64,000 nucleotides of DNA from Epilithonimonas zeae (lineage in GTDB: Bacteria > Bacteroidota > Bacteroidia > Flavobacteriales > Weeksellaceae), in assembly GCF_900141765.1 (NCBI RefSeq), contig NZ_FSRK01000003.1:124001-188000 (forward strand), read 5' to 3'. Shown here in pieces: positions 1 through 64,000 of the stretch. The translations under genes were made by a program, and so were the position numbers. The notes beneath the pieces are model-generated. The model made no database searches and was not told the origin of the DNA. It saw only the letters and a program-made list of their open reading frames with translations. Every line of letters starts with the position of its first letter. The stretch's first letter is position 1.

Positions 1-404
1 GTCATATAAGGAACCGGACCTAAATATACATCTTGTACAACAGTCTGGAAATCTTCGTGCTCCGGATCTGTACAATATAATTTAAGTCTGGCTTTTAGAG
101 GAACGTTATACGTTAAACCTCTCTCTACGCACTCATCGATAGAATAACGTGGAGAATCTACCAGATAATCTAAAAATTCCAAAACGAATTGGTTTCTAGA
201 ATCTGTAATTGGGAAATTTTCCTGGAACGTTTTGTAAAGTGATTCATTCAAACGTTGCTCAGGAAGCGTGTCTAACTGGAAAAATTCCTTGAAAGACTGG
301 ATTTGGATATCCAAAAAGTCAGGTGTTTCGATTTTACCTTTCGCTGACGAAAAGTTGATTCTCTCTGTACCTTGAACTTTAGGAGCGGCCTGTGTTTTAC
401 TCAT
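1..404 (-). CDS. rpoB: RNA polymerase beta subunit, N-terminal part
   Basis: Partial gene running off the left edge. The 134 visible codons read from ATG at 404 and give the start of the beta subunit: a short leader ([18 protein letters not shown]), then the conserved stretches [15 protein letters not shown] and [19 protein letters not shown], and a C-terminal edge at YLGPVPYMT. Beta forms the catalytic core of RNA polymerase with beta-prime and carries the rifampicin pocket, which lies outside the window. It is separated from rplL by about 4.3 kb and three unrelated genes, and appears to have its own promoter and leader. Confidence 0.95.
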
Positions 405-690
405 AAAATTATAAGAAAAAGGGTTAAAAAATATTTTGTTTAAAAAAATATCAGACAAGATTTAAAAATAAAGAATCAGGTTTTTTGATTTTTGGCGCTA
501 TCAGAATAAACCTTAAATCCTTACTTATTAATCTTTTCTAACTGCAACGCCGGTATATCTTTTCACGACGTAATGCAAAATATTTTTATATCTAACGACG
601 AAACAATGTACATATAAACAAGAAATTCCCTTCCATAAAATGAAAGAGTTATAAATTGATTACAGTATATGAAATTATTAGCGCCAAAAG
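405..690 (-). ncRNA. Candidate structured leader RNA of rpoB
   Basis: This gene-free stretch is transcribed toward rpoB from the promoter at 696-727. Its predicted 5' end (690 to 680, CTTTTGGCGCTA in the RNA sense) is complementary to 490-500 (TAGCGCCAAAA), an 11-bp helix closing a loop of about 180 nt. Inside are two copies of CGTCGT followed by AGATAT (600-586 and 570-555). Two overlapping mini-ORFs are also present, 14 codons (636-592, ending Arg-Arg-stop) and 16 codons (613-563). The complementarity is visible directly. That it is a regulatory RNA or attenuator is inference. Confidence 0.5.
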
Positions 691-695
691 ATTTG

Positions 696-727
696 CAAAT
701 TTATATAAAATAATTGACATATACAAA
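696..727 (-). promoter_or_regulatory. rpoB promoter, Bacteroidota type
   Basis: On the minus strand TTTG (727-724), 20 nt, then TAAATTTG (703-696) matches the Bacteroidota sigma consensus TTTG / TAnnTTTG. Transcription would begin near 690, exactly where the self-complementary leader starts. The -33 element overlaps the tail of the upstream terminator. Confidence 0.7.
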
Positions 728-753
728 AAAACCACTTCACAAAGAAGTGGTTT
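722..753 (-). terminator. Terminator after the secreted-protein operon
   Basis: A perfect 10-bp stem (AAACCACTTC at 729-738 with GAAGTGGTTT at 744-753), 5-nt loop, followed on the minus strand by a T run. It closes the three-gene unit 777-4564 and insulates rpoB. Confidence 0.85.
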
Positions 754-776
754 AGAAATATTTAGATTAAAAAATC

Positions 777-1337
777 TTAAGGTTTAGTCCAGAAAGACCA
801 TTCTCTACCATTGTACAAAGCCAATTGCTGAGTTCCGGTCACATAGACCATCATTCCGGCACTTGGATTTACAATATCTGTATAGGAATTCACTCTTGGT
901 AAAATCATTGCTTTATTCGCATCTCCTAAAACCAAAATCCCTGGCGTTGTATCTGTGGCTGGCGTTCCACCAATCAAAGTTTTTGCTGTCGTATTTTCTG
1001 CATTGGCATCAGGAACATTGGCTGTTGTTGGAGCATAAGCTCCTGCAGACAGATCTGTCCAGCTAGTAACAGCTGTTGCGTTGGCTGTAGCAGCAGTTCC
1101 AAATTTAACTTTCTGATCCGTACTATCAAAAATCAAAGTTCCGGGAACTGCAGAAGTTACATTTACAGCAGCTGTTACCCAAGGCAAAACGACACCTCTT
1201 GCACCTCCTGTTGGATTACCAAACTCTAACGAAACCGTTGCATTTGCCGGCGTATATGGACTTGCTTTTCCAATTGTAACTTGGCCAAAAGAAATGCTTG
1301 AAATTAATATTAAGGATAATATTATATATGTTTTCAT
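777..1337 (-). CDS. Small secreted protein with two MMVY-type modules
   Basis: 186 residues with a clear signal peptide (residues 1-18, cleavage after SFG/Q). The rest is Ala/Thr/Val-rich and beta-prone. Two related stretches occur: GTLIFDSTDQKVKFG (about residues 66-80) and GMMVYVTGTQQLALYNGREW (about 160-180). The second closely resembles the C-terminus of the 824-residue product encoded just upstream (GMMVYDTTANCLKMYDGTGW), including the preceding LPRV/INRV segment. Similar endings recur in Bacteroidota surface proteins. The gene follows the 824-codon gene by 12 bp, so they are surely co-transcribed. Function unknown; structural or adhesive is inferred. Confidence 0.75.
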   Translation of the reverse strand: MKTYIILSLILISSISFGQVTIGKASPYTPANATVSLEFGNPTGGARGVVLPWVTAAVNVTSAVPGTLIFDSTDQKVKFGTAATANATAVTSWTDLSAGAYAPTTANVPDANAENTTAKTLIGGTPATDTTPGILVLGDANKAMILPRVNSYTDIVNPSAGMMVYVTGTQQLALYNGREWSFWTKP

Positions 1338-1349
1338 ATCGCTGTATTT

Positions 1350-3824
1350 TTATTGGTTAAAATTATTACACGTCTGTTTTGTATAGCAGTACCATCCAGT
1401 TCCGTCATACATTTTAAGACAATTAGCAGTGGTATCATAAACCATCATTCCAATCACGGCAGTGATTGAACTTAAAGAAGCTGTAGGAACTCTATTAATC
1501 ACAAAACCTTTTGTCTTTGCATCTAGTGCCGTATATGCTCCATTAATCCTAATCGGCCAGTCTCCCGTATTACCTCCCGCTCTAGCCAAAGCTGTAATCC
1601 CATGATTAGTTGGTAAAGCAGTTCCGCTTGTAGTAGCCGGACGGAAGCATCTTCCACACTCAATATCCGTAGTTGTAGCATTTTGAGATGTACCAATACT
1701 TTGTCCAATATCCGATGTCCCATCAGTGTTATCCACAAGACCTGCAAGGTTAGAAGGGTTTGTACCAGTATTTAAATTAAAGCCTGCATAGTTAACCAAT
1801 TGCGGAACGCCGCTTGCCGAAGGAGATGTGCTGATGATCTGAGCTGGTGTACCTGTAGTGACACCATTATAAATAGTTTTTATTTGACCGCGGTAAGCAT
1901 AATTAGCATCTCCAGCCGGCAATGTCATAGAATGAACCTGATCATAGCGTACAGCCTCACTACCTTCGATAGCATCAGGACAACCGTCGCCATCACTATC
2001 TACATCAAATTGATTAGAAACACCATCATTATCCGGATCACAGAAACCATTTTTGACACCATTTCCCCGGCCAGTGATGTAAGTAGGACCTACAACCAAT
2101 TGACTTAAAATTACAGTATTAGCTCCTGTTCTATTCCAGGTAATTGAATTGAATGTATTACCATTGTATAGCTGCAAAGGAAACAATTGACCACCACTGC
2201 TTTTGCTGCCATACATACTTACAGATCCATTTTTATGAATAATAATTCTAACCAAAGGATTAGCTGCTGTCCCTGTCATATTATATATTTGAGGCACAGT
2301 TCCATTACCATAAGTATTTCCGTCTACAAATCTGACATTGTCTGTTTGATCCGGCTGGAATTCTAATTTGGAGGTCGAAAGATTAACTCCATTAATATTT
2401 AAGTTAAATGAATTATCTAAAGTATATACATCGAAGATGAAACCCAAGTCGGCAGCTGGCGCATTAAAAGTTGCAGTATTACCATCTGCAATATTATAAT
2501 TAACATCCACTACACTTTCTGGACATTCGAAAATATCAAGAATCCCATCATTATCAGAATCCAGATCCAATATATCAGGAATACCGTCTCCATCCAGATC
2601 ACGCTCAATAACCGCATTAAATGTACAAGTTGTTGTACTTCCGTTGATATTATAGGTGAGAGTTCTAGTACCACCTGAGCCAGTCCCATTATAGGTAACA
2701 GGAATATCTATGTATGTTGTAGTGGAAGTTATTGTAACATCTGTAAATGTAGATGCAAAATCCGTTCCCGATACATTTATTCTATATGTTCCAGGACCAT
2801 AAACTGTAGAAATAGGCGCTCTAAGTGTTTTTGTAGAACTTACACCAGCAACAAATGGCGTTGTTTCTTGTATTGTCGCTCCTCCACAATTAAAAATGAA
2901 GGGTATGTAATAAGGAACTGAAGCCAAATCTTGGTTAGTTGCCCATAAACCACCTGTTATTCCAGTATATGTTCTAATATATGTCGAAACACCAGTAGAT
3001 ATATTAATAGTATAAACCGCCAATTCTGTTCCTGGATTACCATTTACAGAAACAGCATAAACCAATCCGTTTAGATATGCAATACCTCTCACGTTTCCTA
3101 CTGTAGTACTGCTGCTAACGGTATTATCACCACTAGAAGTCCCTACAGGACCGGTTAGTTGTACAACACGAGTAGCAACTCTTGTAGTTGGATCAATCTT
3201 ATATAAGTGTCTTGTAACTGTAGCTCCGTTTGTATTCTGTACAATCACATAGATGAAGTTTTGATAATCAAAAAATGTATCTGTTGCCCATATTGTAGAT
3301 GTATTACCACCTGTATTATTCCAAATAGCATCACTGGCAGGAGCTGTTACAGCTCCCAAATCTGTACTCGTAGGATAAATTTGGTACAAATTTTTACTTG
3401 TTGTGCTAAACCCATATGCAAGCCCAGACGGATCACCATTTGCCTTTGGAACATTATTTGTCCCGATCCCTCCAATAAGATTGCCTGCTGGGGTTATCTG
3501 ACCTGTCGATTGTGATCCTGTAGCTGGTAAATATTTAAATATTGTACTACCAGCAGCTGTGTTAGAGTGCAAAAAAGCTAAACTTGTAGGATTTCCCCCA
3601 GGAGTATCATAACCAACAGCAAGATTACTGATAAAATTCTGGTTACCTGTAGAATAATTAGGTGCCGCCAGTGGAGTTGGAAGTACTGCAGGCACTCCGG
3701 TAATATCATAAACTCTTCCAGTAGCTGACAACGAAAGATATAATCTATCCACTACTTGCGAAAATAGCATTTGATTTGCAACAAGCAGAAACACTACTGT
3801 AAAAAGTAGATTTAATTTTTTCAT
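1350..3824 (-). CDS. Large secreted protein with DUF6923-like region and Ca-binding type-3 repeats
   Basis: 824 residues. A signal peptide (1-22, ends LFS/Q) is followed by a propeller-like N-terminal region of about 300 residues (LYLSLSATGRVYDITG, LYKIDPTTRVATRV) that I read as DUF6923-like. Asp-rich thrombospondin type-3 style segments follow at about 410-435 (DLDGDGIPDILDLDSDNDG) and about 600-620 (DPDNDGVSNQFDVDSDGDG); these usually bind calcium. The C-terminus carries the GMMVYDTTANCLKMYDG module shared with the downstream gene product. It is probably exported, yet I see no standard type IX sorting domain. Its location between rplL and rpoB is unusual. Confidence 0.75.
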   Translation of the reverse strand: MKKLNLLFTVVFLLVANQMLFSQVVDRLYLSLSATGRVYDITGVPAVLPTPLAAPNYSTGNQNFISNLAVGYDTPGGNPTSLAFLHSNTAAGSTIFKYLPATGSQSTGQITPAGNLIGGIGTNNVPKANGDPSGLAYGFSTTSKNLYQIYPTSTDLGAVTAPASDAIWNNTGGNTSTIWATDTFFDYQNFIYVIVQNTNGATVTRHLYKIDPTTRVATRVVQLTGPVGTSSGDNTVSSSTTVGNVRGIAYLNGLVYAVSVNGNPGTELAVYTINISTGVSTYIRTYTGITGGLWATNQDLASVPYYIPFIFNCGGATIQETTPFVAGVSSTKTLRAPISTVYGPGTYRINVSGTDFASTFTDVTITSTTTYIDIPVTYNGTGSGGTRTLTYNINGSTTTCTFNAVIERDLDGDGIPDILDLDSDNDGILDIFECPESVVDVNYNIADGNTATFNAPAADLGFIFDVYTLDNSFNLNINGVNLSTSKLEFQPDQTDNVRFVDGNTYGNGTVPQIYNMTGTAANPLVRIIIHKNGSVSMYGSKSSGGQLFPLQLYNGNTFNSITWNRTGANTVILSQLVVGPTYITGRGNGVKNGFCDPDNDGVSNQFDVDSDGDGCPDAIEGSEAVRYDQVHSMTLPAGDANYAYRGQIKTIYNGVTTGTPAQIISTSPSASGVPQLVNYAGFNLNTGTNPSNLAGLVDNTDGTSDIGQSIGTSQNATTTDIECGRCFRPATTSGTALPTNHGITALARAGGNTGDWPIRINGAYTALDAKTKGFVINRVPTASLSSITAVIGMMVYDTTANCLKMYDGTGWYCYTKQTCNNFNQ

Positions 3825-3857
3825 AAAAAATTTATTATTATTGAAAATAAGATTCCT

Positions 3858-3879
3858 TTGAGAAAAAAGAATTTCTCAA
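3858..3879 (-). other. Intercistronic hairpin
   Basis: TTGAGAAA (3858-3865) and TTTCTCAA (3872-3879) form an 8-bp stem between the 218-codon and 824-codon genes. No T run follows on the minus strand, so it looks like an mRNA processing or stability element rather than a terminator. Confidence 0.4.
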
Positions 3880-3907
3880 GAAATGTGAGTGTAAAAAAAT
3901 TTAATGA

Positions 3908-4564
3908 TTAAATTAAATCAGTAGGTGGGGGTCTTACAGAAAAACTAGAAACGTTTATCTGCAATCTTGAATTATCATTTTTATAAAAACAACTACTAAA
4001 GTGTAAGAATATTAATGAAGTATTTTCTGGATTAGCAGAAGAATTCAAAAAATATTTAGAATAGTGATAATCGTTACTCGGCGATACAAATGAACCATTT
4101 ATTGAACTAACGCCAGCAAGGAATTTACCATCGCTATAACCTTTAGAAATGTGCAGATCGATTTTCTTTTTAGGAAGATCTACTTTCCTACTATCTTTTA
4201 ATTTTTTAGCAGCCAACAAATCAACCTCTTCCTTAATCTTAGGCTGTAGTTTCTTCGTTGGTTCATCTGAATTCTTTGCAACAATCTTTAATTCATCATT
4301 ATTGATTTTGATGACTTTCGAGTATTGCTGTATTGTTTTACTTTTGGAAATCTGCTCGTTAAAAGAAGCATCTTTAGAATAGATTACCGCATCTCCGGCA
4401 GTAATAATCAGTCCAGACGAAACAGGCTCCTGTGTTTGTGTTTCCTGAGCAGAAAGAGAATTTAGAAAAAGAAATAAAAGTATAACAGAAAATTGCCAGG
4501 ATTTAGATAACAAACCAGCATAATCTTTTACATTCGCAAAGGAAGGCAATAAATTTTTTTTCAC
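3908..4564 (-). CDS. Secreted hypothetical protein
   Basis: 218 residues, not recognised. A hydrophobic segment at about 26-40 ends LSAQ, consistent with a signal peptide that has an unusually long N-region. The middle is Lys/Asp-rich (about 95-140) and the last 70 residues are polar with aromatic and Ser residues, ending SVRPPPTDLI. The only usable start is GTG at 4564, because an in-frame stop lies 7-9 nt further out. A TAATTTTG promoter box (4576-4569) sits directly upstream, so the mRNA would be leaderless or nearly so. First gene of the unit inserted between rplL and rpoB. Confidence 0.6.
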   Translation of the reverse strand: MKKNLLPSFANVKDYAGLLSKSWQFSVILLFLFLNSLSAQETQTQEPVSSGLIITAGDAVIYSKDASFNEQISKSKTIQQYSKVIKINNDELKIVAKNSDEPTKKLQPKIKEEVDLLAAKKLKDSRKVDLPKKKIDLHISKGYSDGKFLAGVSSINGSFVSPSNDYHYSKYFLNSSANPENTSLIFLHFSSCFYKNDNSRLQINVSSFSVRPPPTDLI

Positions 4565-4568
4565 GTTG

Positions 4569-4602
4569 CAAAATTAGTAAAAATAACAACTTATGAAAAC
4601 AA
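4569..4602 (-). promoter_or_regulatory. Promoter of the three-gene secreted-protein unit
   Basis: TAATTTTG at 4576-4569 (minus) fits TAnnTTTG; a TTG lies at 4602-4600, 23 nt upstream, at the long end of the usual spacing. It abuts the GTG start of the 218-residue gene. Confidence 0.45.
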
Positions 4603-4625
4603 TATATGCAAAATTAACATAAACG

Positions 4626-4659
4626 TAAAAAAAGCGGTAAGTCTAGGACTTACCGCTTT
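4626..4659 (-). terminator. Terminator after rplL
   Basis: A 13-bp perfect stem (AAAGCGGTAAGTC at 4631-4643 and its complement at 4647-4659) with a 3-nt loop, then TTTTTAC on the minus strand. It ends the rplKAJL transcript before the inserted genes, so rpoB cannot depend mainly on read-through from rplL. Confidence 0.9.
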
Positions 4660-4680
4660 ATAATATTATTGAGTAAATAA

Positions 4681-5049
4681 TTACTTCAATTCTACTTCAG
4701 CACCAGCTTCTTCTAATTGCTTCTTAAGAGCTTCAGCTTCGTCTTTAGAAACACCTTGCTTCAATGGAGCAGGAGCACCGTCTACGATATCTTTAGCTTC
4801 TTTAAGACCAGCACCAGTTAAATCTTTTACCAATTTAACAACAGCTAATTTAGATGCACCAGCTGATTTAAGAATTACATCGAATTCTGTTTTTTCTTCA
4901 GCAGCATCACCTGCACCACCTGCAGCAACTACTACAGCAGCAGCAGCTGGCTCAATTCCGTACTCATCCTTAAGGATAGTAGCTAATTCATTTACGTCTT
5001 TTACTGTTAAGTTTACTAGCGTTTCAGCTAAATTTTTTAAATCTGACAT
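4681..5049 (-). CDS. rplL: 50S ribosomal protein L7/L12
   Basis: 122 residues, the normal family length. The N-terminal dimerisation part ([20 protein letters not shown]) is followed by an Ala/Gly-rich hinge (about 36-50) and the C-terminal factor-binding domain with [33 protein letters not shown] and the GAEVELK end. L7/L12 dimers form the ribosomal stalk on L10 and recruit translational GTPases such as EF-Tu from this same region. It is last in the rplK-A-J-L unit, 46 bp after rplJ, and followed by a strong terminator. Confidence 0.97.
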
Positions 5050-5095
5050 TGTTGTAATGTTTTTTGTTGATTAATTATCTATTTTTTTGAGTGTA

Positions 5096-5692
5096 TTATT
5101 CAGCAGCTGGCGTTTCGTCAGTGCTTTCTGCAGCAGGAGCTTCTGGAGCAGCCTCAGCAGGAGTTTCTTCTACTGCAGGAGCAGCAACTTCTTCAGTTGT
5201 AGCTTCTCCAGCTTCAGATTTGTTTTGAAGAGCAGAAACAACTCTTTGGATTGGAGACTGAAGTAATCCGATGATTTCACCGATCATTTCTTCTCTAGAC
5301 TTGATGCTTACCAAAGTATCAAGATTTTCGTCACCAACATAGAAAGTTTCTTGAACGAAAGCTGATTTAAGAGCTGGTTTCTCTTCTTTCTTTCTGAAAT
5401 CTTTGATTAATTTTGCCGGAGCGTTAGCTGTATCAGCAATCATTAATGCAGAGTTTCCTTTGAAAGTTTCGAACATCTCAGCGTAATCTACACCTTCGAT
5501 TTGTTCCATTGCTTTTTGAAGCAATGTATTCTTCACAACTTTGATTTTGATATTTTGCTTGAAAGCTTGTCTTCTGAAGTCAGAAGATTTAGAAGCGTTC
5601 AATCCTGTAAGATCTGCTACGTAAACTACTTTTGCATCCTGAAGCAAATCTTTGATCTCTTGTATTGCTACAACTTTTTGGTCTTTTGTCAT
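5096..5692 (-). CDS. rplJ: 50S ribosomal protein L10
   Basis: 198 residues. The conserved L10 core occupies the first 160 or so (QEIKDLLQDAKVVYVADLTGLNA, KVVKNTLLQKAM, GNSALMIADTANAPAKLIKDF). The final 40 residues are an acidic Ala/Glu/Pro tail absent from the shorter E. coli protein. L10 anchors the L7/L12 stalk to 23S rRNA and in many bacteria represses its own operon through the mRNA leader. It sits between rplA (15 bp upstream) and rplL (46 bp downstream). Confidence 0.96.
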   Translation of the reverse strand: MTKDQKVVAIQEIKDLLQDAKVVYVADLTGLNASKSSDFRRQAFKQNIKIKVVKNTLLQKAMEQIEGVDYAEMFETFKGNSALMIADTANAPAKLIKDFRKKEEKPALKSAFVQETFYVGDENLDTLVSIKSREEMIGEIIGLLQSPIQRVVSALQNKSEAGEATTEEVAAPAVEETPAEAAPEAPAAESTDETPAAE

Positions 5693-5707
5693 TGTTTAGG
5701 ATTATAA

Positions 5708-6400
5708 TTAGTTAACAGATTTTGTATCAACAGCAATTCCAGGACTCATTGTAGAAGACAAATAAATACTCTTCACATAAGTTCCTTTAGCAGCAGTTGG
5801 TTTCAACTTGATCAATGTCGAGATTAATTCCTGAGCATTTTCTTTAAGTTTAGCAGCATCGAAAGATACTTTACCAATACCTGCGTGGATAATACCATAT
5901 TTATCTACTTTGAAATCGATTTTACCAGCTTTCACTTCTGCTACAGCTTTTCCGATCTCCATAGTTACAGTACCAGATTTAGGGTTTGGCATAAGACCTC
6001 TTGGTCCTAAAACTCTACCTAATGGTCCTAGTTTACCCATAACAGCTGGCATAGTAACGATAACGTCAACATCTGTCCAACCATTTTTGATTTGAGTCAA
6101 ATACTCGTCAAGACCTACATAGTCTGCACCAGCTTCTTTAGCTTCAGCTTCTTTATCCGGTGTTACCAAAGCCAAAACTTTGATATCTTTACCTGTCCCA
6201 TGAGGAAGAGATACAACACCTCTTACCATTTGGTTTGCTTTTCTTGGATCTACACCCAATCTAACAGCGATATCTACAGATGCATCAAATTTTGCAAAAT
6301 TTACTTCCTTTACCAAAGCAGATGCTTCGTCAAGATTGTAAATTTTATTTTTTTCCACTTTGCTTAAAGCTTCTTTTTGCTTTTTTGTCAATTTTGCCAT
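5708..6400 (-). CDS. rplA: 50S ribosomal protein L1
   Basis: 230 residues, standard length. Motifs include [24 protein letters not shown] near the N-terminus, [34 protein letters not shown] in the middle and [18 protein letters not shown] at the end. L1 binds 23S rRNA at the mobile E-site stalk and in other bacteria autoregulates the L11-L1 mRNA. The gene starts 11 bp after rplK. Confidence 0.97.
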
Positions 6401-6411
6401 TTCTTTAAGTT

Positions 6412-6855
6412 TTAAGCGTTAGTTGGTTTAGTTCCTGTTACTCTCAATCCCATAGATCTAGCAGTACCAGCTACCATAGAAATTGCAGGTTCTAGTGAGA
6501 AACAGTTAAGATCTCCCATTTTGTCCTCAGCAATTTTCTGAACTTGAGCCCAAGATACAGCACCTACTTTATTTCTGTTAGGTTCTCCAGATCCACCTTT
6601 CAGTTTTGCAGCATCCAATAATTGGATAGCAACTGGAGGTGTTTTGATGATGAATTCAAAAGATTTGTCTTCATACACCGTAATAACAACTGGCAAAACT
6701 TGACCAGGCTTATCCTGAGTTCTACCGTTGAATTGTTTACAAAACTCCATGATGTTCACACCCGCAGAACCCAAAGCTGGACCTACCGGTGGAGAAGGGT
6801 TAGCAGCGCCACCTTTCACCTGAAGCTTTACCATTTTAAAGACTTTTTTAGCCAT
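6412..6855 (-). CDS. rplK: 50S ribosomal protein L11
   Basis: 147 residues. The N-terminal [24 protein letters not shown] region and the C-terminal rRNA-binding part ([25 protein letters not shown]) are typical. L11 binds the GTPase-associated centre of 23S rRNA and is needed for RelA activation in bacteria studied. First gene of rplKAJL: a good promoter lies about 100 bp upstream, and a terminator separates it from nusG. Confidence 0.97.
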
Positions 6856-6951
6856 TTTAATGTTTGATTAAATTAATAAATAATGAATGTGGAAGCATTT
6901 ATTATTCAGTAAGTTATTGTCCTCATAAACAAAATCTTACTTTTCAGTTTG

Positions 6952-6981
6952 CAAAAATAAGAATATTTTTTAAATCTGCAA
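6952..6981 (-). promoter_or_regulatory. Promoter of rplK-rplA-rplJ-rplL
   Basis: Minus-strand TTG (6981-6979), 19 nt, TATTTTTG (6959-6952). It predicts a start near 6945 and a leader of about 90 nt before rplK, long enough to hold ribosomal-protein autoregulation. Confidence 0.7.
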
Positions 6982-7004
6982 TGATTTATTAAAAATTAAT
7001 ATAA

Positions 7005-7041
7005 CAAAAAAAGCTTTCCAAAAAAATTGAAAAGCTTTTCT
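7005..7041 (-). terminator. Terminator after nusG
   Basis: An 11-bp stem with one G-U pair (AAAAGCTTTTC at 7041-7031 and GGAAAGCTTTT at about 7020-7010 on the minus strand) followed by TTTG. It separates secE-nusG from rplK, genes that are otherwise in the classical order. Confidence 0.75.
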
Positions 7042-7059
7042 ATATTTTATAAAAGTAAA

Positions 7060-7602
7060 TTATACTTTTTCTACTTGCATAAAGCTAAGTTCCATAGGTG
7101 TCTTTCTTCCGAAGATAAGAACCGAAACTTCGATTTTCTTTTTGTCTTCAAGAATTTTTTCAATAGTTCCATTGAAACCGTTGAAAGGACCATCGATTAC
7201 CTTCACATTTTCTCCAACAATGAAAGGAATCTCGACATCTGTTGCAAATTCTGAAAGCTCATCCATTCTTCCAAGCATTCTGTTAACCTCAGATTTTCTC
7301 ATCGGAACAGGTTCACCTCCTTTTGTAAGACTCAAGAAAGAAATAACCCCTGGAATGTTTTTGATCACGTGAGGAACCTCCCCAACAAGATCAGCTTCTA
7401 CCATAAGGTAACCAGGATAATAAGGTTTCTCTTTTGGAACTTTCTTACCATTTCTAATTTGGATAACTTTTTCCATAGGAATTACAACTTGAGTAACATA
7501 AGCATCCATACCTAAACGTTGGATTTCGTTCTCAATGTAATTCTTCACTTTATTTTCCTGTCCGCTAATAGCTTTCAGCACATACCATTTCGATTCGCTC
7601 AT
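7060..7602 (-). CDS. nusG: Transcription termination/antitermination factor NusG
   Basis: 180 residues. The NGN domain (WYVLKAISGQENKVKNYIENEI; PYYPGYLMVEADL; VISFLSL) is followed by a linker and a C-terminal KOW domain (FIVGENVKVIDGPFNGFNGTIEKI). NusG binds RNA polymerase, controls pausing and couples it to Rho or the leading ribosome. It is co-directional with secE (17 bp upstream), the usual pairing. Length matches the family. Confidence 0.97.
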   Translation of the reverse strand: MSESKWYVLKAISGQENKVKNYIENEIQRLGMDAYVTQVVIPMEKVIQIRNGKKVPKEKPYYPGYLMVEADLVGEVPHVIKNIPGVISFLSLTKGGEPVPMRKSEVNRMLGRMDELSEFATDVEIPFIVGENVKVIDGPFNGFNGTIEKILEDKKKIEVSVLIFGRKTPMELSFMQVEKV

Positions 7603-7619
7603 GAGGAAAGTAATTTGAA

Positions 7620-7826
7620 TTAGTTAAATAGATTAATAAACGTCGCAATAAAATTCTTGATAGTTACACTAAACAAAGAATCTACTCCAAATGTAAATAA
7701 AGCAAGGATAACAGTAGTCACCGCTACAACAATTGTAGAAGACTGCAAGTCTGGCCATTTTGGCCACTCCACTTTATCTTTAAATTCTGTATAAGAACCT
7801 TTTAAAAAATTAACTAATGAGCTCAT
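7620..7826 (-). CDS. secE: Preprotein translocase subunit SecE
   Basis: 68 residues with one transmembrane helix (about 30-55, STIVVAVTTVILALFTFGVD) preceded by the conserved amphipathic part FKDKVEWPKWPDLQ. This is the short single-span SecE form. It stabilises SecY in the protein-conducting channel. It lies between tRNA-Trp and nusG, a very conserved arrangement. Confidence 0.95.
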   Translation of the reverse strand: MSSLVNFLKGSYTEFKDKVEWPKWPDLQSSTIVVAVTTVILALFTFGVDSLFSVTIKNFIATFINLFN

Positions 7827-7839
7827 TATTTTATTTTTG

Positions 7840-7910
7840 CACGGGCACTAGGATTCGAACCCAGATCAACGGTGTTGGAGACCGGTATCCTACCATTGGA
7901 CGATGCCCGT
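7840..7910 (-). tRNA. tRNA-Trp (CCA anticodon)
   Basis: Cloverleaf read on the minus strand: acceptor ACGGGCA/TGCCCGT, anticodon loop CTCCAAC, T arm with GGTTCGAATCC, discriminator G. The 3' CCA is not encoded. Located between tuf and secE as in many bacteria. Confidence 0.96.
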
Positions 7911-7914
7911 AGAT

Positions 7915-7950
7915 TAAAAAGCTCCGCAAGAGTTCCTTGCGGAAGCTTTA
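7915..7950 (-). terminator. Terminator after tuf
   Basis: The minus strand reads an AAGCTT-CCGCAAG / CTTGCGG-AGCTT stem with one bulge, then TTTTTAATC. It lies between the tuf stop and tRNA-Trp; tRNA-Trp-secE-nusG must rely on read-through or a promoter not resolved here. Confidence 0.8.
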
Positions 7951-7966
7951 TATTATTGTAAGACGA

Positions 7967-9178
7967 TTAGTCTAAGATTTCAGTAACCTGACCTGAACCA
8001 ACTGTTCTACCACCTTCTCTGATCGCAAATCTAAGACCTACGTTAAGAGCGATTGGTTGTAACAATTCTACAGTGATCTCTAAGTTATCACCAGGCATTA
8101 CCATTTCTACACCTTCTGGTAAGAAGATCTCACCTGTAACGTCTGTAGTTCTTACGTAGAACTGAGGACGGTATTTGTTGTGGAATGGAGTGTGACGTCC
8201 ACCTTCTTCCTTAGAAAGGATATAAACAGAAGCTTTGAATTTTTTGTGTGGCTTAACTGAATCTTTCTTAGCGATAACCATACCTCTCTTGATGTCAGTT
8301 TTTTCAATACCTCTCAACAATAGACCTACGTTATCTCCAGCTTCACCTCTATCTAGGATTTTTCTGAACATCTCAACTCCTGTAATAGTAGAAGTCAATT
8401 TCTCATCACCCATACCAACAATATCAACTGGATCTCCAGTGTTGATAACACCAGCCTCGATTCTACCAGTTGCTACAGTACCTCTACCTGTAATAGAGAA
8501 TACGTCTTCGATTGGCATCAAGAAAGGCTTATCAGTATCTCTTGGTGGTTGCTCGATCCAAGTATCAACAGCATCCATCAATTCTTCAACAGATTTGAAC
8601 CATTTGTCTTCAGTATCAACTGTAGCAGCAGTAGCAGCAGTAAGAGCTCCTAATGCAGAACCTTGGATTACTGGAGAGTTATCACCGTCGAAATCGTAAG
8701 TAGACAATAAGTCTCTCAATTCCATTTCAACAAGCTCTAACAATTCTGGATCATCCACCATATCTACTTTGTTCATGAAAACAACGATTCTAGGTACGTT
8801 TACCTGACGGCAAAGTAGGATGTGCTCTCTAGTTTGAGGCATAGGTCCGTCTGTAGCAGCACATACAACGATAGCACCGTCCATCTGAGCAGCACCCGTT
8901 ACCATGTTCTTTACATAATCCGCGTGACCTGGGCAGTCAACGTGAGCGTAGTGTCTTTTTTCAGTTTCGTACTCGATGTGAGCAGTATTGATAGTAATAC
9001 CTCTTTCTTTTTCTTCAGGAGCAGAGTCAATTGCAGAGAAGTCTTTTTTCTCAGCAAGACCTTTGCTTGCTAATACAGCAGAAATAGCAGCTGTAAGAGT
9101 AGTTTTACCATGGTCAACGTGACCAATAGTACCAATGTTCAAGTGTGGTTTTGAACGATTAAACGTTTCCTTTGCCAT
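7967..9178 (-). CDS. tuf: Elongation factor Tu
   Basis: 403 residues. GTPase motifs are present: GHVDHGKT (about 19-26, P loop), the switch region [13 protein letters not shown] (about 81-88), NKVD (about 136-139) and SAL. Domains 2 and 3 follow, ending [17 protein letters not shown]-Tu delivers aminoacyl-tRNA to the ribosome. The gene sits directly after four tRNA genes in the same order as E. coli thrU-tyrU-glyT-thrT-tufB. Only this copy is visible. Confidence 0.97.
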
Positions 9179-9221
9179 GATTTTAATATTTAATTTATTT
9201 AATATTGTTTTTTTCGGTCTG

Positions 9222-9250
9222 CAAATATAATGAATTTTTGAATATCAAAA
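9222..9250 (-). promoter_or_regulatory. Candidate tuf promoter
   Basis: TATATTTG (9229-9222, minus) fits TAnnTTTG; TTTTG at 9250-9246 lies 16 nt upstream, slightly close for a -33 element. It gives a leader of about 35 nt and would let tuf be transcribed apart from the tRNAs. Confidence 0.5.
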
Positions 9251-9395
9251 ATTATTTTGAATAAAAAATAATAATATGATTTTCAATTTAAAATAACTTA
9301 AAACAATCCATCAAATACACTCCTCAGTCGGAACGCAAATTTACATTAAAAAACATAAAACCCATTCCAAAAAAATTCTAAAAAAGAATCTTTTG

Positions 9396-9467
9396 AGCCA
9401 ACTACGGGATTTGAACCCGTGACCTCTTCCTTACCAAGGAAGCACTCTACCCCTGAGCTAAGTCGGC
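9396..9467 (-). tRNA. tRNA-Thr (GGU anticodon)
   Basis: Minus-strand cloverleaf: acceptor GCCGACT/AGTTGGC with a G-U pair, anticodon stem CTTCC/GGAAG with loop TTGGTAA, T arm CGGGTTCAAATCCCG, discriminator T, no encoded CCA. Last of the four-tRNA cluster before tuf. Confidence 0.96.
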
Positions 9468-9506
9468 TTAAAAAAAAATCACATTCCCGAGGGTTTGTGA
9501 TTTTTG

Positions 9507-9579
9507 AGCGAAAGACGGGGGTCGAACCCGCGACATTCAGCTTGGAAGGCTGACGCTCTACCAACTGAGCTACTTTCGC
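9507..9579 (-). tRNA. tRNA-Gly (UCC anticodon)
   Basis: Minus-strand cloverleaf: acceptor GCGAAAG/CTTTCGC, anticodon stem TCAGC/GCTGA with loop CTTCCAA, T arm with GGGTTCGACCCC, discriminator T. Confidence 0.96.
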
Positions 9580-9665
9580 AATTTTTGTTTCCTAAATTGT
9601 TGGTAAACGTGTGCAAATCTAAAAATAATTTTTGAATTATGCAACTAAAATAAATTATAAAAAAG

Positions 9666-9746
9666 TGGGGAGAGCAGGATTCGAACCTACGTAGCCGAAG
9701 CAGCTGAGTTACAGTCAGCCCCATTTGACCGCTCTGGTATCTCCCC
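9666..9746 (-). tRNA. tRNA-Tyr (GUA anticodon)
   Basis: Minus-strand class II tRNA of 81 nt with a long variable arm (CAGCTGCTTCGGCTACG region), acceptor GGGGAGA/TCTCCCC, anticodon loop CTGTAAC, discriminator A. Confidence 0.96.
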
Positions 9747-9765
9747 AGTATTTTTTTATAAATTG

Positions 9766-9839
9766 AGCCTCCAGAGGGATTCGAACCCACGACCCCGAGA
9801 TTACAAATCACGTGCTCTGGCCAACTGAGCTATGGAGGC
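9766..9839 (-). tRNA. tRNA-Thr (UGU anticodon)
   Basis: Minus-strand cloverleaf: acceptor GCCTCCA/TGGAGGC, anticodon loop TTTGTAA, T arm GTGGGTTCGAATCCC, discriminator T. First of the four-tRNA cluster. Confidence 0.95.
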
Positions 9840-9899
9840 ATTTATTTTTTTAAGAAAGATCGTTACTCTTGCATTCTAGTTACTTCCTTTTTGCGAGTG

Positions 9900-9932
9900 C
9901 AAATATGATAATTTTTTTTTGAATCTTGCAAA
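9900..9932 (-). promoter_or_regulatory. tRNA-cluster promoter, proximal copy
   Basis: Minus-strand TTTG (9932-9929), 21 nt, CATATTTG (9907-9900), one base off TAnnTTTG, followed by a GC-rich CACTCGC at the start region. The surrounding 20 bp (9889-9908) recur exactly at 10031-10050. Confidence 0.55.
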
Positions 9933-10041
9933 TATTTTTTAAAATATTTTTCCGACATCTTCTAAACTTTTAGTTTATACAAAGTAGGTTTCAAATTAAA
10001 GATCATATTGCTGCATCGCGGTTGTTTCCGTTTTGCGAGTG

Positions 10042-10072
10042 CAAATATGAGACTCTTTTTTGAAACCTACAA
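10042..10072 (-). promoter_or_regulatory. tRNA-cluster promoter, distal copy
   Basis: Minus-strand TTG (10072-10070), 20 nt, CATATTTG (10049-10042), embedded in the same 20-bp sequence as the proximal copy. Two identical promoter cores 142 bp apart would drive the tRNA genes in tandem. The stretch 9840-10103 holds no other feature I can see. Confidence 0.5.
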
Positions 10073-10103
10073 GTCTTTTTTTACAAAAAAATGTATTTTT
10101 TTT

Positions 10104-10394
10104 CTAAGCTAATTCTTTTTTCTTGATTAGCAGTTTCTTAGCTGTCTCCACAGCATCATCTAAACTTTCTTCAAAACTGGCACAAGTTTTCTTTACAACT
10201 ATATCATTCCCCGGAATCTTCACAACAAGTTCCGTCGTTTTATTTTCTTTTTCTGATGTATTTTCTACTTTAAGGTAAACCGCTGCTTCTACAATTTTGT
10301 CATAAAAAGTTTCAAGCTTGGCTAATTTTTTTTCAATTCTTTCTTTTAAAGGTTCGTGAGGTGTTACACCTACAGTCTGAATTGTAATCTTCAT
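10104..10394 (-). CDS. hpf: Ribosome hibernation promoting factor, short form
   Basis: 96 residues, the short HPF/YfiA type. The pattern MKITIQTVGVTPHEPLKERIEKKLAKLETFY followed by VYLKVEN, TTELVVKIPGNDIVV and SFEESLDDAVETAKKLL matches the S30AE fold. Such proteins bind the 30S decoding site and hold idle ribosomes; the short form usually acts with a second factor in 100S dimer formation. It lies 40 bp after xerC, probably one transcript. Confidence 0.92.
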   Translation of the reverse strand: MKITIQTVGVTPHEPLKERIEKKLAKLETFYDKIVEAAVYLKVENTSEKENKTTELVVKIPGNDIVVKKTCASFEESLDDAVETAKKLLIKKKELA

Positions 10395-10434
10395 AACGTC
10401 TGATTTTAATGGTTAAACAATTAAATAGTAAATT

Positions 10435-11334
10435 TTACTCCATATCGTTTTGTTTATTCTTAGTTTCTCTTGGGTGTGCATTTTTATAAACCTCTTTCAG
10501 CTTTTCTATATTCGCACTTGTATATACTTGTGTACTTGCTAAACTGGCGTGTCCTAATATTTTTTGAACTTTGGATATTTCTGCACCTTGGTTCAAAACG
10601 TGGGTAGCAAAAGTATGTCTCAGAATATGCGGGCTTCTTTTCTGCTTAGAAGTAACTACACTAAAGTACTTATTAACGACCAAATACACAAACTTTTCTC
10701 CGAGTTTTTTTCCATTTTTATTAACGAAAAAATAATGCTCATTTTCCTTATTTGCATTACGGATATTGAGATATAATTGAAAGTCTGCAAGCAATTCATC
10801 CGCGATAGGAATGATTCTCGCTTTGTTTCCTTTACCAATAACCAATATTTCTTTTTTTGAGAAGTCCACATTCTCCAGCAAGAGACCACACAACTCTGCT
10901 TTTCTGATTCCGGTTTGATATAAGGTTTCTATAATCAGCTTATCAAGAAGCGTCATACTGCCCTTCTCTTCTACTTCTGTTTTCATTTGCCCCATTTCTT
11001 CTACAGAGAACGGAATTCGTTTTTCTGCATAGAACTTGAGAGAATCGATGGTTTCCATAGGAGAAACCTTTATTTCCTCCAAACGAAGCATAAAAACATA
11101 GAAACTACGGAGCGATGACAACTTTCGATTAATACTCCTTTTGCTTAATCCAGAGTTACTCAAATCCACAATAAAATTTTTAATTACTTTCTTGTGTATG
11201 TGAACAATATCTTCCGAAGCTTCTGTCTTCAAAACAAAGGCCGAAAAATCTGACAAATCTTTTTTGTAGTTGGTCAATGTATGTGGAGAATATCTTTTTT
11301 CCACTGTTATGTAGTCCAGAAATCTTTCTATCAT
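10435..11334 (-). CDS. xerC: Tyrosine recombinase XerC/XerD family
   Basis: 299 residues. The N-terminal SAM-like core-binding domain (IERFLDYITVEKRYSPHTLTNYKKDL) is followed by the catalytic domain: R in YQTGIRKAEL, the K of the beta-hairpin GKGNKAR, HILRH (HxxR), LGHAS and the nucleophile Tyr in STQVYT. All six catalytic positions appear present. It resolves chromosome dimers at dif. No integron or island features surround it; neighbours rpsU and hpf are housekeeping genes, so it is taken as the chromosomal Xer rather than a mobile integrase. XerC versus XerD is not certain. Confidence 0.88.
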   Translation of the reverse strand: MIERFLDYITVEKRYSPHTLTNYKKDLSDFSAFVLKTEASEDIVHIHKKVIKNFIVDLSNSGLSKRSINRKLSSLRSFYVFMLRLEEIKVSPMETIDSLKFYAEKRIPFSVEEMGQMKTEVEEKGSMTLLDKLIIETLYQTGIRKAELCGLLLENVDFSKKEILVIGKGNKARIIPIADELLADFQLYLNIRNANKENEHYFFVNKNGKKLGEKFVYLVVNKYFSVVTSKQKRSPHILRHTFATHVLNQGAEISKVQKILGHASLASTQVYTSANIEKLKEVYKNAHPRETKNKQNDME

Positions 11335-11344
11335 AAGTCTATAA

Positions 11345-11386
11345 ATGCAAAATCACTTCCAAATATAGAAATTCGGAAGTGATTTT
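11345..11386 (-). terminator. Terminator after rpsU
   Basis: A 12-bp stem (AAAATCACTTCC at 11349-11360 and complement at 11375-11386) with a 14-nt loop; TTTTGC follows on the minus strand. The loop also contains TATATTTG (11367-11360), a possible -7 box for xerC. Confidence 0.75.
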
Positions 11387-11410
11387 TATTATGTTTTGCT
11401 AAAAAAGAGC

Positions 11411-11608
11411 TTAAGCTTGCTCTTCTTTGCTCAAGTTTCTTTGCTTGTGAGCTGCTTTTAGTTTAGCTTGTCTCAAAGTTACAGAAGGCTTAATAAATTG
11501 TTGTCTAGATCTAAGTTCTCTTACAACTCTAGTTTTATCAAATTTTCTTTTGTACTTTTTTAAAGCTCTGTCGATAGACTCTCCGTCTTTTACTGGTATT
11601 ATTAACAT
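11411..11608 (-). CDS. rpsU: 30S ribosomal protein S21
   Basis: 65 residues, Lys/Arg-rich. The family pattern is clear: MLIIPVKDGESIDRALKKYKRKF, then RVVRELRSRQQFIKPSVTLRQAK. S21 is a small late-assembling 30S protein near the anti-Shine-Dalgarno end of 16S rRNA; in Bacteroidota it takes part in hiding that sequence. A strong promoter lies 24 bp upstream and a terminator follows. Confidence 0.96.
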   Translation of the reverse strand: MLIIPVKDGESIDRALKKYKRKFDKTRVVRELRSRQQFIKPSVTLRQAKLKAAHKQRNLSKEEQA

Positions 11609-11631
11609 AATTTACATCTCATTTTGAGGTG

Positions 11632-11662
11632 CAAAAATATAAATAATTTATTAACCTACAAA
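11632..11662 (-). promoter_or_regulatory. rpsU promoter
   Basis: Minus-strand TTTG (11662-11659), 19 nt, TATTTTTG (11639-11632). One of the best matches in the window to the Bacteroidota consensus; predicted leader about 15 nt. Confidence 0.75.
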
Positions 11663-11699
11663 TTTTTATGTCTATATTTTAAAAATTTATATTGAATAT

Positions 11700-11965
11700 G
11701 ATTTAACGCAAAGTCCGCAAAGACACTTCGACAAGCTCAGCATAAACTTCAACTCATTAAAGTTGCATAATTTATAAAGGTAGTTTGTCATTGTGTAGGA
11801 ATCTCAGCGGTTTAGATTCCTACGGAATAATAAAGTTGTGTTTTGATAGTGGCTTTTGATTTGGACGACAAAATCCCTAGCCCCGATAGTAACGGCATCC
11901 TTTTTTGTCATTGTGCTGAGTAATTTCTAAAGATTGCTTCACTTCGTTCACAATGACAAAAAAGA
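11700..11965. repeat. Mosaic of interspersed intergenic repeats
   Basis: The gene-free stretch 11663-12046 has no credible ORF. It holds a GCAAAGTCCGCAAAGACAC-type segment (about 11709-11727), CTTCGACAAGCTCAGCATAA (about 11727-11746), a 10-bp inverted repeat GTAGGAATCT / AGATTCCTAC (11795-11804 and 11814-11823) just after TTTGTCATTGTG, and a 15-bp perfect inverted repeat TTTTTTGTCATTGTG (11901-11915) / complement (11949-11963). TTTGTCATTGTG thus occurs twice. This looks like nested REP/MITE-like elements. Confidence 0.65.
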
Positions 11966-12011
11966 TATAGTGGATAGCGGGATTAAGCTCCTAAAAAAAT
12001 CTTTAATCAAA

Positions 12012-12038
12012 TAAAAACTCCCGAATAAATCGGGAGTT
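12012..12038 (-). terminator. Terminator after pdhB
   Basis: Stem AACTCCCGA (12016-12024) with TCGGGAGTT (12030-12038), loop ATAAA, then TTTTAT on the minus strand. Confidence 0.85.
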
Positions 12039-12046
12039 AGTTAGTT

Positions 12047-13030
12047 TTATGCTTTGATGTACAATGCGTTTTTGATTTCTTCTTTTACCTTGTCCACTTT
12101 CGGGAACCATTCTGCAAATAATGGTGCTGAATATGGTGCCGAAGCATCTGGTGTAGTGATTCTCTTGATTGGCGCATCCAAATAGTCGAACGCTTTTTGC
12201 TGAACCATATAAGTAATCTCTGTAGAAATAGAAGCGAATGGCCAAGATTCTTCCAAAATTACCAATCTGTTGGTTTTCTTCACAGACTCCAGGATTGTAT
12301 CGTAATCCAAAGGACGGATGGTTCTAAGGTCGATAACTTCTACAGAAATCCCTTCTTTTTCCAAATCCTCAGCCGCTTGTAAAGCCACTTTCATAATCTT
12401 TCCGAAAGAAACTAAAGTCACATCTTTTCCTTCTTTCTTGATGTCTGCTTTCCCGATTGGAATATAATATTCTTCTTCCGGAATTTCCATTTTGTCGCCA
12501 TACATCTGCTCAGACTCCATAAAAATAACTGGGTCGTTATCTTGGATCGCTGATTTCAAAAGTCCTTTCGCATCATAAGGATTGGAAGGAACAATTACTT
12601 TAAGACCTGGGCAGTTCGCATACCAGCTTTCGAAAGCCTGAGAGTGCGTTGCTCCCAATTGTCCTGCAGAACCTGTTGGCCCACGGAAAACAATTGGACA
12701 GTTCCATTGTCCACCGCTCATCTGATAGATTTTTGCCGCGTTGTTGATAATCTGATCAATCGCAACCATCGAGAAATTGAAAGTCATAAATTCTACAATC
12801 GGACGATTCCCGTTCATTGCAGCTCCTACAGAAATACCTGTAAAACCAAGTTCTGCAATAGGCGCATCTATGATTCTTTTTTCTCCAAATTCGTCTAACA
12901 TTCCTTTCGAAGCTTTGTAAGCTCCGTTGTATTCTGCAACTTCTTCTCCTACAAGAAAAATGGATTCGTCTTTACGCATTTCTTCGCTCATAGCCTGAGC
13001 AATTACTTCACGAAATGTATGTTCTTTCAT
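12047..13030 (-). CDS. pdhB: Pyruvate dehydrogenase E1 component, beta subunit
   Basis: 327 residues. MKEHTFREVIAQAMSEEMRKDE, VGEEVAEYNGAYKASKGML, DAPIAELGFTGISVGAAMNG and GPTGSAGQLGATHSQAFESW are typical of the alpha/beta-type E1 beta chain; the C-terminal transketolase domain has SFGKIMKVALQAA and VEVIDLRTIRPLD. With E1 alpha and thiamine diphosphate it decarboxylates pyruvate and passes acetyl to the E2 lipoyl domain. The partner subunits are not in the window. TACTTTTG at 13085-13078 is a likely -7 box. Confidence 0.93.
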   Translation of the reverse strand: MKEHTFREVIAQAMSEEMRKDESIFLVGEEVAEYNGAYKASKGMLDEFGEKRIIDAPIAELGFTGISVGAAMNGNRPIVEFMTFNFSMVAIDQIINNAAKIYQMSGGQWNCPIVFRGPTGSAGQLGATHSQAFESWYANCPGLKVIVPSNPYDAKGLLKSAIQDNDPVIFMESEQMYGDKMEIPEEEYYIPIGKADIKKEGKDVTLVSFGKIMKVALQAAEDLEKEGISVEVIDLRTIRPLDYDTILESVKKTNRLVILEESWPFASISTEITYMVQQKAFDYLDAPIKRITTPDASAPYSAPLFAEWFPKVDKVKEEIKNALYIKA

Positions 13031-13110
13031 TTGATATAAAGATTATGAAAATGTTCTTTGTTTAAAATTTCGAACTACAAAAGTATTAATTTTTTTATTA
13101 TCTGCATAAC

Positions 13111-13136
13111 AAAAAAGGCTCCCAAATGGGAGCCTG
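13111..13136 (-). terminator. Terminator after DUF2147 gene
   Basis: AGGCTCCC (13117-13124) and GGGAGCCT (13129-13136) around a 4-nt loop, followed by TTTTTTG on the minus strand. Confidence 0.85.
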
Positions 13137-13156
13137 CGATTTATCATAATTTTCAG

Positions 13157-13576
13157 TTAGTCAGCTTTAAGCCAAGTCTGATCTCTACCTAATAAAGAAA
13201 TACCTAAATAACCTCTTACATTCAATTTATCTCCATCTCTTGTAATTGTACATTTATAGGTTTTTCCTTTTTTAGGATCAGTAATTGTCCCTCCAGTAAA
13301 CTCATTGCCATCTTTTGAAAGGCCTCTGATAATCTCCAAGCCAACCAAAGGCTTATTTTTACGATCATCTTTACAAGCTACACAGTTGGCATTTTCTGGC
13401 TTAATTAACAACTGAGATATCTTTCCGTAATATTTACCGTCTGATTTTTTCCAGATTTCTACAATAGATTTGGCTTTTCCTGTTTCGTCATCGATGGTTT
13501 TCCATTTTCCTTCGATTTGAGCAAATGATAGAACTCCGATAAATGATAAGGCAAATGCTAAAATTAACTTTTTCAT
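13157..13576 (-). CDS. DUF2147 family secreted protein
   Basis: 139 residues with a signal peptide (1-19, ends SFA/Q). The mature part starts IEGKWKTIDDETGKAKSIVEIW and contains YYGKISQLL, CVACKDDRKNKPLVGLEIIRGL and the end GYLGISLLGRDQTWLK, the signature of DUF2147, an exported lipocalin-like beta domain. The CVAC pair is usual for the family. The biochemical role is unknown. It is a monocistronic unit ending in a terminator. Confidence 0.88.
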   Translation of the reverse strand: MKKLILAFALSFIGVLSFAQIEGKWKTIDDETGKAKSIVEIWKKSDGKYYGKISQLLIKPENANCVACKDDRKNKPLVGLEIIRGLSKDGNEFTGGTITDPKKGKTYKCTITRDGDKLNVRGYLGISLLGRDQTWLKAD

Positions 13577-13737
13577 TGTCTTTATTTTAAGTTGTTTGTT
13601 GTTTGATTATGTTAAATTGTTAACGTTAAATTAATATTGTTAAAAATATAAATTAATTTTAAACAAACAAGAATTATTTGCTATCCGAAGCATAAATAAA
13701 GAGTTCTGGCAGAATTTTAAAAACTTAAACAATGATA

Positions 13738-15657
13738 CTACCTGAGTTTCCGGTTAATTACTCTATCCATATAATCCTGATACCAGGCTTTGGTTTTTTC
13801 AATCCCGAGTTTTTGCTCTGCGTTCAAATTATTTTTAATAAGATTCTTTAATAATCCTAAATCTGTTTTGTCATAAATTCCTGTCATATCTTTCCCATTG
13901 AAGATATAAATGTAATTTCCAATAATCAGTTGCTCTTGAATAGAATCTGAATTGACAATCATATAATTTTCATTTTGATCTGAAACCAAACTTCTTCCCC
14001 AACTTCTGATTTTTTTATTATATCCTAATAAATCTACCAATGTTGGATAAATGTCCATCTGTTGTGCAAACCTATCATCCACACCTTTCAAATTATATTT
14101 TGGGTTAGGTGAGAAAAACAATAATGGAATTGCAAATCGGTTCATTGCTTTTTGATATTCCGGATAGTAAGTTTGATTGGTGTGGTCAGCCGTTATCACA
14201 AAGATCGTGTTCTGATACCAAGGTTGTTTACTCGCCGTTTCAAAGAATTTTTTCAAAGCATAATCTGTGTATTGAATCGGAACGTGAATTTGTAGTGGTC
14301 CAGATTTGAATTTATTCTGATATTTTTCAGGAACTTTAAAAGGGTCGTGAGAAGAAGCAGAAAATAAAGTTGACATAAACGGCTGCTTTTTCCCTAAATT
14401 TTTGGCAAAATATTGAAAAAATGGTTCATCCCAAATCGCCCAGATTCCATCAAAATCGTTATCATTATTATATTCTGTTTTTCCGAAATAATGTTTGAAT
14501 CCTAAAATATTTCCAAATCCCTGAAATCCCATTGAACCATTTGGCGCACCATGATAAAAACTTGTATCATAGCCCAAATCATTACAAACCGAAACAATAG
14601 ATTGGATTTTTTGATTAGAATAAGGCGAACTCGTAAAAGCATCAGTCAAACTCGGGATTCCAGCTAAAACAGAACTCATTCCGTGGATAGATTGTCGACC
14701 GTTGGCAAAAGCATTAGTAAAAATCAAACTTTGATTCGCCAAACTATCCAAAAACGGTGTGTAAGAAACAAAATCTTTAATATTATTTTGCTTGTTAAAC
14801 GCTCCAGAATATTCTTTCCCAAAACTTTCCATAATGAAAATTACGACGTTTGGTTTGGGTTCAACCTCGCGATTGTATAATTTGTATGGTTGAATTTCTT
14901 TATCAATAAACTTCTCATCAACAAAATGAACCAATTTAAAATTATTAGTATTCAATGTTCTGAAAAAAGAGAAAACGCTGTTCAGAACCAAATTTCCCTG
15001 TAACGGATTGCTGACGTGTTTATTTGCATCTACCAAATTAATTGGTCTTGTAGAATGTTTGAAATCACCACGGATCCCGCCGACAACTAATGTTGCAGTA
15101 ATGCAAAGAATAACAATTGACGAAATAAAATAGGAAACCAATTGTTTTGGTTTTTCTTCTTGGACTTTAACTTTTTTGTAAAGGAAAATCCAGACGAAAA
15201 TGATGATGACAAACCAAATAAAAACAAATGGATGTTGTAACAATGCATTCCAAAAAATCCTACCAAGATTATTTTCATTCTTACCAACTTCTATCGCCGC
15301 AGAAGTCAATCTCGCCTGACTGAATCTATAATAAATAATATCTCCAAAATTAAAAGAATAAGTAATTCCGTTTGTGATAAAATACCAATAGAACAAAAAT
15401 TTCTGATAGCTTTTCTTTGTATTGATGGTAATCGGAATAATACTTAGCAGAATGAAAACCGCATTCACATAAAGAATTGCAGTCGTGTCAAACGCAGTTC
15501 CGTAATATGATAATTTAAAATATTCTGATAGCCCTTCAACTTTTATCAAATCTTTGTTAAAGACCCAAAACAAAAGTCTCGCCATCTGATAAAAGAAAAA
15601 CACTAAAAAAAGCCTATAAACTAAGGTAAAAATTTCTTGCCCTCTCAAATTCTTCAT
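13738..15657 (-). CDS. LTA synthase-like membrane sulfatase/phosphotransferase
   Basis: 639 residues. About five transmembrane helices fill the first 210 residues, then an extracytoplasmic alkaline-phosphatase-superfamily domain: NVVIFIMESFGKEY (metal ligand Glu), the nucleophile region NGRQSIHGMSSVLAG, a HDPF segment and VITADHTNQ near the C-terminus (metal ligands). This is the LtaS/EptA/OpgB layout. In a didermous flavobacterium a phosphoglycerol or phosphoethanolamine transferase is likelier than lipoteichoic acid synthase; the substrate cannot be read. Divergent from pssA across 49 bp. TAATTTTG at 15669-15662 is its likely -7 box. Confidence 0.85.
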   Translation of the reverse strand: MKNLRGQEIFTLVYRLFLVFFFYQMARLLFWVFNKDLIKVEGLSEYFKLSYYGTAFDTTAILYVNAVFILLSIIPITINTKKSYQKFLFYWYFITNGITYSFNFGDIIYYRFSQARLTSAAIEVGKNENNLGRIFWNALLQHPFVFIWFVIIIFVWIFLYKKVKVQEEKPKQLVSYFISSIVILCITATLVVGGIRGDFKHSTRPINLVDANKHVSNPLQGNLVLNSVFSFFRTLNTNNFKLVHFVDEKFIDKEIQPYKLYNREVEPKPNVVIFIMESFGKEYSGAFNKQNNIKDFVSYTPFLDSLANQSLIFTNAFANGRQSIHGMSSVLAGIPSLTDAFTSSPYSNQKIQSIVSVCNDLGYDTSFYHGAPNGSMGFQGFGNILGFKHYFGKTEYNNDNDFDGIWAIWDEPFFQYFAKNLGKKQPFMSTLFSASSHDPFKVPEKYQNKFKSGPLQIHVPIQYTDYALKKFFETASKQPWYQNTIFVITADHTNQTYYPEYQKAMNRFAIPLLFFSPNPKYNLKGVDDRFAQQMDIYPTLVDLLGYNKKIRSWGRSLVSDQNENYMIVNSDSIQEQLIIGNYIYIFNGKDMTGIYDKTDLGLLKNLIKNNLNAEQKLGIEKTKAWYQDYMDRVINRKLR

Positions 15658-15661
15658 TTTG

Positions 15662-15702
15662 CAAAATTAAACTTTTCCTTGTATTTGTTTTTCTTATTTT
15701 TG
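15662..15702. promoter_or_regulatory. Divergent promoters of the LtaS-like gene and pssA
   Basis: Two -7 boxes lie in 49 bp: TAATTTTG on the minus strand (15669-15662) and TATTTTTG on the plus strand (15695-15702). Both are within about 5 bp of the start codons, so both transcripts should be leaderless or nearly so. Confidence 0.5.
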
Positions 15703-15706
15703 TGAT

Positions 15707-16456
15707 ATGAATTTCATCAAAAACAACCTTGCCAACGCATTTACTTTAGGGAATCTTTTCTCGGGTTGCGTTGGGATTGTTCATCTCATTTCAGGCGATT
15801 ATCAAACGACAGCAATTTGCATTATTATCTCATTAGTTCTCGATTTTTTCGATGGCTTTATTGCAAGAGCTATGAATTCCAGCAGTAATCTTGGAGGACA
15901 ACTCGATTCTTTGGCGGATATGGTGAGTTTCGGATTTTTGCCAGGTGTTGCGATGATGAAAATGCTAGAACCTTTCGGAAATCAATTATTTGGAATCGAA
16001 TTACCTTTTGAAATCAAATATTTCGGATTTTTGATTACACTTTTTTCTTGTCTTAGATTAGCAATTTTTAATTTGGATGATGACCAAAAATATTATTTCA
16101 AAGGTTTGAATACACCAAGTAATACGATTTTGATTTTTGGGATTTACTATCTAACGCAAGTTCCATTGCCCGAAAATTTAGAATTTTTATTTGGTGAAAA
16201 TTTGACTAATGTTCATTTTTTTCCTTCACTTCTATCTTTAATTTTAATAACCATATTAAGTTCTTGGCTTCCTATTTCTCCAATTAAAATGATTGCGATG
16301 AAATTCAAATCAAAACAATTAAAAGATAATTATCCAAAACTAGCTTTGTTAATAGGCGGGATTTTGATTTTATTAATATTTAAAACAGTCGGGATTCCAT
16401 TAATCATTATCTATTATATTTTGATTTCATTGATATTTCAAAAACAATTGAAGTAG
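15707..16456 (+). CDS. pssA: CDP-diacylglycerol--serine O-phosphatidyltransferase
   Basis: 249 residues, polytopic. The CDP-alcohol phosphatidyltransferase signature D-x2-DG-x2-AR-x8-G-x3-D-x3-D is complete at about residues 46-71 (DFFDGFIAR ... GGQLDSLAD). Several hydrophobic helices follow. The product, phosphatidylserine, is decarboxylated to phosphatidylethanolamine, the main membrane lipid. The subfamily call (serine rather than glycerol phosphate) rests on the N-terminal NNLANAFTLGNLFSGCVG and the length. The next gene is 62 bp away across a repeat-like AT-rich spacer (TTAGAAGCTAGAAATTAGAA). Confidence 0.88.
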   Translation: MNFIKNNLANAFTLGNLFSGCVGIVHLISGDYQTTAICIIISLVLDFFDGFIARAMNSSSNLGGQLDSLADMVSFGFLPGVAMMKMLEPFGNQLFGIELPFEIKYFGFLITLFSCLRLAIFNLDDDQKYYFKGLNTPSNTILIFGIYYLTQVPLPENLEFLFGENLTNVHFFPSLLSLILITILSSWLPISPIKMIAMKFKSKQLKDNYPKLALLIGGILILLIFKTVGIPLIIIYYILISLIFQKQLK

Positions 16457-16518
16457 AAATTAGATTTTAGAAGCTAGAAATTAGAATTAGAATAACAATC
16501 ACTCATCAACTATAAATA

Positions 16519-17283
16519 ATGAATTTAAAACTATATAAACCGCTTTGTGTTTTCGATTTAGAAACAACGGGAACTAATGTCGGAAAAGACAGAATCGTGG
16601 AAATCTGCATCCTAAAAGTCAATCCGGATGCTTCCCGAGAAAGTAAAACCTGGAAAGTGAATCCAGAAATGCCAATTCCAAAAGAATCTTCGGCAATCCA
16701 CGGGATTTATGATGCTGATGTTGCAGAAGCGCCAACTTTCAAAGACATTGCGCCGAAAATTATGGAAATGATTTCTGGGACGGATTTAGGAGGTTTCAAT
16801 TCCAATCGCTTTGATGTCCCTCTTTTAGCGGAAGAATTGTTGCGTGCAGGTTTGGATTTTGATTTGAGTAAATTCAAATTAGTTGATGCACAAACCATTT
16901 ATCACAAAATGGAACCTAGAAATCTTTCCGCCGCTTATAATTTCTACTGTCAAAAAACTTTAGAAAATGCACACTCTGCAGAAGCCGATGTTTTAGCAAC
17001 TTTTGAAGTTCTGGATGCACAAGTTGGTCATTACGAAGATTTACCTAACGAAGTTGCCGGTTTAAGCGATTTTTCTTTCCATAATAGGTTTGCAGATTTG
17101 GCCGGAATGATTCATTTTAATGAAAAAGAGCAGGAGATTTTTGCGTTTGGAAAATATAAAGGTCAAGTTGTGAAAGAAGTTTTCCAAAAAGATTTGGGTT
17201 ATTATGGCTGGCTTCAGAATGCTGATTTCCCGCTTTATACAAAGAAAATATTTACTAAAATCCAGTTAAAATCCCGGTTCTAA
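16519..17283 (+). CDS. DEDDh 3'-5' exonuclease with C-terminal DUF3820-like part
   Basis: 254 residues. Exo I is VFDLETTGT (about 13-21), Exo II GFNSNRFDVPLL (about 93-104), Exo III HSAEADVLAT (about 154-163), giving the DEDDh set of DnaQ-type exonucleases. After about residue 205 a small extra module reads FAFGKYKGQVVKEV ... GYYGWLQNADFPLYTKK, which resembles DUF3820. The likely role is proofreading, repair or RNA-end trimming. It is not the polymerase III epsilon subunit by context: next are FAH and Usp genes. Confidence 0.85.
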   Translation: MNLKLYKPLCVFDLETTGTNVGKDRIVEICILKVNPDASRESKTWKVNPEMPIPKESSAIHGIYDADVAEAPTFKDIAPKIMEMISGTDLGGFNSNRFDVPLLAEELLRAGLDFDLSKFKLVDAQTIYHKMEPRNLSAAYNFYCQKTLENAHSAEADVLATFEVLDAQVGHYEDLPNEVAGLSDFSFHNRFADLAGMIHFNEKEQEIFAFGKYKGQVVKEVFQKDLGYYGWLQNADFPLYTKKIFTKIQLKSRF

Positions 17284-17303
17284 TTTATTAATTAAAAAAT
17301 ATT

Positions 17304-17912
17304 ATGAAAATAATCTGCATAGGAAGAAATTACGGCGAACACGCCAAAGAATTAGGAAACGAGATTCCTGAAGACCCCGTAATTTTTATGAAACCTGATA
17401 CGGCAATCCTGAAAAAAGGTTCTGATTTTTATATTCCTGAATTTTCTGATGATGTTCATTATGAACTGGAAGTGGTTTTGAAAATCTCTAAAGGTGGAAA
17501 ATATATCCAGAAACAAAATGCCGGAAAACATTTTGACGAAATTGGCCTTGGTATCGATTTTACAGCGAGAGATTTGCAGTCAAAACTAAAAGATAAAGGT
17601 CTACCTTGGGAACTGGCAAAAGGTTTTGATGGCTCCGCCGTTGTTTCAGATTTTGTTTCAAAAGAAAATTATGATTTACAGAATTTGAATTTCTCTTTGA
17701 CGAAAAACAATGATAAAGTTCAGGATGGAAACACTAATGAAATGATTTTCAGTTTTGATGATATTATAGCTTTTGCATCACAGTATTTTACTTTGCGAGT
17801 TGGCGATTTGATTTTCACAGGAACACCAAAAGGTGTTGGAAAAGTTTCTGAAAATGATATTTTGGAAGCTTATTTGGAAAAAGAAAAATTATTTTCACTT
17901 AAAATTCAGTAG
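17304..17912 (+). CDS. Fumarylacetoacetate hydrolase family protein
   Basis: 202 residues, the short FAH form. Metal-binding and active-site landmarks: PVIFMKPDTAI, HYELEVVL (the E-x-E pair) and GIDFTARDLQSK, then KGFDGSAVV and a final LRVGDLIFTGTPKGVGKV. Relatives include oxaloacetate decarboxylase/acylpyruvase enzymes (FAHD1 type) and catechol meta-cleavage hydrolases; the short length and isolated context favour the acylpyruvase/oxaloacetate decarboxylase side, but that is inference. 20 bp after the exonuclease gene. Confidence 0.88.
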   Translation: MKIICIGRNYGEHAKELGNEIPEDPVIFMKPDTAILKKGSDFYIPEFSDDVHYELEVVLKISKGGKYIQKQNAGKHFDEIGLGIDFTARDLQSKLKDKGLPWELAKGFDGSAVVSDFVSKENYDLQNLNFSLTKNNDKVQDGNTNEMIFSFDDIIAFASQYFTLRVGDLIFTGTPKGVGKVSENDILEAYLEKEKLFSLKIQ

Positions 17913-17981
17913 ACAAAAATCAGCCAACTCATTCTATTAATGGCTAAATTTTTGCTTTAAATAAACTATAAACCTAGGATT

Positions 17982-18425
17982 ATGAAAAAAATTATTTTAC
18001 CTGTAGATTTTTCTGATAGCTCTAATAAATTGGTAGATTATGCCGTGAGTTTTGCGAAAGATGTGAACGCAGAAATTGCTTTGATTCACGTGGCTGCCTC
18101 TGATATTGGTTTTGTAATTGGCGATATGGGTTTTCAGTATTTTCCGGAAGTGGAAGAAAACGAAATCAAATACGAGCTAAAAGAGTTAAATAGACTTGAA
18201 CAACAAGTGATTTCTCAAGGTGTAAACTGCACTCATATTTTGAAACAAGGCATTGCCGGAGATACCATTTTGGAATTTGCTGATGAAAAAAATGCTGATT
18301 ATATCGTAGTTGGTTCGCACGGAAGAAGTGGTGTTTATGATGTTTTCATTGGAAGTCTGACAAAAGAAATTACCAAGAAATCTAAAATTCCGGTTTTGGT
18401 TGTGCCTTGTCACGATGAGGAATAA
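17982..18425 (+). CDS. Universal stress protein, UspA family
   Basis: 147 residues, single Usp domain. It starts KKIILPVDFSDSSNKLVDYA and ends with the nucleotide-binding signature G-2x-G-9x-G-S (GSHGRSGVYDVFIGS, about 111-125) and IPVLVVP. The intact signature suggests the ATP-binding class. Typical induction is by starvation or stress; no regulatory site is evident. It ends the co-directional run from pssA and is followed by a bidirectional terminator. Confidence 0.92.
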   Translation: MKKIILPVDFSDSSNKLVDYAVSFAKDVNAEIALIHVAASDIGFVIGDMGFQYFPEVEENEIKYELKELNRLEQQVISQGVNCTHILKQGIAGDTILEFADEKNADYIVVGSHGRSGVYDVFIGSLTKEITKKSKIPVLVVPCHDEE

Positions 18426-18466
18426 TTTTTTTAGGATTCAAGAACTTAAACAAGATTAAAAATAAA

Positions 18467-18503
18467 AGAACCCGTCTCGTTGCAATAACAAGACGGGTTT
18501 TTT
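18467..18503. terminator. Bidirectional terminator between usp and DUF6341 gene
   Basis: AACCCGTCT (18469-18477) pairs with AGACGGGTT (18491-18499); the loop can pair GTT/AAC internally. T runs occur on both sides, serving the convergent genes. Confidence 0.85.
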
Positions 18504-18522
18504 ATAAATATAATCAATTTAT

Positions 18523-18756
18523 TTAACCTTCGTTTTTGTAGATTTTTGGGTCATAATAAGGGTGCTTCCCTTCTGTAGGAGAGTGATAGTCTTTATCTTT
18601 TTGAGCTCCCAACGTTACTACCAAAATATAACACCAATAGCAGAAAAATCCTGTAGCTACTAGGAATAAAATCCAATTCAGAACATTAGCCGTAAGGTCA
18701 AAAAAACCGAAAGACCATTTGAAAGCTGCGCTTAATGCTAACCAGAAAGATGTCAT
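18523..18756 (-). CDS. DUF6341 family small membrane protein
   Basis: 77 residues. An aromatic-rich N-terminus (SFWLALSAAFKWSFGFFDLTANVLNW) leads into one clear transmembrane helix (about 26-48) and a hydrophilic tail with HPYYDPKIYKNEG. I recognise it as DUF6341, restricted to Flavobacteriia; function unknown. It is divergent from the DUF6427 gene across 42 bp, a pairing that may be functional. Confidence 0.75.
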   Translation of the reverse strand: MTSFWLALSAAFKWSFGFFDLTANVLNWILFLVATGFFCYWCYILVVTLGAQKDKDYHSPTEGKHPYYDPKIYKNEG

Positions 18757-18774
18757 CTTTTTCTTTTTTTAAAT

Positions 18775-18782
18775 TAACTTTG
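18775..18782 (+). promoter_or_regulatory. -7 box of the DUF6427 gene
   Basis: TAACTTTG matches TAnnTTTG, 17 bp before the ATG at 18799. No clear -33 element is visible. Confidence 0.45.
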
Positions 18783-18798
18783 CACAAATTTATAAAAA

Positions 18799-19704
18799 AT
18801 GTTTCGATTACTTTCTAAAGAAAGCAATATTTTTTCGGTTCCGGTTTACATTGGTTTTCTGTTTTTGATATTTTTATCACTTAATCTATTAGATTTCAAA
18901 TACATAGATGTATTTCCAGCGATAATTACATTTATGGGAATCAGTTTAGGGTATTTTTTATTCAATGCGATTGCGCTTAATCAATTTTCGCATCTGCCAC
19001 TTTTTCTTTATACAATTTTTGTGGCATCATTTTATGATGGAACAATTGACGTGGGATTGGCATTTACATTTTTGACGAGCGCGATTATTTTATTGATTTT
19101 AACCAGCCAAAACGACCAACTCAGAAAGAGTTCTTTTATGCTGGTAGGTTCTATTTTGGCATTTAATTATCTGGTTTTTCCGGCGAGTTGGCCTTTAGGA
19201 GTTTTTGTGATTTTTCATATTATTGGAACATCAGGTAGAATTGGACTTAATATTTTCCGTTTGTTATTCGGAATTATTTTGGTTGTTTTGAGCTACTTTG
19301 GATTGATGTATTTGATTCATTACACGACTTGGGACAAAACTTATTTGCCCTTCTACGGAAAGTTTGAAATGATGGATTCTTATTATCCATTATATATTTT
19401 AATTCCGATTGCATTGATGTTGTTGTACTCTTTGTCTGACCATTTCAAGCATTACAATGAGAAAAGCCCTATCAGCAGGTACAAATATACTTTTGTACTC
19501 GTTTTTTCTCTTGCCCAGTTGATAACCATCATTTTTTATATGGGCAAAGATTATGAATATCTTCTGCTTCTGGCATTACCGTCCAGCATTATTATCAGTA
19601 GAATGCTACGTTTCTTGCCCAAATATTGGATGCAGGAATTGGGACTTTGGATAATTGTTTTTTGCTTGGCAGCGTTTAAAATCGCTAATTTTGCACAATA
19701 TTAA
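18799..19704 (+). CDS. DUF6427 family polytopic membrane protein
   Basis: 301 residues with about nine hydrophobic segments; it starts MFRLLSKESNIFSVPVYIGF. I recognise it as DUF6427, a Flavobacteriia integral membrane family of unknown function. The loops are short and no catalytic motif stands out. It is followed 12 bp later by the DUF3109 gene and is presumably co-transcribed with it. Confidence 0.75.
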   Translation: MFRLLSKESNIFSVPVYIGFLFLIFLSLNLLDFKYIDVFPAIITFMGISLGYFLFNAIALNQFSHLPLFLYTIFVASFYDGTIDVGLAFTFLTSAIILLILTSQNDQLRKSSFMLVGSILAFNYLVFPASWPLGVFVIFHIIGTSGRIGLNIFRLLFGIILVVLSYFGLMYLIHYTTWDKTYLPFYGKFEMMDSYYPLYILIPIALMLLYSLSDHFKHYNEKSPISRYKYTFVLVFSLAQLITIIFYMGKDYEYLLLLALPSSIIISRMLRFLPKYWMQELGLWIIVFCLAAFKIANFAQY

Positions 19705-19716
19705 AATGGATGAAGA

Positions 19717-20301
19717 ATGATTCAGATAGATGATAAATTAATTTCAGAAGATGTTTTCGCAGAAAGTTTTGTCTGCAATCTTGCAAAATGTAAAGGTGTT
19801 TGCTGCGTAGATGGAGACACGGGTGCGCCTTTGGATAAGGATGAGTTGCCAATTCTTGACGAAATTTTTCCGAAAATCAAATCTTACCTAAGACCAGAAG
19901 GCGTGAAAGCTATCGAGGAACAAGGAACTTGGGTGATTGATCCTTATGATGGTGGCTATGTGACGACTTTGGTCAACGGCAGCGAATGTGCTTATGTGAT
20001 TTTTGACGAAAAAGGAACCACGAAATGTGGCATCGAAAAAGCTTATGAAGATGGTGTTGTGGATTGGAAAAAACCAATTTCTTGTCATCTTTATCCAATC
20101 CGTGTGAACGATTACAAAACTTTTGTTGCTTTGAATTATCACGAATGGGAAATCTGTAATGATGCTTGTACTTTGGGAAAAGAATTACAGGTTAGAATTT
20201 ATCAATTCCTGAAAGAGCCGCTCATTAGAAAATACGGAGAAGATTTTTATAAAACACTTTGTGAAGCTGCCGAAGAATGGGAAAAAGAATATAATTCTTA
20301 A
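19717..20301 (+). CDS. DUF3109 family cysteine-rich protein
   Basis: 194 residues. Cysteines cluster at about 20-31 (CNLAKCKGVCC), with others near 90, 106, 125, 148 and 152, a spacing like the YkgJ/CxxxCxxC zinc- or iron-binding families. The start MIQIDDKLISEDVFAESFVCNL is characteristic of DUF3109, widespread in Bacteroidota. Metal binding is inferred from the cysteine pattern; enzyme activity is unknown. Ends before a perfect palindromic terminator. Confidence 0.85.
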   Translation: MIQIDDKLISEDVFAESFVCNLAKCKGVCCVDGDTGAPLDKDELPILDEIFPKIKSYLRPEGVKAIEEQGTWVIDPYDGGYVTTLVNGSECAYVIFDEKGTTKCGIEKAYEDGVVDWKKPISCHLYPIRVNDYKTFVALNYHEWEICNDACTLGKELQVRIYQFLKEPLIRKYGEDFYKTLCEAAEEWEKEYNS

Positions 20302-20340
20302 TTAAGATTTGAAGCTTCAAAAATCAAAAACATTCCAAGA

Positions 20341-20378
20341 AAAAAGGATTCAAAATTAATTTTGAATCCTTTTTTTAT
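20341..20378. terminator. Bidirectional terminator, 17-bp palindrome
   Basis: 20341-20374 is a perfect inverted repeat of 17+17 bases (AAAAAGGATTCAAAATT and complement) with T runs in both directions, between the convergent DUF3109 and LolA-like genes. Confidence 0.88.
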
Positions 20379-20395
20379 TTTGTTGTTAAATTCCA

Positions 20396-21034
20396 TTATT
20401 TGAATTCGTCATCAGAAACCGGCTGATTGATTTTGATATCAGAATTTTTCACCGAGACCTGTTGTCCGGCTGCATCAATAGACATTTCTTCCACAAATTT
20501 GATTCCGTCAATATCCGCATATTTTGAAATAATCATTGTTCCTTTATCGCCTTCTGTTTTCCAAAGCAAATTGGTTTTTGCATCAAAGTAATACTTGCTG
20601 TCATCAGAAGACAAAACGATATAATCTTTTCCATCAATTTGTTTTTTCTCAACAGTCTTCATTTTTTCAGGATTCATCCCAAGTGCATCCATCAATTTTG
20701 CATCTTTCAATTTTGCAACTTGGTCAGCAGGGAAATCTATTTTTTGTCCCATTTGGTTAGCAAAACCTTTTTCACCGTCAAAAACCTGAGACATCTCCTG
20801 CCCCATCATGCTTTGCGTAGACTTGAATTTGTTATCTTTCTTAACCGTTTTACCTTCCATTTCCATTCCCATCACACTGATAGTATTTTTCATAGAAAGT
20901 GTTTTTACAGATTCTAATTTTTGTTTTCCGCCCAACGCAGTTACATAATTATCAATCACTTGCTTAGCTGTCTGAGCTGAAAGATTTGCTACTGTCGCAA
21001 CAGAAAGAGCAAATGTCAAAATCAATTTTTTCAT
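20396..21034 (-). CDS. Outer-membrane lipoprotein-sorting-like exported protein
   Basis: 212 residues with a signal peptide (1-20, ends LSAQ). The mature start TAKQVIDNYVTALGGKQKLESVKTL and later DGEKGF, KYYFDAKTNLLWKTE and DGIKFVEEMSI fit the LolA/LolB-like periplasmic fold seen in Bacteroidota zinc-protease-associated and lipoprotein-sorting-like proteins. It is unusually Met-rich in the middle (MGMEMEG, SMMGQEMSQ). It is not the classical LolA by sequence; lipoprotein carriage is only inferred from the fold. Confidence 0.72.
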   Translation of the reverse strand: MKKLILTFALSVATVANLSAQTAKQVIDNYVTALGGKQKLESVKTLSMKNTISVMGMEMEGKTVKKDNKFKSTQSMMGQEMSQVFDGEKGFANQMGQKIDFPADQVAKLKDAKLMDALGMNPEKMKTVEKKQIDGKDYIVLSSDDSKYYFDAKTNLLWKTEGDKGTMIISKYADIDGIKFVEEMSIDAAGQQVSVKNSDIKINQPVSDDEFK

Positions 21035-21114
21035 TTAATTTTTAATTTATACAACGAAGATAGTTAAATATTAAGATTATCTTTTATCATTAGTTCGTAA
21101 TAGAACATTTTTGT

Positions 21115-21147
21115 TACAAAAAAACAACTCCATGTGCTGAAGTTGTT
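21115..21147 (-). terminator. Terminator after the 11-mer repeat gene
   Basis: AACAACT (21123-21129) pairs with AGTTGTT (21141-21147); TTTTTTTGT follows on the minus strand. Confidence 0.7.
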
Positions 21148-21167
21148 CTAATTCTTTTTTGCGAAGA

Positions 21168-21548
21168 TTAATCTTTTTTCTTGATATCGTCTTTCACATC
21201 TTTATAAGTATCGCTTACTGCTTTAGCTCCTTTCTCAGCGGTTTTCCCAGTCCATTTAGCGCCATCTTTCACACCTTCAGCAGTTGCGTTAGCGCCTTTT
21301 TTAACCGTTTTCCCAGTCCATTTTGCACCTTTCTTTACACCTTTTTTCGTAGCCTTAGCTCCTTTTTTCACTGTTTTTCCAGTCCATTTTGCAGCATCTT
21401 CTACACCTTCTCCTGTAGCTTTTGCACCTTTCTCAACAGCATTTCCAACTGCCTTAGCATCTTTTTTAACTTCTTGTTTTACGGTTTGAGCGCTCATTGC
21501 TACTGCTAATAACATTACAGCTGACAATGACAAAATTCCTTTTTTCAT
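21168..21548 (-). CDS. Exported Lys-rich protein of tandem 11-residue repeats
   Basis: 126 residues with a signal peptide (1-20, ends MSAQ). From about residue 30 to 117 the chain is eight back-to-back 11-mers with consensus G-A-K-x-T-x-x-x-V-K-K (for example GAKATKKGVKK at 63-73, GAKWTGKTVKK at 74-84). A KWTGKT version appears every 22 residues at 54, 76 and 98. Such 11-residue amphipathic helical repeats are known from group 3 LEA proteins and synucleins, which bind membranes or protect proteins under stress. The export signal places this one in the periplasm or outside. Function unknown; it has its own terminator. Confidence 0.8.
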   Translation of the reverse strand: MKKGILSLSAVMLLAVAMSAQTVKQEVKKDAKAVGNAVEKGAKATGEGVEDAAKWTGKTVKKGAKATKKGVKKGAKWTGKTVKKGANATAEGVKDGAKWTGKTAEKGAKAVSDTYKDVKDDIKKKD

Positions 21549-21666
21549 TTTTTGAATGTTTTTAAAATTAATAGTACAATATTAGCACAAAATAAGCCAA
21601 AAAAATTCATTCATATTTTAATTTTTAAAAATAAATTTTTCCGCTCTTTTCGACGAGGAAAAATAA

Positions 21667-21674
21667 TATTTTTG
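21667..21674 (+). promoter_or_regulatory. -7 box of the GH25 gene
   Basis: TATTTTTG, 8 bp before the ATG at 21683; it implies a very short leader. Confidence 0.45.
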
Positions 21675-21682
21675 CAAAACTT

Positions 21683-22543
21683 ATGGCAAAGGCAAATCTC
21701 AGTACAAAGAAGAAAATTCACCAAAAAAGAAAAAGCGCATTTATCAAAAAGCGTTGGATTCTTTTGATTATACTTTGTATTTCTTTGCTGGGAACAGGAT
21801 ATTATCTAAGACAAAAAATCAATTATTACTTCGCTTACTATCTTGGAAAGCACTTTGAACACAAAAAACTATCGAATACAGAAGCTGAAGCTGCAAGAAT
21901 TGAAAAAATTACTGGACTTTATGCCAACCAGACTTTTGGTCTTGATATTTCTCATTATCAAAGAAAAGAAGATATCCAATGGGACAGCTTGAGTATTGGA
22001 AACAGAACTATTCCTCTAAAATTTGTGGTTCTGCGGGCAAGTATGGGAAACCGAAAGCTGGATAAAAACTTTGATCATTTTTGGGAAACAGCGAAACAAC
22101 ATCAATTGATTCGTGGTGCTTATCATTTTTATCGTCCGGATGAAGATCCTGTGATGCAGGCTAATTCTTTTCTTTCTGTTGCCAAATTGGAATCCGGCGA
22201 CCTTCCTCCAATTCTTGACATTGAGAAAAATCCTAGAAAAAAGTCTAAAGAACAATTGATTTCCGACCTCAAAGTCTGGATTAAAATAATGGAAGACACG
22301 TACGGCGAAAAACCGATTATCTATACCTACTATCATTATTATAAAGACTATCTGAAAGGCGAATTCGATGATTATCCGCTTTGGTTAGCCAATTATAATG
22401 ATGTTCCAACGCCTTCACCAGATGATGAATGGCAATTTTGGCAATTTTCAGAAAACGGAATTGTTTATGGAATCAATTCTAAAGTGGATTTGGATATTTA
22501 TAATGGGAATCTTTGGTCATTGAAAATGTTGACGATTGATTAA
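21683..22543 (+). CDS. GH25 family lysozyme, membrane-anchored
   Basis: 286 residues. A Lys/Arg-rich N-terminus precedes one transmembrane helix (about 29-46), then a GH25 muramidase domain from about 80: GLDISHYQ (catalytic Asp), FVVLRASMG, RGAYHFYRP, LPPILDIEKN (the D-x-E catalytic pair, about 175-180), PIIYTYYHYY, LWLANYN and WQFWQFSENG. The enzyme cleaves N-acetylmuramic acid/N-acetylglucosamine bonds; the N-in anchor places it in the periplasm. Its stop overlaps the end of the convergent hydrolase gene by 4 bp. Confidence 0.9.
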   Translation: MAKANLSTKKKIHQKRKSAFIKKRWILLIILCISLLGTGYYLRQKINYYFAYYLGKHFEHKKLSNTEAEAARIEKITGLYANQTFGLDISHYQRKEDIQWDSLSIGNRTIPLKFVVLRASMGNRKLDKNFDHFWETAKQHQLIRGAYHFYRPDEDPVMQANSFLSVAKLESGDLPPILDIEKNPRKKSKEQLISDLKVWIKIMEDTYGEKPIIYTYYHYYKDYLKGEFDDYPLWLANYNDVPTPSPDDEWQFWQFSENGIVYGINSKVDLDIYNGNLWSLKMLTID

Positions 22544-23319
22544 TTCTTTATAAATTCAATCACATCTTTACTCAACTCCTCTGCTCTTTCAACAGGAACA
22601 CCGTGAGAAGCACCTTTGAAAATTTTTAGTTTAGAGTTTGGGATTTCTTTTGCAATATATTCGGTGTGAGAACGAAGAATTAAATCGTTTTCTCCAGCAA
22701 CAACGAAAACTTTCGCTTTGATTTTATTGAGTTGTTCTTTGGTGATTTTTGGTTCATCAATCATCAATTGAAGTAATCTGATATCACGTTCTGGTTTGTT
22801 TTCCGCTCTCATTTTTGCAGCATCCTTTTTCATATTTTCCACTTCATTTTCACCTACTCCATTGGGGAAAACGTTGGCGCCGCTTGTGACAATTTTATTT
22901 GTATTTTTTGGATATTTGATAGCAAATTCAATCGCTGTATTTCCGCCATCACTCCAGCCAAGAATATTGATTTTTTTGAATTTCAATTCATCGGCTAAAG
23001 CTTTCACATCATCAGCAAATTTTATGTAAGTCAAAGGCTCTTTTGAAATATCTGTGCTTTTTCCTTGAGCTCGCGTATCCATTGCAATGACTTTAAAATG
23101 CTTAGAAAGCTCAGGGATTTCTTTTGAAAAAGCATCGATACTTCCTCCGTTTCCGTGAAGTAAAAATAACGGTTCGCCTTTTCCGTAAACTTCATAATAG
23201 ATATCCGCATCTTTTAGATGAAGAATCTTTCCAGCTTCAGGATTTTTACCAAAGTCTATAACTTGAGCAAAAGAAATTGTAAAAACAAACAGAGCGATTA
23301 AGGCTAATATTTTTTTCAT
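22540..23319 (-). CDS. Secreted alpha/beta hydrolase
   Basis: About 259 residues from the preferred ATG at 23319, which gives a clean signal peptide (MKKILALIALFVFTISFAQ); an in-frame ATG at 23340 would put seven extra residues before it. The alpha/beta-hydrolase landmarks are the oxyanion loop FLLHGNGGS, the nucleophile elbow GWSDGG, the acid in VAGENDLI and the His in GASHGVPVE. The substrate is unknown; an exported esterase or peptidase is likely. The 3' end overlaps the GH25 gene by 4 bp. Confidence 0.85.
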   Translation of the reverse strand: MKKILALIALFVFTISFAQVIDFGKNPEAGKILHLKDADIYYEVYGKGEPLFLLHGNGGSIDAFSKEIPELSKHFKVIAMDTRAQGKSTDISKEPLTYIKFADDVKALADELKFKKINILGWSDGGNTAIEFAIKYPKNTNKIVTSGANVFPNGVGENEVENMKKDAAKMRAENKPERDIRLLQLMIDEPKITKEQLNKIKAKVFVVAGENDLILRSHTEYIAKEIPNSKLKIFKGASHGVPVERAEELSKDVIEFIKN

Positions 23320-23358
23320 TTCAATGGGATTGATTATCAAATTTAAAAATAAATTGAA

Positions 23359-24183
23359 TTACTTTCTCACAGTCACATCAATGTTAATCGCTGGTGCGGC
23401 CATTCCAATTTTTTGCCAAGCGCCATAAAAAGACCTGTAATATCCGGATCTGAGAAGCGCACCACTCAAAGCAACTTTCCCATTGGAATCGCCAATGAAC
23501 TGAATGCCAACAAAGAATTTACCCTCCAACCAGATTTTTTCTTTTTTAAGATCCAAAGAAAATGTTGAATCCTGCAATTGATCTTTGCCAATGGTCGCAA
23601 TAATATCATTATCCAAAATCAGATTATTCGGTTTGCCATCTTTTTCGTCGTAAATCGTGTAGCGAACTTTGATTGGCGTGGTAGATTCGAATCTGGAAAA
23701 ATTGATATTGATTTTATTGATTTTCAACTTTTTATTAGAACTGAATTCTACCGCAGTTTCCTCCACAACAGCATTTCCTTTCTCCATATTTGGGGTAAAC
23801 ATTATCGATTTTGATTTACTATTTACACCCAGATTCTTCTCTTTATAATTTTTCGGAGCGATGAAAACTTCTTGGATATTAGTGACTTTTTCGTACAAAT
23901 AGATATTATGGGGATTCTGTTTTACAAAATCTTCTACAGAACTTCTGAACTGTTTGTATCCGGGAACATCTACAATAACTACTTTATCCTTCGCTACATT
24001 ATCAAGCTTAATTTGAAATTTCCCATCTTCACCAGCCTGAATTCCATAGCTACTATTAACGATTCCAATCTTGGCAAAAGGAATAGGTTGGTTGTCATCT
24101 TTAGAAATAACAGTTCCAGAAATAGCCTGCGCCTGAAAAGTTAGAAATGTGAATAATGCAAAGATAAAGTTGATTTTTTTCAT
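23359..24183 (-). CDS. Secreted protein with carboxypeptidase-regulatory-like domain
   Basis: 274 residues. A signal peptide (1-20) is followed by a CarboxypepD_reg-like beta sandwich (AISGTVISKDDNQPIPFAKIGIVNSSYGIQAGEDGKF, about 20-100), then a region of about 170 residues with MFTPNMEKGNAVVEETAVEF and a beta-rich C-terminus ending INIDVTVRK. This is a common Bacteroidota exported architecture, often seen at the N-terminus of SusC-like receptors; here it stands alone with no barrel. Function unknown. Confidence 0.75.
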   Translation of the reverse strand: MKKINFIFALFTFLTFQAQAISGTVISKDDNQPIPFAKIGIVNSSYGIQAGEDGKFQIKLDNVAKDKVVIVDVPGYKQFRSSVEDFVKQNPHNIYLYEKVTNIQEVFIAPKNYKEKNLGVNSKSKSIMFTPNMEKGNAVVEETAVEFSSNKKLKINKININFSRFESTTPIKVRYTIYDEKDGKPNNLILDNDIIATIGKDQLQDSTFSLDLKKEKIWLEGKFFVGIQFIGDSNGKVALSGALLRSGYYRSFYGAWQKIGMAAPAINIDVTVRK

Positions 24184-24349
24184 TGAAAATAATTTTCAGC
24201 AAACTTCTGAAATTTTCAACAGGCATTATCTCAAAGAAAAGTTAAAACAACTAAAACTTTAGTTAAATTTTTCGAGAAAAATCACAGAAAATCATCTACA
24301 CACAATATCTATTTTTAATTATATTTATCGAATTATTAAAAATCAAATA

Positions 24350-26656
24350 ATGAAAAATAATTTACTTTTTCTATTTCTAACCTGCGTTTGTTTTACAAAA
24401 CTTTATTCGCAATCGGAGCAATTTTCGAAAATCAAAATCCCTTACTCTTCTCAACAAGAATTTCAAAAAATATTGGAAATCGCTGAGTTGGATCATTTTA
24501 AAGGAAAAAAAGGTCATTTTGTAGAGACCATTGTTTCCAGCGAAATTCTTGAAAAATTGAAATCAGAAAAATTTCAAGTCAAAATTTTGGATGAAAACGT
24601 CATCGAAACTTTTCACAAAAAATATCTTGAAGAAAAAAATACATCATTCAAAAATTTTACTCCAGCTTGCAACGGTACCTATTCTGACCCTGTGAATTAC
24701 AGAACTGGAAGTATGGCAGGTTTTCTTAATTATAATGAAGTTTTTCAGGATTTGACGAAAATGCATACGCTGTATCCCAATCTCATAACGGACAAAGCAC
24801 CAATCAGTACTTTCAAGACCGCGGAAAACAGAGATATTTTCTTAGTAAAACTTAGCAATAATCAAATCAATACTCCAAAAAAGAAATTGCTTTTCACCGC
24901 ACTTCACCACGCAAGAGAAGCCGGATCTATGCAACAATTGATTTACTTTATGTGGTATCTTTTGGAAAATTACGCTTCCGATCCTGAAATAAAAACGATT
25001 CTAGACAAGACGGAACTCTACATAGTTCCAATTGTAAATCCAGACGGATTTTTCTACAACTGGAACACAAATCCGAACGGTGGCGGAATGTGGAGAAAAA
25101 ACAGAAGAAACAATGGAGGTTCTTTTGGTGTTGACAACAACAGAAATTATGATGCAAGATGGGGAACAACGGGAATTTCTACAAATCCAACTTCTGATAC
25201 CTACTGTGGTCCAGCTCCTTTTTCCGAACCAGAAAACCAAGCTATAAAATGGCTTTGCGAACAGAATCAGTTTATTGTTGCCATCAACAATCATACTTTT
25301 TCTGGTTTGATGCTTTTCCCTTATGGTTTTGATTATGACCAACCAACGCCAGATCACGATATATTTACCATACTTGGCGATGAGATGGTAAAGAAAAGTG
25401 GCTATATCAATCAACTTTCTTCCGCGCTATATCCCACATCCGGATCATCTGACGATTGGATGTATGATCCTACTCCTCAAAAACCAAAAATATTTGCCTA
25501 CACACCGGAAAATGGATTTAGTTTTTGGGATACGCCTTCTCAAGTGAGCATCAACAATAGAGGAATGTTATTTTCAAATCTTTCTATTTTGAAATCTTTG
25601 TACAATTATTATACTATCGAGGACAAAAGTAATTACAACATTTCTGGGCAGACTTTCACAATTGATATTTCTGCAAGAAAAATAGGACTCGGAACCGGCA
25701 CATCTGCAGTGACATTGGTAAGTAATACACCGGGAATTAATATTACCAATGCCAATTCCAACATCCCAGATTCCGCACAAGGCTCTTCTACTAACTTATC
25801 TTTTTCTGGAAACATCACAGAATCTCCAAATGTTGGAGATCTGGTTTCTTTTAGTTTGAAAATTGACAATGGCGATTTTGTTCAAACCATTCCTATTTCA
25901 AAAATATTCGGGACTTCTAAAGTTTTATTAAATGACGAAGGAAACACAATGGACAATTGGAATAAAACAGGAAGTTGGGGAATTACCAATGCGGCATCTT
26001 CTTCGTCTCCAAGTTCTATCACAGACAGTCCAAATGGTAATTATGCCAATGGTTCTCAGACCTCTATCACATCAAAAAATTCTTACAATTTGACTAATGT
26101 AAAAGCTGCCTGGATCAGTTTCAAAACCAAATGGAACATAGAAAACGGATACGACTCCGCAATTTTTGAAGTTTCGGACAATGGCGGAAGCACTTGGCAA
26201 ACGCAATGTGGAGAATTCACAAATCTTGGATCAGCCGATCAACTCATTAACCAACCTCTTTATGATGGAAAATCTGAAGGTTGGAAATTTGAAAAAATAT
26301 CGCTTTCCAACTATATTGGAAAAAATATTAAGATTCGTTTTCGCCTGATTGCAGATCAAGCTGTTACAGAAGACGGAATCTATCTGGATGACATAAAGCT
26401 TGAAGTTATCGAGAATTTTTTAAATGTGAATGAAACTGATAAAAAAAGTATAAGCATCTATCCAAATCCTGTAAAATCTGTGCTTAGCATCATTTCATCA
26501 GAGAACAAAAAAAGTTTTGAAATATATGCTTTGGATGGTAAACTGCTGAAAACTGGAAAAATAAATTCAAATAAAATTGATGTTTCAAACCTGAATTCTG
26601 GAGAATATCTCCTCAAGCTAGATAATGAGAAAGTCATCAAATTCATCAAAAAATAA
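24350..26656 (+). CDS. Secreted M14 zinc carboxypeptidase with type IX sorting domain
   Basis: 768 residues. Signal peptide 1-20; the M14 peptidase occupies about 115-430 with zinc ligands H-x-x-E in HHAREAGS (about 185), PIVNPDGFFYNWN, a second His in NNHTFSG and the FAYTPENGFSFWD region carrying the catalytic Glu. A beta domain and a jelly-roll/MAM-like part follow (SAIFEVSDNGGSTWQT, YLDDIKLEV). The last 75 residues are a type A sorting domain (ISIYPNPVKSVLSI ... LNSGEYLLKL). It should leave the cell through the gld/Por machine encoded at 37-42 kb. The family hydrolyses C-terminal residues of peptides. Confidence 0.9.
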   Translation: MKNNLLFLFLTCVCFTKLYSQSEQFSKIKIPYSSQQEFQKILEIAELDHFKGKKGHFVETIVSSEILEKLKSEKFQVKILDENVIETFHKKYLEEKNTSFKNFTPACNGTYSDPVNYRTGSMAGFLNYNEVFQDLTKMHTLYPNLITDKAPISTFKTAENRDIFLVKLSNNQINTPKKKLLFTALHHAREAGSMQQLIYFMWYLLENYASDPEIKTILDKTELYIVPIVNPDGFFYNWNTNPNGGGMWRKNRRNNGGSFGVDNNRNYDARWGTTGISTNPTSDTYCGPAPFSEPENQAIKWLCEQNQFIVAINNHTFSGLMLFPYGFDYDQPTPDHDIFTILGDEMVKKSGYINQLSSALYPTSGSSDDWMYDPTPQKPKIFAYTPENGFSFWDTPSQVSINNRGMLFSNLSILKSLYNYYTIEDKSNYNISGQTFTIDISARKIGLGTGTSAVTLVSNTPGINITNANSNIPDSAQGSSTNLSFSGNITESPNVGDLVSFSLKIDNGDFVQTIPISKIFGTSKVLLNDEGNTMDNWNKTGSWGITNAASSSSPSSITDSPNGNYANGSQTSITSKNSYNLTNVKAAWISFKTKWNIENGYDSAIFEVSDNGGSTWQTQCGEFTNLGSADQLINQPLYDGKSEGWKFEKISLSNYIGKNIKIRFRLIADQAVTEDGIYLDDIKLEVIENFLNVNETDKKSISIYPNPVKSVLSIISSENKKSFEIYALDGKLLKTGKINSNKIDVSNLNSGEYLLKLDNEKVIKFIKK

Positions 26657-26661
26657 TAGAT

Positions 26662-26690
26662 AAAGCGATTCCCAAACGAATCGCTTTTTT
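26662..26690 (+). terminator. Terminator after the M14 peptidase gene
   Basis: AAAGCGATTC (26662-26671) pairs with GAATCGCTTT (26678-26687), followed by TTT. Confidence 0.88.
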
Positions 26691-26696
26691 ATTTCG

Positions 26697-26704
26697 TATT
26701 TTTG
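26697..26704 (+). promoter_or_regulatory. -7 box of the ABC-F gene
   Basis: TATTTTTG, 48 bp before the ATG at 26753, immediately after the previous terminator. Confidence 0.45.
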
Positions 26705-26752
26705 CACCTCAAATAAACACCCAATCTCTAACCTCCATCATCCAACAAAAAA

Positions 26753-28663
26753 ATGAATTACGTTTCTGCAGAAAATCTTAGCAAATCATACGGCGTTAAA
26801 ATCTTATTCAAAAATATCAATTTCCACGTGAACGAAGGCGACAAAATTGCTATCGTTGCCAAAAATGGGAGCGGAAAGTCTACCCTTCTGAAAATCCTGA
26901 TGGGCAAAGAAATTGCCGACAGCGGAACAACGGTTATTAACAAAGACATTCAGGTAGTTTTGTTTGACCAGGAAATTGATTTTGACCCGAAATTGTCTGT
27001 AGAAGAATTTATGATGACTTTGGATTCTGCCCCAATTTTAGCTTTGAAAAAATACCATTACGCATTAACTTCTGAAAATCCTGATGATATGGAAGCGGCT
27101 TTGGCAGAGATGGAAATCCATAAGGCTTGGGATTTGGAAAACGAAATGGAACAAATCCTTTCTCAGCTCAAAATCACAGATTTGAAAGCGAAAATGGGAA
27201 CGCTTTCCGGCGGACAAATCAAGAGAATTGCGCTTGCAAAACTTTTGACAGAAACCAGAGCTGAACATCGCCATACCTTATTGATTATGGATGAACCGAC
27301 CAACCACTTGGATGTGGAAATGGTAGAATGGCTGGAAAACTATCTGAGTAAGGCTAAAATCACTTTGCTTCTCGTAACGCACGACCGTTACTTTTTGGAT
27401 GCCGTTTGCGACAAGATCTGGGAAATGGAAGACGGCAATCTCTACCTACACAACGGAAGTTATGCGACTTATCTTGAGAACAAAATGATTCGTGAGGACA
27501 ATCTGAACTCAACGATTGATAAAGCACAAAACCTTTACAGAAAGGAGTTGGAATGGATGAGACGACAGCCAAAAGCAAGAACCACGAAGTCCAAATCCAG
27601 ACAAGATGACTTCTACGAAACCGAAAAAGTAGCGAAAACCGACACCAGAAAAGAAAAGCTGGAACTGGATTTCGAAATGAAAAGATTGGGAAATAAAATT
27701 CTTGAACTTCGGGACATCAATAAAAGTTATGGTGAGAAAGTTTTATTCAAAGATTTTTCTTACCAATTCCAAAGAGGTGAAAAAGTGGGAATCGTTGGAA
27801 AAAACGGTGCCGGAAAATCGACTTTACTGAATATCATCCAAGGTTTTGAACCAAAAGATTCCGGCGAAATAGAAACCGGAGAAACGATTAAATTCGGCTA
27901 TTTTGCACAGAAAGGTTTGCAATATAAAGAGGACGAAAGAGTGATTGATTTCATAAAAGAAATCGGTGAGAATTTCCCTTTGGCTAATGGTAAAACCATC
28001 TCTGCTTCTCAGTTCTTAAGATTATTCTTGTTTGATGACCAAACGCAATATTCGCCCATTTCAAAATTGTCTGGTGGAGAAAAACGTCGTCTGCACTTGA
28101 TGTATATTCTTTATCAAAACCCAAATTTCCTGATTTTTGATGAGCCGACGAATGATTTGGATTTGCCTACATTGACGGTTCTTGAGAATTTTCTTCAGAA
28201 TTTCCAAGGCAGTTTAATCATCGTTTCGCACGACCGTTATTTTATGGACAGAATTGTGGACCACGTTCTGGCTTTTGAAGGTGACGGAAAAATCAAAGAA
28301 TTTGTTGGGAATTTCTCAGAATACAGAGAACATCTGAAAAACGAGGAGAAAAATCCAAAAGAAGAAAAGTTGGAAGCTGGAAGTCGGAAGTCAGAAGATA
28401 CAACGATTCCGCTCAATGTGACCAACCAACAATCAGCAACCAACAACCAGCAACCAAAAAAGAAATTATCTTTCAAAGAACAACACGAGTTGGAAACCAT
28501 CGAGAAAGAAATGCCAAAGCTGGAAGAGAAAAGAGCCGGAATATTAGAACAACTCAACAACGAATCTGACTACGACAAAATCTCAAAACTATCTTCCGAA
28601 TTAGAGTCGATTTCCGGAAAATTGGAAGAATTTGAAATGCGTTGGTTGGAGCTTCAGGAATAA
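26753..28663 (+). CDS. uup: ABC-F family ATPase, Uup-like
   Basis: 636 residues, two ATP-binding cassettes and no membrane domain. First cassette: Walker A KNGSGKST (about 40), signature LSGGQIKR, Walker B LLIMDEPTNHLD. Second: KNGAGKST (about 357), LSGGEKRR, FLIFDEPTNDLD. Between them is the charged interdomain linker and at the end a coiled coil (EQHELETIEKEMPKLEEKRAG). ABC-F proteins act on the ribosome or in DNA transposition control (Uup). The linker before the coiled coil (about residues 540-570) is a low-complexity segment encoded by DNA resembling intergenic repeats. Confidence 0.88.
   Translation: MNYVSAENLSKSYGVKILFKNINFHVNEGDKIAIVAKNGSGKSTLLKILMGKEIADSGTTVINKDIQVVLFDQEIDFDPKLSVEEFMMTLDSAPILALKKYHYALTSENPDDMEAALAEMEIHKAWDLENEMEQILSQLKITDLKAKMGTLSGGQIKRIALAKLLTETRAEHRHTLLIMDEPTNHLDVEMVEWLENYLSKAKITLLLVTHDRYFLDAVCDKIWEMEDGNLYLHNGSYATYLENKMIREDNLNSTIDKAQNLYRKELEWMRRQPKARTTKSKSRQDDFYETEKVAKTDTRKEKLELDFEMKRLGNKILELRDINKSYGEKVLFKDFSYQFQRGEKVGIVGKNGAGKSTLLNIIQGFEPKDSGEIETGETIKFGYFAQKGLQYKEDERVIDFIKEIGENFPLANGKTISASQFLRLFLFDDQTQYSPISKLSGGEKRRLHLMYILYQNPNFLIFDEPTNDLDLPTLTVLENFLQNFQGSLIIVSHDRYFMDRIVDHVLAFEGDGKIKEFVGNFSEYREHLKNEEKNPKEEKLEAGSRKSEDTTIPLNVTNQQSATNNQQPKKKLSFKEQHELETIEKEMPKLEEKRAGILEQLNNESDYDKISKLSSELESISGKLEEFEMRWLELQE
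28369..28460 (+). repeat. In-frame simple repeat inside the ABC-F gene
   Basis: GAAGCTGGAAGTCGGAAGTC-type direct repeats (about 28375-28398) are followed by CAACCAACAATCAGCAACC-type repeats (about 28430-28460). The second codes an Asn/Gln/Thr-rich stretch. The first resembles the spacer at 16463-16485 (TTAGAAGCTAGAAATTAGAA). Confidence 0.5.
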
Positions 28664-28734
28664 TTGATAAATATCATAAAATCATAATATTTTGATTTTA
28701 AGTCAATTAAATCATATTTATATTATTATTTAGA

Positions 28735-28782
28735 ATTATTTAAAATAATACTGGGTAGGTGTTAACACATTTTATACTTTTG
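28735..28782 (+). promoter_or_regulatory. Promoter and palindromic operator candidate of the TonB receptor
   Basis: TACTTTTG (28775-28782) fits TAnnTTTG. A perfect palindrome ATTATTTAAAATAAT (28735-28749) sits at the -33 position. An AT-rich palindrome over the promoter of a siderophore receptor is where a Fur-type site would be, but the sequence is AT-rich enough that chance must be excluded. Confidence 0.4.
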
Positions 28783-28810
28783 CACAGTTTTTAAATATTC
28801 TAAATAAACT

Positions 28811-31069
28811 ATGAGAAAAAATGCTGTTGCAATAGGTCTTATTACTTTGTCTGTTTTTGGCTACGGTCAGGAAAAGAAAACAGATTCACTGAATGTAAGA
28901 ACCATAGAAGATGTCAAGCTTCATAAAGCGGGAAATCCGAATAAGGCAAAAACTTTCACTACCAAGTCCAACCTTTACGTGATGGAAAATCCGCAGGCCA
29001 CTGCTATTGTAACTCACGAAATCATCGAACAACAACAGGCACAGCAATTGTCGGATGTCGTACGAAACATCAACGGAATGTATATTACTTCTGCTAGAGG
29101 TGGTTCTCAGGATAGTTTCGGTGCAAGAGGTTACACTTTTGGCAACGAGAATATATATAAAAACGGTGCTCGTGTCAACAGCGGTATTTTTCCAGAAGTT
29201 TCGGGAATGGAAAGAGTGGAAGTTCTGAAAGGCGGTGCGGCCATTCTTTACGGAAATGTAGCACCCGGCGGAATCCTCAATATGATTACCAAAAAACCAT
29301 TATTTCACCAAGGAGGAAGCGTTGCCTTGAGTGCGGGAAGTTGGGACAATTATAAAGTAGCTCTGGATTTCCACGATGCACTTTCAAAAAGTTCTGCGTT
29401 CCGTGTGAATGGTGCTTTTGAAGATAAAGGCAGTTTCCGTGATAATATAACGTCTCAAAAATATTACTTCAACCCAAGTTTTCTTTTCAATATCTCAGAC
29501 AAAACGCAATTAATCGTTGAAGGTGACTATCTGAAAAATTATTTCACTCCGGACTTTGGAATTGGAACATTGGTTCTGGACACAAAAACTTCCAGGTCTG
29601 TGATCAACGATTTACTTGACATTCGTAAAAATGCTGGTGTTGATTTTCAGTATCAGAACGCACAAATGGCTACAAGCACGGTCACCTTGAATCATCAAAT
29701 CAACAACAACTGGAACTTGAATGTTGTTGGTTCTTATCAGAATTATACCAAAGATTTTTTCGGGAATGAAAGAATGCAGTGGAATTTTCAGCCTAACAAC
29801 GGTTCTTATCTTTGGAACAGAAGTTTGACCAAGACTTATAACGAACAAAACTACGGTTCTTTGCAAGCTAACTTAAACGGAGAATTCAAGACGGGACAAG
29901 TTAAACATAAACTACTTTTCGGTGCAGACGCTGACTATCTTCAGTCTGACAGTTATACCTATTTTCTACAAAAACAAAATGGAAGCTGGAACAATGGCGC
30001 TTTAACTTATGGAACCAACGGGAATAACGCCAGTGGAAACGTTCTTTTAACAGATGAATCTACTTGGGCTTCAGGTTACAAACCAGAAACATCAAAACAA
30101 AGTTTGACAAGAACACCAACAAGAAGAGCTGGCGTCTACCTTCAAGATTTGGTTTCCATAACCGAAAAATTCAAATTGCTGGCTGGAATCAGATGGTCTT
30201 ATTTGGAGAATATGCCGGTTTTGAAAACTAATTATCAATTTGATACACAAAATTTCAGCAAAACATCTACAGCTGGTAAACTTAGTAAAAATGCCTTCTC
30301 ACCAAGAGTTGGCTTAGTTTATGAATGGACAGAAAGCTTGATGACGTTTGCCAGTTACACCAATTCATTTGTTCCAAATACAGGAAATGACATTAATGGT
30401 CAATCGCTGGACCCGTCAATTGTAGACCAATGGGAAGTGGGTTTCAAGAAAAATCTGTTTTCAAACACTTTAGCTTTTAATGCCACAGCTTATCAAATTG
30501 ACAACAGTAATCTTGCACAGATGGCACCATTCAACAGTGTGGGACAAGTGAATACGGACACTAACATCAAAGAACTTACAGGTAAAACTCGAAGCCGTGG
30601 TGTGGAAGTTGACATTACCGGTAATCCTTTACCAAATCTTTCTGTAATAGCAGGATATTCTTATAATCATATGACCTACCTCGAAACACCAAACACGGAT
30701 GGAAGTTTTATTGAAGGCGAAAGAATTGTAAGAACACCAATGAACACTGCCAATGCATCAGTTTTCTACACTTTTGATAAATATGTTAAAGGTCTTAAGA
30801 TTGGAGCGACAGCATTTTATACCGGAAATCGTTATGGTGGATGGAATAACTTGAAGGATGCAAATGGTAATCAAAAAACAGATAGACTAATACCAATGAC
30901 TGATTTTACTCAAGTTGATTTCAGCGTAGGTTATCAGTACAAAAAGTTCCTTATCCAAGGGAAATTGGCTAATGCTTTCAATGTTTTAAATTATAATGTT
31001 CACGAGAACTACTCGGTAAACCCAATTATGCCAAGAAACTTTTATGTGACTTTGACATATAAACTTTAA
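28811..31069 (+). CDS. TonB-dependent siderophore receptor
   Basis: 752 residues. Signal peptide 1-19; the plug domain runs about 55-200 (ATAIVTHEIIEQQQAQQLSDVV, RGGSQDSFGARGYTF, GMERVEVLKGGAAILYGNVAPGG, NMITKKP), then a 22-strand barrel rich in aromatic-ended strands (VGLVYEWTESLMTFASYTNSF). The pattern is the FhuA/ferrichrome-type receptor family. It lacks the extra N-terminal carboxypeptidase-like domain of SusC. Iron uptake is further suggested by the PepSY gene 84 bp downstream. Confidence 0.9.
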   Translation: MRKNAVAIGLITLSVFGYGQEKKTDSLNVRTIEDVKLHKAGNPNKAKTFTTKSNLYVMENPQATAIVTHEIIEQQQAQQLSDVVRNINGMYITSARGGSQDSFGARGYTFGNENIYKNGARVNSGIFPEVSGMERVEVLKGGAAILYGNVAPGGILNMITKKPLFHQGGSVALSAGSWDNYKVALDFHDALSKSSAFRVNGAFEDKGSFRDNITSQKYYFNPSFLFNISDKTQLIVEGDYLKNYFTPDFGIGTLVLDTKTSRSVINDLLDIRKNAGVDFQYQNAQMATSTVTLNHQINNNWNLNVVGSYQNYTKDFFGNERMQWNFQPNNGSYLWNRSLTKTYNEQNYGSLQANLNGEFKTGQVKHKLLFGADADYLQSDSYTYFLQKQNGSWNNGALTYGTNGNNASGNVLLTDESTWASGYKPETSKQSLTRTPTRRAGVYLQDLVSITEKFKLLAGIRWSYLENMPVLKTNYQFDTQNFSKTSTAGKLSKNAFSPRVGLVYEWTESLMTFASYTNSFVPNTGNDINGQSLDPSIVDQWEVGFKKNLFSNTLAFNATAYQIDNSNLAQMAPFNSVGQVNTDTNIKELTGKTRSRGVEVDITGNPLPNLSVIAGYSYNHMTYLETPNTDGSFIEGERIVRTPMNTANASVFYTFDKYVKGLKIGATAFYTGNRYGGWNNLKDANGNQKTDRLIPMTDFTQVDFSVGYQYKKFLIQGKLANAFNVLNYNVHENYSVNPIMPRNFYVTLTYKL

Positions 31070-31096
31070 TAAATATCAAATCAAATTTCTAAAAAT

Positions 31097-31130
31097 AAAA
31101 GTGGAGTCATACATTTGTCTCCACTTTTTC
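31097..31130 (+). terminator. Terminator after the TonB receptor gene
   Basis: AAAAGTGGAG (31097-31106) pairs with CTCCACTTTT (31119-31128) followed by T. It lies 26 bp before the next gene, so read-through may set a lower level of the PepSY protein. Confidence 0.75.
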
Positions 31131-31153
31131 AAATTTAAAAAACAAATATAAAA

Positions 31154-31669
31154 ATGGATAAAATCAAGAATACAAAAACGTTTATGAGAATCACGCACCG
31201 ATATCTGGGCTATTTTTTGGCTGGAATAATGGCTGTTTATGCTATCAGTGGCGTTTTGTTGGTTTACAGAGATACAGATTTTCTTAAAAAGGAAAAGAGT
31301 TATGAGAAGAAATTCGAGGCTAATTTGGATGAGAAAAAACTAGGAAAAGAAATCAAAATCAAAGGGTTTGAAGTGGAGAAAACGGAAGGAGATGTAATGT
31401 TTTTCAAGCAGGGAACTTATAATATGAAAACAGGAGAAGCAAAATATTCTAAAAAAGAATTACCATTCGTTTTAGACAAAATGACGAAACTTCACAAATC
31501 TCAATCCAAAGACACACTATCTCCACTGAATACATTCTTCGGAATTTCCTTATTTTTCTTTGTAATTTCTAGTTTCTGGATGTTTAATCCTAAGACAAAA
31601 GCTTTCAAACGCGGTATGGTTTTCACAGCTATCGGATTGGTAATTGCTTTGATTTTGACGTTTATTTAA
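31154..31669 (+). CDS. PepSY-associated transmembrane protein
   Basis: 171 residues. The N-terminus MRITHRYLGYFLAGIMAVYAISGVLLVYRD is the PepSY-TM helix motif; a charged periplasmic part of about 90 residues follows, then two more helices (about 122-142 and 150-170) separated by NPKTKAFKRG. PepSY-TM proteins often accompany siderophore receptors and are thought to reduce or release ferric iron at the inner membrane. This one is short, with three helices only. Its end converges on the TSUP gene at a 4-bp distance. Confidence 0.82.
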   Translation: MDKIKNTKTFMRITHRYLGYFLAGIMAVYAISGVLLVYRDTDFLKKEKSYEKKFEANLDEKKLGKEIKIKGFEVEKTEGDVMFFKQGTYNMKTGEAKYSKKELPFVLDKMTKLHKSQSKDTLSPLNTFFGISLFFFVISSFWMFNPKTKAFKRGMVFTAIGLVIALILTFI

Positions 31670-31673
31670 ACAA

Positions 31674-32966
31674 TTAAATAAAATGCAGAGCCTTCAATAA
31701 AACATTAAGACTCCAGATTATAACCATTAATCCTACTCCGACAAACATTGCTTTAAGAGGTAATTTCCCTGCCAGTTTTGCAGCAATTGGAGCAGCTAGA
31801 ACGCCTCCTAAAATCAAAGCGGCAATCAATTGCCAATGACTGATTCCGATGACTGAAAAGAATGTCAATGCACTGGCGAAGGTTACAAAAAACTCCGTTA
31901 AACTCACTGTTCCGATAATATAACGTGGGGTTTTTCCTTTCGAAATCAAGGTTGATGTGACTAATGGTCCCCAGCCTCCACCACCAAAGGAATCCAAGAA
32001 ACCACCAGCTCCAGCAAGCCAACCAACCCTTTTGGTCTTTTTGCGTTTCTTATTTTTCTTAAAAGCATTGAACAAAATTCTGATTCCAAGGATGAAAGTG
32101 TATGTTGCCAGAATCGGTTTGATGATTCCGGCATATTTCTCCCCGAAATAAGACAAAAGCAATGCACCCAAAACTGCTCCGATAACTCCCGGAATCAAAA
32201 TATTTTTGAATAATTTCTTATTGATATTCCCAAATTTATAGTGGCTAAATCCGGAAGCGCCGCTGGAAAACATCTCTGCTGTATGAATACTGCTACTGAT
32301 TGCCGGCAAAGGAATCCCTATATACAAAAGTGCGGCTGTGCAAGTCACACCATAGCCCATTCCTAATGCGCCATCAATCAATTGTGCTAAAAATCCGACC
32401 AAAAATAACCAGAAAAATCGTTCATCTGTATTATGATTCAGATATTGATAAGCAACTTGCAAATCTTTGAATCCGATATAAAATGACACTATATTTCCTA
32501 TCAGCAAAACGACAAATGCCCAGAAAAACACAGTTGCAATCCTTCGCCATTTCTTCTCGCCATTAATAATGAAAAGAGATTTCCTCTCTTGCGAATCATT
32601 ATTTCCACGAAAGAAAAAATCTTGATCAGAAGGGAGACTTGGAGCGAAATATAAGTTTTTTCTTTCTTTAATTTTATTAATTATCAATTGATCTTGAGCA
32701 GAATCTTCTGTCGCCACAATGAACAAATCTGCAATTTCTAAATATGAATCATCAAAATCCTCATTAATAATCCTGACCGAAGTATTTTCCAGCAACAGGT
32801 TTTTGATATCATCAGAAAGTCTCTTGGCAAGAACGCTGATATTAGCATCCGGAATATTCTGCATCAAATCATTGAGCTGTTCAGAAGCTAACTTTCCACC
32901 GCCGACAATCAGGATTTTGTTAGTCGATGCATTGATAAAAACCGGAAGTGAAATTTTGGATGTCAA
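31674..32966 (-). CDS. Siroheme-dehydrogenase-like domain fused to a TSUP (TauE/SafE) transporter
   Basis: 430 residues. Residues about 1-130 form a Rossmann domain of the Met8/CysG-N type: VFINASTNKILIVGGGKLASEQL (NAD-binding GGGK) and LFIVATEDSAQDQLI in place of the usual ATDD motif, ending APSLPSDQDFFFRG. From about 145 it is a polytopic TSUP anion exporter (LAQLIDGALGMGYGV, GGFLDSFGGGGWGPLV, two homologous halves). Last gene of the cysH-cysD-cysN run, 18 bp after cysN, so sulfite or sulfate handling is likely. Whether the Rossmann part still makes sirohydrochlorin or only senses NAD(H) is open. Confidence 0.85.
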   Translation of the reverse strand: MTSKISLPVFINASTNKILIVGGGKLASEQLNDLMQNIPDANISVLAKRLSDDIKNLLLENTSVRIINEDFDDSYLEIADLFIVATEDSAQDQLIINKIKERKNLYFAPSLPSDQDFFFRGNNDSQERKSLFIINGEKKWRRIATVFFWAFVVLLIGNIVSFYIGFKDLQVAYQYLNHNTDERFFWLFLVGFLAQLIDGALGMGYGVTCTAALLYIGIPLPAISSSIHTAEMFSSGASGFSHYKFGNINKKLFKNILIPGVIGAVLGALLLSYFGEKYAGIIKPILATYTFILGIRILFNAFKKNKKRKKTKRVGWLAGAGGFLDSFGGGGWGPLVTSTLISKGKTPRYIIGTVSLTEFFVTFASALTFFSVIGISHWQLIAALILGGVLAAPIAAKLAGKLPLKAMFVGVGLMVIIWSLNVLLKALHFI

Positions 32967-32984
32967 GGTTTTTCTTATTTAAAA

Positions 32985-34223
32985 TTATTGAATTAAACCT
33001 GCACCGACTGTTACAAAACTGGATTCATCGATAAAGATGATTCCGCCGTTTGTCGCCAAATCTTTGTAAGAATCATAAGCCAAAGGTTTTGCTGTTTTTA
33101 ATTTTAATTTTACAATTTCGTTGAGAGAAACTTGTTCCACTTCCTGCTTTTCCAGAGTATTGACATCGAGTTTGTATTCAATTTCTTTGATGACACCTTT
33201 TACTTGAGTTGTGTTGTTTTGAATCAAATATTTTGCACCAGATTTCAGCGGTTTATCGCCCATCCAGCAAACGAGAACTTCTAATTCCTGTTCAATTTTT
33301 GGAAGGTCGTCGGATTTTACAATCAAATCGCCACGGCTGATATCAATATCATTTTCCAAATGCAAAATCACACTTTGAGGAGCAAAAGCTTCTTCTACTT
33401 TTTCCTGATTGATTTCGATGGCTGAGATTTTACTTTCAGTTCCGGAAGGTAAAATCGTCACCGAATCTCCAACTTTGTAGATTCCGCTGGAGATTTTCCC
33501 TGCGTAACCACGGTAATCGTGAAGTTCATCTGTCTGAGGACGAATGACGTATTGCACCGGAAATCTCGCTTTGTCCAGATTGATTGTATTTTCCAATTCC
33601 ACAGATTCCAGATAATCCAATAAAGTTTTTCCCTCATACCAATTCAGGTTTTCAGATTTATCAACGATATTGTCACCATCTAAAGCCGAAATTGGAATAT
33701 AAACGACATTATTCAATGACAGCTGTTCTGCCATTTCTGAATAGTCATTTTTGATATTGTTAAAAATGTCTTCGGAATAATTAACCAAATCCAGTTTGTT
33801 AATCGCCACTACAACATTCGGAATGTTAAGTAATGATGCAATAATCGAATGCCTTTTGGTTTGTTCTATGATTCCGTTTCGAGCGTCAATCAGGATGATA
33901 ATCAAATCCGAATTGCTGGCTCCGGTAATCATATTTCGGGTGTACTGAACGTGACCGGGTGCATCCGCAATAATAAATTTCCTTTTAGGTGTGGAGAAAT
34001 ATTTGTACGCCACGTCAATGGTGATTCCCTGTTCACGTTCTGCTCTCAAACCATCTGTTAACAAAGCTAAATCAAGTTCGCCATCATTCTTGAATTTGCT
34101 GGCGCGTTCAACAGCTTCCAACTGGTCTATCAGAATGTTTTTGCTATCGTATAATAATCTGCCTATCAGTGTGCTTTTTCCGTCGTCTACACTTCCTGCT
34201 GTGATGAATCTTAATATGTCCAT
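32985..34223 (-). CDS. cysN: Sulfate adenylyltransferase subunit 1 (GTPase)
   Basis: 412 residues. GTPase motifs: GSVDDGKSTL (about 9-18), the switch region EQGITIDVAY, DAPGHVQYTRN (about 88-98) and NKLD (about 141-144), then EF-Tu-like beta-barrel domains. With CysD it makes adenosine 5'-phosphosulfate (APS) from sulfate and ATP, driven by GTP hydrolysis. There is no fused APS kinase domain, consistent with the APS-type reductase at 35243. A 92-bp repeat-rich spacer separates it from cysD. Confidence 0.93.
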   Translation of the reverse strand: MDILRFITAGSVDDGKSTLIGRLLYDSKNILIDQLEAVERASKFKNDGELDLALLTDGLRAEREQGITIDVAYKYFSTPKRKFIIADAPGHVQYTRNMITGASNSDLIIILIDARNGIIEQTKRHSIIASLLNIPNVVVAINKLDLVNYSEDIFNNIKNDYSEMAEQLSLNNVVYIPISALDGDNIVDKSENLNWYEGKTLLDYLESVELENTINLDKARFPVQYVIRPQTDELHDYRGYAGKISSGIYKVGDSVTILPSGTESKISAIEINQEKVEEAFAPQSVILHLENDIDISRGDLIVKSDDLPKIEQELEVLVCWMGDKPLKSGAKYLIQNNTTQVKGVIKEIEYKLDVNTLEKQEVEQVSLNEIVKLKLKTAKPLAYDSYKDLATNGGIIFIDESSFVTVGAGLIQ

Positions 34224-34231
34224 TTTTTTGA

Positions 34232-34312
34232 TAATTGATAGTTAATAGTTGATAAATGATTTTACAATTAGCTTTAGATTATAATCATTCATCAATTATC
34301 ATTCATCATTAA
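34232..34312. repeat. Intergenic TTGAT/ATCAA repeat with dyad symmetry
   Basis: The spacer between cysD and cysN is built of variants of ATTGATAATTGATGAATGAT: TTGATAATTGATAGTTAATAG on one side and CATTCATCAATTATCATTCA on the other, so it can fold on itself. The same vocabulary recurs beside the tRNA genes at 47838-47908. Confidence 0.55.
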
Positions 34313-34315
34313 TAA

Positions 34316-35224
34316 TTAAAAATAACCTGCTTTTTTTCTGTCCTCCATTGCGGCTTCCGAAGTTCTGTCGTCTATTCTTGTTTCGCCTCGTTCGCTGGTT
34401 TTGGTGGTGATAATTTCGGCAATCACCTGCTCTAGATTACTCGCTTCCGATAATACTGCTGCAGTACATGTCATATCGCCAACTGTTCTGTAGCGAACTT
34501 TTTCTGTGGTCACGACATCATTTTCATCAAGATTGACAAACTCGTTCATTGCGATGAATTGATTATCTAAATTGAGAACTTCGCGTTCGTGTGAGAAGTA
34601 AATCGAAGGTAATTGAATATTCTCTCTCAAGATGTAATTCCAGACGTCTAATTCTGTCCAGTTACTGATTGGAAACGCTCTCACTTGTTCTCCTTTGTGG
34701 ATTTTTCCGTTGTAAGTGTTCCAAAGCTCGGGACGCTGAAGTTTCGGATCCCATTGCCCAAAATCGTCGCGAACGGAGAAAATACGTTCTTTGGCTCTGG
34801 CTTTTTCCTCATCACGTCTTCCGCCACCAATGCAACAGTCGAATTCGAATTCTTCAACGGTGTCCAACAATGTGAAAGTCTGCAGTGCGTTTCTGCTCGG
34901 CAATTTACCTTTGGGTTCTCTCAAACCTTTTTCTTTAATAGTGTCTTCTACTTTTCTTACAATTAGTTTTTCTCCAATCTGCTCAGCTAATTGGTCACGA
35001 AATTCCAGAACTTCGGGAAAATTATGACCTGTATCGATGTGAACTAACGGAAATGGAAATTTGCCTGGACGAAAAGCTTTTAGTGCTAGATGAACGAGGG
35101 TAATGCTGTCCTTACCTCCACTGAAAAGCAAAGCTGGACGTTCAAACTGCCCCGCAACTTCCCTGAAAATATGAATGGCTTCGGATTCTAACTGCTCCAG
35201 ATAATCCAAATGATATTTTGACAT
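34316..35224 (-). CDS. cysD: Sulfate adenylyltransferase subunit 2
   Basis: 302 residues. PP-loop motif LLFSGGKDSITLVHLA (about 28-43) plus CCIGGGRRDEEKARAKERIFS and QRPELWNTYNGKIHKGEQVRAFPISNWTELDVW, all typical of CysD. It is the catalytic partner of CysN. The end SEAAMEDRKKAGYF matches the family. It starts 18 bp after cysH. Confidence 0.95.
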   Translation of the reverse strand: MSKYHLDYLEQLESEAIHIFREVAGQFERPALLFSGGKDSITLVHLALKAFRPGKFPFPLVHIDTGHNFPEVLEFRDQLAEQIGEKLIVRKVEDTIKEKGLREPKGKLPSRNALQTFTLLDTVEEFEFDCCIGGGRRDEEKARAKERIFSVRDDFGQWDPKLQRPELWNTYNGKIHKGEQVRAFPISNWTELDVWNYILRENIQLPSIYFSHEREVLNLDNQFIAMNEFVNLDENDVVTTEKVRYRTVGDMTCTAAVLSEASNLEQVIAEIITTKTSERGETRIDDRTSEAAMEDRKKAGYF

Positions 35225-35242
35225 TTTAATCTTAATTAATTG

Positions 35243-35959
35243 TTATTTATGAACGTGAAGTCCACATTCTTTTTTGCTGGCATCTTCCCACCACCAGCGA
35301 CCTGCACGAAAATCTTCGCCTGGCTGAATTGCTCTTGTACAAGGCGCGCAACCAATGCTAACGAAACCTTTGTCGTGCAAAACATTATAAGGAATATTAT
35401 TTTTTTTAATGTAATCTCTTACTTGTTCCGTTGTCCAGAATAGGATTGGATGATACTTGATGATTTGGTTCGACTCATCCCATTCGAATTGAGAAAGATT
35501 TTCTCTCGCTACAGAATGTTCTGCTCTGAGTCCTGTAATCCAGATTTTGTTACCTTTCAATGCTCTTTTCAACGGATGAACTTTTCTAATCTCACAGCAG
35601 GTTTTCCTGTTCTCTACAGACCTGTAAAATGAATCCGGTCCATTGTCCTGAATGAATGGTTCCAATTCTTCCGGATTTGGGTAATAGGCTTTTATATGTA
35701 GTTTGTACTTGGATTTGGTTAAATTCCAAGTGTTATAAGTATCTTCGAATAATCGACCTGTGTCCAGCGTAAAAACTTTTATTGGTAAATCTTTGACCAA
35801 ATCTGTAATTACTTGGTCTTCGAAACTAAAGCTTGTTGAAAAGCAAACTTCATCGGGAAAAGTATTTGTCAGAATCTCCAGAACTTCATCTATCGATTTT
35901 GATTCAATATTTTCATCTATAAGTTTTTGGTAAGTTTTTTTTAGTTCGTTCTCCATCAT
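35243..35959 (-). CDS. cysH: Adenylyl-sulfate (APS) reductase, CysH family
   Basis: 238 residues. It has the thioredoxin-reactive ECGLH motif at the C-terminus and two cysteine pairs, TCCEIRKVHPL and GCAPCTRAI, the CC/CxxC set that binds a [4Fe-4S] cluster in APS-type reductases. The enzyme therefore probably reduces APS directly to sulfite, not PAPS, in line with the absence of cysC. First gene of the operon, with two adjacent ATG codons at the start and a strong promoter just upstream. Confidence 0.92.
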   Translation of the reverse strand: MMENELKKTYQKLIDENIESKSIDEVLEILTNTFPDEVCFSTSFSFEDQVITDLVKDLPIKVFTLDTGRLFEDTYNTWNLTKSKYKLHIKAYYPNPEELEPFIQDNGPDSFYRSVENRKTCCEIRKVHPLKRALKGNKIWITGLRAEHSVARENLSQFEWDESNQIIKYHPILFWTTEQVRDYIKKNNIPYNVLHDKGFVSIGCAPCTRAIQPGEDFRAGRWWWEDASKKECGLHVHK

Positions 35960-35975
35960 TCAATGTAATCAGGTA

Positions 35976-36007
35976 CAAATTTAACAATTCATTCAATTTT
36001 GACCAAA
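35976..36007 (-). promoter_or_regulatory. Promoter of cysH-cysD-cysN-TSUP
   Basis: Minus-strand TTTG (36007-36004), 20 nt, TAAATTTG (35983-35976); an exact consensus match, leader about 10 nt. Confidence 0.75.
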
Positions 36008-36035
36008 TTAGTATAATTTAAAATACGTTAAAAAA

Positions 36036-37067
36036 TTAATAGAATCTTTTAACATCAATTTCGGATTCGAGATTCAAATTATTCTCGATAAAATCAAATA
36101 GTACTTTTGAAAAATAACTTCCGTTATAAACACCTCTTGCTCCCAATCCATTAAAGATGTAGAAATTCTGATATTTCTGATGCCTTCCTAAAATTGGTCT
36201 TCTGTCCGCAACCGTCGCACGAAAGGCTACATTGATATCTTGAATTTCAAAGTCATTTTTATAAATTCCCTTAAGTGCTGATTTTAATTCTTCGACTGAT
36301 TCATCATTGATATTATTAGTTTTATCAAAACGGTCATAACTTCCACCGTAGTAATAGTTATCATTCTGAAGATTAAATAAGAAATGCTTTTTCTTAATAA
36401 TGTAAGAGTCTGGAACTTTATTTAACTTAACTTTCAAACAATGGCCTTTGTTAGGTTGAATTGGAATATTACTAAAAAATGGATTAGTGTTGCTTGCAAT
36501 ACCTTCGCAGAAAATAAGATTTTTAAATGTGAAATTTTTATACGAATTGTTTGCAGTATCAATTAATTGATAATCGAATTTTTCTTTGATTAAATAATTG
36601 TTGTCTTCTAAATAATTCAATATATCTGTAAAGAAACTAGAAACATCAATTCTGCAGGATTGATTGACCTTTCCAGCTCCGAAAGAATTTTCAACAGACT
36701 CTAATTTTATAAAATCCGGGTTAAGGTAAGACTTCAAATCTTCTTTCTGAGAATTTTTGGTCCATTGCACTTTCTCGGAATCATTATGAAAAATTCGAAC
36801 AACATTTTCATCAATCAAATAATTTTTGGAAGTATAAGTTTCTATTTCTTTGAAGATAACATCCAGATAATCGATTTGTTCCTGGGACTTCCAAAATGTA
36901 TTAAATCTCTTCAGGATAACAGGATTACAAACGCCAGCAGAAATCTGAGAAGCGGAGATATTTTCATCATAAAAAATCTTGAAAGATTTCTTTTCCTTAA
37001 TCAATTGATGAGCGAAGAAAACTCCAGCATATCCAGCTCCAACGATGATGTAATCTACCTGTTTCAT
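36036..37067 (-). CDS. FAD-dependent oxidoreductase, DAO family
   Basis: 343 residues. The N-terminal dinucleotide motif DYIIVGAGYAGVFFAHQL is followed by ISAGVCNPVILKRF, a middle NLIFCEGIAS and the C-terminal FRATVADRRPILGRH ... YIFNGLGARGVYNGSYFS typical of glycine/D-amino acid oxidase-type flavoproteins. The RRPILG and GLGARG stretches recall the oxidase part of MnmC-like proteins, but no methyltransferase part is present. The substrate cannot be deduced. Monocistronic between cysH and gldN. Confidence 0.82.
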   Translation of the reverse strand: MKQVDYIIVGAGYAGVFFAHQLIKEKKSFKIFYDENISASQISAGVCNPVILKRFNTFWKSQEQIDYLDVIFKEIETYTSKNYLIDENVVRIFHNDSEKVQWTKNSQKEDLKSYLNPDFIKLESVENSFGAGKVNQSCRIDVSSFFTDILNYLEDNNYLIKEKFDYQLIDTANNSYKNFTFKNLIFCEGIASNTNPFFSNIPIQPNKGHCLKVKLNKVPDSYIIKKKHFLFNLQNDNYYYGGSYDRFDKTNNINDESVEELKSALKGIYKNDFEIQDINVAFRATVADRRPILGRHQKYQNFYIFNGLGARGVYNGSYFSKVLFDFIENNLNLESEIDVKRFY

Positions 37068-37069
37068 AA

Positions 37070-37100
37070 AATAAAAAACCTGAGTAAAGATACTCAGGTT
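37070..37100 (-). terminator. Terminator after gldN
   Basis: AACCTGAGTA (37077-37086) pairs with TACTCAGGTT (37091-37100), loop AAGA, followed by TTTTTTAT on the minus strand. It ends the gldKLMN unit. Confidence 0.9.
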
Positions 37101-37124
37101 TTTTTATTTGGATTATGAGAAATA

Positions 37125-38342
37125 TTAGTAATTCCACATATCATTTTCCATTTGAAGAATCTGTGCTTTGATTCTGTCGCTTTCTTCCAATTGGCCTTCT
37201 GCATCATTCGGAATATACTCATCGATGATACCGCTTCCGCCTCTACCAAGACCATTGTCCGCTTTATAGATTACTGATGAAAATCTTCTTGCATTAAGAA
37301 CATCATCAAAAGTAATATCAGAAGTAGAGTTTTTAGCATTAAAGATATAATTGCTGCTTAGAACTTGTCTAGCATCCGGATAATAGATCCAGAAAAGATC
37401 AATTAAATCACCAGCTTCATTTAAGATAGAAGGATCAACCGGAGCTCCAGATTCTTGCATTTGTTGTGCTCTTTCTGCTTTTAGAATCGCCGCATTTGGA
37501 TCTTCACCCATCGCTGCAATTCCAAGTAGTCTATATCTTAATTGAGTATCTCTCTTATCGATATACCACATTCCCATCAACTTAAGTGCCTTAACTTTTT
37601 CAGTTTTGGTTTCAGAAAAACCAACATTGGCTTCAATGTCACTTTTCTTGATTTTGTACCAAGAACCGTCTAAGTTCACAAGCATAGTCCCTGGTTCAAT
37701 AGAAGGCGCTTTGGTTGTTTTTTTAACAGTTTTTTTCTTTTTACCTTTACCAGTAGTTACAGTTTCTTCAGTAGCAGCAGGCTGAGCAGCTCCGTTATAC
37801 TCCAAAACATCCGCCAGTCTAGTAGAATATTTCATAAACATTCCATCAACTTGCTTGTTACCAGTTCCTTTTAATGAAGTAAAATATTTTAAAAGTCTTT
37901 GCGCTTCTGCATCTTCGATTTTATTAGCGTTCATTATTTCGGTAAAATAATTATCTACCATTGGAACAGACGTTGCAGCAGCAATTCCCTCAGGAGTTAA
38001 TCTGCTTGTAAAATCATCGCCAGAATAAACTTCTTTTATTTTACCTGAATTAACAGCATCTAATAAGATCTGATAAAGAGACTTGTTTTGAGAAACCAAG
38101 CCATCAGCATTATGGTAAAAAGGCTGATTGATTTTATCATTCATATCAATAATCTCCCATACAACCATACTTCTTAAGATGTCTTTATCCTCGATAAATC
38201 CATATTTAAGAGGTGTAATACTATCTTTCTTAATCTCACGATCTTCTCTGAAAGTCTGTGGCGAATTAGCATTAAGAATGCTACTCTGTCCAAAAACCAT
38301 TGTTGAGGAAAGACAAATTAAACTATATATAATCTTTTTCAT
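37125..38342 (-). CDS. gldN: Gliding motility / T9SS protein GldN
   Basis: 405 residues with a signal peptide (1-18, ends VFG/Q). The family core includes DKDILRSMVVWEIIDMNDKINQPFY, SLYQILLDAVNSGKI, LMGMWYIDKRDTQLRYRLLGIAAMG and NSTSDITFDDVLNARRFSSVIYK. Around residues 185-215 there is a Lys/Thr-rich insertion (GKGKKKKTVKKTTK) that I would not expect in the core. GldN/PorN joins GldK in the periplasmic ring of the type IX secretion system. Last of four gld genes, 49 bp after gldM. Confidence 0.94.
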   Translation of the reverse strand: MKKIIYSLICLSSTMVFGQSSILNANSPQTFREDREIKKDSITPLKYGFIEDKDILRSMVVWEIIDMNDKINQPFYHNADGLVSQNKSLYQILLDAVNSGKIKEVYSGDDFTSRLTPEGIAAATSVPMVDNYFTEIMNANKIEDAEAQRLLKYFTSLKGTGNKQVDGMFMKYSTRLADVLEYNGAAQPAATEETVTTGKGKKKKTVKKTTKAPSIEPGTMLVNLDGSWYKIKKSDIEANVGFSETKTEKVKALKLMGMWYIDKRDTQLRYRLLGIAAMGEDPNAAILKAERAQQMQESGAPVDPSILNEAGDLIDLFWIYYPDARQVLSSNYIFNAKNSTSDITFDDVLNARRFSSVIYKADNGLGRGGSGIIDEYIPNDAEGQLEESDRIKAQILQMENDMWNY

Positions 38343-38391
38343 AATAAGTATTGAAATATAAAATCAATCAGATAAACTGTTTTTTAATTTT

Positions 38392-39960
38392 TTATAGTGC
38401 ACTAATAACAACCCCACTAATATTAGGAAGTACTACCCCACTTAATCCTTGTGCAGTTGCCTGAACATCAAAGATTGCTATGTTATCTCCAGATCTCAAG
38501 CCTTTTGTTAAAGGTTCAACAGGAGCTAATGAGTTTCCGTTTACAGTCATTACTGCTTTACCAGGAACTTTAACTTTGAAGCTTACAACGTTAAAAGACA
38601 CAGGGAAATCAAAATCTTTAAGCGTAGCCGTTAAAGTTTGTTTTGAAATCATGTTTGCAGGCATAACGTCATAACTCTTACCTCTGATCTCTCCTCTTGG
38701 TGGAGGGATATTTTTAATTCTAAATTTGAAAGGCTGAGTAATTGTTTTTCCACTTGGTGATTTTCCAGCAATTGTAAGTGTAACCTCATTACCAGAACCT
38801 GGTGTAACATTCCATTTTCCACTGCTTCCGCTAACAGATGCACCAGCAGCTGATAAAGTAGTAGCACTAAGATCTGCACCTAAGATTGATCCTGAAACTG
38901 GGTTGGAAAGTCCTCTGTAAAGAACATTCATTTTGTCAGCTGCTAAGATTGCACCACTCTGTTCTTTAAGTGCTTCTGCACCAGAAACTACATTAAGTGT
39001 ATGTGCATATGGAAGTGAATGTGCCTTTCCATTTTTATCGTTAAATGTAATAGTCCCTTGGAATTTTTGCTCTCCAGTAGAACCTGTATTAGGCGTAATA
39101 ATACCTTGTCCATTTACAACTTGAGCTCCAGAAATTGATAGACCAGGTACTGAACTAGCAAAAGTTCCGATCGCCACTTTAATTTGAGCTGGTTCACCTT
39201 TCATAACTGAACTTGGTCCAGATACTAAAGCTTCGTAAGCATCAAATTTGATATCAGCATCCACTTTCTCCTGAAGCATAGAAGTGATTGCATCTGACTG
39301 CAAGTTTCTAGCTTCTGACTGTATAACTTCTAAGTTAGAAAGTGCAGCAACTAATGGTTGGTTATAAAATTTATACTGGATCCACCCTTTTGCAGCTCTT
39401 TTATCTCCCTTAGGAAAATCTGCAACAAGTGTTTTTTTAGCTCTTTCAGCAACATCTTTCAATTGAGGATTAGCTCCGAAAGTACTTACAATAAAATCTC
39501 TTAAGCCATTAATCTTAGCTTGAAGATCTGTAGCCGTTTTAGATGGGTTTTTTTCATCACCATCTTTAAAGAAGTTATTAGTAGCTGGCTCAGTATTGTT
39601 AAGAGCAGTAAAACTTTCTTCAACAGCCAAAGTAGGATTGTACTCAGCTTCGGTGCTCATTTTAGTTTTAAGGTCTTCGATAAAATTAACTAATTCGTTA
39701 GTTTTTCCTTCTAAACCTTTATACTGATCTAACAATGGACCATAGTTTTCTGGTGAAGAAACAGCCTTAGCTTCTAAAGTCTTTTTGAAAATCTTATCAT
39801 TCTTGTCCTGAACTGTAAGTCTGGTATCAGTTAATGATTGATTGGTATCTTTATATGATCTGATGATTTCCTGATCGATCTGCATTGCAAGCATCGCAAT
39901 GAAAACCAAATACATCAGGTTAATCATCTTCTGACGTGGTGTCTGTTTACCTCCTGCCAT
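38392..39960 (-). CDS. gldM: Gliding motility / T9SS motor protein GldM
   Basis: 522 residues. The short cytoplasmic N-terminus TPRQKMINLMYLVFIAMLAMQ contains the single transmembrane helix whose Glu/Asp-flanked face meets GldL. The rest is a large periplasmic part with four domains (VDADIKFDAYEALVSGPSSVMKGEPAQIKVAIGTF; YRGLSNPVSGSILG; IKNIPPPRGEIRGKSYD). GldL and GldM form the proton-driven rotary motor that energises type IX secretion and gliding. 47 bp after gldL. Confidence 0.95.
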   Translation of the reverse strand: MAGGKQTPRQKMINLMYLVFIAMLAMQIDQEIIRSYKDTNQSLTDTRLTVQDKNDKIFKKTLEAKAVSSPENYGPLLDQYKGLEGKTNELVNFIEDLKTKMSTEAEYNPTLAVEESFTALNNTEPATNNFFKDGDEKNPSKTATDLQAKINGLRDFIVSTFGANPQLKDVAERAKKTLVADFPKGDKRAAKGWIQYKFYNQPLVAALSNLEVIQSEARNLQSDAITSMLQEKVDADIKFDAYEALVSGPSSVMKGEPAQIKVAIGTFASSVPGLSISGAQVVNGQGIITPNTGSTGEQKFQGTITFNDKNGKAHSLPYAHTLNVVSGAEALKEQSGAILAADKMNVLYRGLSNPVSGSILGADLSATTLSAAGASVSGSSGKWNVTPGSGNEVTLTIAGKSPSGKTITQPFKFRIKNIPPPRGEIRGKSYDVMPANMISKQTLTATLKDFDFPVSFNVVSFKVKVPGKAVMTVNGNSLAPVEPLTKGLRSGDNIAIFDVQATAQGLSGVVLPNISGVVISAL

Positions 39961-40007
39961 TTTAATACAATAATTTAAATGTTAAACAATAATTAAAATG
40001 ATAGTGA

Positions 40008-40685
40008 TTAAGACTTCATTGCGCTAAGCATGCCACCATAAACTCTGTTAAGGCTATTAAGATTAGAAGTTAAACCTTGTAATTCCTCATTGAATTTTTC
40101 TGATTGTGCTGCAGATTTCTGGATATCTTCAACATATTTTTTACTGAACTCAGACTGTTTTTGACCTTGTTCCAATTGTAAAGCATATAAAGCATTCATA
40201 CTCTCAAGGTGAGAAGCAGCAAGATTCAATTGCTCGTTATATTTGTGAGTAGAAGCAGAAACATCTACAGTTTGGTTGATTTGATCTACGGAAGATGAGA
40301 ATTTATCAATTCCGCCTCTTAATCTTTCGAATAAGCTTACGTCTAATTTAGCATCAGCTAACATTTTGTCAAGCTTGTCAGATAATGAAACTTCCAATTC
40401 TTTATTTTCTACTTTAGCAACAACTTTTCTTGGTTGTCTTTCAGCAGACTCATCCAATAATTCTGGGTAAACGTTTTCCCAAGCATAATTTTCTTCTTTT
40501 GCTGGTGGATCGAATGCGAAGAACAAGAAGATGATTGCTTCTGTAATCAAACCTGCAGCAAGTGCTACGTTACCAGTAATAGGTCCTACGTGCCAGTGCG
40601 TCATTTTGAATAAAGCACCTAAGATTACGATAGCTGCACCAAACGAATAAACAAAGTTAGTTATTGATTCTTTAGTTTTAAACAT
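40008..40685 (-). CDS. gldL: Gliding motility / T9SS motor protein GldL
   Basis: 225 residues. Two transmembrane helices (about 12-30 and 36-55) frame FKMTHWHVGPITGNVALAAGLITEAIIFLFFAFDPP, which holds the conserved membrane Glu of the motor. A long coiled-coil cytoplasmic part follows (about 100-220, LSDKLDKMLADAKL ... LQGLTSNLNSLNRVYGGML). It is the stator partner of GldM. Confidence 0.95.
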   Translation of the reverse strand: MFKTKESITNFVYSFGAAIVILGALFKMTHWHVGPITGNVALAAGLITEAIIFLFFAFDPPAKEENYAWENVYPELLDESAERQPRKVVAKVENKELEVSLSDKLDKMLADAKLDVSLFERLRGGIDKFSSSVDQINQTVDVSASTHKYNEQLNLAASHLESMNALYALQLEQGQKQSEFSKKYVEDIQKSAAQSEKFNEELQGLTSNLNSLNRVYGGMLSAMKS

Positions 40686-40731
40686 TTTTTCAATTTTTAG
40701 TTAGTTAGTAAAAGTTAGTTTATTTTATAAT

Positions 40732-42156
40732 TTATTTTGTTTTTCTTGTGAATTTACCTGCTCCAGCTGGAATATCCTGGATAGTTCTGAACCCGATATA
40801 ACTTCTTGCAGAATCTTTTCTTTCCCAATCTCTGTACCCAGTCATTAATAGATAACCTACATCTTTCCAAGAACCACCTCTTACAGTTTTCTTAACTTCT
40901 CTGTAAGCTTGGTTAGATAAATATGGATTTAAAGTTGATGAGAATTCGTAAGTTGAGTTATTGTAAGGAGACTCTGTCCATTCTGCAACATTTCCTGCCA
41001 TATCATACAAACCATATCCATTTTTAGGGAATTTTTTTACAGGACCTGTGTAAGTATAGGTTCCTTTTTTCTCATCTTCTATATAAGTACCTCTTTTAGG
41101 TTTGAAGTTGGCTAAGTAGCATCCTCTATCATCCTGCAAATAAGGCCCTCCCCAAGGATAAGTAGCATTTTGGATTCCACCTTTTGCAGCATACTCCCAT
41201 TCAGATTCTGTTGGAAGACGGAATCTCATAGCTTTTTGCTTTTTCTTTTTAAGACTGTTGTTATAATCGGTTTTGATTTTAGTTTTGAAATCACAATAAG
41301 CTCTAGCCTGATCCCAAGTTACACCAACAACAGGATATTCTTTATAGGCATTATGCCAAAAATATTGATCAAACAAAGGCTCATTGTAAGCATAGTTAAA
41401 ATCCTTAACCCAAACTGTAGTGTCTGGATAAACGGCAATACTTTCTTTCTTAAGATACTTAGTCCCTCTATCTTTATCTTTTACCGCAGAAGCAACATCT
41501 TCCCACTGATAATTATATTTAATCTTAGACCAATCAATGATTCTTTCATTATTGATTCTCTTTTCAGCAGGTAAGTACATAGATTCTAAAACCTCTGCAT
41601 ATTTCTCATCCGGATAAGCTGAAGTATTATAAGTTAATGGTACTTTTTTATCTAATTTTTTAGATTCATCATAACCATCTCTACCACCTTGAGATTCCAA
41701 AAATTTCTGATAAGGACTTGCCTCTTCACCAGTTTTTTTAGAAGCATAAGCATAGTCAGCAATAGACCCGCCGTTTCCGCCTTCTTCTCCTCCACCTTCT
41801 CCAGCAGCTTCAGCTAATAAGCCTCTGGCAATTGAATCTCTAACAGCATTGATGAAAACACGATATTCTGCGTTTGTAACCTCTGTCTCATCCATAAAAA
41901 AGGAAGAAACTGTCACAGTTTTTGGCATTGCTTTCTCCGGTGTACTCGCAAAGTCCTGATCTGCCATACCCATTACAAAAGATCCACCAGGAATTGGAAC
42001 CATCCCATAAGGTCTTTCTGCTATAAATGATTTTGAAGATCCTCTTGGAACAAGCTCACCCTTGATTCCGGGGTTACCTGTAATACCTTTCCCTCCACCT
42101 TTGGAACAAGAAATGATAACCGAAGTTGACAACAATATAAATAATATCCTTTTCAT
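40732..42156 (-). CDS. gldK: Gliding motility / T9SS lipoprotein GldK
   Basis: 474 residues. Lipobox at SVIISC (Cys about 17) gives an outer-membrane lipoprotein. The body is a formylglycine-generating-enzyme-like fold: YGMVPIPGGSFVMGMADQD, FFMDETEVTNAEYRVF, PVVGVTWDQARAYCDF, RFRLPTESEWEYAAKGG, GLYDMAGNVAEWTESPYN and VRGGSWKDVGYLLMTGYRDW. GldK/PorK forms the ring with GldN below the outer membrane. First gene of gldK-L-M-N. Confidence 0.95.
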   Translation of the reverse strand: MKRILFILLSTSVIISCSKGGGKGITGNPGIKGELVPRGSSKSFIAERPYGMVPIPGGSFVMGMADQDFASTPEKAMPKTVTVSSFFMDETEVTNAEYRVFINAVRDSIARGLLAEAAGEGGGEEGGNGGSIADYAYASKKTGEEASPYQKFLESQGGRDGYDESKKLDKKVPLTYNTSAYPDEKYAEVLESMYLPAEKRINNERIIDWSKIKYNYQWEDVASAVKDKDRGTKYLKKESIAVYPDTTVWVKDFNYAYNEPLFDQYFWHNAYKEYPVVGVTWDQARAYCDFKTKIKTDYNNSLKKKKQKAMRFRLPTESEWEYAAKGGIQNATYPWGGPYLQDDRGCYLANFKPKRGTYIEDEKKGTYTYTGPVKKFPKNGYGLYDMAGNVAEWTESPYNNSTYEFSSTLNPYLSNQAYREVKKTVRGGSWKDVGYLLMTGYRDWERKDSARSYIGFRTIQDIPAGAGKFTRKTK

Positions 42157-42262
42157 CCTATTTTAAAGAAATTAAGCGGTAAATATATAATTTTTTTTAT
42201 GAATAATTATCAATTTTAATTGAAAACGTAATTTGTTAAAGAATATTTCACAAACTACAAAA

Positions 42263-44116
42263 TTATTCTACAGTAACTGATTTTGCTAGGTTTCTAGGCT
42301 GATCTACATTAGCTCCTCTAGCCACAGCAATATAATATGATAATAGCTGTAAAGGTACAGATGCTAAGATTGGAGAGAAGCATTCTGATGTCTCAGGAAT
42401 CTCTATAATATAGTCCGCCATTGCAGAAACTTGCATATCACCTTTGTTGACAATTGCAATTACTTTTCCCTTCCTAGCTTTGATTTCTTGTACATTACTC
42501 ACAATCTTATCATAATGTCCAACTTTTGGAGCAATAATAACAATTGGCATATTTTCATCAATCAAAGCAATAGGTCCGTGCTTCATTTCAGCAGCAGGAT
42601 AACCTTCAGCATGAATGTAAGAAATCTCCTTTAATTTAAGAGCTCCTTCCAAAGCTGTAGGGAAATTGTAACCTCTACCTAAATACAAGAAATTGGTAGC
42701 ATCAACAAATTTGGAAGCAATTGTTTTAACTGTTTCATCTACTGAGTTAAGAACGTCTTCTACTTTTTTCGGAATAGCATTCAATTCAGTAATTAATCTC
42801 ATGAAATCTGCTTTTCCAAGATTTCCATTATGATTACCTAACTTAATTGCAATTAATGATAATATTGTTAATTGTGCAGTGAAAGCTTTTGTAGAAGCTA
42901 CACCAATTTCTGGTCCAGCGTGTGTATAAGCACCAGCATCTGTGTAACGAGCGATTGAAGAATCGACAACATTACAAATTCCAAAAACGAAAGCCCCTTT
43001 TTCTTTAGCTAATTTGATGGCAGCCATTGTATCAGCCGTTTCACCCGATTGGGAAATTGCAATAACTACATCTTTAGAACTTATAATTGGATCTCTGTAT
43101 CTGAACTCTGAAGCATATTCTACTTCTACCGGAACTCTGGCAAACTCTTCAATAAGATATTCGCCTATTAATCCGGCATGCCAAGAAGTACCACAAGCAA
43201 TGATGATAATTCTTTCCGCATTAGTCAACCTATCTAAATGATCCCAGATACCAGCCATTTTAATGATTCCTTCATCAACCAAAAGGCGGCCTCTCATTGT
43301 ATCGTGAATAGACTTTGGCTGTTCGAAGATTTCTTTTAACATAAAATGATCGTAACCACCTTTTTCTATTTGTTCCAGATTAAGTCTCAGCTCTTGAATA
43401 GCAGGCTCGATTTTAGCATTTTCTTTAATTGTTCTTATGTCGATTCCAGATTCTAAAGAGATTGTCGCCATGTGACCTTCTTCAAGGTAAACTGCTTCTT
43501 TTGTAAATTCAACAAATGGTGATGCATCAGAAGCAACAAAATACTCGTTTTCACCAATACCAACAGCTAAAGGAGAACCTAATCTCGCAACTACTAACTG
43601 TCCTGGAAAATCTTCATGCATCACAGAAACCGCATAAGCGCCATAAACTTCGTTCAAAGCATATCTTACAGCTTCCGGAAAGTCTAAAGCAGGCTCTTTA
43701 TCCATAAAATACTGGATAAGATTTACTAAAACTTCTGTATCTGTTTCAGATTTAAACTCGTAATCTTTATTGATAAGCATTGTTTTAATCGTATCATAAT
43801 TTTCTATAATACCATTATGCACAATTGCAATTTTACCATTATTAGAAAGGTGTGGATGAGAATTGTTATCACTAGGAACACCGTGTGTAGCCCATCTTGT
43901 GTGACCCATCCCTAATTTAGCAGTTTCCTTCAAACCTTTTGAAATTGCGACAAGATCATCTACTTTTCCTTTGGTTTTTTTAACTTCCAAATCTCCGTTT
44001 TGAGATTCTAAAATAATCCCAGCACTGTCATAACCACGATATTCCAGACGACGCAACCCGTTGATTACTATATCATATGCATCTCTAAAACCTGTATATC
44101 CAACAATTCCACACAT
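42263..44116 (-). CDS. glmS: Glutamine--fructose-6-phosphate aminotransferase (isomerizing)
   Basis: 617 residues. MCGIVGYTG supplies the N-terminal nucleophile Cys; HTRWATHGVPSDNNSHPH and GKIAIVHNGIIENY belong to the glutaminase domain (1-240). Two SIS domains follow (IIIACGTSWHAGLIGEYLIEE; GVASTKAFTAQL), with the C-terminal DQPRNLAKSVTVE loop. The enzyme makes glucosamine-6-phosphate for peptidoglycan and LPS. The gene lies 11 bp after the DUF4270 gene, so cell-wall precursor synthesis is linked to the upstream genes. No glmS ribozyme-like element is evident in the 11-bp gap. Confidence 0.96.
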   Translation of the reverse strand: MCGIVGYTGFRDAYDIVINGLRRLEYRGYDSAGIILESQNGDLEVKKTKGKVDDLVAISKGLKETAKLGMGHTRWATHGVPSDNNSHPHLSNNGKIAIVHNGIIENYDTIKTMLINKDYEFKSETDTEVLVNLIQYFMDKEPALDFPEAVRYALNEVYGAYAVSVMHEDFPGQLVVARLGSPLAVGIGENEYFVASDASPFVEFTKEAVYLEEGHMATISLESGIDIRTIKENAKIEPAIQELRLNLEQIEKGGYDHFMLKEIFEQPKSIHDTMRGRLLVDEGIIKMAGIWDHLDRLTNAERIIIIACGTSWHAGLIGEYLIEEFARVPVEVEYASEFRYRDPIISSKDVVIAISQSGETADTMAAIKLAKEKGAFVFGICNVVDSSIARYTDAGAYTHAGPEIGVASTKAFTAQLTILSLIAIKLGNHNGNLGKADFMRLITELNAIPKKVEDVLNSVDETVKTIASKFVDATNFLYLGRGYNFPTALEGALKLKEISYIHAEGYPAAEMKHGPIALIDENMPIVIIAPKVGHYDKIVSNVQEIKARKGKVIAIVNKGDMQVSAMADYIIEIPETSECFSPILASVPLQLLSYYIAVARGANVDQPRNLAKSVTVE

Positions 44117-44127
44117 AGTTTATGTTT

Positions 44128-45732
44128 TTATTTTTTAGTATATATTATTCTAAGCTGAGCTACCTTAGAAGTATTTAATATTTTTTCACCCGCATTACCC
44201 AGATTATTTATATCTGTTCCTTTAAGCACGATACGGTACGGATTATAAGCTCTGTCATTATATGCTTGTCCTAATAAAAGACCAGTAGAAGCATCACTTA
44301 AATAACTTCCGACATTAACAATAAAGTCTTTTCCTTTTGTAACATCATAAGTCTCATCTTCGATAATTTTCTTTAAAGATGCCGTAATTCCTATATCATA
44401 AGATGCATTTTCTGTAGAAAGATTAGCTGTTTTTATTAATGAATAGCCTGCACTAGCCAACTCTGTCATATCTGGTAAAAATCCAGTTTCATTATTTTGG
44501 CGAACGATTAAACTGCTTGGTTTTCTGTATGAATTTTTCCAAGTTGTATCATCATTGAATAAACGAAGTTTTGCAGAAACGATTCCTACTTTATTCTCCT
44601 TATATAGTTTTTTAAGCGATAAAATAGTACCAGCAGGGATTCTTAAACCAATACTACTTCCGCCCATTCCTTGCATATATAGCTTATCAGCTGCAGTAAC
44701 TGAAAACTGAGGCACTTCAGGTTTATCCAAATCTTTAGCCTTAACAGCTAAGCCCATTGCAGTCGTATAATCAGTAGGCCTATTGAAAATAATACTACTA
44801 AAATGAGTATTACCAGATCCTAAATTCAAAGTAGTTTGTGCTTTTGTCCTTGTAACGGTTCCATCTGTTGCAGTAACATCGTTCTTATAATAAATTACAA
44901 TTCCTGCATCGTTAGGTGCCATAGAAAAAAGGTAACCTTTTGGCTCATCAACAGAAATGCTGATTCCTTTGAAATATCTGATAAAAGAAGCCGCATCCTT
45001 TAAAACCTGATTACCTTGTTTAGCGATAATTTTATCTTGGAAAAATGGTTTATCCAGTGGGATACGAAGAGAAACTGCATTATTTACCAATTCGGTACCA
45101 TCTGAATCTTTTGTAATCACAACAGAGTTTATTGTTCCATTAAATGATTTGGATCCAATCTCCGAACCTATCGCAAAAGCTTTATTAGAAGATAATGAAT
45201 CTGAAGCTCCGCCCATAAAGTCGGTTACTTCATTCACTTTTATATTAACGACTAATTTATCTTTTCCGTTTTTGGTTCTTCCGTATTTGCTTACAGGATA
45301 TGTCGTAACTACCTTTTTAGCAGCAACAGAACCATCTGGGTAAATATAATCTTCGGTTGTATTTGTAGTAAGAGAATCTGTAGCGTATCTCGGCTTCAAA
45401 GTAAGAACTACAGAGTCGATAACAGGATTTTTTCCAAAATCAGGATTATAAGTATCCAATCTTAACTGAGTAAGGTATGATACTTTCTGACTTCCGAAAA
45501 CATCCTCTTCAAAATTACCTATTCTAACACTATCCAGTTTAGACGCATCTGATTGGATAACATCATTATTATTAATATTGTAAGCGATAATACTATATGC
45601 TTGATCCGCACCATCTGCTCCTTCTACCAATTGAGACCCTAGATCATCTAAATCTCCTTCACAAGAATTTAATACAATTACTCCCATCAACAAGAACGGA
45701 AGCAACTTCATTAATGTTTTTATTTTTATCAT
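44128..45732 (-). CDS. DUF4270 family lipoprotein
   Basis: 534 residues with a lipobox at VLNSCEG (Cys about 24). The mature part is beta-rich: SIIAYNINNNDVIQSDASKLDSVRIGNFEEDVFG, NPVIDSVVLTLKPRYATDS, RYFKGISISVDEP and YNDRAYNPYRIVLKGT. I recognise DUF4270, an abundant Bacteroidota outer-membrane lipoprotein family of unknown function. It sits 20 bp after the glycogen synthase gene and 11 bp before glmS, an arrangement typical of flavobacteria. Confidence 0.85.
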   Translation of the reverse strand: MIKIKTLMKLLPFLLMGVIVLNSCEGDLDDLGSQLVEGADGADQAYSIIAYNINNNDVIQSDASKLDSVRIGNFEEDVFGSQKVSYLTQLRLDTYNPDFGKNPVIDSVVLTLKPRYATDSLTTNTTEDYIYPDGSVAAKKVVTTYPVSKYGRTKNGKDKLVVNIKVNEVTDFMGGASDSLSSNKAFAIGSEIGSKSFNGTINSVVITKDSDGTELVNNAVSLRIPLDKPFFQDKIIAKQGNQVLKDAASFIRYFKGISISVDEPKGYLFSMAPNDAGIVIYYKNDVTATDGTVTRTKAQTTLNLGSGNTHFSSIIFNRPTDYTTAMGLAVKAKDLDKPEVPQFSVTAADKLYMQGMGGSSIGLRIPAGTILSLKKLYKENKVGIVSAKLRLFNDDTTWKNSYRKPSSLIVRQNNETGFLPDMTELASAGYSLIKTANLSTENASYDIGITASLKKIIEDETYDVTKGKDFIVNVGSYLSDASTGLLLGQAYNDRAYNPYRIVLKGTDINNLGNAGEKILNTSKVAQLRIIYTKK

Positions 45733-45752
45733 TATTTTATGAACAATAGTAA

Positions 45753-46523
45753 TTAATAAACCTGAGCTATAGAATCTGCATTCAGATAGTCTGATTTTTC
45801 AGCATCTGCTTTCCCATAAGCCTCCTCAAGTTTTTCTTCAAGAAATTCATTTCCTTTTACGATGACATCTACATAATCCATACTTGCATTAACAAAATTC
45901 AAGAAGCTTGGTTTATCTAACGATTGTAGACCAGAAATATTATCGAATTCCAAAATTTCTTTGGTATTTTCATTCAACGGAATATCATCCTCATTATATA
46001 CAGAAAGAACAATTTTGGTATCTTTGAAATAAGTATCGTCTTTGTAATAAGTTTTCAAATAAATCGGGATTAAAGCTGACATCCATCCATTTAAATGGAT
46101 AACATCCGGAACCCAGTTTAGTTTTTTGATAGTTTCTATAACACCTCTTGCAAAGAAAACAGCTCTCTCGTTGTTATCTTCAAATGGTGCTCCTTCGTCA
46201 TCAAAATAATATTGTTTTCTTTTGAAGTACTCTTCATTATCAATGAAATAAACCTGCAAACGCTCACCAGGTAAAGAAGCAACTTTAATAATCAATGGTT
46301 GATCCAGATCATTAATAATGATGTTCATCCCAGAAAGTCTGATTACCTCGTGTAATTGGAATTTTCTTTCACTGATTTGTCCGAATCTAGGCATAAAAAC
46401 CCTTACATCGTTACCTCCGCCGTGCATTTTCAGCGCCATTTTGTGTACCAAGCTCCCGATATTTGTCTCCTCTTGGTAGGGAAACATTTCCGTAGTAACG
46501 TATAAAATCTTTTGATTAGGCAT
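45753..46523 (-). CDS. Short GT5-type glycogen/starch synthase
   Basis: 256 residues, about half the length of classical GlgA. It contains the N-terminal GT5 Rossmann half: VTTEMFPYQEETNIGSLVHKMALKMHGGGNDVRVFMPRFG, VIHLNGWMSALIPIYLK and VLSVYNEDD. The C-terminal ADP-glucose-binding half is absent. The start has a promoter box nearby (TAATTTTG, 46569-46562) and the stop is followed directly by the next gene, so it is a settled short form, not a fresh truncation. Enzymatic activity is doubtful. Divergent from panC. Confidence 0.8.
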   Translation of the reverse strand: MPNQKILYVTTEMFPYQEETNIGSLVHKMALKMHGGGNDVRVFMPRFGQISERKFQLHEVIRLSGMNIIINDLDQPLIIKVASLPGERLQVYFIDNEEYFKRKQYYFDDEGAPFEDNNERAVFFARGVIETIKKLNWVPDVIHLNGWMSALIPIYLKTYYKDDTYFKDTKIVLSVYNEDDIPLNENTKEILEFDNISGLQSLDKPSFLNFVNASMDYVDVIVKGNEFLEEKLEEAYGKADAEKSDYLNADSIAQVY

Positions 46524-46561
46524 AAAATTTACTTTAAACGAAGTACAAAAACTTCATTTTG

Positions 46562-46569
46562 CAAAATTA
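46562..46569 (-). promoter_or_regulatory. -7 box of the glycogen synthase-DUF4270-glmS unit
   Basis: TAATTTTG on the minus strand, 38 bp before the ATG at 46523. The rest of the 295-bp divergent spacer 46524-46818 is very AT-rich and holds no other feature I can support apart from the panC box. Confidence 0.5.
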
Positions 46570-46788
46570 CAAAAAATTAAATCAAAACATTTATTTTCCT
46601 TAATATTAATACTTAACATTCAAACATATTATATATCAACAAGTTAATTATAGCTAAATGTTAATTTCTAAATGAAACAATGGATTTATTAAACATTACA
46701 AGTCACTCAATTACAATTTTTATCATTTAAATGTTTTTAAATTTGAATGAAACTATCTGGATTCTAATAAAATCAATCTAAAAACTAT

Positions 46789-46796
46789 TACCTTTG
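46789..46796 (+). promoter_or_regulatory. -7 box of panC
   Basis: TACCTTTG fits TAnnTTTG, 22 bp before the ATG at 46819. Confidence 0.5.
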
Positions 46797-46818
46797 AACT
46801 ATAAACATCAATATAATA

Positions 46819-47664
46819 ATGCAGGTTTTCTACGATTACAATTCATTTTCAAATTATATTAATACTCAAAAAAAACAAGGCAAATCAATAGGTTTCGCAC
46901 CCACAATGGGAGCCTTGCACGAAGGACATATTTCACTTTATCAGGAAGCGAGAAAGGAAAACGATATTGTAGTATCTTCTATTTTTGTTAATCCTACTCA
47001 GTTTAATAATCCTGAAGATCTTGAAAAATATCCTAGAACCATAGAAGATGACATCAAGAAATTAGAAAATTCAAATCTTGTAGATGCAGTATATATTCCG
47101 AGAGTTGAAGATATCTATCCTAACGGGATGGAAAGGAAAAGTTACAATTTTGGAGGAATCGAAAACGAAATGGAAGGCGCTGCCAGACCAGGACATTTTG
47201 ATGGTGTTGGAACAGTTGTAGAAGAATTATTCCGACAAGTACAACCAGACAACGCTTATTTTGGAGAAAAAGATTTTCAGCAATTAAAAATCATCGAAAA
47301 ATTGGTTGAAGTTTTGGATTTGAAAATCAAAATTCACGGTGTGAAAATCCATAGAGAACATAACGGATTAGCCATGAGTTCTCGTAATATGAGACTTTCT
47401 GAAACTGAAAAAGAAACTTCATCTATTATATATAAGACTTTGAAGCAGGTTAATGACTGGACAAAAACCTTAAGTATTTCTGATATCAAGGAAAAAGTTG
47501 AAAATATCTTCTGCCAAGGAGAAATGGCTTTGGAATATTTTATGATTGCGGATGAAGAAACTTTGAAAGAGGTTGATTCTTTATCAGAAAACAAAAACTA
47601 CAGAGCTTTTATAGTTGTGAACGTTGGAAGCGTAAGATTAATTGACAATCTTCATTTGGATTAA
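46819..47664 (+). CDS. panC: Pantoate--beta-alanine ligase
   Basis: 281 residues. Nucleotidyl-transferase motifs: GFAPTMGALHEGHISLY (HIGH-like, about 25-41), SIFVNPTQFN, ARPGHFDGVGTVVEELF, NAYFGEKDFQQL and GLAMSSRNMRLS (KMSKS-equivalent, about 189). It joins pantoate and beta-alanine to pantothenate, the coenzyme A precursor. Divergent from the glycogen synthase gene across 295 bp, as in other flavobacteria; panD is not adjacent. Confidence 0.95.
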   Translation: MQVFYDYNSFSNYINTQKKQGKSIGFAPTMGALHEGHISLYQEARKENDIVVSSIFVNPTQFNNPEDLEKYPRTIEDDIKKLENSNLVDAVYIPRVEDIYPNGMERKSYNFGGIENEMEGAARPGHFDGVGTVVEELFRQVQPDNAYFGEKDFQQLKIIEKLVEVLDLKIKIHGVKIHREHNGLAMSSRNMRLSETEKETSSIIYKTLKQVNDWTKTLSISDIKEKVENIFCQGEMALEYFMIADEETLKEVDSLSENKNYRAFIVVNVGSVRLIDNLHLD

Positions 47665-47683
47665 AGATAGATTTAAACAAAAA

Positions 47684-47709
47684 AGAAGCTTCTTTTACAA
47701 GAAGCTTCT
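47684..47709. terminator. Terminator between panC and the tRNA cluster
   Basis: AGAAGCTTCTT (47684-47694) pairs with AAGAAGCTTCT (47699-47709), 4-nt loop. The following T run is on the minus strand (TTTTGTTT), so it mainly ends the tRNA transcript; panC may also use it. Confidence 0.7.
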
Positions 47710-47759
47710 ACACCAAATCACAAAATATTAATATGAAAAAAATTTACTTGCGTAAATTG

Positions 47760-47832
47760 TGACCTGGCTGGGATTCGAACCCAGGACCCATACATTAAAA
47801 GTGTATTGCTCTACCAGCTGAGCTACCAGGTC
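47760..47832 (-). tRNA. tRNA-Lys (UUU anticodon), copy 1
   Basis: Minus-strand cloverleaf: acceptor GACCTGG/CCAGGTC, anticodon stem ATACA/TGTAT with loop CTTTTAA, T arm CTGGGTTCGAATCCCAG, discriminator A. Identical in sequence to the copy at 48040-48112. Confidence 0.97.
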
Positions 47833-47837
47833 GGTCT

Positions 47838-47908
47838 TTGATGAATGATAATTGATGAGAGATAAATGATTAGAAAATTACAAATCAAATATCGATTATC
47901 TCTTATCT
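47838..47908. repeat. Intergenic TTGAT/ATCAA repeat between tRNA genes
   Basis: GATGAATGATAATTGATGAG and later CGATTATCTCTTATCT have the same vocabulary and partial dyad symmetry as the cysD-cysN spacer at 34232-34312. Confidence 0.45.
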
Positions 47909-47920
47909 AAATTTTTGCAG

Positions 47921-48003
47921 TGCCTGCGACTGGACTCGAACCAGCACATCCTTAGGAAACCACCCCCTCAAGATGGCGTGTCTACCAATTTCACCACGCA
48001 GGC
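47921..48003 (-). tRNA. tRNA-Leu (GAG anticodon)
   Basis: Minus-strand class II tRNA of 83 nt: acceptor GCCTGCG/CGCAGGC, anticodon stem CCATC/GGTGG with loop TTGAGGG, long variable arm, T arm CTGGTTCGAGTCCAG, discriminator A. Confidence 0.93.
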
Positions 48004-48012
48004 AAAAAAAAA

Positions 48013-48026
48013 CCGTATCGCTACGG
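48013..48026 (-). other. Small hairpin between tRNA-Lys and tRNA-Leu
   Basis: CCGTA TCGC TACGG flanked by an A run on the left, that is T run on the minus strand. It could be a weak terminator or a processing signal in the tRNA transcript. Confidence 0.4.
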
Positions 48027-48039
48027 ATTTATTTGCTAG

Positions 48040-48112
48040 TGACCTGGCTGGGATTCGAACCCAGGACCCATACATTAAAAGTGTATTGCTCTACCAGCTG
48101 AGCTACCAGGTC
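48040..48112 (-). tRNA. tRNA-Lys (UUU anticodon), copy 2
   Basis: Base-for-base copy of the tRNA at 47760-47832; the identity extends about 4 bases past the 3' end and 3 bases before the 5' end, then stops. Confidence 0.97.
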
Positions 48113-48160
48113 GGCCACTTCTTAAACTTAGCAACATATGTTGTTCCGTTTAGAGTGGTG

Positions 48161-48190
48161 CAAAGATAGGGCTTTTTTTAAAATCTCAAA
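48161..48190 (-). promoter_or_regulatory. Promoter of the tRNA-Lys-Leu-Lys cluster
   Basis: Minus-strand TTTG (48190-48187), 18 nt, TATCTTTG (48168-48161). Confidence 0.7.
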
Positions 48191-48221
48191 ATTTTTTTCG
48201 AACTTTGTTTAAAATAAAATT

Positions 48222-48737
48222 ATGATTATTTCTCTATTGGGATATATGGGTAGTGGTAAATCTCACATTTCCAAAAACTTGAGCCAAAAAATAAATTTCA
48301 CATTAATTGACCTTGATCAAAAGATTTCTGAAGAGCATCACCAAACAATCCCAGAAATCTTCCAAAACAAGGGTGAAATCTTCTTTCGAAAAGAGGAAAA
48401 AAGGATTTTGGAAGAAATTTTAAATTCAGAAGACAACATTATTTTAAGTCTTGGCGGAGGAACTCCTGTTTACTATAATAATATGGAAATCATCAATGAA
48501 AAATCTAAAAGTATATTTTTGAGAAGCTCTGTAAAAACTTTAACAGAACGTGTTCTTTTACAAAAACACACCAGACCTTTGATTTCCAAATTAGAAGATT
48601 CTAATGTTCCCGAGTTTATTGCTAAACATCTTTTTGAGAGAAATCCTTATTATTCTCAAGCTCATTTCACTGTTGATACAGATTCTAAAAGTGCTAATTT
48701 AATTTCAGACGAAATTATATCACTTTTAAAAATTTAA
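48222..48737 (+). CDS. aroK: Shikimate kinase
   Basis: 171 residues. Walker A GYMGSGKS (about 7-14), the shikimate-binding DLD in LIDLDQKI (about 32-34), FRKEE and LGGGTPVYYNN (about 77-87), and the lid region KHTRPLIS. It phosphorylates shikimate in chorismate synthesis. The start is the ATG at 48222, 32 bp from the divergent tRNA promoter. The 3' end overlaps the convergent S4 gene by 4 bp. Confidence 0.93.
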   Translation: MIISLLGYMGSGKSHISKNLSQKINFTLIDLDQKISEEHHQTIPEIFQNKGEIFFRKEEKRILEEILNSEDNIILSLGGGTPVYYNNMEIINEKSKSIFLRSSVKTLTERVLLQKHTRPLISKLEDSNVPEFIAKHLFERNPYYSQAHFTVDTDSKSANLISDEIISLLKI

Positions 48738-49168
48738 TCTTCATCGTCTTTATTCTCATTGAAAAATACATCCCAATCATCATTATCCATATCTTCAGTA
48801 GAATCACCTGCAGAATAGTCGTCCATATCTCTTCTGTCCTTTTTGGTCGGTCGACCGATACCTTTTTGTCTGTAATAATCTTGTGAAGATTTTCTCATTG
48901 CCAAGATTTCATATTGGTCTTTCTCCGTCATATCAATTACATAGATAGAAACTAATTTGGCTCCTACTCTGCTCTTCGGTATATCTATAACTTTGATTTT
49001 ATAATCGATTTGATTTTTTCTGATTTTTATAATATCTCCATTTTTCACTTCTTTAGAAGATTTTACAACATTTTCTCCTATGCTTACTCTATTTTTTTTT
49101 ATTTCATCTGCTGCAATGGTTCTGGTCTTATAAAATCTTACACTCCATAAAAATTTATCTATTCTCAT
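48734..49168 (-). CDS. S4-domain RNA-binding protein, HslR type
   Basis: 144 residues. MRIDKFLWSVRFYKTRTIAADEIKKNRVSIGENVVKSSKEVKNGDII is the S4 fold with the RIDKFLW start of heat-shock protein 15 (HslR). A basic middle (YYRQKGIGRPTKKDRR) is followed by an acidic tail (DDYSAGDSTEDMDNDD). HslR binds stalled 50S subunits carrying nascent chains in E. coli; the acidic tail is an addition. Convergent overlap of 4 bp with aroK. Confidence 0.87.
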   Translation of the reverse strand: MRIDKFLWSVRFYKTRTIAADEIKKNRVSIGENVVKSSKEVKNGDIIKIRKNQIDYKIKVIDIPKSRVGAKLVSIYVIDMTEKDQYEILAMRKSSQDYYRQKGIGRPTKKDRRDMDDYSAGDSTEDMDNDDWDVFFNENKDDED

Positions 49169-49177
49169 AATTTTTTA

Positions 49178-49185
49178 TACTTTTG
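49178..49185 (+). promoter_or_regulatory. -7 box of the FKBP-like lipoprotein gene
   Basis: TACTTTTG, 40 bp before the ATG at 49226. Confidence 0.45.
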
Positions 49186-49225
49186 TCACGTTAAAATTAA
49201 TCGCAATTTAACATTAAATAAAAAA

Positions 49226-49978
49226 ATGAAGAAAATACTTTTAGGAATAGCTCTTTCCGTAGTCGTATTGCAAGGCTGCAAAAAGGATCGTGATGAAGAG
49301 GAAGTTGTTCCGGAAATATCAGTTGAGGAACAAAAAACCTATGACGATGCAGCAGCAAAAGATTTTTTAACCAAAAATTATCTTAACAGCAAAGGTGTTA
49401 TCACTGCTTTTGATGATACTGTAACCACAGATGATAATGAGAAAAAACTGATTGATTATGATTATAAAACACTTCCGTCAGGAGTTATCTATATTGTAAG
49501 ACCAGGTGCACAGCCAGATCCTGGTAAAGAGGTTGGAACTACAGATGTTATTAGTATATTTCAATTTGCAAAAAGTTATTCTTCTGCAAAAGTAGATGAT
49601 AAAATTATATATAATAATGAATCAACTTTTGTAAATTCAATTGCTTCAGGAAACGTTATATCTGATACCTCTCTCTTGAATCCAACAAATTATTTTTACG
49701 TTAAACAATCCGTTTTAGAAGCTTATAACAAAGCTAATAGCACAAATATTGGAAAAGATTTTTATGAAATCGAGGGCTTTCAAGAAGGTTTAAAATATTT
49801 CAAATCTTTTGATTTAGATAATTCTGCAGAATATAACATGCAAGGTGTGATTATAGTGCCATCCAGAGCTGCTTATGGAAGAGATAATTCCATTTATGGC
49901 ACTGCTTATAGAAACAGAAGTTTCGTTTTCAATTTCCAGCTTTATAATACCAGAGCAAGAAAAACTAATGAAAATTAA
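49226..49978 (+). CDS. FKBP-like lipoprotein
   Basis: 250 residues with a lipobox at VVLQGC (Cys about 18) and an acidic linker. The N-terminal part resembles the chain before FKBP domains (DAAAKDFLTKNYLNSKGVI). The C-terminal part has DYKTLPSGVIYIVRPG, TDVISIFQFAKSYSS, GFQEGLKYF and MQGVIIVPSRAAYGRD, where SRAAYG is like the PSxLAYG signature of FKBP-type prolyl isomerases. Catalytic residues look degenerate, so isomerase activity is uncertain. GldI is a related flavobacterial lipoprotein, but it should not be assumed here. Confidence 0.65.
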   Translation: MKKILLGIALSVVVLQGCKKDRDEEEVVPEISVEEQKTYDDAAAKDFLTKNYLNSKGVITAFDDTVTTDDNEKKLIDYDYKTLPSGVIYIVRPGAQPDPGKEVGTTDVISIFQFAKSYSSAKVDDKIIYNNESTFVNSIASGNVISDTSLLNPTNYFYVKQSVLEAYNKANSTNIGKDFYEIEGFQEGLKYFKSFDLDNSAEYNMQGVIIVPSRAAYGRDNSIYGTAYRNRSFVFNFQLYNTRARKTNEN

Positions 49979-49999
49979 TTAGATTTTCATCTAAAAATA

Positions 50000-50040
50000 A
50001 AAAGGGAGAAATTTCAATCGTGAAATTTCTCCCTTTTATT
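50000..50040. terminator. Bidirectional terminator, 17-bp stem
   Basis: AAAAGGGAGAAATTTCA (50000-50016) pairs with its complement at 50021-50037, 4-nt loop, T runs both ways. Shared by the convergent FKBP-like and mtaB genes. Confidence 0.9.
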
Positions 50041-50054
50041 TTTAATAATTTATT

Positions 50055-51413
50055 TTAAATCTTAGCTAAAAAATCTTCAAACTGAGTTTCTTTAATAGAA
50101 ATATTACCTTCTTCAGTAATTTTATCTAAGACAATCATTTCTATTTGATTGATTGATTTTTCATCAAATGGTTTTGAAACTCTGACATAATTTTCAGTAA
50201 AGCCATACATCATTCCGTTCTTATTCTCGTGTTCCCAAAGAACTGGAAGTTTTTTCCCTAATTGATTTCTGTAGAATTCCATTTTCTTTTTTTCGGAAAG
50301 GATTCTCAGCATTTTGTTACGTCTTTTTCTTTCTGGAATTGGAACCGCGCCTTGCATATCGGCAGCTTCGGTATTTTCTCTTTCAGAATAAGTAAAAACA
50401 TGGAGATAACTGATTGGCAAATCATTTAAGAAATTATAAGTTTCCATAAATAACTCTTCCGTTTCGCCAGGAAATCCGACAATTACATCAACACCAATCG
50501 CTGCATCCGGCATTACTTCTCGGATTTTATTAACTCTGTTATTATATAACTTCGTTAAATAGCGACGCTTCATCTTCTTCAACAATTCATCACTTCCGGA
50601 TTGAAGCGGAATATGAAAATGTGGCACAAAACTTCTGCTTTTGGAAACCAATTCGATACTTTCGTCTTTCAAAAGATTGGGCTCGATGGAAGAAATTCTG
50701 ATTCTTTCAATACCTTCAACTTTATCTAATTCGGAAATCAAATCGAGAAAAGTATGTTCATGTTTTTTATTCCCGAATTCTCCTTTTCCGTAATCACCGA
50801 TATTAACGCCGGTCAAAACAATTTCTTTAATATCTCTCGCCGCAATTTCCTTCGCATTGGCAACCACATTATCAATAGTGTCAGAACGTGAAATCCCTCT
50901 GGCTAAAGGAATTGTGCAATAAGTACATTTGTAATCACAGCCATCCTGAACTTTCAAAAAAGCTCTGGTTCTGTCACCAATAGAATAGGAACCAACGAAG
51001 AAATCGGCTTCATCAATCTCACAAGAATGAATCTGAGCATAACTTTCAGACTTTTCCAAATCATCCAGATAACTCAGAATATTGAATTTTTCCTTAGCTC
51101 CTAAAACCAAATCAACTCCAGCAATAGACGAAATTTCTTCCGGTTTCAACTGAGCATAACAACCAATAATTGCGACCAAACCTTCCGGATTAGCTTTCGC
51201 AGCGCGCTTGACGTGAAGTTTACATTCTTTGTCTGCATTTTCTGTAACAGAACAAGTGTTGATAATATAAACTTTTGCAGGTTCATCAAAATTGACCTTC
51301 TGATAGCCAGCATCTGTTAAAGTTCGGGCAATAGTGGACGTTTCTGCAAAATTCAGTTTGCAGCCAAGTGTGTGAAACGCAACGGTTTTCGGTTGAGAAA
51401 TGACATTCGACAT
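50055..51413 (-). CDS. mtaB: tRNA t6A37 methylthiotransferase MtaB
   Basis: 452 residues. N-terminal UPF0004 domain with three cluster cysteines (TLGCKLN, NTCSVTENAD, IGCYAQ), then radical SAM motif CDYKCTYC (about 156-163), HIPLQSGSDELLKKMKRRY and GFPGETEELF, and a C-terminal TRAM-like part. It adds a methylthio group to t6A37 of ANN-decoding tRNAs, a class that includes the tRNA-Lys and tRNA-Thr encoded nearby. TAACTTTG at 51428-51421 sits 8 bp before the ATG, so the mRNA is probably leaderless. Confidence 0.93.
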   Translation of the reverse strand: MSNVISQPKTVAFHTLGCKLNFAETSTIARTLTDAGYQKVNFDEPAKVYIINTCSVTENADKECKLHVKRAAKANPEGLVAIIGCYAQLKPEEISSIAGVDLVLGAKEKFNILSYLDDLEKSESYAQIHSCEIDEADFFVGSYSIGDRTRAFLKVQDGCDYKCTYCTIPLARGISRSDTIDNVVANAKEIAARDIKEIVLTGVNIGDYGKGEFGNKKHEHTFLDLISELDKVEGIERIRISSIEPNLLKDESIELVSKSRSFVPHFHIPLQSGSDELLKKMKRRYLTKLYNNRVNKIREVMPDAAIGVDVIVGFPGETEELFMETYNFLNDLPISYLHVFTYSERENTEAADMQGAVPIPERKRRNKMLRILSEKKKMEFYRNQLGKKLPVLWEHENKNGMMYGFTENYVRVSKPFDEKSINQIEMIVLDKITEEGNISIKETQFEDFLAKI

Positions 51414-51489
51414 AAGTCTGCAAAGTTATTAATAAAATCCAAATCATTCCAAATGAAGGTTTTTTATAAAACTTGACTTTCAAACATCA

Positions 51490-51512
51490 AAAAATCCGAC
51501 CTGAGCCGGATT
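51490..51512 (-). terminator. Terminator after the DUF6496 gene
   Basis: AATCCG (about 51493-51498) pairs with CGGATT (51507-51512) with inner CC/GG possible; TTTTTTGA follows on the minus strand. Confidence 0.65.
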
Positions 51513-51516
51513 ATTT

Positions 51517-51705
51517 TTATTTAGATTTTTTCTGTTTTGGGACTTTCAATCCCTCTTCTTTTGCTTCGGAGATTCCGATTGCAATGGCTTGCTTTCTGCT
51601 TGTGACTTTGTCACCTGAACCTGACTTTAGTTTTCCTTCTTTGAATTCTTTCATTACTTTTCCAACTTTGTCCTGAGCTTTGTCTGAATATTTTTTAGTT
51701 GCCAT
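51517..51705 (-). CDS. DUF6496 family small basic protein
   Basis: 62 residues, Lys-rich (MATKKYSDKAQDKVGKVMKEFKEGKLKSGSGDKVTSRKQAIAIG is the characteristic pattern). I recognise DUF6496; relatives occur widely in small stress-related loci, and the KSGSGDKVTSRKQAIAIGISEA segment recurs almost invariantly among them. Cytoplasmic, no signal. Function unknown. It starts 2 bp after the stop of the 159-residue gene, so they are co-transcribed. Confidence 0.75.
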   Translation of the reverse strand: MATKKYSDKAQDKVGKVMKEFKEGKLKSGSGDKVTSRKQAIAIGISEAKEEGLKVPKQKKSK

Positions 51706-51707
51706 AA

Positions 51708-52187
51708 TTACTCTGGTGTTTTTGGAACTTCAACTGCCAATTCATACACTTTGGTGTGCATCAGATATTTTGACCTTTCACGAGAAGTGACTTCCTGCAC
51801 CTCATCTTTAAAAAGAACAATCACTGCGTCTTCTTCCAACAAAGAGTCTGAATCTGAAAAATATTTCTCATCGGAACTTTTTTCAGTAATTTCATTTTTT
51901 CTTTCTTTCAGCTTTTCAGCTATATCCTGGAAACCTTCATCTGCAGAATGCAAAATTCTATAATCTGGACCAGCAAATGCTTTATAATACTTATTTTCAC
52001 TGATTAGGTTCTGAGAAGAATCTTCGACTGGATTATCATTTCCATCCAAAAATCCAACCTCAACCAATCTGCCATTTCTTTCTTCAGCAAATTTTCGTGC
52101 CTCACCTACAGATTTAAATCCCGTATAAAGGTTGCTATTATCAAACCCATATTTGGTAAGTCTTTCTACTATATTCTCTGATTCCAT
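51708..52187 (-). CDS. Hypothetical protein next to DUF6496
   Basis: 159 residues, not recognised. No signal or membrane segment. The first 75 residues look like a small folded domain (LTKYGFDNSNLYTGFKSVGEARKFAEERNGRLVEVGFLDGNDNPV); a Lys/Glu-rich helical middle (about 85-105) and DAVIVLFKDEVQEVTSRERSKYL follow. It lies 53 bp after the 106-residue gene and 2 bp before DUF6496, suggesting a three-gene accessory unit. Confidence 0.65.
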   Translation of the reverse strand: MESENIVERLTKYGFDNSNLYTGFKSVGEARKFAEERNGRLVEVGFLDGNDNPVEDSSQNLISENKYYKAFAGPDYRILHSADEGFQDIAEKLKERKNEITEKSSDEKYFSDSDSLLEEDAVIVLFKDEVQEVTSRERSKYLMHTKVYELAVEVPKTPE

Positions 52188-52240
52188 AATTTATTCTTTT
52201 TGTTAAATATTATTATAAATACTTTCTGAAAATTAGAAAA

Positions 52241-52561
52241 TCAATGATGTCTTACACCCTTCTGGTGATAATTGATGTTTCTCGGAATAGATTGATTATT
52301 TCTCGAAGATTTATCATTGCCATAATTAGAATCTAAAGATTGATTAGCTTCCGCAAGAAGTTCGGGAGTTTCAAAATGCAATTGTTTCCCGTTTTGGAAA
52401 ATCTCTCCGTGCGCAGTTCTATACATTTGATTTTCTTTGTAAGAATTTCCGTCTGGTGCAGTAAAAATTTTGTTTTTCTTTTTTGATTTCAGTAATTGAG
52501 TTGCCAAAACCAAACTTCCGCCTGCGATAATTCCTAAAGCTATTTTTACATTGTTGTTCAT
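52241..52561 (-). CDS. Small membrane-anchored hypothetical protein
   Basis: 106 residues, not recognised. One N-terminal hydrophobic helix (about 5-24, VKIALGIIAGGSLVLATQLL) is followed by a KSKKKNK stop-transfer patch and a polar Asn/Gln/His-rich tail (TAPDGNSYKENQMYRTAHGEIFQNGKQ, ending GVRHH). The arrangement suggests an inner-membrane anchor with a cytoplasmic tail. First of the small-gene trio. Confidence 0.6.
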   Translation of the reverse strand: MNNNVKIALGIIAGGSLVLATQLLKSKKKNKIFTAPDGNSYKENQMYRTAHGEIFQNGKQLHFETPELLAEANQSLDSNYGNDKSSRNNQSIPRNINYHQKGVRHH

Positions 52562-52838
52562 ATTCTTTCATTTTCAATATAGAAAACAAAAGTTTTGCCA
52601 AAGAGTTTTATTCAAATTTTAAGAAATGATTCCGAAAGAGATTAAATTGGAAATGATGACAAATAGAATATGACAAAAAGTCACTATGGATTTTTATTGG
52701 AAATTAAACCAAAGAAAAACTCAAATCAAACTGATAATCAAAATAATAAAACAAACACTTTGTCATAATTATCATTAACTTAATCCATCTGATCACATCA
52801 ATCGAATCAAGGATTTTATTAATAATTTTTTAAATATG

Positions 52839-52901
52839 GTTAAACTTCGTTAAAAGTGTAACACTAAGTTTTTAGTTCATACTAATTTAGCATTAAATTT
52901 G
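52839..52901 (+). promoter_or_regulatory. htrA promoter region with 10-bp-spaced GTTAAA repeats
   Basis: TAAATTTG (52894-52901) fits the -7 consensus. Upstream, GTTAAA occurs at 52839-52844 and 52849-52854, one helical turn apart, with GTAAC at 52858-52862. This is a plausible activator site. The remaining gene-free DNA 52562-52838 is AT-rich and shows nothing else I can support. Confidence 0.45.
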
Positions 52902-52937
52902 TCTAACAATAATCTCAAAAAAGAAATGAATATTAAG

Positions 52938-54461
52938 ATGAAGAATACATTAAAAAAACTAATGCCTTTTGCATTGACCGGAGTTATATCTGGTGCAACG
53001 GTTTTCGGAGCTAGTCAATACTTCAGCCACGAAAATAATGGAGAAGATTTCTCATATTTCACTACAGCTTCCAAAAAATCTGCATTCGTAGGAATGGGGA
53101 CAGCAGTTGGAGACGACTTCGTAAAAGCTTCTAAAGCTACGGTTCCGGCTGTGGTAACTATCAAAAATTATCAGGACAGAGCTACTCAAAGACCACAAGA
53201 ATCTGATATGTTCGATTTCTTTTTTGGTCCAGGCAATAGTCCTTTTGGCGGCGGTCAGCAAAGACAACAACAGCAACCTCCTAAAAATATGCCTTCTGGT
53301 TTAGGTTCTGGAGTTATTATTTCGCCGGACGGTTACATTATCTCCAATAATCACGTGGTTGCCGGAGCAAATAAACTGGAAGTTGTTTTGAGTAATAAAA
53401 AATCTTACATCGCAACTTTAATCGGAACTGACCCGAATACAGATATCTCTCTTCTTAAAATAGAAGAAAAAGGTTTGCCTTATTTAAATTTCGCTAACTC
53501 AGATTTGACAGAAGTTGGACAATGGGTTTTGGCAGTTGGTAATCCTCTTGGCCTAAATTCTACTGTAACGGCGGGAATTATTTCTGCGAAAGGTAGAAGT
53601 ATTGATATCCTTAGTCAACAATCCAGAACCCCGATTGAAAGTTTCATTCAGACAGATGCAGCGATTAACCCTGGGAACAGTGGTGGTGCATTGGTAAATG
53701 TGAATGGAGATTTGATTGGAATCAATACCGCAATTCAATCTAAAACCGGATATTACGAAGGTTATGGATTCGCAGTACCATCCAACTTAGCAAGAAAAAT
53801 TGTTGAAGATATCAAGAAGTTTGGATTGGTACAGAGAGGTTTCCTTGGTGTAGGAAGTCTTGATTTGTCCAATGAAATGCAAGTGGCGGCTTATAACCAA
53901 AGAGAAAAGAAAAATCTGAAAGCTGGCGACGGAATCTACGTTACAGAAATCACGAAAAAAAGTGGTGCTGAGGATGCTGGAATCCAAGTTGGTGATATTA
54001 TTACAAAAATTGATAACACGGATATTTCCGGATTCTCTGACCTTTCTTTAGCTATTGGAAGCAGAAGACCTGGCGATAAAGTGAATGTAACTTACTCCAG
54101 AAATGGTAAAATAAACAACGTAAGTGTAACACTGAAAGACCAAAAAGGTGGAACCTCTTCCAGAAGCAAAGACGATTTGACCGTGACTGAAAAAATCGGT
54201 TCTGAGTTTGAACCTCTTAGCGAAAGAGTAAAAACAGATTACGGATTGGAAAGCGGTGTAATTGCAAAGAATGTTCTTGAAGGTAGTGAGATGGACAAAA
54301 TTGGTGTAGTAGACAACTACATCGTGATGGAAATCAATGGAAAACCAGTGAACTCTCAAAAAGATGTTGAAAAAATCTTGAACGGCTACAAAGGAAATGT
54401 TCAGGTGAAATATGTAGATGCTTACGGTAGAATCACGACAAGAGGTTTTAAATTACAGTAA
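52938..54461 (+). CDS. HtrA/DegP-type serine protease
   Basis: About 508 residues from ATG at 52938, which gives MKNTLKKLMPFALTGVISG as an export signal/anchor; ATG at 52926 is the alternative. A TTG further up (52899) is rejected because it lies inside the -7 box. The trypsin-like domain has His in SNNHVVAG, Asp in NTDISLL and Ser in NPGNSGGALV, with a disordered Gly/Gln-rich loop at about 75-105. Two PDZ domains follow (GFLGVGSLDL ... DAGIQVGDIITKID; ESGVIAKNVLEGSEMDKIG). A periplasmic protease-chaperone for misfolded envelope proteins. Confidence 0.93.
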   Translation: MKNTLKKLMPFALTGVISGATVFGASQYFSHENNGEDFSYFTTASKKSAFVGMGTAVGDDFVKASKATVPAVVTIKNYQDRATQRPQESDMFDFFFGPGNSPFGGGQQRQQQQPPKNMPSGLGSGVIISPDGYIISNNHVVAGANKLEVVLSNKKSYIATLIGTDPNTDISLLKIEEKGLPYLNFANSDLTEVGQWVLAVGNPLGLNSTVTAGIISAKGRSIDILSQQSRTPIESFIQTDAAINPGNSGGALVNVNGDLIGINTAIQSKTGYYEGYGFAVPSNLARKIVEDIKKFGLVQRGFLGVGSLDLSNEMQVAAYNQREKKNLKAGDGIYVTEITKKSGAEDAGIQVGDIITKIDNTDISGFSDLSLAIGSRRPGDKVNVTYSRNGKINNVSVTLKDQKGGTSSRSKDDLTVTEKIGSEFEPLSERVKTDYGLESGVIAKNVLEGSEMDKIGVVDNYIVMEINGKPVNSQKDVEKILNGYKGNVQVKYVDAYGRITTRGFKLQ

Positions 54462-54484
54462 AAAAAAGAATTTTAGTTTATAAA

Positions 54485-54518
54485 AAACCTTTCCGAAATT
54501 TGGAAAGGTTTTTTTTCG
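54485..54518 (+). terminator. Terminator after htrA
   Basis: AAACCTTTCC (54485-54494) pairs with GGAAAGGTTT (54502-54511), then a run of T. Confidence 0.9.
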
Positions 54519-54563
54519 TTTAAATCTTATTAAAGTATAAATATTTTTAAGCTTATTTTTTTG

Positions 54564-54571
54564 TAATTTTG
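54564..54571 (+). promoter_or_regulatory. -7 box of the LytTR regulator gene
   Basis: TAATTTTG, 17 bp before the ATG at 54589. Confidence 0.45.
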
Positions 54572-54588
54572 ATAGAACCACATTTGAA

Positions 54589-55293
54589 ATGAAAAAATTG
54601 AAATGCATCATCATAGAAGATCAAGAAGTCGACAGACTTCTTCTCCAGCATTTGATTAATCAAAATGATAATCTTGAATTGGTCGCTTATTTCAATAATG
54701 CGGAATCAGCACTTAATCATTTGAGTTCTGATATAGATGTTTTGTTTCTGGACATTGATTTGCCAGGAATGAATGGAATAGAATTCAGGAAAAAGAATGT
54801 AAATATCCCTGCATGTATTTTTATAAGCTCACATCCGGAATATGCGATAGAAACATTTGAAATTGATACATTAGATTTTATCTCAAAGCCTTTGAAAAAG
54901 GATCGTTTTGATTATTCCATTCATAAACTGATAGATTTTTTCAGTATGAAAGAAAAGTCTGAATATTTTGACATTCTCTCTGGCTCTCAATTTCTAAAAA
55001 TAAAAGAAGGTCATAATACTATACAAATAAAAATCTCCGATATTATTTATCTGGAAGCTCTGAAAGATTACACAAGACTGATTACTTTGCAAAAAAAACA
55101 TTGTGTTTTATCATCAATTGGTCAAATCCTGAAAGAAAATCATTTCTCAAATTTTATCAGAATCCATAAAAGTTATGCAGTTCCAAAGCATCTTATTACT
55201 AAAAAAAACAGCTATGAAGTGGTGATCAATAGTAATATCAATTTGCCAATTGGCAGAGCTTACAAAGAAAACTTAAGCTTTTTTGATTCTTAA
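54589..55293 (+). CDS. LytTR-family response regulator
   Basis: 234 residues. Receiver domain 1-120 with acidic pair ED (about 10-11), phospho-acceptor Asp in VLFLDIDLPGMNG (about 55), Ser of FISSH and Lys of SKPLKK. LytTR DNA-binding domain from about 138 (FLKIKEGHNTIQIKISDIIYLEALKDYTRL ... NFIRIHKSYAVPKHLI ... LPIGRAYKENL). LytTR proteins bind direct repeats upstream of cell-surface and secretion genes. Its 3' end overlaps the end of the convergent histidine kinase gene by 21 bp, so the pair is likely functional despite opposite strands. Confidence 0.92.
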   Translation: MKKLKCIIIEDQEVDRLLLQHLINQNDNLELVAYFNNAESALNHLSSDIDVLFLDIDLPGMNGIEFRKKNVNIPACIFISSHPEYAIETFEIDTLDFISKPLKKDRFDYSIHKLIDFFSMKEKSEYFDILSGSQFLKIKEGHNTIQIKISDIIYLEALKDYTRLITLQKKHCVLSSIGQILKENHFSNFIRIHKSYAVPKHLITKKNSYEVVINSNINLPIGRAYKENLSFFDS

Positions 55294-57354
55294 AATGATT
55301 TGAGTTTCACCAATTATCTGATTGCTTTTAACCTCGATATTACAATTAATAGATTTGCAAAGGTCTCGAATCACGTGCAATCCCAAACCTTTTTTGATTC
55401 CAATACTTGTATGATCATCATACAACGCTCTGAATTTTTCAATATTCGCTCCTCCTCCATTATCTGATATTTCTATAAAACTTTCGTTACTTTCTTCCCA
55501 AGCTTTACAAACAATTTGAGCTTCTGATTTTCCTTGCAATACTTTAATACTGTTATTGATGAGATTCCTAAGAATCGTTTTCATATATTCTTTATCCGTG
55601 AAAACCGACATATTTTCCGAATAATTAAAGGAAATCTGAATATCATTAACCCAAACAAATTCTTTTTTAACTTCAGAAAAAATCTCTTCTATCTTATAAT
55701 TATTGAACGATGGAACGAAATTTTCCATCTGTCCTTTGCTCCAGAGCAGGAGATCTTCCATCTGCTCCAAAAGCTGTTCTGTTGCTGTTGTTGTTTGTAA
55801 TTCGAGGCGGTTTTTAGTTTCCTCATCCAACATTTCTGGTGCCTCTTTTTGGAGATGTAGAAAATTGATTAACGAAATAATCGGACTTCTTAGGTCGTGA
55901 TTCAGGATTCCAAAAAACTGCATTTTGGTTTTGTTGGCTTTGTCGAGTTCCGCATTCAAAATCATCAATTTTCGGTTGATTTTTTTTCTATTACGACTTT
56001 GGTAATAGAGCAAACCTCCAATAATCGCTATGGCAACTAAGCCCGAGATCAAATAAATCCGTTGTTTTTTCGAGTTTTTAATTGTCAGTTCGTGAATGGT
56101 ATTTTCATTGACCAAAAATTTTATTTCCTGCTGTTTACTTTTATTTTGAAATTGGGCTTCTGCATTGGCAAGACTTTGTTTCCCCGATTCTATGAGAAGA
56201 GAATCATTGGTTTGATTGTAAGCTTTGTAATATTGATACGCTTTGTCCCATTTTTTTTGGGAAGCATAGCTTTCGGATAACTTTTTATTGATTTCAGCAA
56301 AAAATCGTTTATCATAGATATAGGCAAAATTCAGAGCTTTATTGAGTGTTTTGATGGCTTCCGGATATTTTTTTTGTCCTACAAGCACTTTTCCTTTGAT
56401 GGCATTGGCTTCCATCAAGATTTCTTCATCGTTTGATTTCTCCGCAAAATGCAATGCTTTATCAGCATAATCATCTGCCAGCTCCAATCTGTTTTTCTCC
56501 AAATAAAACTCAGACATATTTCGGTTCGCATAACTTATATTCAAAAAAAGCATTTGGTTATTCTGTCCTAGTTGGTAGAGTTCCAGATAATATTTTTTGG
56601 CCAAATCTATATTTCCCAAATTGGTATAAGCCTCTATATAGGTATTATACAAAAATGCAATCCCATCTGACCTTTTGAGATATGGAACAGCATAGTTGGC
56701 ATATTCTACTGCTTTTTCAAATTGTTTCATATCATTATAAGCATCTGCAATCTGAAGATAAGAAATCCCGATGTTGTTACTGGTCTCCTTTTTACTTTTA
56801 TCCAACAACAAATAATCAATAGCTTTTAACTTATAATTAATAAAATTTTCAAATTCAGATCTGTCAAGATAATATTCACCAATACTTCCTAACAAGGTTG
56901 CTTTCGAGCTTTTGACTTTGACAGTATCAACAATTTCTTTGACATAATTAATGAGTTCCTCTCCTTTCTTGTACTCTTTAATAGAATAATACATATAATT
57001 GAGCCTCATCAAAGCTAGAACCTCCTGTTCCAGATATTTACCTTTTGAAAGCATTAAAGATTTTTCAAAAAAAACGGTTGCTTTCTCGTATTGATTGTTA
57101 GTGTATTCGTAACCGTAGCCTTTGTAGAAATAGAATTTTGATAAGTACTTACGATGATTTTTGGCAAGCACAATTCCAATCTCCGCTTCTTTGATTAATA
57201 AAGGATATTTTTCTGTCTCTGTTAATGAATTACAATATGAATCCCAGACTTTGATTTTTTCTCCTGTCGTTTTGTATTGCAAAAGATTAGGTCGCTTCTG
57301 TGAGAATAGAAACAAGATAGAATTCAGCATAAGAAAAACATATAGTTTCCTCAT
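55273..57354 (-). CDS. TPR-containing sensor histidine kinase
   Basis: About 693 residues from ATG at 57354, which gives the signal peptide MRKLYVFLMLNSILFLFSQ; an in-frame ATG at 57399 is less likely. Residues about 60-380 are tetratricopeptide repeats in the periplasm, then one transmembrane helix (RIYLISGLVAIAIIGGLLYYQ). A coiled coil leads into the HisKA H box HDLRSPI and an ATPase domain with NLINNSIKVL (N), SDNGGGA (G1) and KGLGLHVI (G2). It probably phosphorylates the LytTR regulator encoded tail-to-tail. Confidence 0.9.
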   Translation of the reverse strand: MRKLYVFLMLNSILFLFSQKRPNLLQYKTTGEKIKVWDSYCNSLTETEKYPLLIKEAEIGIVLAKNHRKYLSKFYFYKGYGYEYTNNQYEKATVFFEKSLMLSKGKYLEQEVLALMRLNYMYYSIKEYKKGEELINYVKEIVDTVKVKSSKATLLGSIGEYYLDRSEFENFINYKLKAIDYLLLDKSKKETSNNIGISYLQIADAYNDMKQFEKAVEYANYAVPYLKRSDGIAFLYNTYIEAYTNLGNIDLAKKYYLELYQLGQNNQMLFLNISYANRNMSEFYLEKNRLELADDYADKALHFAEKSNDEEILMEANAIKGKVLVGQKKYPEAIKTLNKALNFAYIYDKRFFAEINKKLSESYASQKKWDKAYQYYKAYNQTNDSLLIESGKQSLANAEAQFQNKSKQQEIKFLVNENTIHELTIKNSKKQRIYLISGLVAIAIIGGLLYYQSRNRKKINRKLMILNAELDKANKTKMQFFGILNHDLRSPIISLINFLHLQKEAPEMLDEETKNRLELQTTTATEQLLEQMEDLLLWSKGQMENFVPSFNNYKIEEIFSEVKKEFVWVNDIQISFNYSENMSVFTDKEYMKTILRNLINNSIKVLQGKSEAQIVCKAWEESNESFIEISDNGGGANIEKFRALYDDHTSIGIKKGLGLHVIRDLCKSINCNIEVKSNQIIGETQIILRIKKA

Positions 57355-57465
57355 TAATAGAATTTTAAAAACCACATTAAAGCTACAATTATTTTTCAAT
57401 AAATGTCATTGGTCTATTAAAATTGTCGTTTATCTATTATAAGTTTTCATCAGGAGTCGTAATTC

Positions 57466-57473
57466 TAACTTTG
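57466..57473 (+). promoter_or_regulatory. -7 box of the 57.5-60.9 kb secreted-protein operon
   Basis: TAACTTTG fits TAnnTTTG, 19 bp before the ATG at 57493. No clear -33 element, which would fit an activator-dependent promoter. Confidence 0.45.
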
Positions 57474-57492
57474 GAATAGAAAAATTCACCCT

Positions 57493-57972
57493 ATGAAAAA
57501 TAAAATACTCATTCAGCTTTTGATTCTATCCATTGTTCCAACAGGATTATTGAAAGCGCAAAAGACAATTGCATCAACAGGGATAACCGCCAGCGGAAGT
57601 GGTGGCAGCATATCTTATACTGTCGGGCAAATAGATTACCAGCAAAAAGGAGCTAATGCTCAGGTAATGGAAGGCGTACAGCACGCTTATGAAATCATAA
57701 CTCTTGCTGTAGAAGATTTGGATAACAAAGCAAAGAATATCCTCTTATGTCCAAATCCTGTGAAAGATTTTCTGTTTGTTGATTTCAATAATGAAAATTA
57801 CCAAGGTTCCAATTATGCCTTATTCGATTCACAAGGAAAATTGATAAAGAAAGGAAATCTTACCCAACAAAAATCTGAACTAGACTTCTCTACTTTGCCT
57901 TCTTCTGTTTATATCATTCAGATTTTCCAGAACAACCAAAACATCAAAACATTTAAAATCATCAAAAAATAA
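57493..57972 (+). CDS. Short secreted protein with type IX sorting domain
   Basis: 159 residues. Signal peptide (1-22, ends LLKAQ); the mature N-terminus KTIASTGITASGSGGSISYTVGQIDYQQKGANAQVMEGVQHAYEI is a Gly/Ser-rich stretch found before sorting domains in many Bacteroidota proteins. The last 75 residues are a type A sorting domain (LCPNPVKDFLFVDFNNENYQGSNYALFDSQGKLIKKG). It carries almost no cargo, so it may be a minimal surface protein. It is followed 5 bp later by the 850-residue gene. Confidence 0.78.
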   Translation: MKNKILIQLLILSIVPTGLLKAQKTIASTGITASGSGGSISYTVGQIDYQQKGANAQVMEGVQHAYEIITLAVEDLDNKAKNILLCPNPVKDFLFVDFNNENYQGSNYALFDSQGKLIKKGNLTQQKSELDFSTLPSSVYIIQIFQNNQNIKTFKIIKK

Positions 57973-57977
57973 GACTT

Positions 57978-60530
57978 ATGAAAAAAATTGTATTAATTGC
58001 AGCGTTTGCCTTGGGAACTTATATGGTTTCTGCACAAGCTCCTGAAAAAATGAGCTATCAGGCAATTATTAGAAATAATACTGGGCAACTTCTGACAAAT
58101 CAAAATGTTGCTGTACGAGTAAGCGTTTTACAAGGCTCAGCAGCAGGAACATCTGTTTATTCCGAAAGAATCACGGGAACGACTAATGTTAATGGTTTGG
58201 TAAGTATGGAAATAGGTTCAGGAACAGTTCTCAGTGGAACATTCAACACCATCAACTGGGGCGGAAATTCCTATTATCTTAAAACTGAAACCGATCCAAC
58301 TGGAGGAACTAATTACACGATTACAGGAACGAGTCAATTGTTAAGTGTCCCTTACGCATTATATGCAAAATCTTCTGGCGGAGGTGGTGGCGGTAGTTTA
58401 ACAATACCTTATACCAACACAGTAACCAATGCTTCCGATCTTTTTACTTTATCCAATAATGGTGACGGAAGCTCTATTGTAGGACAAAACTCTACAACGA
58501 CATCCAGCATCTCTGCTATAAGAGGAGAAGTTACAAACACAGCTCCAGGCGGTTTTTCTTCAGCAGTAAAAGGTATCAATAATGGTACCGGCGGCTTAGG
58601 AATTGGTGTTTGGGGATCTCAGGCAGGTTCCGGTTGGGGAGTTTATGGTGTGACACCAAATGGTTTGGGTGTTTATGGTAACTCATCAGCCAATGGGACT
58701 GGAGTTTATGCCAATAGCAATTCTGGCACAGGTCTTACAGCAACCAGTACTAACGGAATTCCTGCAAGTATTTCCATATTTAATAATGCCAATAACAATA
58801 ATGTTTTGAATGCATCTACAGTTGGTAGCGGAGATGTTATCAATATTAGTACAACTGGAAACGGAAACGGAGTAAAAGCTTCAAGTACAGGAGGAACTGG
58901 TGTAGATACCTCTACCAGTGCTCAAACAGCAGCCGGAGTAATTGGACGTAATTCCGGAGCTGGTGAAGCGGTTGTAGGTTTAGCCAATAGCGATATTGCA
59001 GGTGCAGTTGTGGGAAGAAATGATGGCGGAGGTTATGGAGTGCGAGGATTTGTTGCAACTAACACATCCAATACAGGTATTGGAGTGTATGGTCAAGTTG
59101 GAATAAGTGGCAGTACTGGTAGAGCCGGAAAATTTGAAAATTTTAATCAAAGTAATACAGAAGCTAATATCTTAGAAGTCGAAAGTAATTCTAACGGAAA
59201 TATTCCAGATAATACATTGGGTAATGCATCATCTTTTCTTTTAGATAATACAAATAGTGTGGGTGCTGCAGTAAGAGCAGAAGTCAATACTATTTTTGGA
59301 AACTTTGGAGCTTCAGGTGTTTTTGGAGTATCATCCGGAACTGGTGGTAGAGCAGGTTTATTTTACGCTTCCAATCCGGCAGGAAATGGCGCTGCGTTAA
59401 TTGCTTTAACAGATGGGAATGGTAATGCCATTACTGCCAACGCAGGTAAAGATGGCAATGCTATGGAAGCCAACATAGATGGTGCTGGAACTGCAATGTA
59501 TGGATGGGTTCCTTCATTTGGAACAGGACGCGCAGCGAGATTTGAAAATTTCAATGAAGATAATGACAATTCCGTGGTTAATGTAAAGACTATTGGAAAT
59601 GGGGCTGGCGGAAATTTTTTGGTAGACAACACACAAGGTACATCTCCTGCAGTTGTTGGTGAAGTAAATTCTATTTTCTCCAATTTTGGCACCGCAGGAA
59701 TCTATGGAAAATCATCTGGAACAGGTGGATTTGCTGGATTATTTTATTCCAGTAATCCTTCTGGAAATGCCCCTGGCGTTTTAGCCCTTACAGAGGGAAG
59801 TGGCAATGGAGTTACAGCAAACGCAGGAGGAACCGGAGATGGTATAGAAGCAAGTGCGGATGGCGCAGGAAATGCAATATCAGGATTCACGCCTAACTTC
59901 GGAACAGGAAAAGCAGGAAGATTTGCTAATTATAACAACTCCAATGGACAACCTACTGTACATATTACCACAACAGGAACTGGATCAACTCTCTTGATCA
60001 ATCATACTGGGGCGTCTGGAAATCTTGCTACATTCCAAAGCGGTAGTGCCAATGTAGCCCGGATCAATAAAGCCGGAAGAGGTTTCTTCAATGGAGGAAC
60101 TCAAAATAGTGGAGCTGATATTGCCGAAGCATTTGATGTAGAAGGTCATATTTCACAATATGAAACTGGTGATATTTTGGTAATTTCTACCGATTCTGAT
60201 AGAACTGTAGAAAAATCTTCAGCACCTTATTCTAACCTAGTTGCTGGTGTTTATGCTACAAAACCTGGTGTACTTTTGACGGAAGAAAATATTGACACAG
60301 ATATTTCTGATAAAGTTCCAATGGGTGTGATTGGTGTAATTCCTACAAAAGTTTGTCTGGAAGGTGGAGCAATCAAAAGAGGAGATTTATTAGTAACCTC
60401 ATCTATAGCAGGTGTAGCAATGAAGGCCGATATCGACAAAGTAAAAGTAGGACAAGTTCTTGGAAAAGCTTTGCAATCTTATGACGGTAAAGACATCGGT
60501 AAAATCAATGTACTAATCAGTATCAAATAA
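57978..60530 (+). CDS. 850-residue secreted repeat protein
   Basis: Signal peptide 1-19. The N-domain (about 20-130, PEKMSYQAIIRNNTGQLLTNQNVAVRVSVLQG ... LSVPYALYAK) is a widespread Bacteroidota module. After a Gly-rich hinge come Gly/Asn/Thr-rich beta repeats. From about 380 there are long near-duplicate units (380-515, 516-642, then a partial one at 643) with G-x-A-x-F-N, SSGTGG-x-AGLFY-x-SNP and ANAG. The C-terminal 140 residues (GADIAEAFDVEGHISQYETGDILVIS ... GKALQSYDGKDIGKINVLI) look like a folded end-cap, similar to phage tail/autoproteolytic G2-like ends. No type IX domain. Adhesin or fibre role is inferred. Confidence 0.75.
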   Translation: MKKIVLIAAFALGTYMVSAQAPEKMSYQAIIRNNTGQLLTNQNVAVRVSVLQGSAAGTSVYSERITGTTNVNGLVSMEIGSGTVLSGTFNTINWGGNSYYLKTETDPTGGTNYTITGTSQLLSVPYALYAKSSGGGGGGSLTIPYTNTVTNASDLFTLSNNGDGSSIVGQNSTTTSSISAIRGEVTNTAPGGFSSAVKGINNGTGGLGIGVWGSQAGSGWGVYGVTPNGLGVYGNSSANGTGVYANSNSGTGLTATSTNGIPASISIFNNANNNNVLNASTVGSGDVINISTTGNGNGVKASSTGGTGVDTSTSAQTAAGVIGRNSGAGEAVVGLANSDIAGAVVGRNDGGGYGVRGFVATNTSNTGIGVYGQVGISGSTGRAGKFENFNQSNTEANILEVESNSNGNIPDNTLGNASSFLLDNTNSVGAAVRAEVNTIFGNFGASGVFGVSSGTGGRAGLFYASNPAGNGAALIALTDGNGNAITANAGKDGNAMEANIDGAGTAMYGWVPSFGTGRAARFENFNEDNDNSVVNVKTIGNGAGGNFLVDNTQGTSPAVVGEVNSIFSNFGTAGIYGKSSGTGGFAGLFYSSNPSGNAPGVLALTEGSGNGVTANAGGTGDGIEASADGAGNAISGFTPNFGTGKAGRFANYNNSNGQPTVHITTTGTGSTLLINHTGASGNLATFQSGSANVARINKAGRGFFNGGTQNSGADIAEAFDVEGHISQYETGDILVISTDSDRTVEKSSAPYSNLVAGVYATKPGVLLTEENIDTDISDKVPMGVIGVIPTKVCLEGGAIKRGDLLVTSSIAGVAMKADIDKVKVGQVLGKALQSYDGKDIGKINVLISIK

Positions 60531-60548
60531 TTCTAAAATTTAAACAAA

Positions 60549-60938
60549 ATGAAAAATTTATATATCACAATTCTAATGATTGCAGGAACGTCTTTCGCAA
60601 TGGCTCAGCAAAACAAAACTACTGAGGAAAAACAAGAAATCCCTAAAGAAGTAATGGAAGCCAATGCCAAAGCCTACAAAGACAAAGCAGCAGAAAAGAA
60701 AGTTGAAAGAACTGGTCTAGCCTCGGAACAAGGACTTCAAAAATCGAAAACTCAGAATAAAGCTTCGGCTCCTTCTGGCAAAACGATTCCTGGAACATCT
60801 GACATTTACGAAATAAAGGCAAGTATTCCGGGAAGAGCTATTACTAATAAAAAACAGTCCAGTACAAAAAAACAAGTACAAGGATTGCCAAATACAGCGA
60901 CTCTTGCTGAAATTAAGAAAACAATTCCTAAAAACTAA
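60549..60938 (+). CDS. Small exported Lys/Gln-rich protein
   Basis: 129 residues, not recognised. Signal peptide 1-19 (ends FAMAQ). The mature chain is charged and low-complexity, with two related motifs, DIYEIKASIPGR (about 84-95) and TLAEIKKTIPKN (about 118-129, the C-terminus). It is the third gene of the operon, 18 bp after the 850-residue gene, and ends at a strong terminator. A partner or assembly factor of the large protein is the simplest guess. Confidence 0.65.
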   Translation: MKNLYITILMIAGTSFAMAQQNKTTEEKQEIPKEVMEANAKAYKDKAAEKKVERTGLASEQGLQKSKTQNKASAPSGKTIPGTSDIYEIKASIPGRAITNKKQSSTKKQVQGLPNTATLAEIKKTIPKN

Positions 60939-60949
60939 TTTTAATTTAG

Positions 60950-60982
60950 AAAAGACTTATCGAAATTGATAAGTCTTTTCTA
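60950..60982 (+). terminator. Terminator after the secreted-protein operon
   Basis: AAAAGACTTATC (60950-60961) pairs with GATAAGTCTTTT (60968-60979), 6-nt loop. Confidence 0.88.
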
Positions 60983-61022
60983 TTTAATATAAAATTCATT
61001 CTGAATCTAGGAAACAAAACGA

Positions 61023-61030
61023 TATTTTTG
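61023..61030 (+). promoter_or_regulatory. -7 box of the MFS gene
   Basis: TATTTTTG, 16 bp before the GTG start at 61047. Confidence 0.45.
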
Positions 61031-61046
61031 CAGTCTAAAAACTCCT

Positions 61047-62261
61047 GTGAAACTTTTCAATTCTTATATCAATACTTTCAAAGGACTTTCCAAAGAAGCC
61101 TGGATGTTGTCCATTGTAATGCTCATCAACCGTTCCGGTTCGATGGTTTTGCCGTTTTTGGGAGTTTATATGACAGACCATTTGAAGTTTTCTTTAGAGA
61201 ATGCCGGAATAGTTTTAAGTTTTTATGGTATCGGTTCTGTGCTCGGTTCCTGGTTGGGTGGTTATTTGACAGATAAATTCGGGGAATATTATATTCAGAC
61301 CTGGAGTTTGTTTCTCAGCGCACCGATATTTTTAATCATTCCGTTTTTTCCAAGCGTGGAGATGATGGCTGTTTTGATTTTTCTTCAAAGTACAATCAGT
61401 GATACTTTTCGACCAGCCAATTCTGTGGCGATTACAAAATATGCAAGACCTGAGAATCTGACTAAAGCTTTTTCTCTTAATAGAATGGCAGTTAACTTAG
61501 GGTTCTCGATTGGTCCGGCTTTGGGTGGCGTTTTATCCGGAATCTCTTATAATTTCCTATTTGTATTTAATTTCATAGGAGCTCTTGTTGCCGGAATAAT
61601 CTATGTCATCTTTTTCCGAAAAAGAAACAAAATCTTCCGTGAGAAAAAGAAATCAGAAACGACTGAAGTTATCAAAAAGACAGGAAAATCACCTTACAAA
61701 GATTATCCCTTTTTACTTTATAGTTTTTTGTGTACTGTTTTTGCAATTTGTTTTTTCCAGTTTTTCAATACGATTCCCTTGTTTTATAAAGACGTTGCGA
61801 AATTGAGCCAAAGTACGATTGGTTTTATTTTAGGTTATAGTGGATTTATCATTGTGTTATTGGAAATGCCGTTAGTAAGCATTGCAGAAAGAACTTTGAA
61901 GATTCCTCAGATTTTGTTTTTAGGAGCAGTATTGGCTGGATTATCCTATTTGATGTTGGTATTTGGAAGCAATATTCTTTGGTTAATCATTTCGATGACG
62001 GTGCTTTGTGTTGCCGAGATTTGGGCACTCCCATTTATGTCAACTGTGACAGCACTTCGTTCAGAAAATGGAAACAAAGGCGCGTATATGGGTGTTAATG
62101 GGATTGCATTTTCCTTTTCATTCATTATTACACCATTTCTGGGAACTTATGTTGTGAGCCGATTTGGATTCGATAGTTTGTGGTATGGTTCTTTTGTCGT
62201 TCTGGCAATATCGGCTGTTCTTCTTTATATCATTGTCAAAAAGATGTTACCGGCAAAATAA
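61047..62261 (+). CDS. Major facilitator superfamily transporter
   Basis: 404 residues, 12 predicted helices in two halves. The start is GTG at 61047, supported by the promoter box just upstream and by the natural beginning VKLFNSYINTFKGLSKEAWMLSIVMLINRSGSMVLPFLGVYMTD. Loop 2-3 reads GSWLGGYLTDKFGE, the MFS motif A (G-x-L-x-D-K-x-G). A basic central loop (FFRKRNKIFREKKKSETTEV) joins the halves. Probably a drug or metabolite/proton exporter; the substrate is not deducible. Confidence 0.87.
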   Translation: MKLFNSYINTFKGLSKEAWMLSIVMLINRSGSMVLPFLGVYMTDHLKFSLENAGIVLSFYGIGSVLGSWLGGYLTDKFGEYYIQTWSLFLSAPIFLIIPFFPSVEMMAVLIFLQSTISDTFRPANSVAITKYARPENLTKAFSLNRMAVNLGFSIGPALGGVLSGISYNFLFVFNFIGALVAGIIYVIFFRKRNKIFREKKKSETTEVIKKTGKSPYKDYPFLLYSFLCTVFAICFFQFFNTIPLFYKDVAKLSQSTIGFILGYSGFIIVLLEMPLVSIAERTLKIPQILFLGAVLAGLSYLMLVFGSNILWLIISMTVLCVAEIWALPFMSTVTALRSENGNKGAYMGVNGIAFSFSFIITPFLGTYVVSRFGFDSLWYGSFVVLAISAVLLYIIVKKMLPAK

Positions 62262-62282
62262 CTTTTGTCTCGATAAAAAAAC

Positions 62283-62306
62283 TATTTTTGTTCAACTCAA
62301 ATTTGA
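62283..62306 (+). promoter_or_regulatory. -7 box and small palindrome before the symporter gene
   Basis: TATTTTTG (62283-62290) is followed by the palindrome TCAAATTTGA (62297-62306), which ends 3 bp before the ATG at 62310. Confidence 0.4.
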
Positions 62307-62309
62307 ACA

Positions 62310-63887
62310 ATGAATCCGGGAACTATTCTACTTTTATTCGTTTTTGCCTATTTTATCGGGCTTTTGGTCATCTCTTATTTTACAAGCCGTAACTCGGACA
62401 ACCAGTCTTTTTTCATCGGAAACAAGAAAAGTAAATGGTGGCTGGTGGCGTTTGGAATGATTGGAACATCGCTTTCGGGTGTAACTTTTATCTCGGTTCC
62501 GGGAACGGTTGGGAAATTATTAGGTGGCGAAAATCCGTTTGGCGGTTTCGAATATTATATGATGGTGATTGGGTTTTTCATCGGTTACTTCATTGTTGCG
62601 GGGATTTTGCTCCCACTCTATTACCGGATGAATCTGACCTCGATTTATACTTATTTGGGGAAACGTTTCAATGTGGAGGCGCATAAAATCGGGTCTGTAT
62701 TTTTCATTATTTCGAGAGCGATTGGTGCGACGGCACGATTGTATCTGGTGGTGAATATTCTTCAGATTTTCCTATTGGAAGCACTTGGTGTTCCGTTTTG
62801 GGTAACGGCTTTTGTGTTGTTGCTGATGATTTTGCTTTATACGTTTGAAGGTGGTGTGAAGACGATTGTGATTACGGATACGTTGCAAACGTCGTTTATG
62901 ATTATCAGTCTCATTGCCTGCATTGTTTATATTTTATCAAATCTTAATCTGTCTTTTGGAGAAGCATTTTCTATTCTTGAGCAGAAGCAATACACCCATT
63001 TTATCAATACGGATGTGAATTCTAAAACATTTTTCCTGAAAACGATTCTGGGCGGAATGTTCATTACGATTGCAATGACAGGGCTTGACCAAGAAATGAT
63101 GCAGAAAAATATCTCTGTGGACAACCTTAAAAACTCAAAAAAGAATATGCTAACCTTTGCAGGAACTTTGCTTTTTGTGAATCTGGCGTTCTTATTTTTA
63201 GGCGGTTTGCTTTATCTTTTTGCGATGCAACACGGCGCAGATTATGGACAAATCTCGACTATGGTTGACGGAAAAGAAATGATTTCAAATACTTTTGGAT
63301 TCAAGGATTCTGCGGGTCAAATCAAAAATATAATGGGCGACGACCTTTTCCCTGCTCTATCTCTTCAAGGTCATTTTCCGATGGCGCTTTCTGTGATTTT
63401 CATCATCGGTTTGATTTCCGCTCTGTTTCCTTCTGCTGATGGTGCTTTAACAGCGGTTACAAGTTCTTATTGTGTGGATCTTTTAAACCTGAATGAAGAC
63501 CAGCAAAAAACTGAGAAACAAAAGAAACATCTGAGAATGAAAGTTCATTTGACTTTCACAGTGATTTTCTTTGTATTGATAATGGTTTTCAAAGCAATCA
63601 ATGATAAATCGATTGTTTATCTGATAATGGAAATTGCGGGTTACACCTACGGTCCATTGTTGGGATTATTTGCTTTCGGAATTTTGACAAAATATCAAAT
63701 CACGAAGAAATATTCCATCTTAGCTGTGACGATTTTGGCGCCTGTTGTTACTTATCTGATTAATTATTTGGTAACGAATAATACAGATTATAGAATTGGT
63801 GTGGAGCTGATTATCCTGAATGGGTTTTTGACGTTTGTTGGGTTGTGGTTGGTTAGGTCGAAAAGTAAAACTTTAATAGTAGAATAA
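62310..63887 (+). CDS. Sodium:solute symporter family protein
   Basis: 525 residues with about 13-14 helices. Typical SSS landmarks: the N-terminal helix LFVFAYFIGLLVISYFTSRNSDNQSFFIGNKKS, AFGMIGTSLSGVTFISVPG, YTFEGGVKTIVITDTLQ and ALFPSADGALTAVTSSYCVDL (the serine-containing sodium site). The substrate could be an organic acid, amino acid or sugar. Its stop overlaps the next ATG by 1 bp (TAATG), so the following gene is translationally linked. Confidence 0.9.
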   Translation: MNPGTILLLFVFAYFIGLLVISYFTSRNSDNQSFFIGNKKSKWWLVAFGMIGTSLSGVTFISVPGTVGKLLGGENPFGGFEYYMMVIGFFIGYFIVAGILLPLYYRMNLTSIYTYLGKRFNVEAHKIGSVFFIISRAIGATARLYLVVNILQIFLLEALGVPFWVTAFVLLLMILLYTFEGGVKTIVITDTLQTSFMIISLIACIVYILSNLNLSFGEAFSILEQKQYTHFINTDVNSKTFFLKTILGGMFITIAMTGLDQEMMQKNISVDNLKNSKKNMLTFAGTLLFVNLAFLFLGGLLYLFAMQHGADYGQISTMVDGKEMISNTFGFKDSAGQIKNIMGDDLFPALSLQGHFPMALSVIFIIGLISALFPSADGALTAVTSSYCVDLLNLNEDQQKTEKQKKHLRMKVHLTFTVIFFVLIMVFKAINDKSIVYLIMEIAGYTYGPLLGLFAFGILTKYQITKKYSILAVTILAPVVTYLINYLVTNNTDYRIGVELIILNGFLTFVGLWLVRSKSKTLIVE

Positions 63888-64000
63888 TGAAAAAATTAGT
63901 TTTAATCATATTAATTACAATAATGAGTAAAAATATTTTTGCTCAAAAATTAATTTCTAAAATTGATTCGATAAATACTGAAAAAGAAGTAGAAAACCTG
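63887..64000 (+). CDS. Exported protein, N-terminal part (runs off the window)
   Basis: 38 codons visible. It starts at ATG 63887, overlapping the symporter stop. A signal peptide MKKLVLIILITIMSKNIFAQ is followed by KLISKIDSINTEKEVENL. Nothing more can be said on function; linkage to the symporter suggests a periplasmic or secreted enzyme acting with it. Confidence 0.7.
   Translation, partial: MKKLVLIILITIMSKNIFAQKLISKIDSINTEKEVENL

Follow-up and report, generated by a model that had tools for sequence, protein, structure and literature searches.

The closest described systems include leaders of both polymerase and ribosomal protein genes. Lacto-rpoB (RF01709), from Lactobacillales, is presented in the passages on it in PMC2864571 and PMC7724050 as a predicted cis-regulatory structured RNA that takes its name from rpoB. 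The relevant part of PMC10931766 describes autogenous control of E. coli rpoBC that is independent of the L10 control of rplJL (citing Passador and Linn 1989), as well as the L10(L12)4 leader, with attenuation of B. subtilis rplJL and long alternative leader structures. The HK022 putRNA appears in the portion of PMC9378689 concerned as a nascent RNA acting directly on RNA polymerase, and a section of PMC7247131 gives 20 ribosomal leader candidates (2020), including Flavobacteria S4, S15, and S16. A search of open-licence papers for rpoB leaders or structured RNAs in Bacteroidetes, Weeksellaceae, or Chryseobacterium retrieved no description. A 2017 motif survey reportedly contained 224 candidates and was compared here through Rfam 15 only.

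Within the window (the 64,000-nucleotide stretch of Epilithonimonas zeae DNA analyzed here), rpoB is preceded by a leader of ∼285 nt that we propose, with roughly even confidence, to be a conserved, pseudoknotted, cis-acting 5' leader RNA dedicated to rpoB-rpoC of one family. It resembles Lacto-rpoB, the closest named family, in its location, which was examined and found to be before rpoB, but Lacto-rpoB has 58 model positions, belongs to another phylum, and is unrelated by model: RF01709 matched none of four family genomes at E ≤ 1, with a positive Lactococcus lactis control, and was unlisted in a cmscan of 300-800 at E ≤ 10. That Rfam cmscan, a check suggested in an earlier note on this DNA, gave no family at the gathering score in the leader, Lacto-rpoB included; the weak listings at E ≤ 10 were RefA9 (27 bits versus 49) and PK-HAV (22.8 versus 50), with terminator-like alignments, and 6S RNA (RF00013, RF01685) was unlisted at E ≤ 10 in the same 300-800 region. 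The target operon is shared with the E. coli autogenous system; unlike that system, for which the description in PMC10931766 includes no comparable leader structure, rpoB has its own promoter here. Long alternative structures and the gene neighbourhood are shared with the L10(L12)4 leader, but the gene is different, and the RF00557 model match (13.6 bits, E 9.9) is below the gathering score of 44 and lies at 715-800, upstream of the start site. The HK022 putRNA is a phage element and a works-like analogy only, with no sequence relation claimed. Like the 2020 candidates, which that section of PMC7247131 describes as lineage-restricted leader RNAs in related bacteria, the leader is confined to a lineage in the genomes searched, but the word rpoB occurs nowhere in the main text of PMC7247131. 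Mimicry of rRNA by sequence similarity was considered and rejected, with 100 of 200 shuffles as good as P3 against the genome's rRNA contig and 88 of 100 as good for the whole leader. By our own reading, the RNA would form a new leader-RNA family dedicated to rpoBC.

Position and structure of the leader

The rpoB gene, its leader, its promoter, and the terminator abutting that promoter are on the minus strand. The N-terminal part of rpoB occupies 3..404 (ATG at 404-402), rpoC is downstream and outside the window, and the leader RNA covers 405..691, its 5' end being predicted at ∼690 from the promoter position. The consensus promoter (727-696, start near 690) that the earlier note had reported was recovered element by element: sequence reading of 696..727 gave a Bacteroidota-type promoter, TTTG-N20-TAAATTTG, composed of the −33 TTTG at 727-724, a 20-nt spacer, and TAAATTTG at 703-696, with a predicted start at ∼691-689. 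The promoter is abutted by the intrinsic terminator of the upstream gene at 729..753 (10-bp stem and T run). Farther upstream, the end of rplL (4681) precedes a perfect 13-bp terminator hairpin with a T run, and the interval up to the terminator at 753-729 and the rpoB promoter holds three genes of 218, 824, and 186 codons (window 777-4564), for which a Pfam search returned no match. Because the rplL hairpin, the three genes, the terminator, and a separate promoter intervene, rpoB is probably transcribed apart from rplJL here, in agreement with the uncoupling stated in the earlier note. In some same-genus relatives the end of rplL is close upstream of the leader, as compared with the three-gene interval in this genome.

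The 5'-terminal helix, here called P1, pairs the predicted RNA 5' terminus (679..689) with 490..500 and was identified by inverted repeat and by covariation. Both the 11-bp pairing and the spacing of about 85 nt between the helix and the rpoB ATG had been given previously, and both held: an inverted-repeat tool recovered a perfect 11-nt repeat, followed by 85 counted nt and then the ATG. By length the repeat was unremarkable, with 13 other pairs, mostly A+T-rich, ranking before it in the 701-base region; a perfect 11-bp repeat with at least 5 G/C was found in none of 2,000 dinucleotide shuffles of the leader, and the duplex energy of −16.9 kcal/mol was matched by 1 of 2,000. The 288-nt leader fold had a z of −3.0 (2 of 200 shuffles equally good) and the 208-nt fold a z of −2.3 (8 of 200). 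The nested minimum-energy fold omitted P1 when computed for the whole leader and included it for the shorter stretch.

Two hairpins follow P1. P2 (CUCUUUCA...UGGAAGGG, 628..648) was obtained by hairpin search, RNAalifold, and covariation count, and covaries; the idea that its CUCUU represents a boxA was discarded, as no CTCTTT occurs on the rRNA contig within 183 nt upstream of 16S. P3 (544..576) consists of 3 bp, a 2-nt pyrimidine bulge, 6 bp, and a nearly invariant 13-nt loop at 565-553 that starts UGAAAAGAUAUA. Of two CGTCGT...AGATAT copies noticed earlier, the downstream one (570-555) is conserved in P3, whereas the upstream one (600-588) is not kept in relatives.

Covariation was examined in 22 same-genus leaders, one of them before a decayed rpoB, in a plain MAFFT alignment. 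Unguided RNAalifold returned the 5'-end helix of the earlier note together with P2, P3, and the B:C pairing described below. Paired cells amounted to 96.9% versus 94.2% in shuffles, and changes on both sides affected 7 pairs and 20 cells versus 2.4 and 4.9. One of the five measures was not clearly above shuffles, namely further pair types (15 versus 13.1, with 50 of 500 shuffles reaching 15). When the partner was slid by 1-3 columns, at most 54.6% of cells were paired and at most 8 were double-changed. The earlier note had made its case for the helix depend on compensatory changes among relatives, and such changes were present, with 7 cells of P1 alone changed on both sides in the genus and, between genera, the arms replaced in concert. 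Compensatory changes above the controls, which are the mark of a conserved structured RNA, were thus found and, judged from these alignments, the rpoB leader is a real RNA structure kept by matched mutations.

Across Weeksellaceae, the P1 arms take about a dozen sequences with complementarity maintained, and the arm pairs can be wholly different between genera (TTTTGGCGCTA/TAGCGCCAAAA, TTTTGGGCTTA/TAGCCCAAAA, GAAGTTATCC/GGATAACTTC, GTTTGAAGC/GCTTCAAAC, and TTTTGGCACA/TGTGCCAAAA). For 67 non-redundant leaders with a recognizable box (the last TTTGC-type box; five further leaders had no box under this rule and were left out of P1 scoring), the mean duplex energy was −15.8 kcal/mol for the leader's own arms, −15.9 for arms of the same type, and −10.7 for those of another type. 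None of 20,000 random matchings was as good as the own pairing, nor was any of 100,000 when one leader was taken per arm type (13 leaders). P1 reached −12 kcal/mol or better in 61 of the 67 leaders and was weak in L073, L080, L082, L110, L113, and L120. The distance from the G of the −7 TTTG to the first P1 base was 6 or 7 bases in 42 of 61 leaders. The terminal helix of the RNA takes many sequences provided that pairing with a loop ∼180 nt away persists.

For P3, 72 distinct sequences were gathered by an exact core pattern, by which the constancy of the loop is partly built in. One stem pair was C-G in 46, U-A in 23, and G-C in 1; the next was C-G in 60, U-G in 7, and U-A in 5; and the third was unpaired in 27 of the 72. 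Changes on both sides occurred at one pair in 24 and at another in 5 sequences. Two of the five P3 covariation measures were not clearly above shuffles, double-changed pairs (reached by 281 of 500) and further pair types (140 of 500) being no better than the controls. Among 124 loci found by DNA similarity or by the R1 model described below, for which the loop was not required, 121 had the exact loop, and the other three comprised two weak matches and a stray one. A loop that stays constant while its stem changes yet remains paired suggests a binding hairpin.

A purine-rich stretch 3' of P3 (508..539) can pair with a pyrimidine-rich stretch 5' of segment B (453..484), the two being 72% complementary; this conserved helix, P4, was obtained by inverted repeat and energy test. 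The P1 3' arm sits in the apical loop of P4, so that P1 crosses P4 and a pseudoknot results. The earlier note had P1 closing a domain of ∼180 nt; the pairing stood, but the simple closing stem did not, and the nested model was replaced by the pseudoknot once P4 was recognized. The P4 test used 57 of the 67 leaders (10 were dropped, six for weak P1 and four for a misplaced or short arm), and mean energies were −18.2 kcal/mol for own, −14.3 for cross, and −11.7 for shuffled pairings, with none of 20,000 matchings as good. Because only 21 of the 57 leaders ranked their own P4 partner among the five best, part of this signal is composition. By eye, P1 and P4 are apparently shortened or lost in L239, L201, and L083.

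Occurrence and replacement in Weeksellaceae genomes

Searched by DNA similarity, 21 of the 23 same-genus genomes carried the leader, the two misses being 73% and 88% complete. A covariance model of P2 and P3 built from 21 leaders (R1) matched 258 of 296 Weeksellaceae genomes and 26 of 33 genera, nearly always once each. Among the 38 family genomes with no R1 match, rpoB was looked for in ten and found in 7; one of these (L086) had its leader cut by a contig end, five had no leader, and one was not read. In five family genera examined the arrangement was rplL, hairpin, and rpoB with no leader. The R1 search of the order gave 50/296 matches, including two outside the family that were marginal (E 0.006 and 0.009) and were unconfirmed by a second model, R2, comprising P3 only and built from 72 sequences. 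In a class sample of 395 genomes R2 had 3 matches, all in Weeksellaceae, and none in the remaining 392, of which the 20 listed were all outside the family. R2 was also run on 18 family genomes that lacked a good match to R1 and gave two weak matches (G062, E 0.03; G064, E 0.06).

An rpoB start lay downstream, by rule, of 120 of 123 core copies; of the three exceptions, two were the same broken leader of G020 and one was the leader before the decayed rpoB copy in G004. A core-pattern scan of named genomes gave at least 118 places, and among the matches listed there were 80 loci, of which a script put 75 in front of an rpoB frame, our own reading put one in front of a frame-shifted rpoB, and four were cut off. 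The leader core was absent from all 23 loci of other families of the order (L140-L162). In 18 of these 23, a pattern search found a hairpin, GGTTTAGG...CCTAAACC-TTTT, between rplL and rpoB, which perhaps represents an old rplL-rpoB attenuator or processing site; by eye, the same hairpin is present in several family loci (L074, L079, and the L087-L092 group). A phage origin of the leader was discarded, as no viral contig had the core pattern.

In a tree built from the N-terminal parts of 43 RpoB sequences, 28 of the 29 rows that bear a leader fell into one clade with 100/100 support, together with L086, in which the leader is seen in part. The exception, L060, from the genus of Moheibacter sediminis, lay outside the clade beside leader-less genera (support 94/91). 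The entries of that genus (L060, L110, and L205) all have the leader, and the RpoB of L060 is the one placed in the tree. This placement may reflect either transfer of the leader or its old presence with (several) losses.

Leaders have also been replaced. In G020 (L015, L023), an insertion that holds a weakly integrase-like fragment (PF13683, E 0.008, under the cut-off) interrupts P3 and so breaks the native leader; rpoB itself is preceded by a second, complete leader with 0.90 similarity to that of Soonwooa buanensis. In G004 (L017, L024) the intact rpoB follows a Soonwooa-like leader (0.89), and 8 kb upstream of this gene lies a decayed rpoB copy whose own leader is unbroken. The presence of a complete leader next to the working rpoB in both genomes suggests selection.

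Alternative pairings before the start codon

Three short segments lie around P3 and the start codon. Segment A (AAAAATATTTTG, 576..587), found as an inverted repeat, flanks P3 on the 5' side and can pair with segment C (427..438), which ends 22 nt before the AUG and is the alternative partner of A or B; segment B (445..452), identified by RNAalifold and a pairing scan, forms a weak local hairpin with C (437-430). Of 135 leaders, 127 could form A:C with 10 or more contiguous bp, against 3.6% in shuffles, and 122 could form B:C with 8 or more, the latter being a count without a shuffle control. The scan left out L118, L128, L207, and entries with a loop insert in view; on inspection by eye, the low A:C counts of L174, L193, and L218 come from start codons picked wrongly. 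Nearly all leaders examined could thus form both pairings, which are mutually exclusive and near the start codon. Since A, B, and C are near-palindromic (AAAATATTTT being almost self-complementary), some of the complementarity among them arises automatically, and information comes only from lineages with changed segments.

L076 has changed all three segments (A UUAAUUU, C AAAUUAA, B UAAUUUU) and retained both pairings; its own A:C is −7.6 kcal/mol versus −3.5 and −6.1 with standard partners. L080, with A UUUUUUUGC, C GCAAAAAU, and a new B:C hairpin, also retained both; its own A:C is −8.5 kcal/mol and its A with standard C −2.1, and standard A with its C is again −8.5. In L082, A and C were lost together. 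L081 speaks against A:C, with its own pair at −5.3 kcal/mol and its A with standard C at −6.8. Within the genus (22 leaders) B:C is invariant, and in the ordinary cases folded it amounts to −1.2 to −2.6 kcal/mol. In L118 and L128 the B:C loop holds a small insert rich in G+C, which strengthens the local hairpin to −9.1 versus −1.2 kcal/mol, with the flanking arms kept. The comparisons argue with moderate strength that C has two mutually exclusive partners, A and B.

Two kinds of variant leader differ from this arrangement. In two genera (L074 and L079), A, P3, B, and C come after rplL or its hairpin, no box was found, and P1 is not evident; the core seems to work without a promoter of its own. 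In one MAG (G035), represented by L083 (1535-1650) and the identical L226, only promoter, P3, and terminator are retained. P3 starts 35 nt after the −7 box, and the 3' half of P3 doubles as the 5' arm in a perfect 13-bp terminator (CCGGCGTTGCTGA...TCAGCAACGCCGG plus T8; −25.8 kcal/mol versus −5.0 for P3), so P3 and terminator are mutually exclusive. Among 168 entries scanned, duplicates included, a G+C-containing terminator between P3 and the AUG was present in these two, both from the same MAG. This lineage seems to have replaced the A/B/C output with a transcription attenuator.

Proposed function and its alternatives

The compensatory changes and the position before rpoB favor what the earlier note had envisaged, a cis-regulatory RNA for RNA polymerase synthesis, and this is the best reading; the regulation we infer. 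The leader probably adjusts the amount of polymerase made. In the mechanism we propose, the P3 loop would be the binding site of a putative trans factor. With the factor bound, A would pair with C and stack on P3, a bulky domain would be held against the ribosome-loading region, and rpoB expression would fall; with the factor free, B would pair with C and the start region would be insulated. The pseudoknot would cap the 5' end and fix the fold, and it may protect the mRNA. Our best guess for the factor is RNA polymerase or its beta/beta' subunits, which would make the control autogenous. The more specific idea that the leader serves as a natural RNA polymerase aptamer, with the P3 loop binding free or elongating enzyme and the A:C/B:C switch as output, is possible but rather doubtful. 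If true, the polymerase would gauge how much beta and beta' is made by means of an RNA within the message that encodes them. How the amount of RNA polymerase is set has long been asked, and with a defined RNA target for the feedback on rpoBC the question would become testable. The leader is large, widespread in the family, and before rpoB where examined, and the P3 hairpin can be changed and used as bait.

The output could instead be transcription attenuation, in which factor-stabilized P3 and A:C would antiterminate and P4 or B:C with the U run would terminate before rpoB. The MAG with exclusive P3 and terminator has the textbook attenuator layout, and in most leaders a T5-T6 run closes segment C (by eye), but the other 166 of 168 entries had no G+C-containing terminator by scan, B:C is below the strength of a standard terminator, and L080 lost the U run yet kept a stronger B:C hairpin; we regard attenuation as a tentative possibility. 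An mRNA stability element, with the 5' end tied in a helix that blocks 5'-end-dependent decay and the rest serving as scaffold, would fit a P1 that, irrespective of sequence, begins where the RNA 5' end is expected; it would leave unexplained both the nearly invariant P3 loop and the leaders of L074 and L079 with neither promoter box nor P1 found, and it appears unlikely.

The same two genera, in which a promoter was not found and the leader follows rplL or its hairpin, weigh against a trans-acting small RNA released from the rpoB leader by processing or termination to regulate other genes or the polymerase. A large stable structure with its own promoter would suit such an RNA, but it was found only upstream of rpoB in the loci examined, and we consider this very improbable. 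Still less credence is given to a conserved leader peptide encoded by the P3 stretch (TTG CAY TAC NYY GTG AAA AGA TAT ACC ...). By eye, the frame is open for ∼12 codons in many relatives, but changes at paired positions are compensated, the amino acid of the NYY codon varies freely, and neither start nor stop is conserved. Elsewhere in the window, a Flavo-1 RNA (RF01705) lies at 11875-11988 on the plus strand (69.4 bits).
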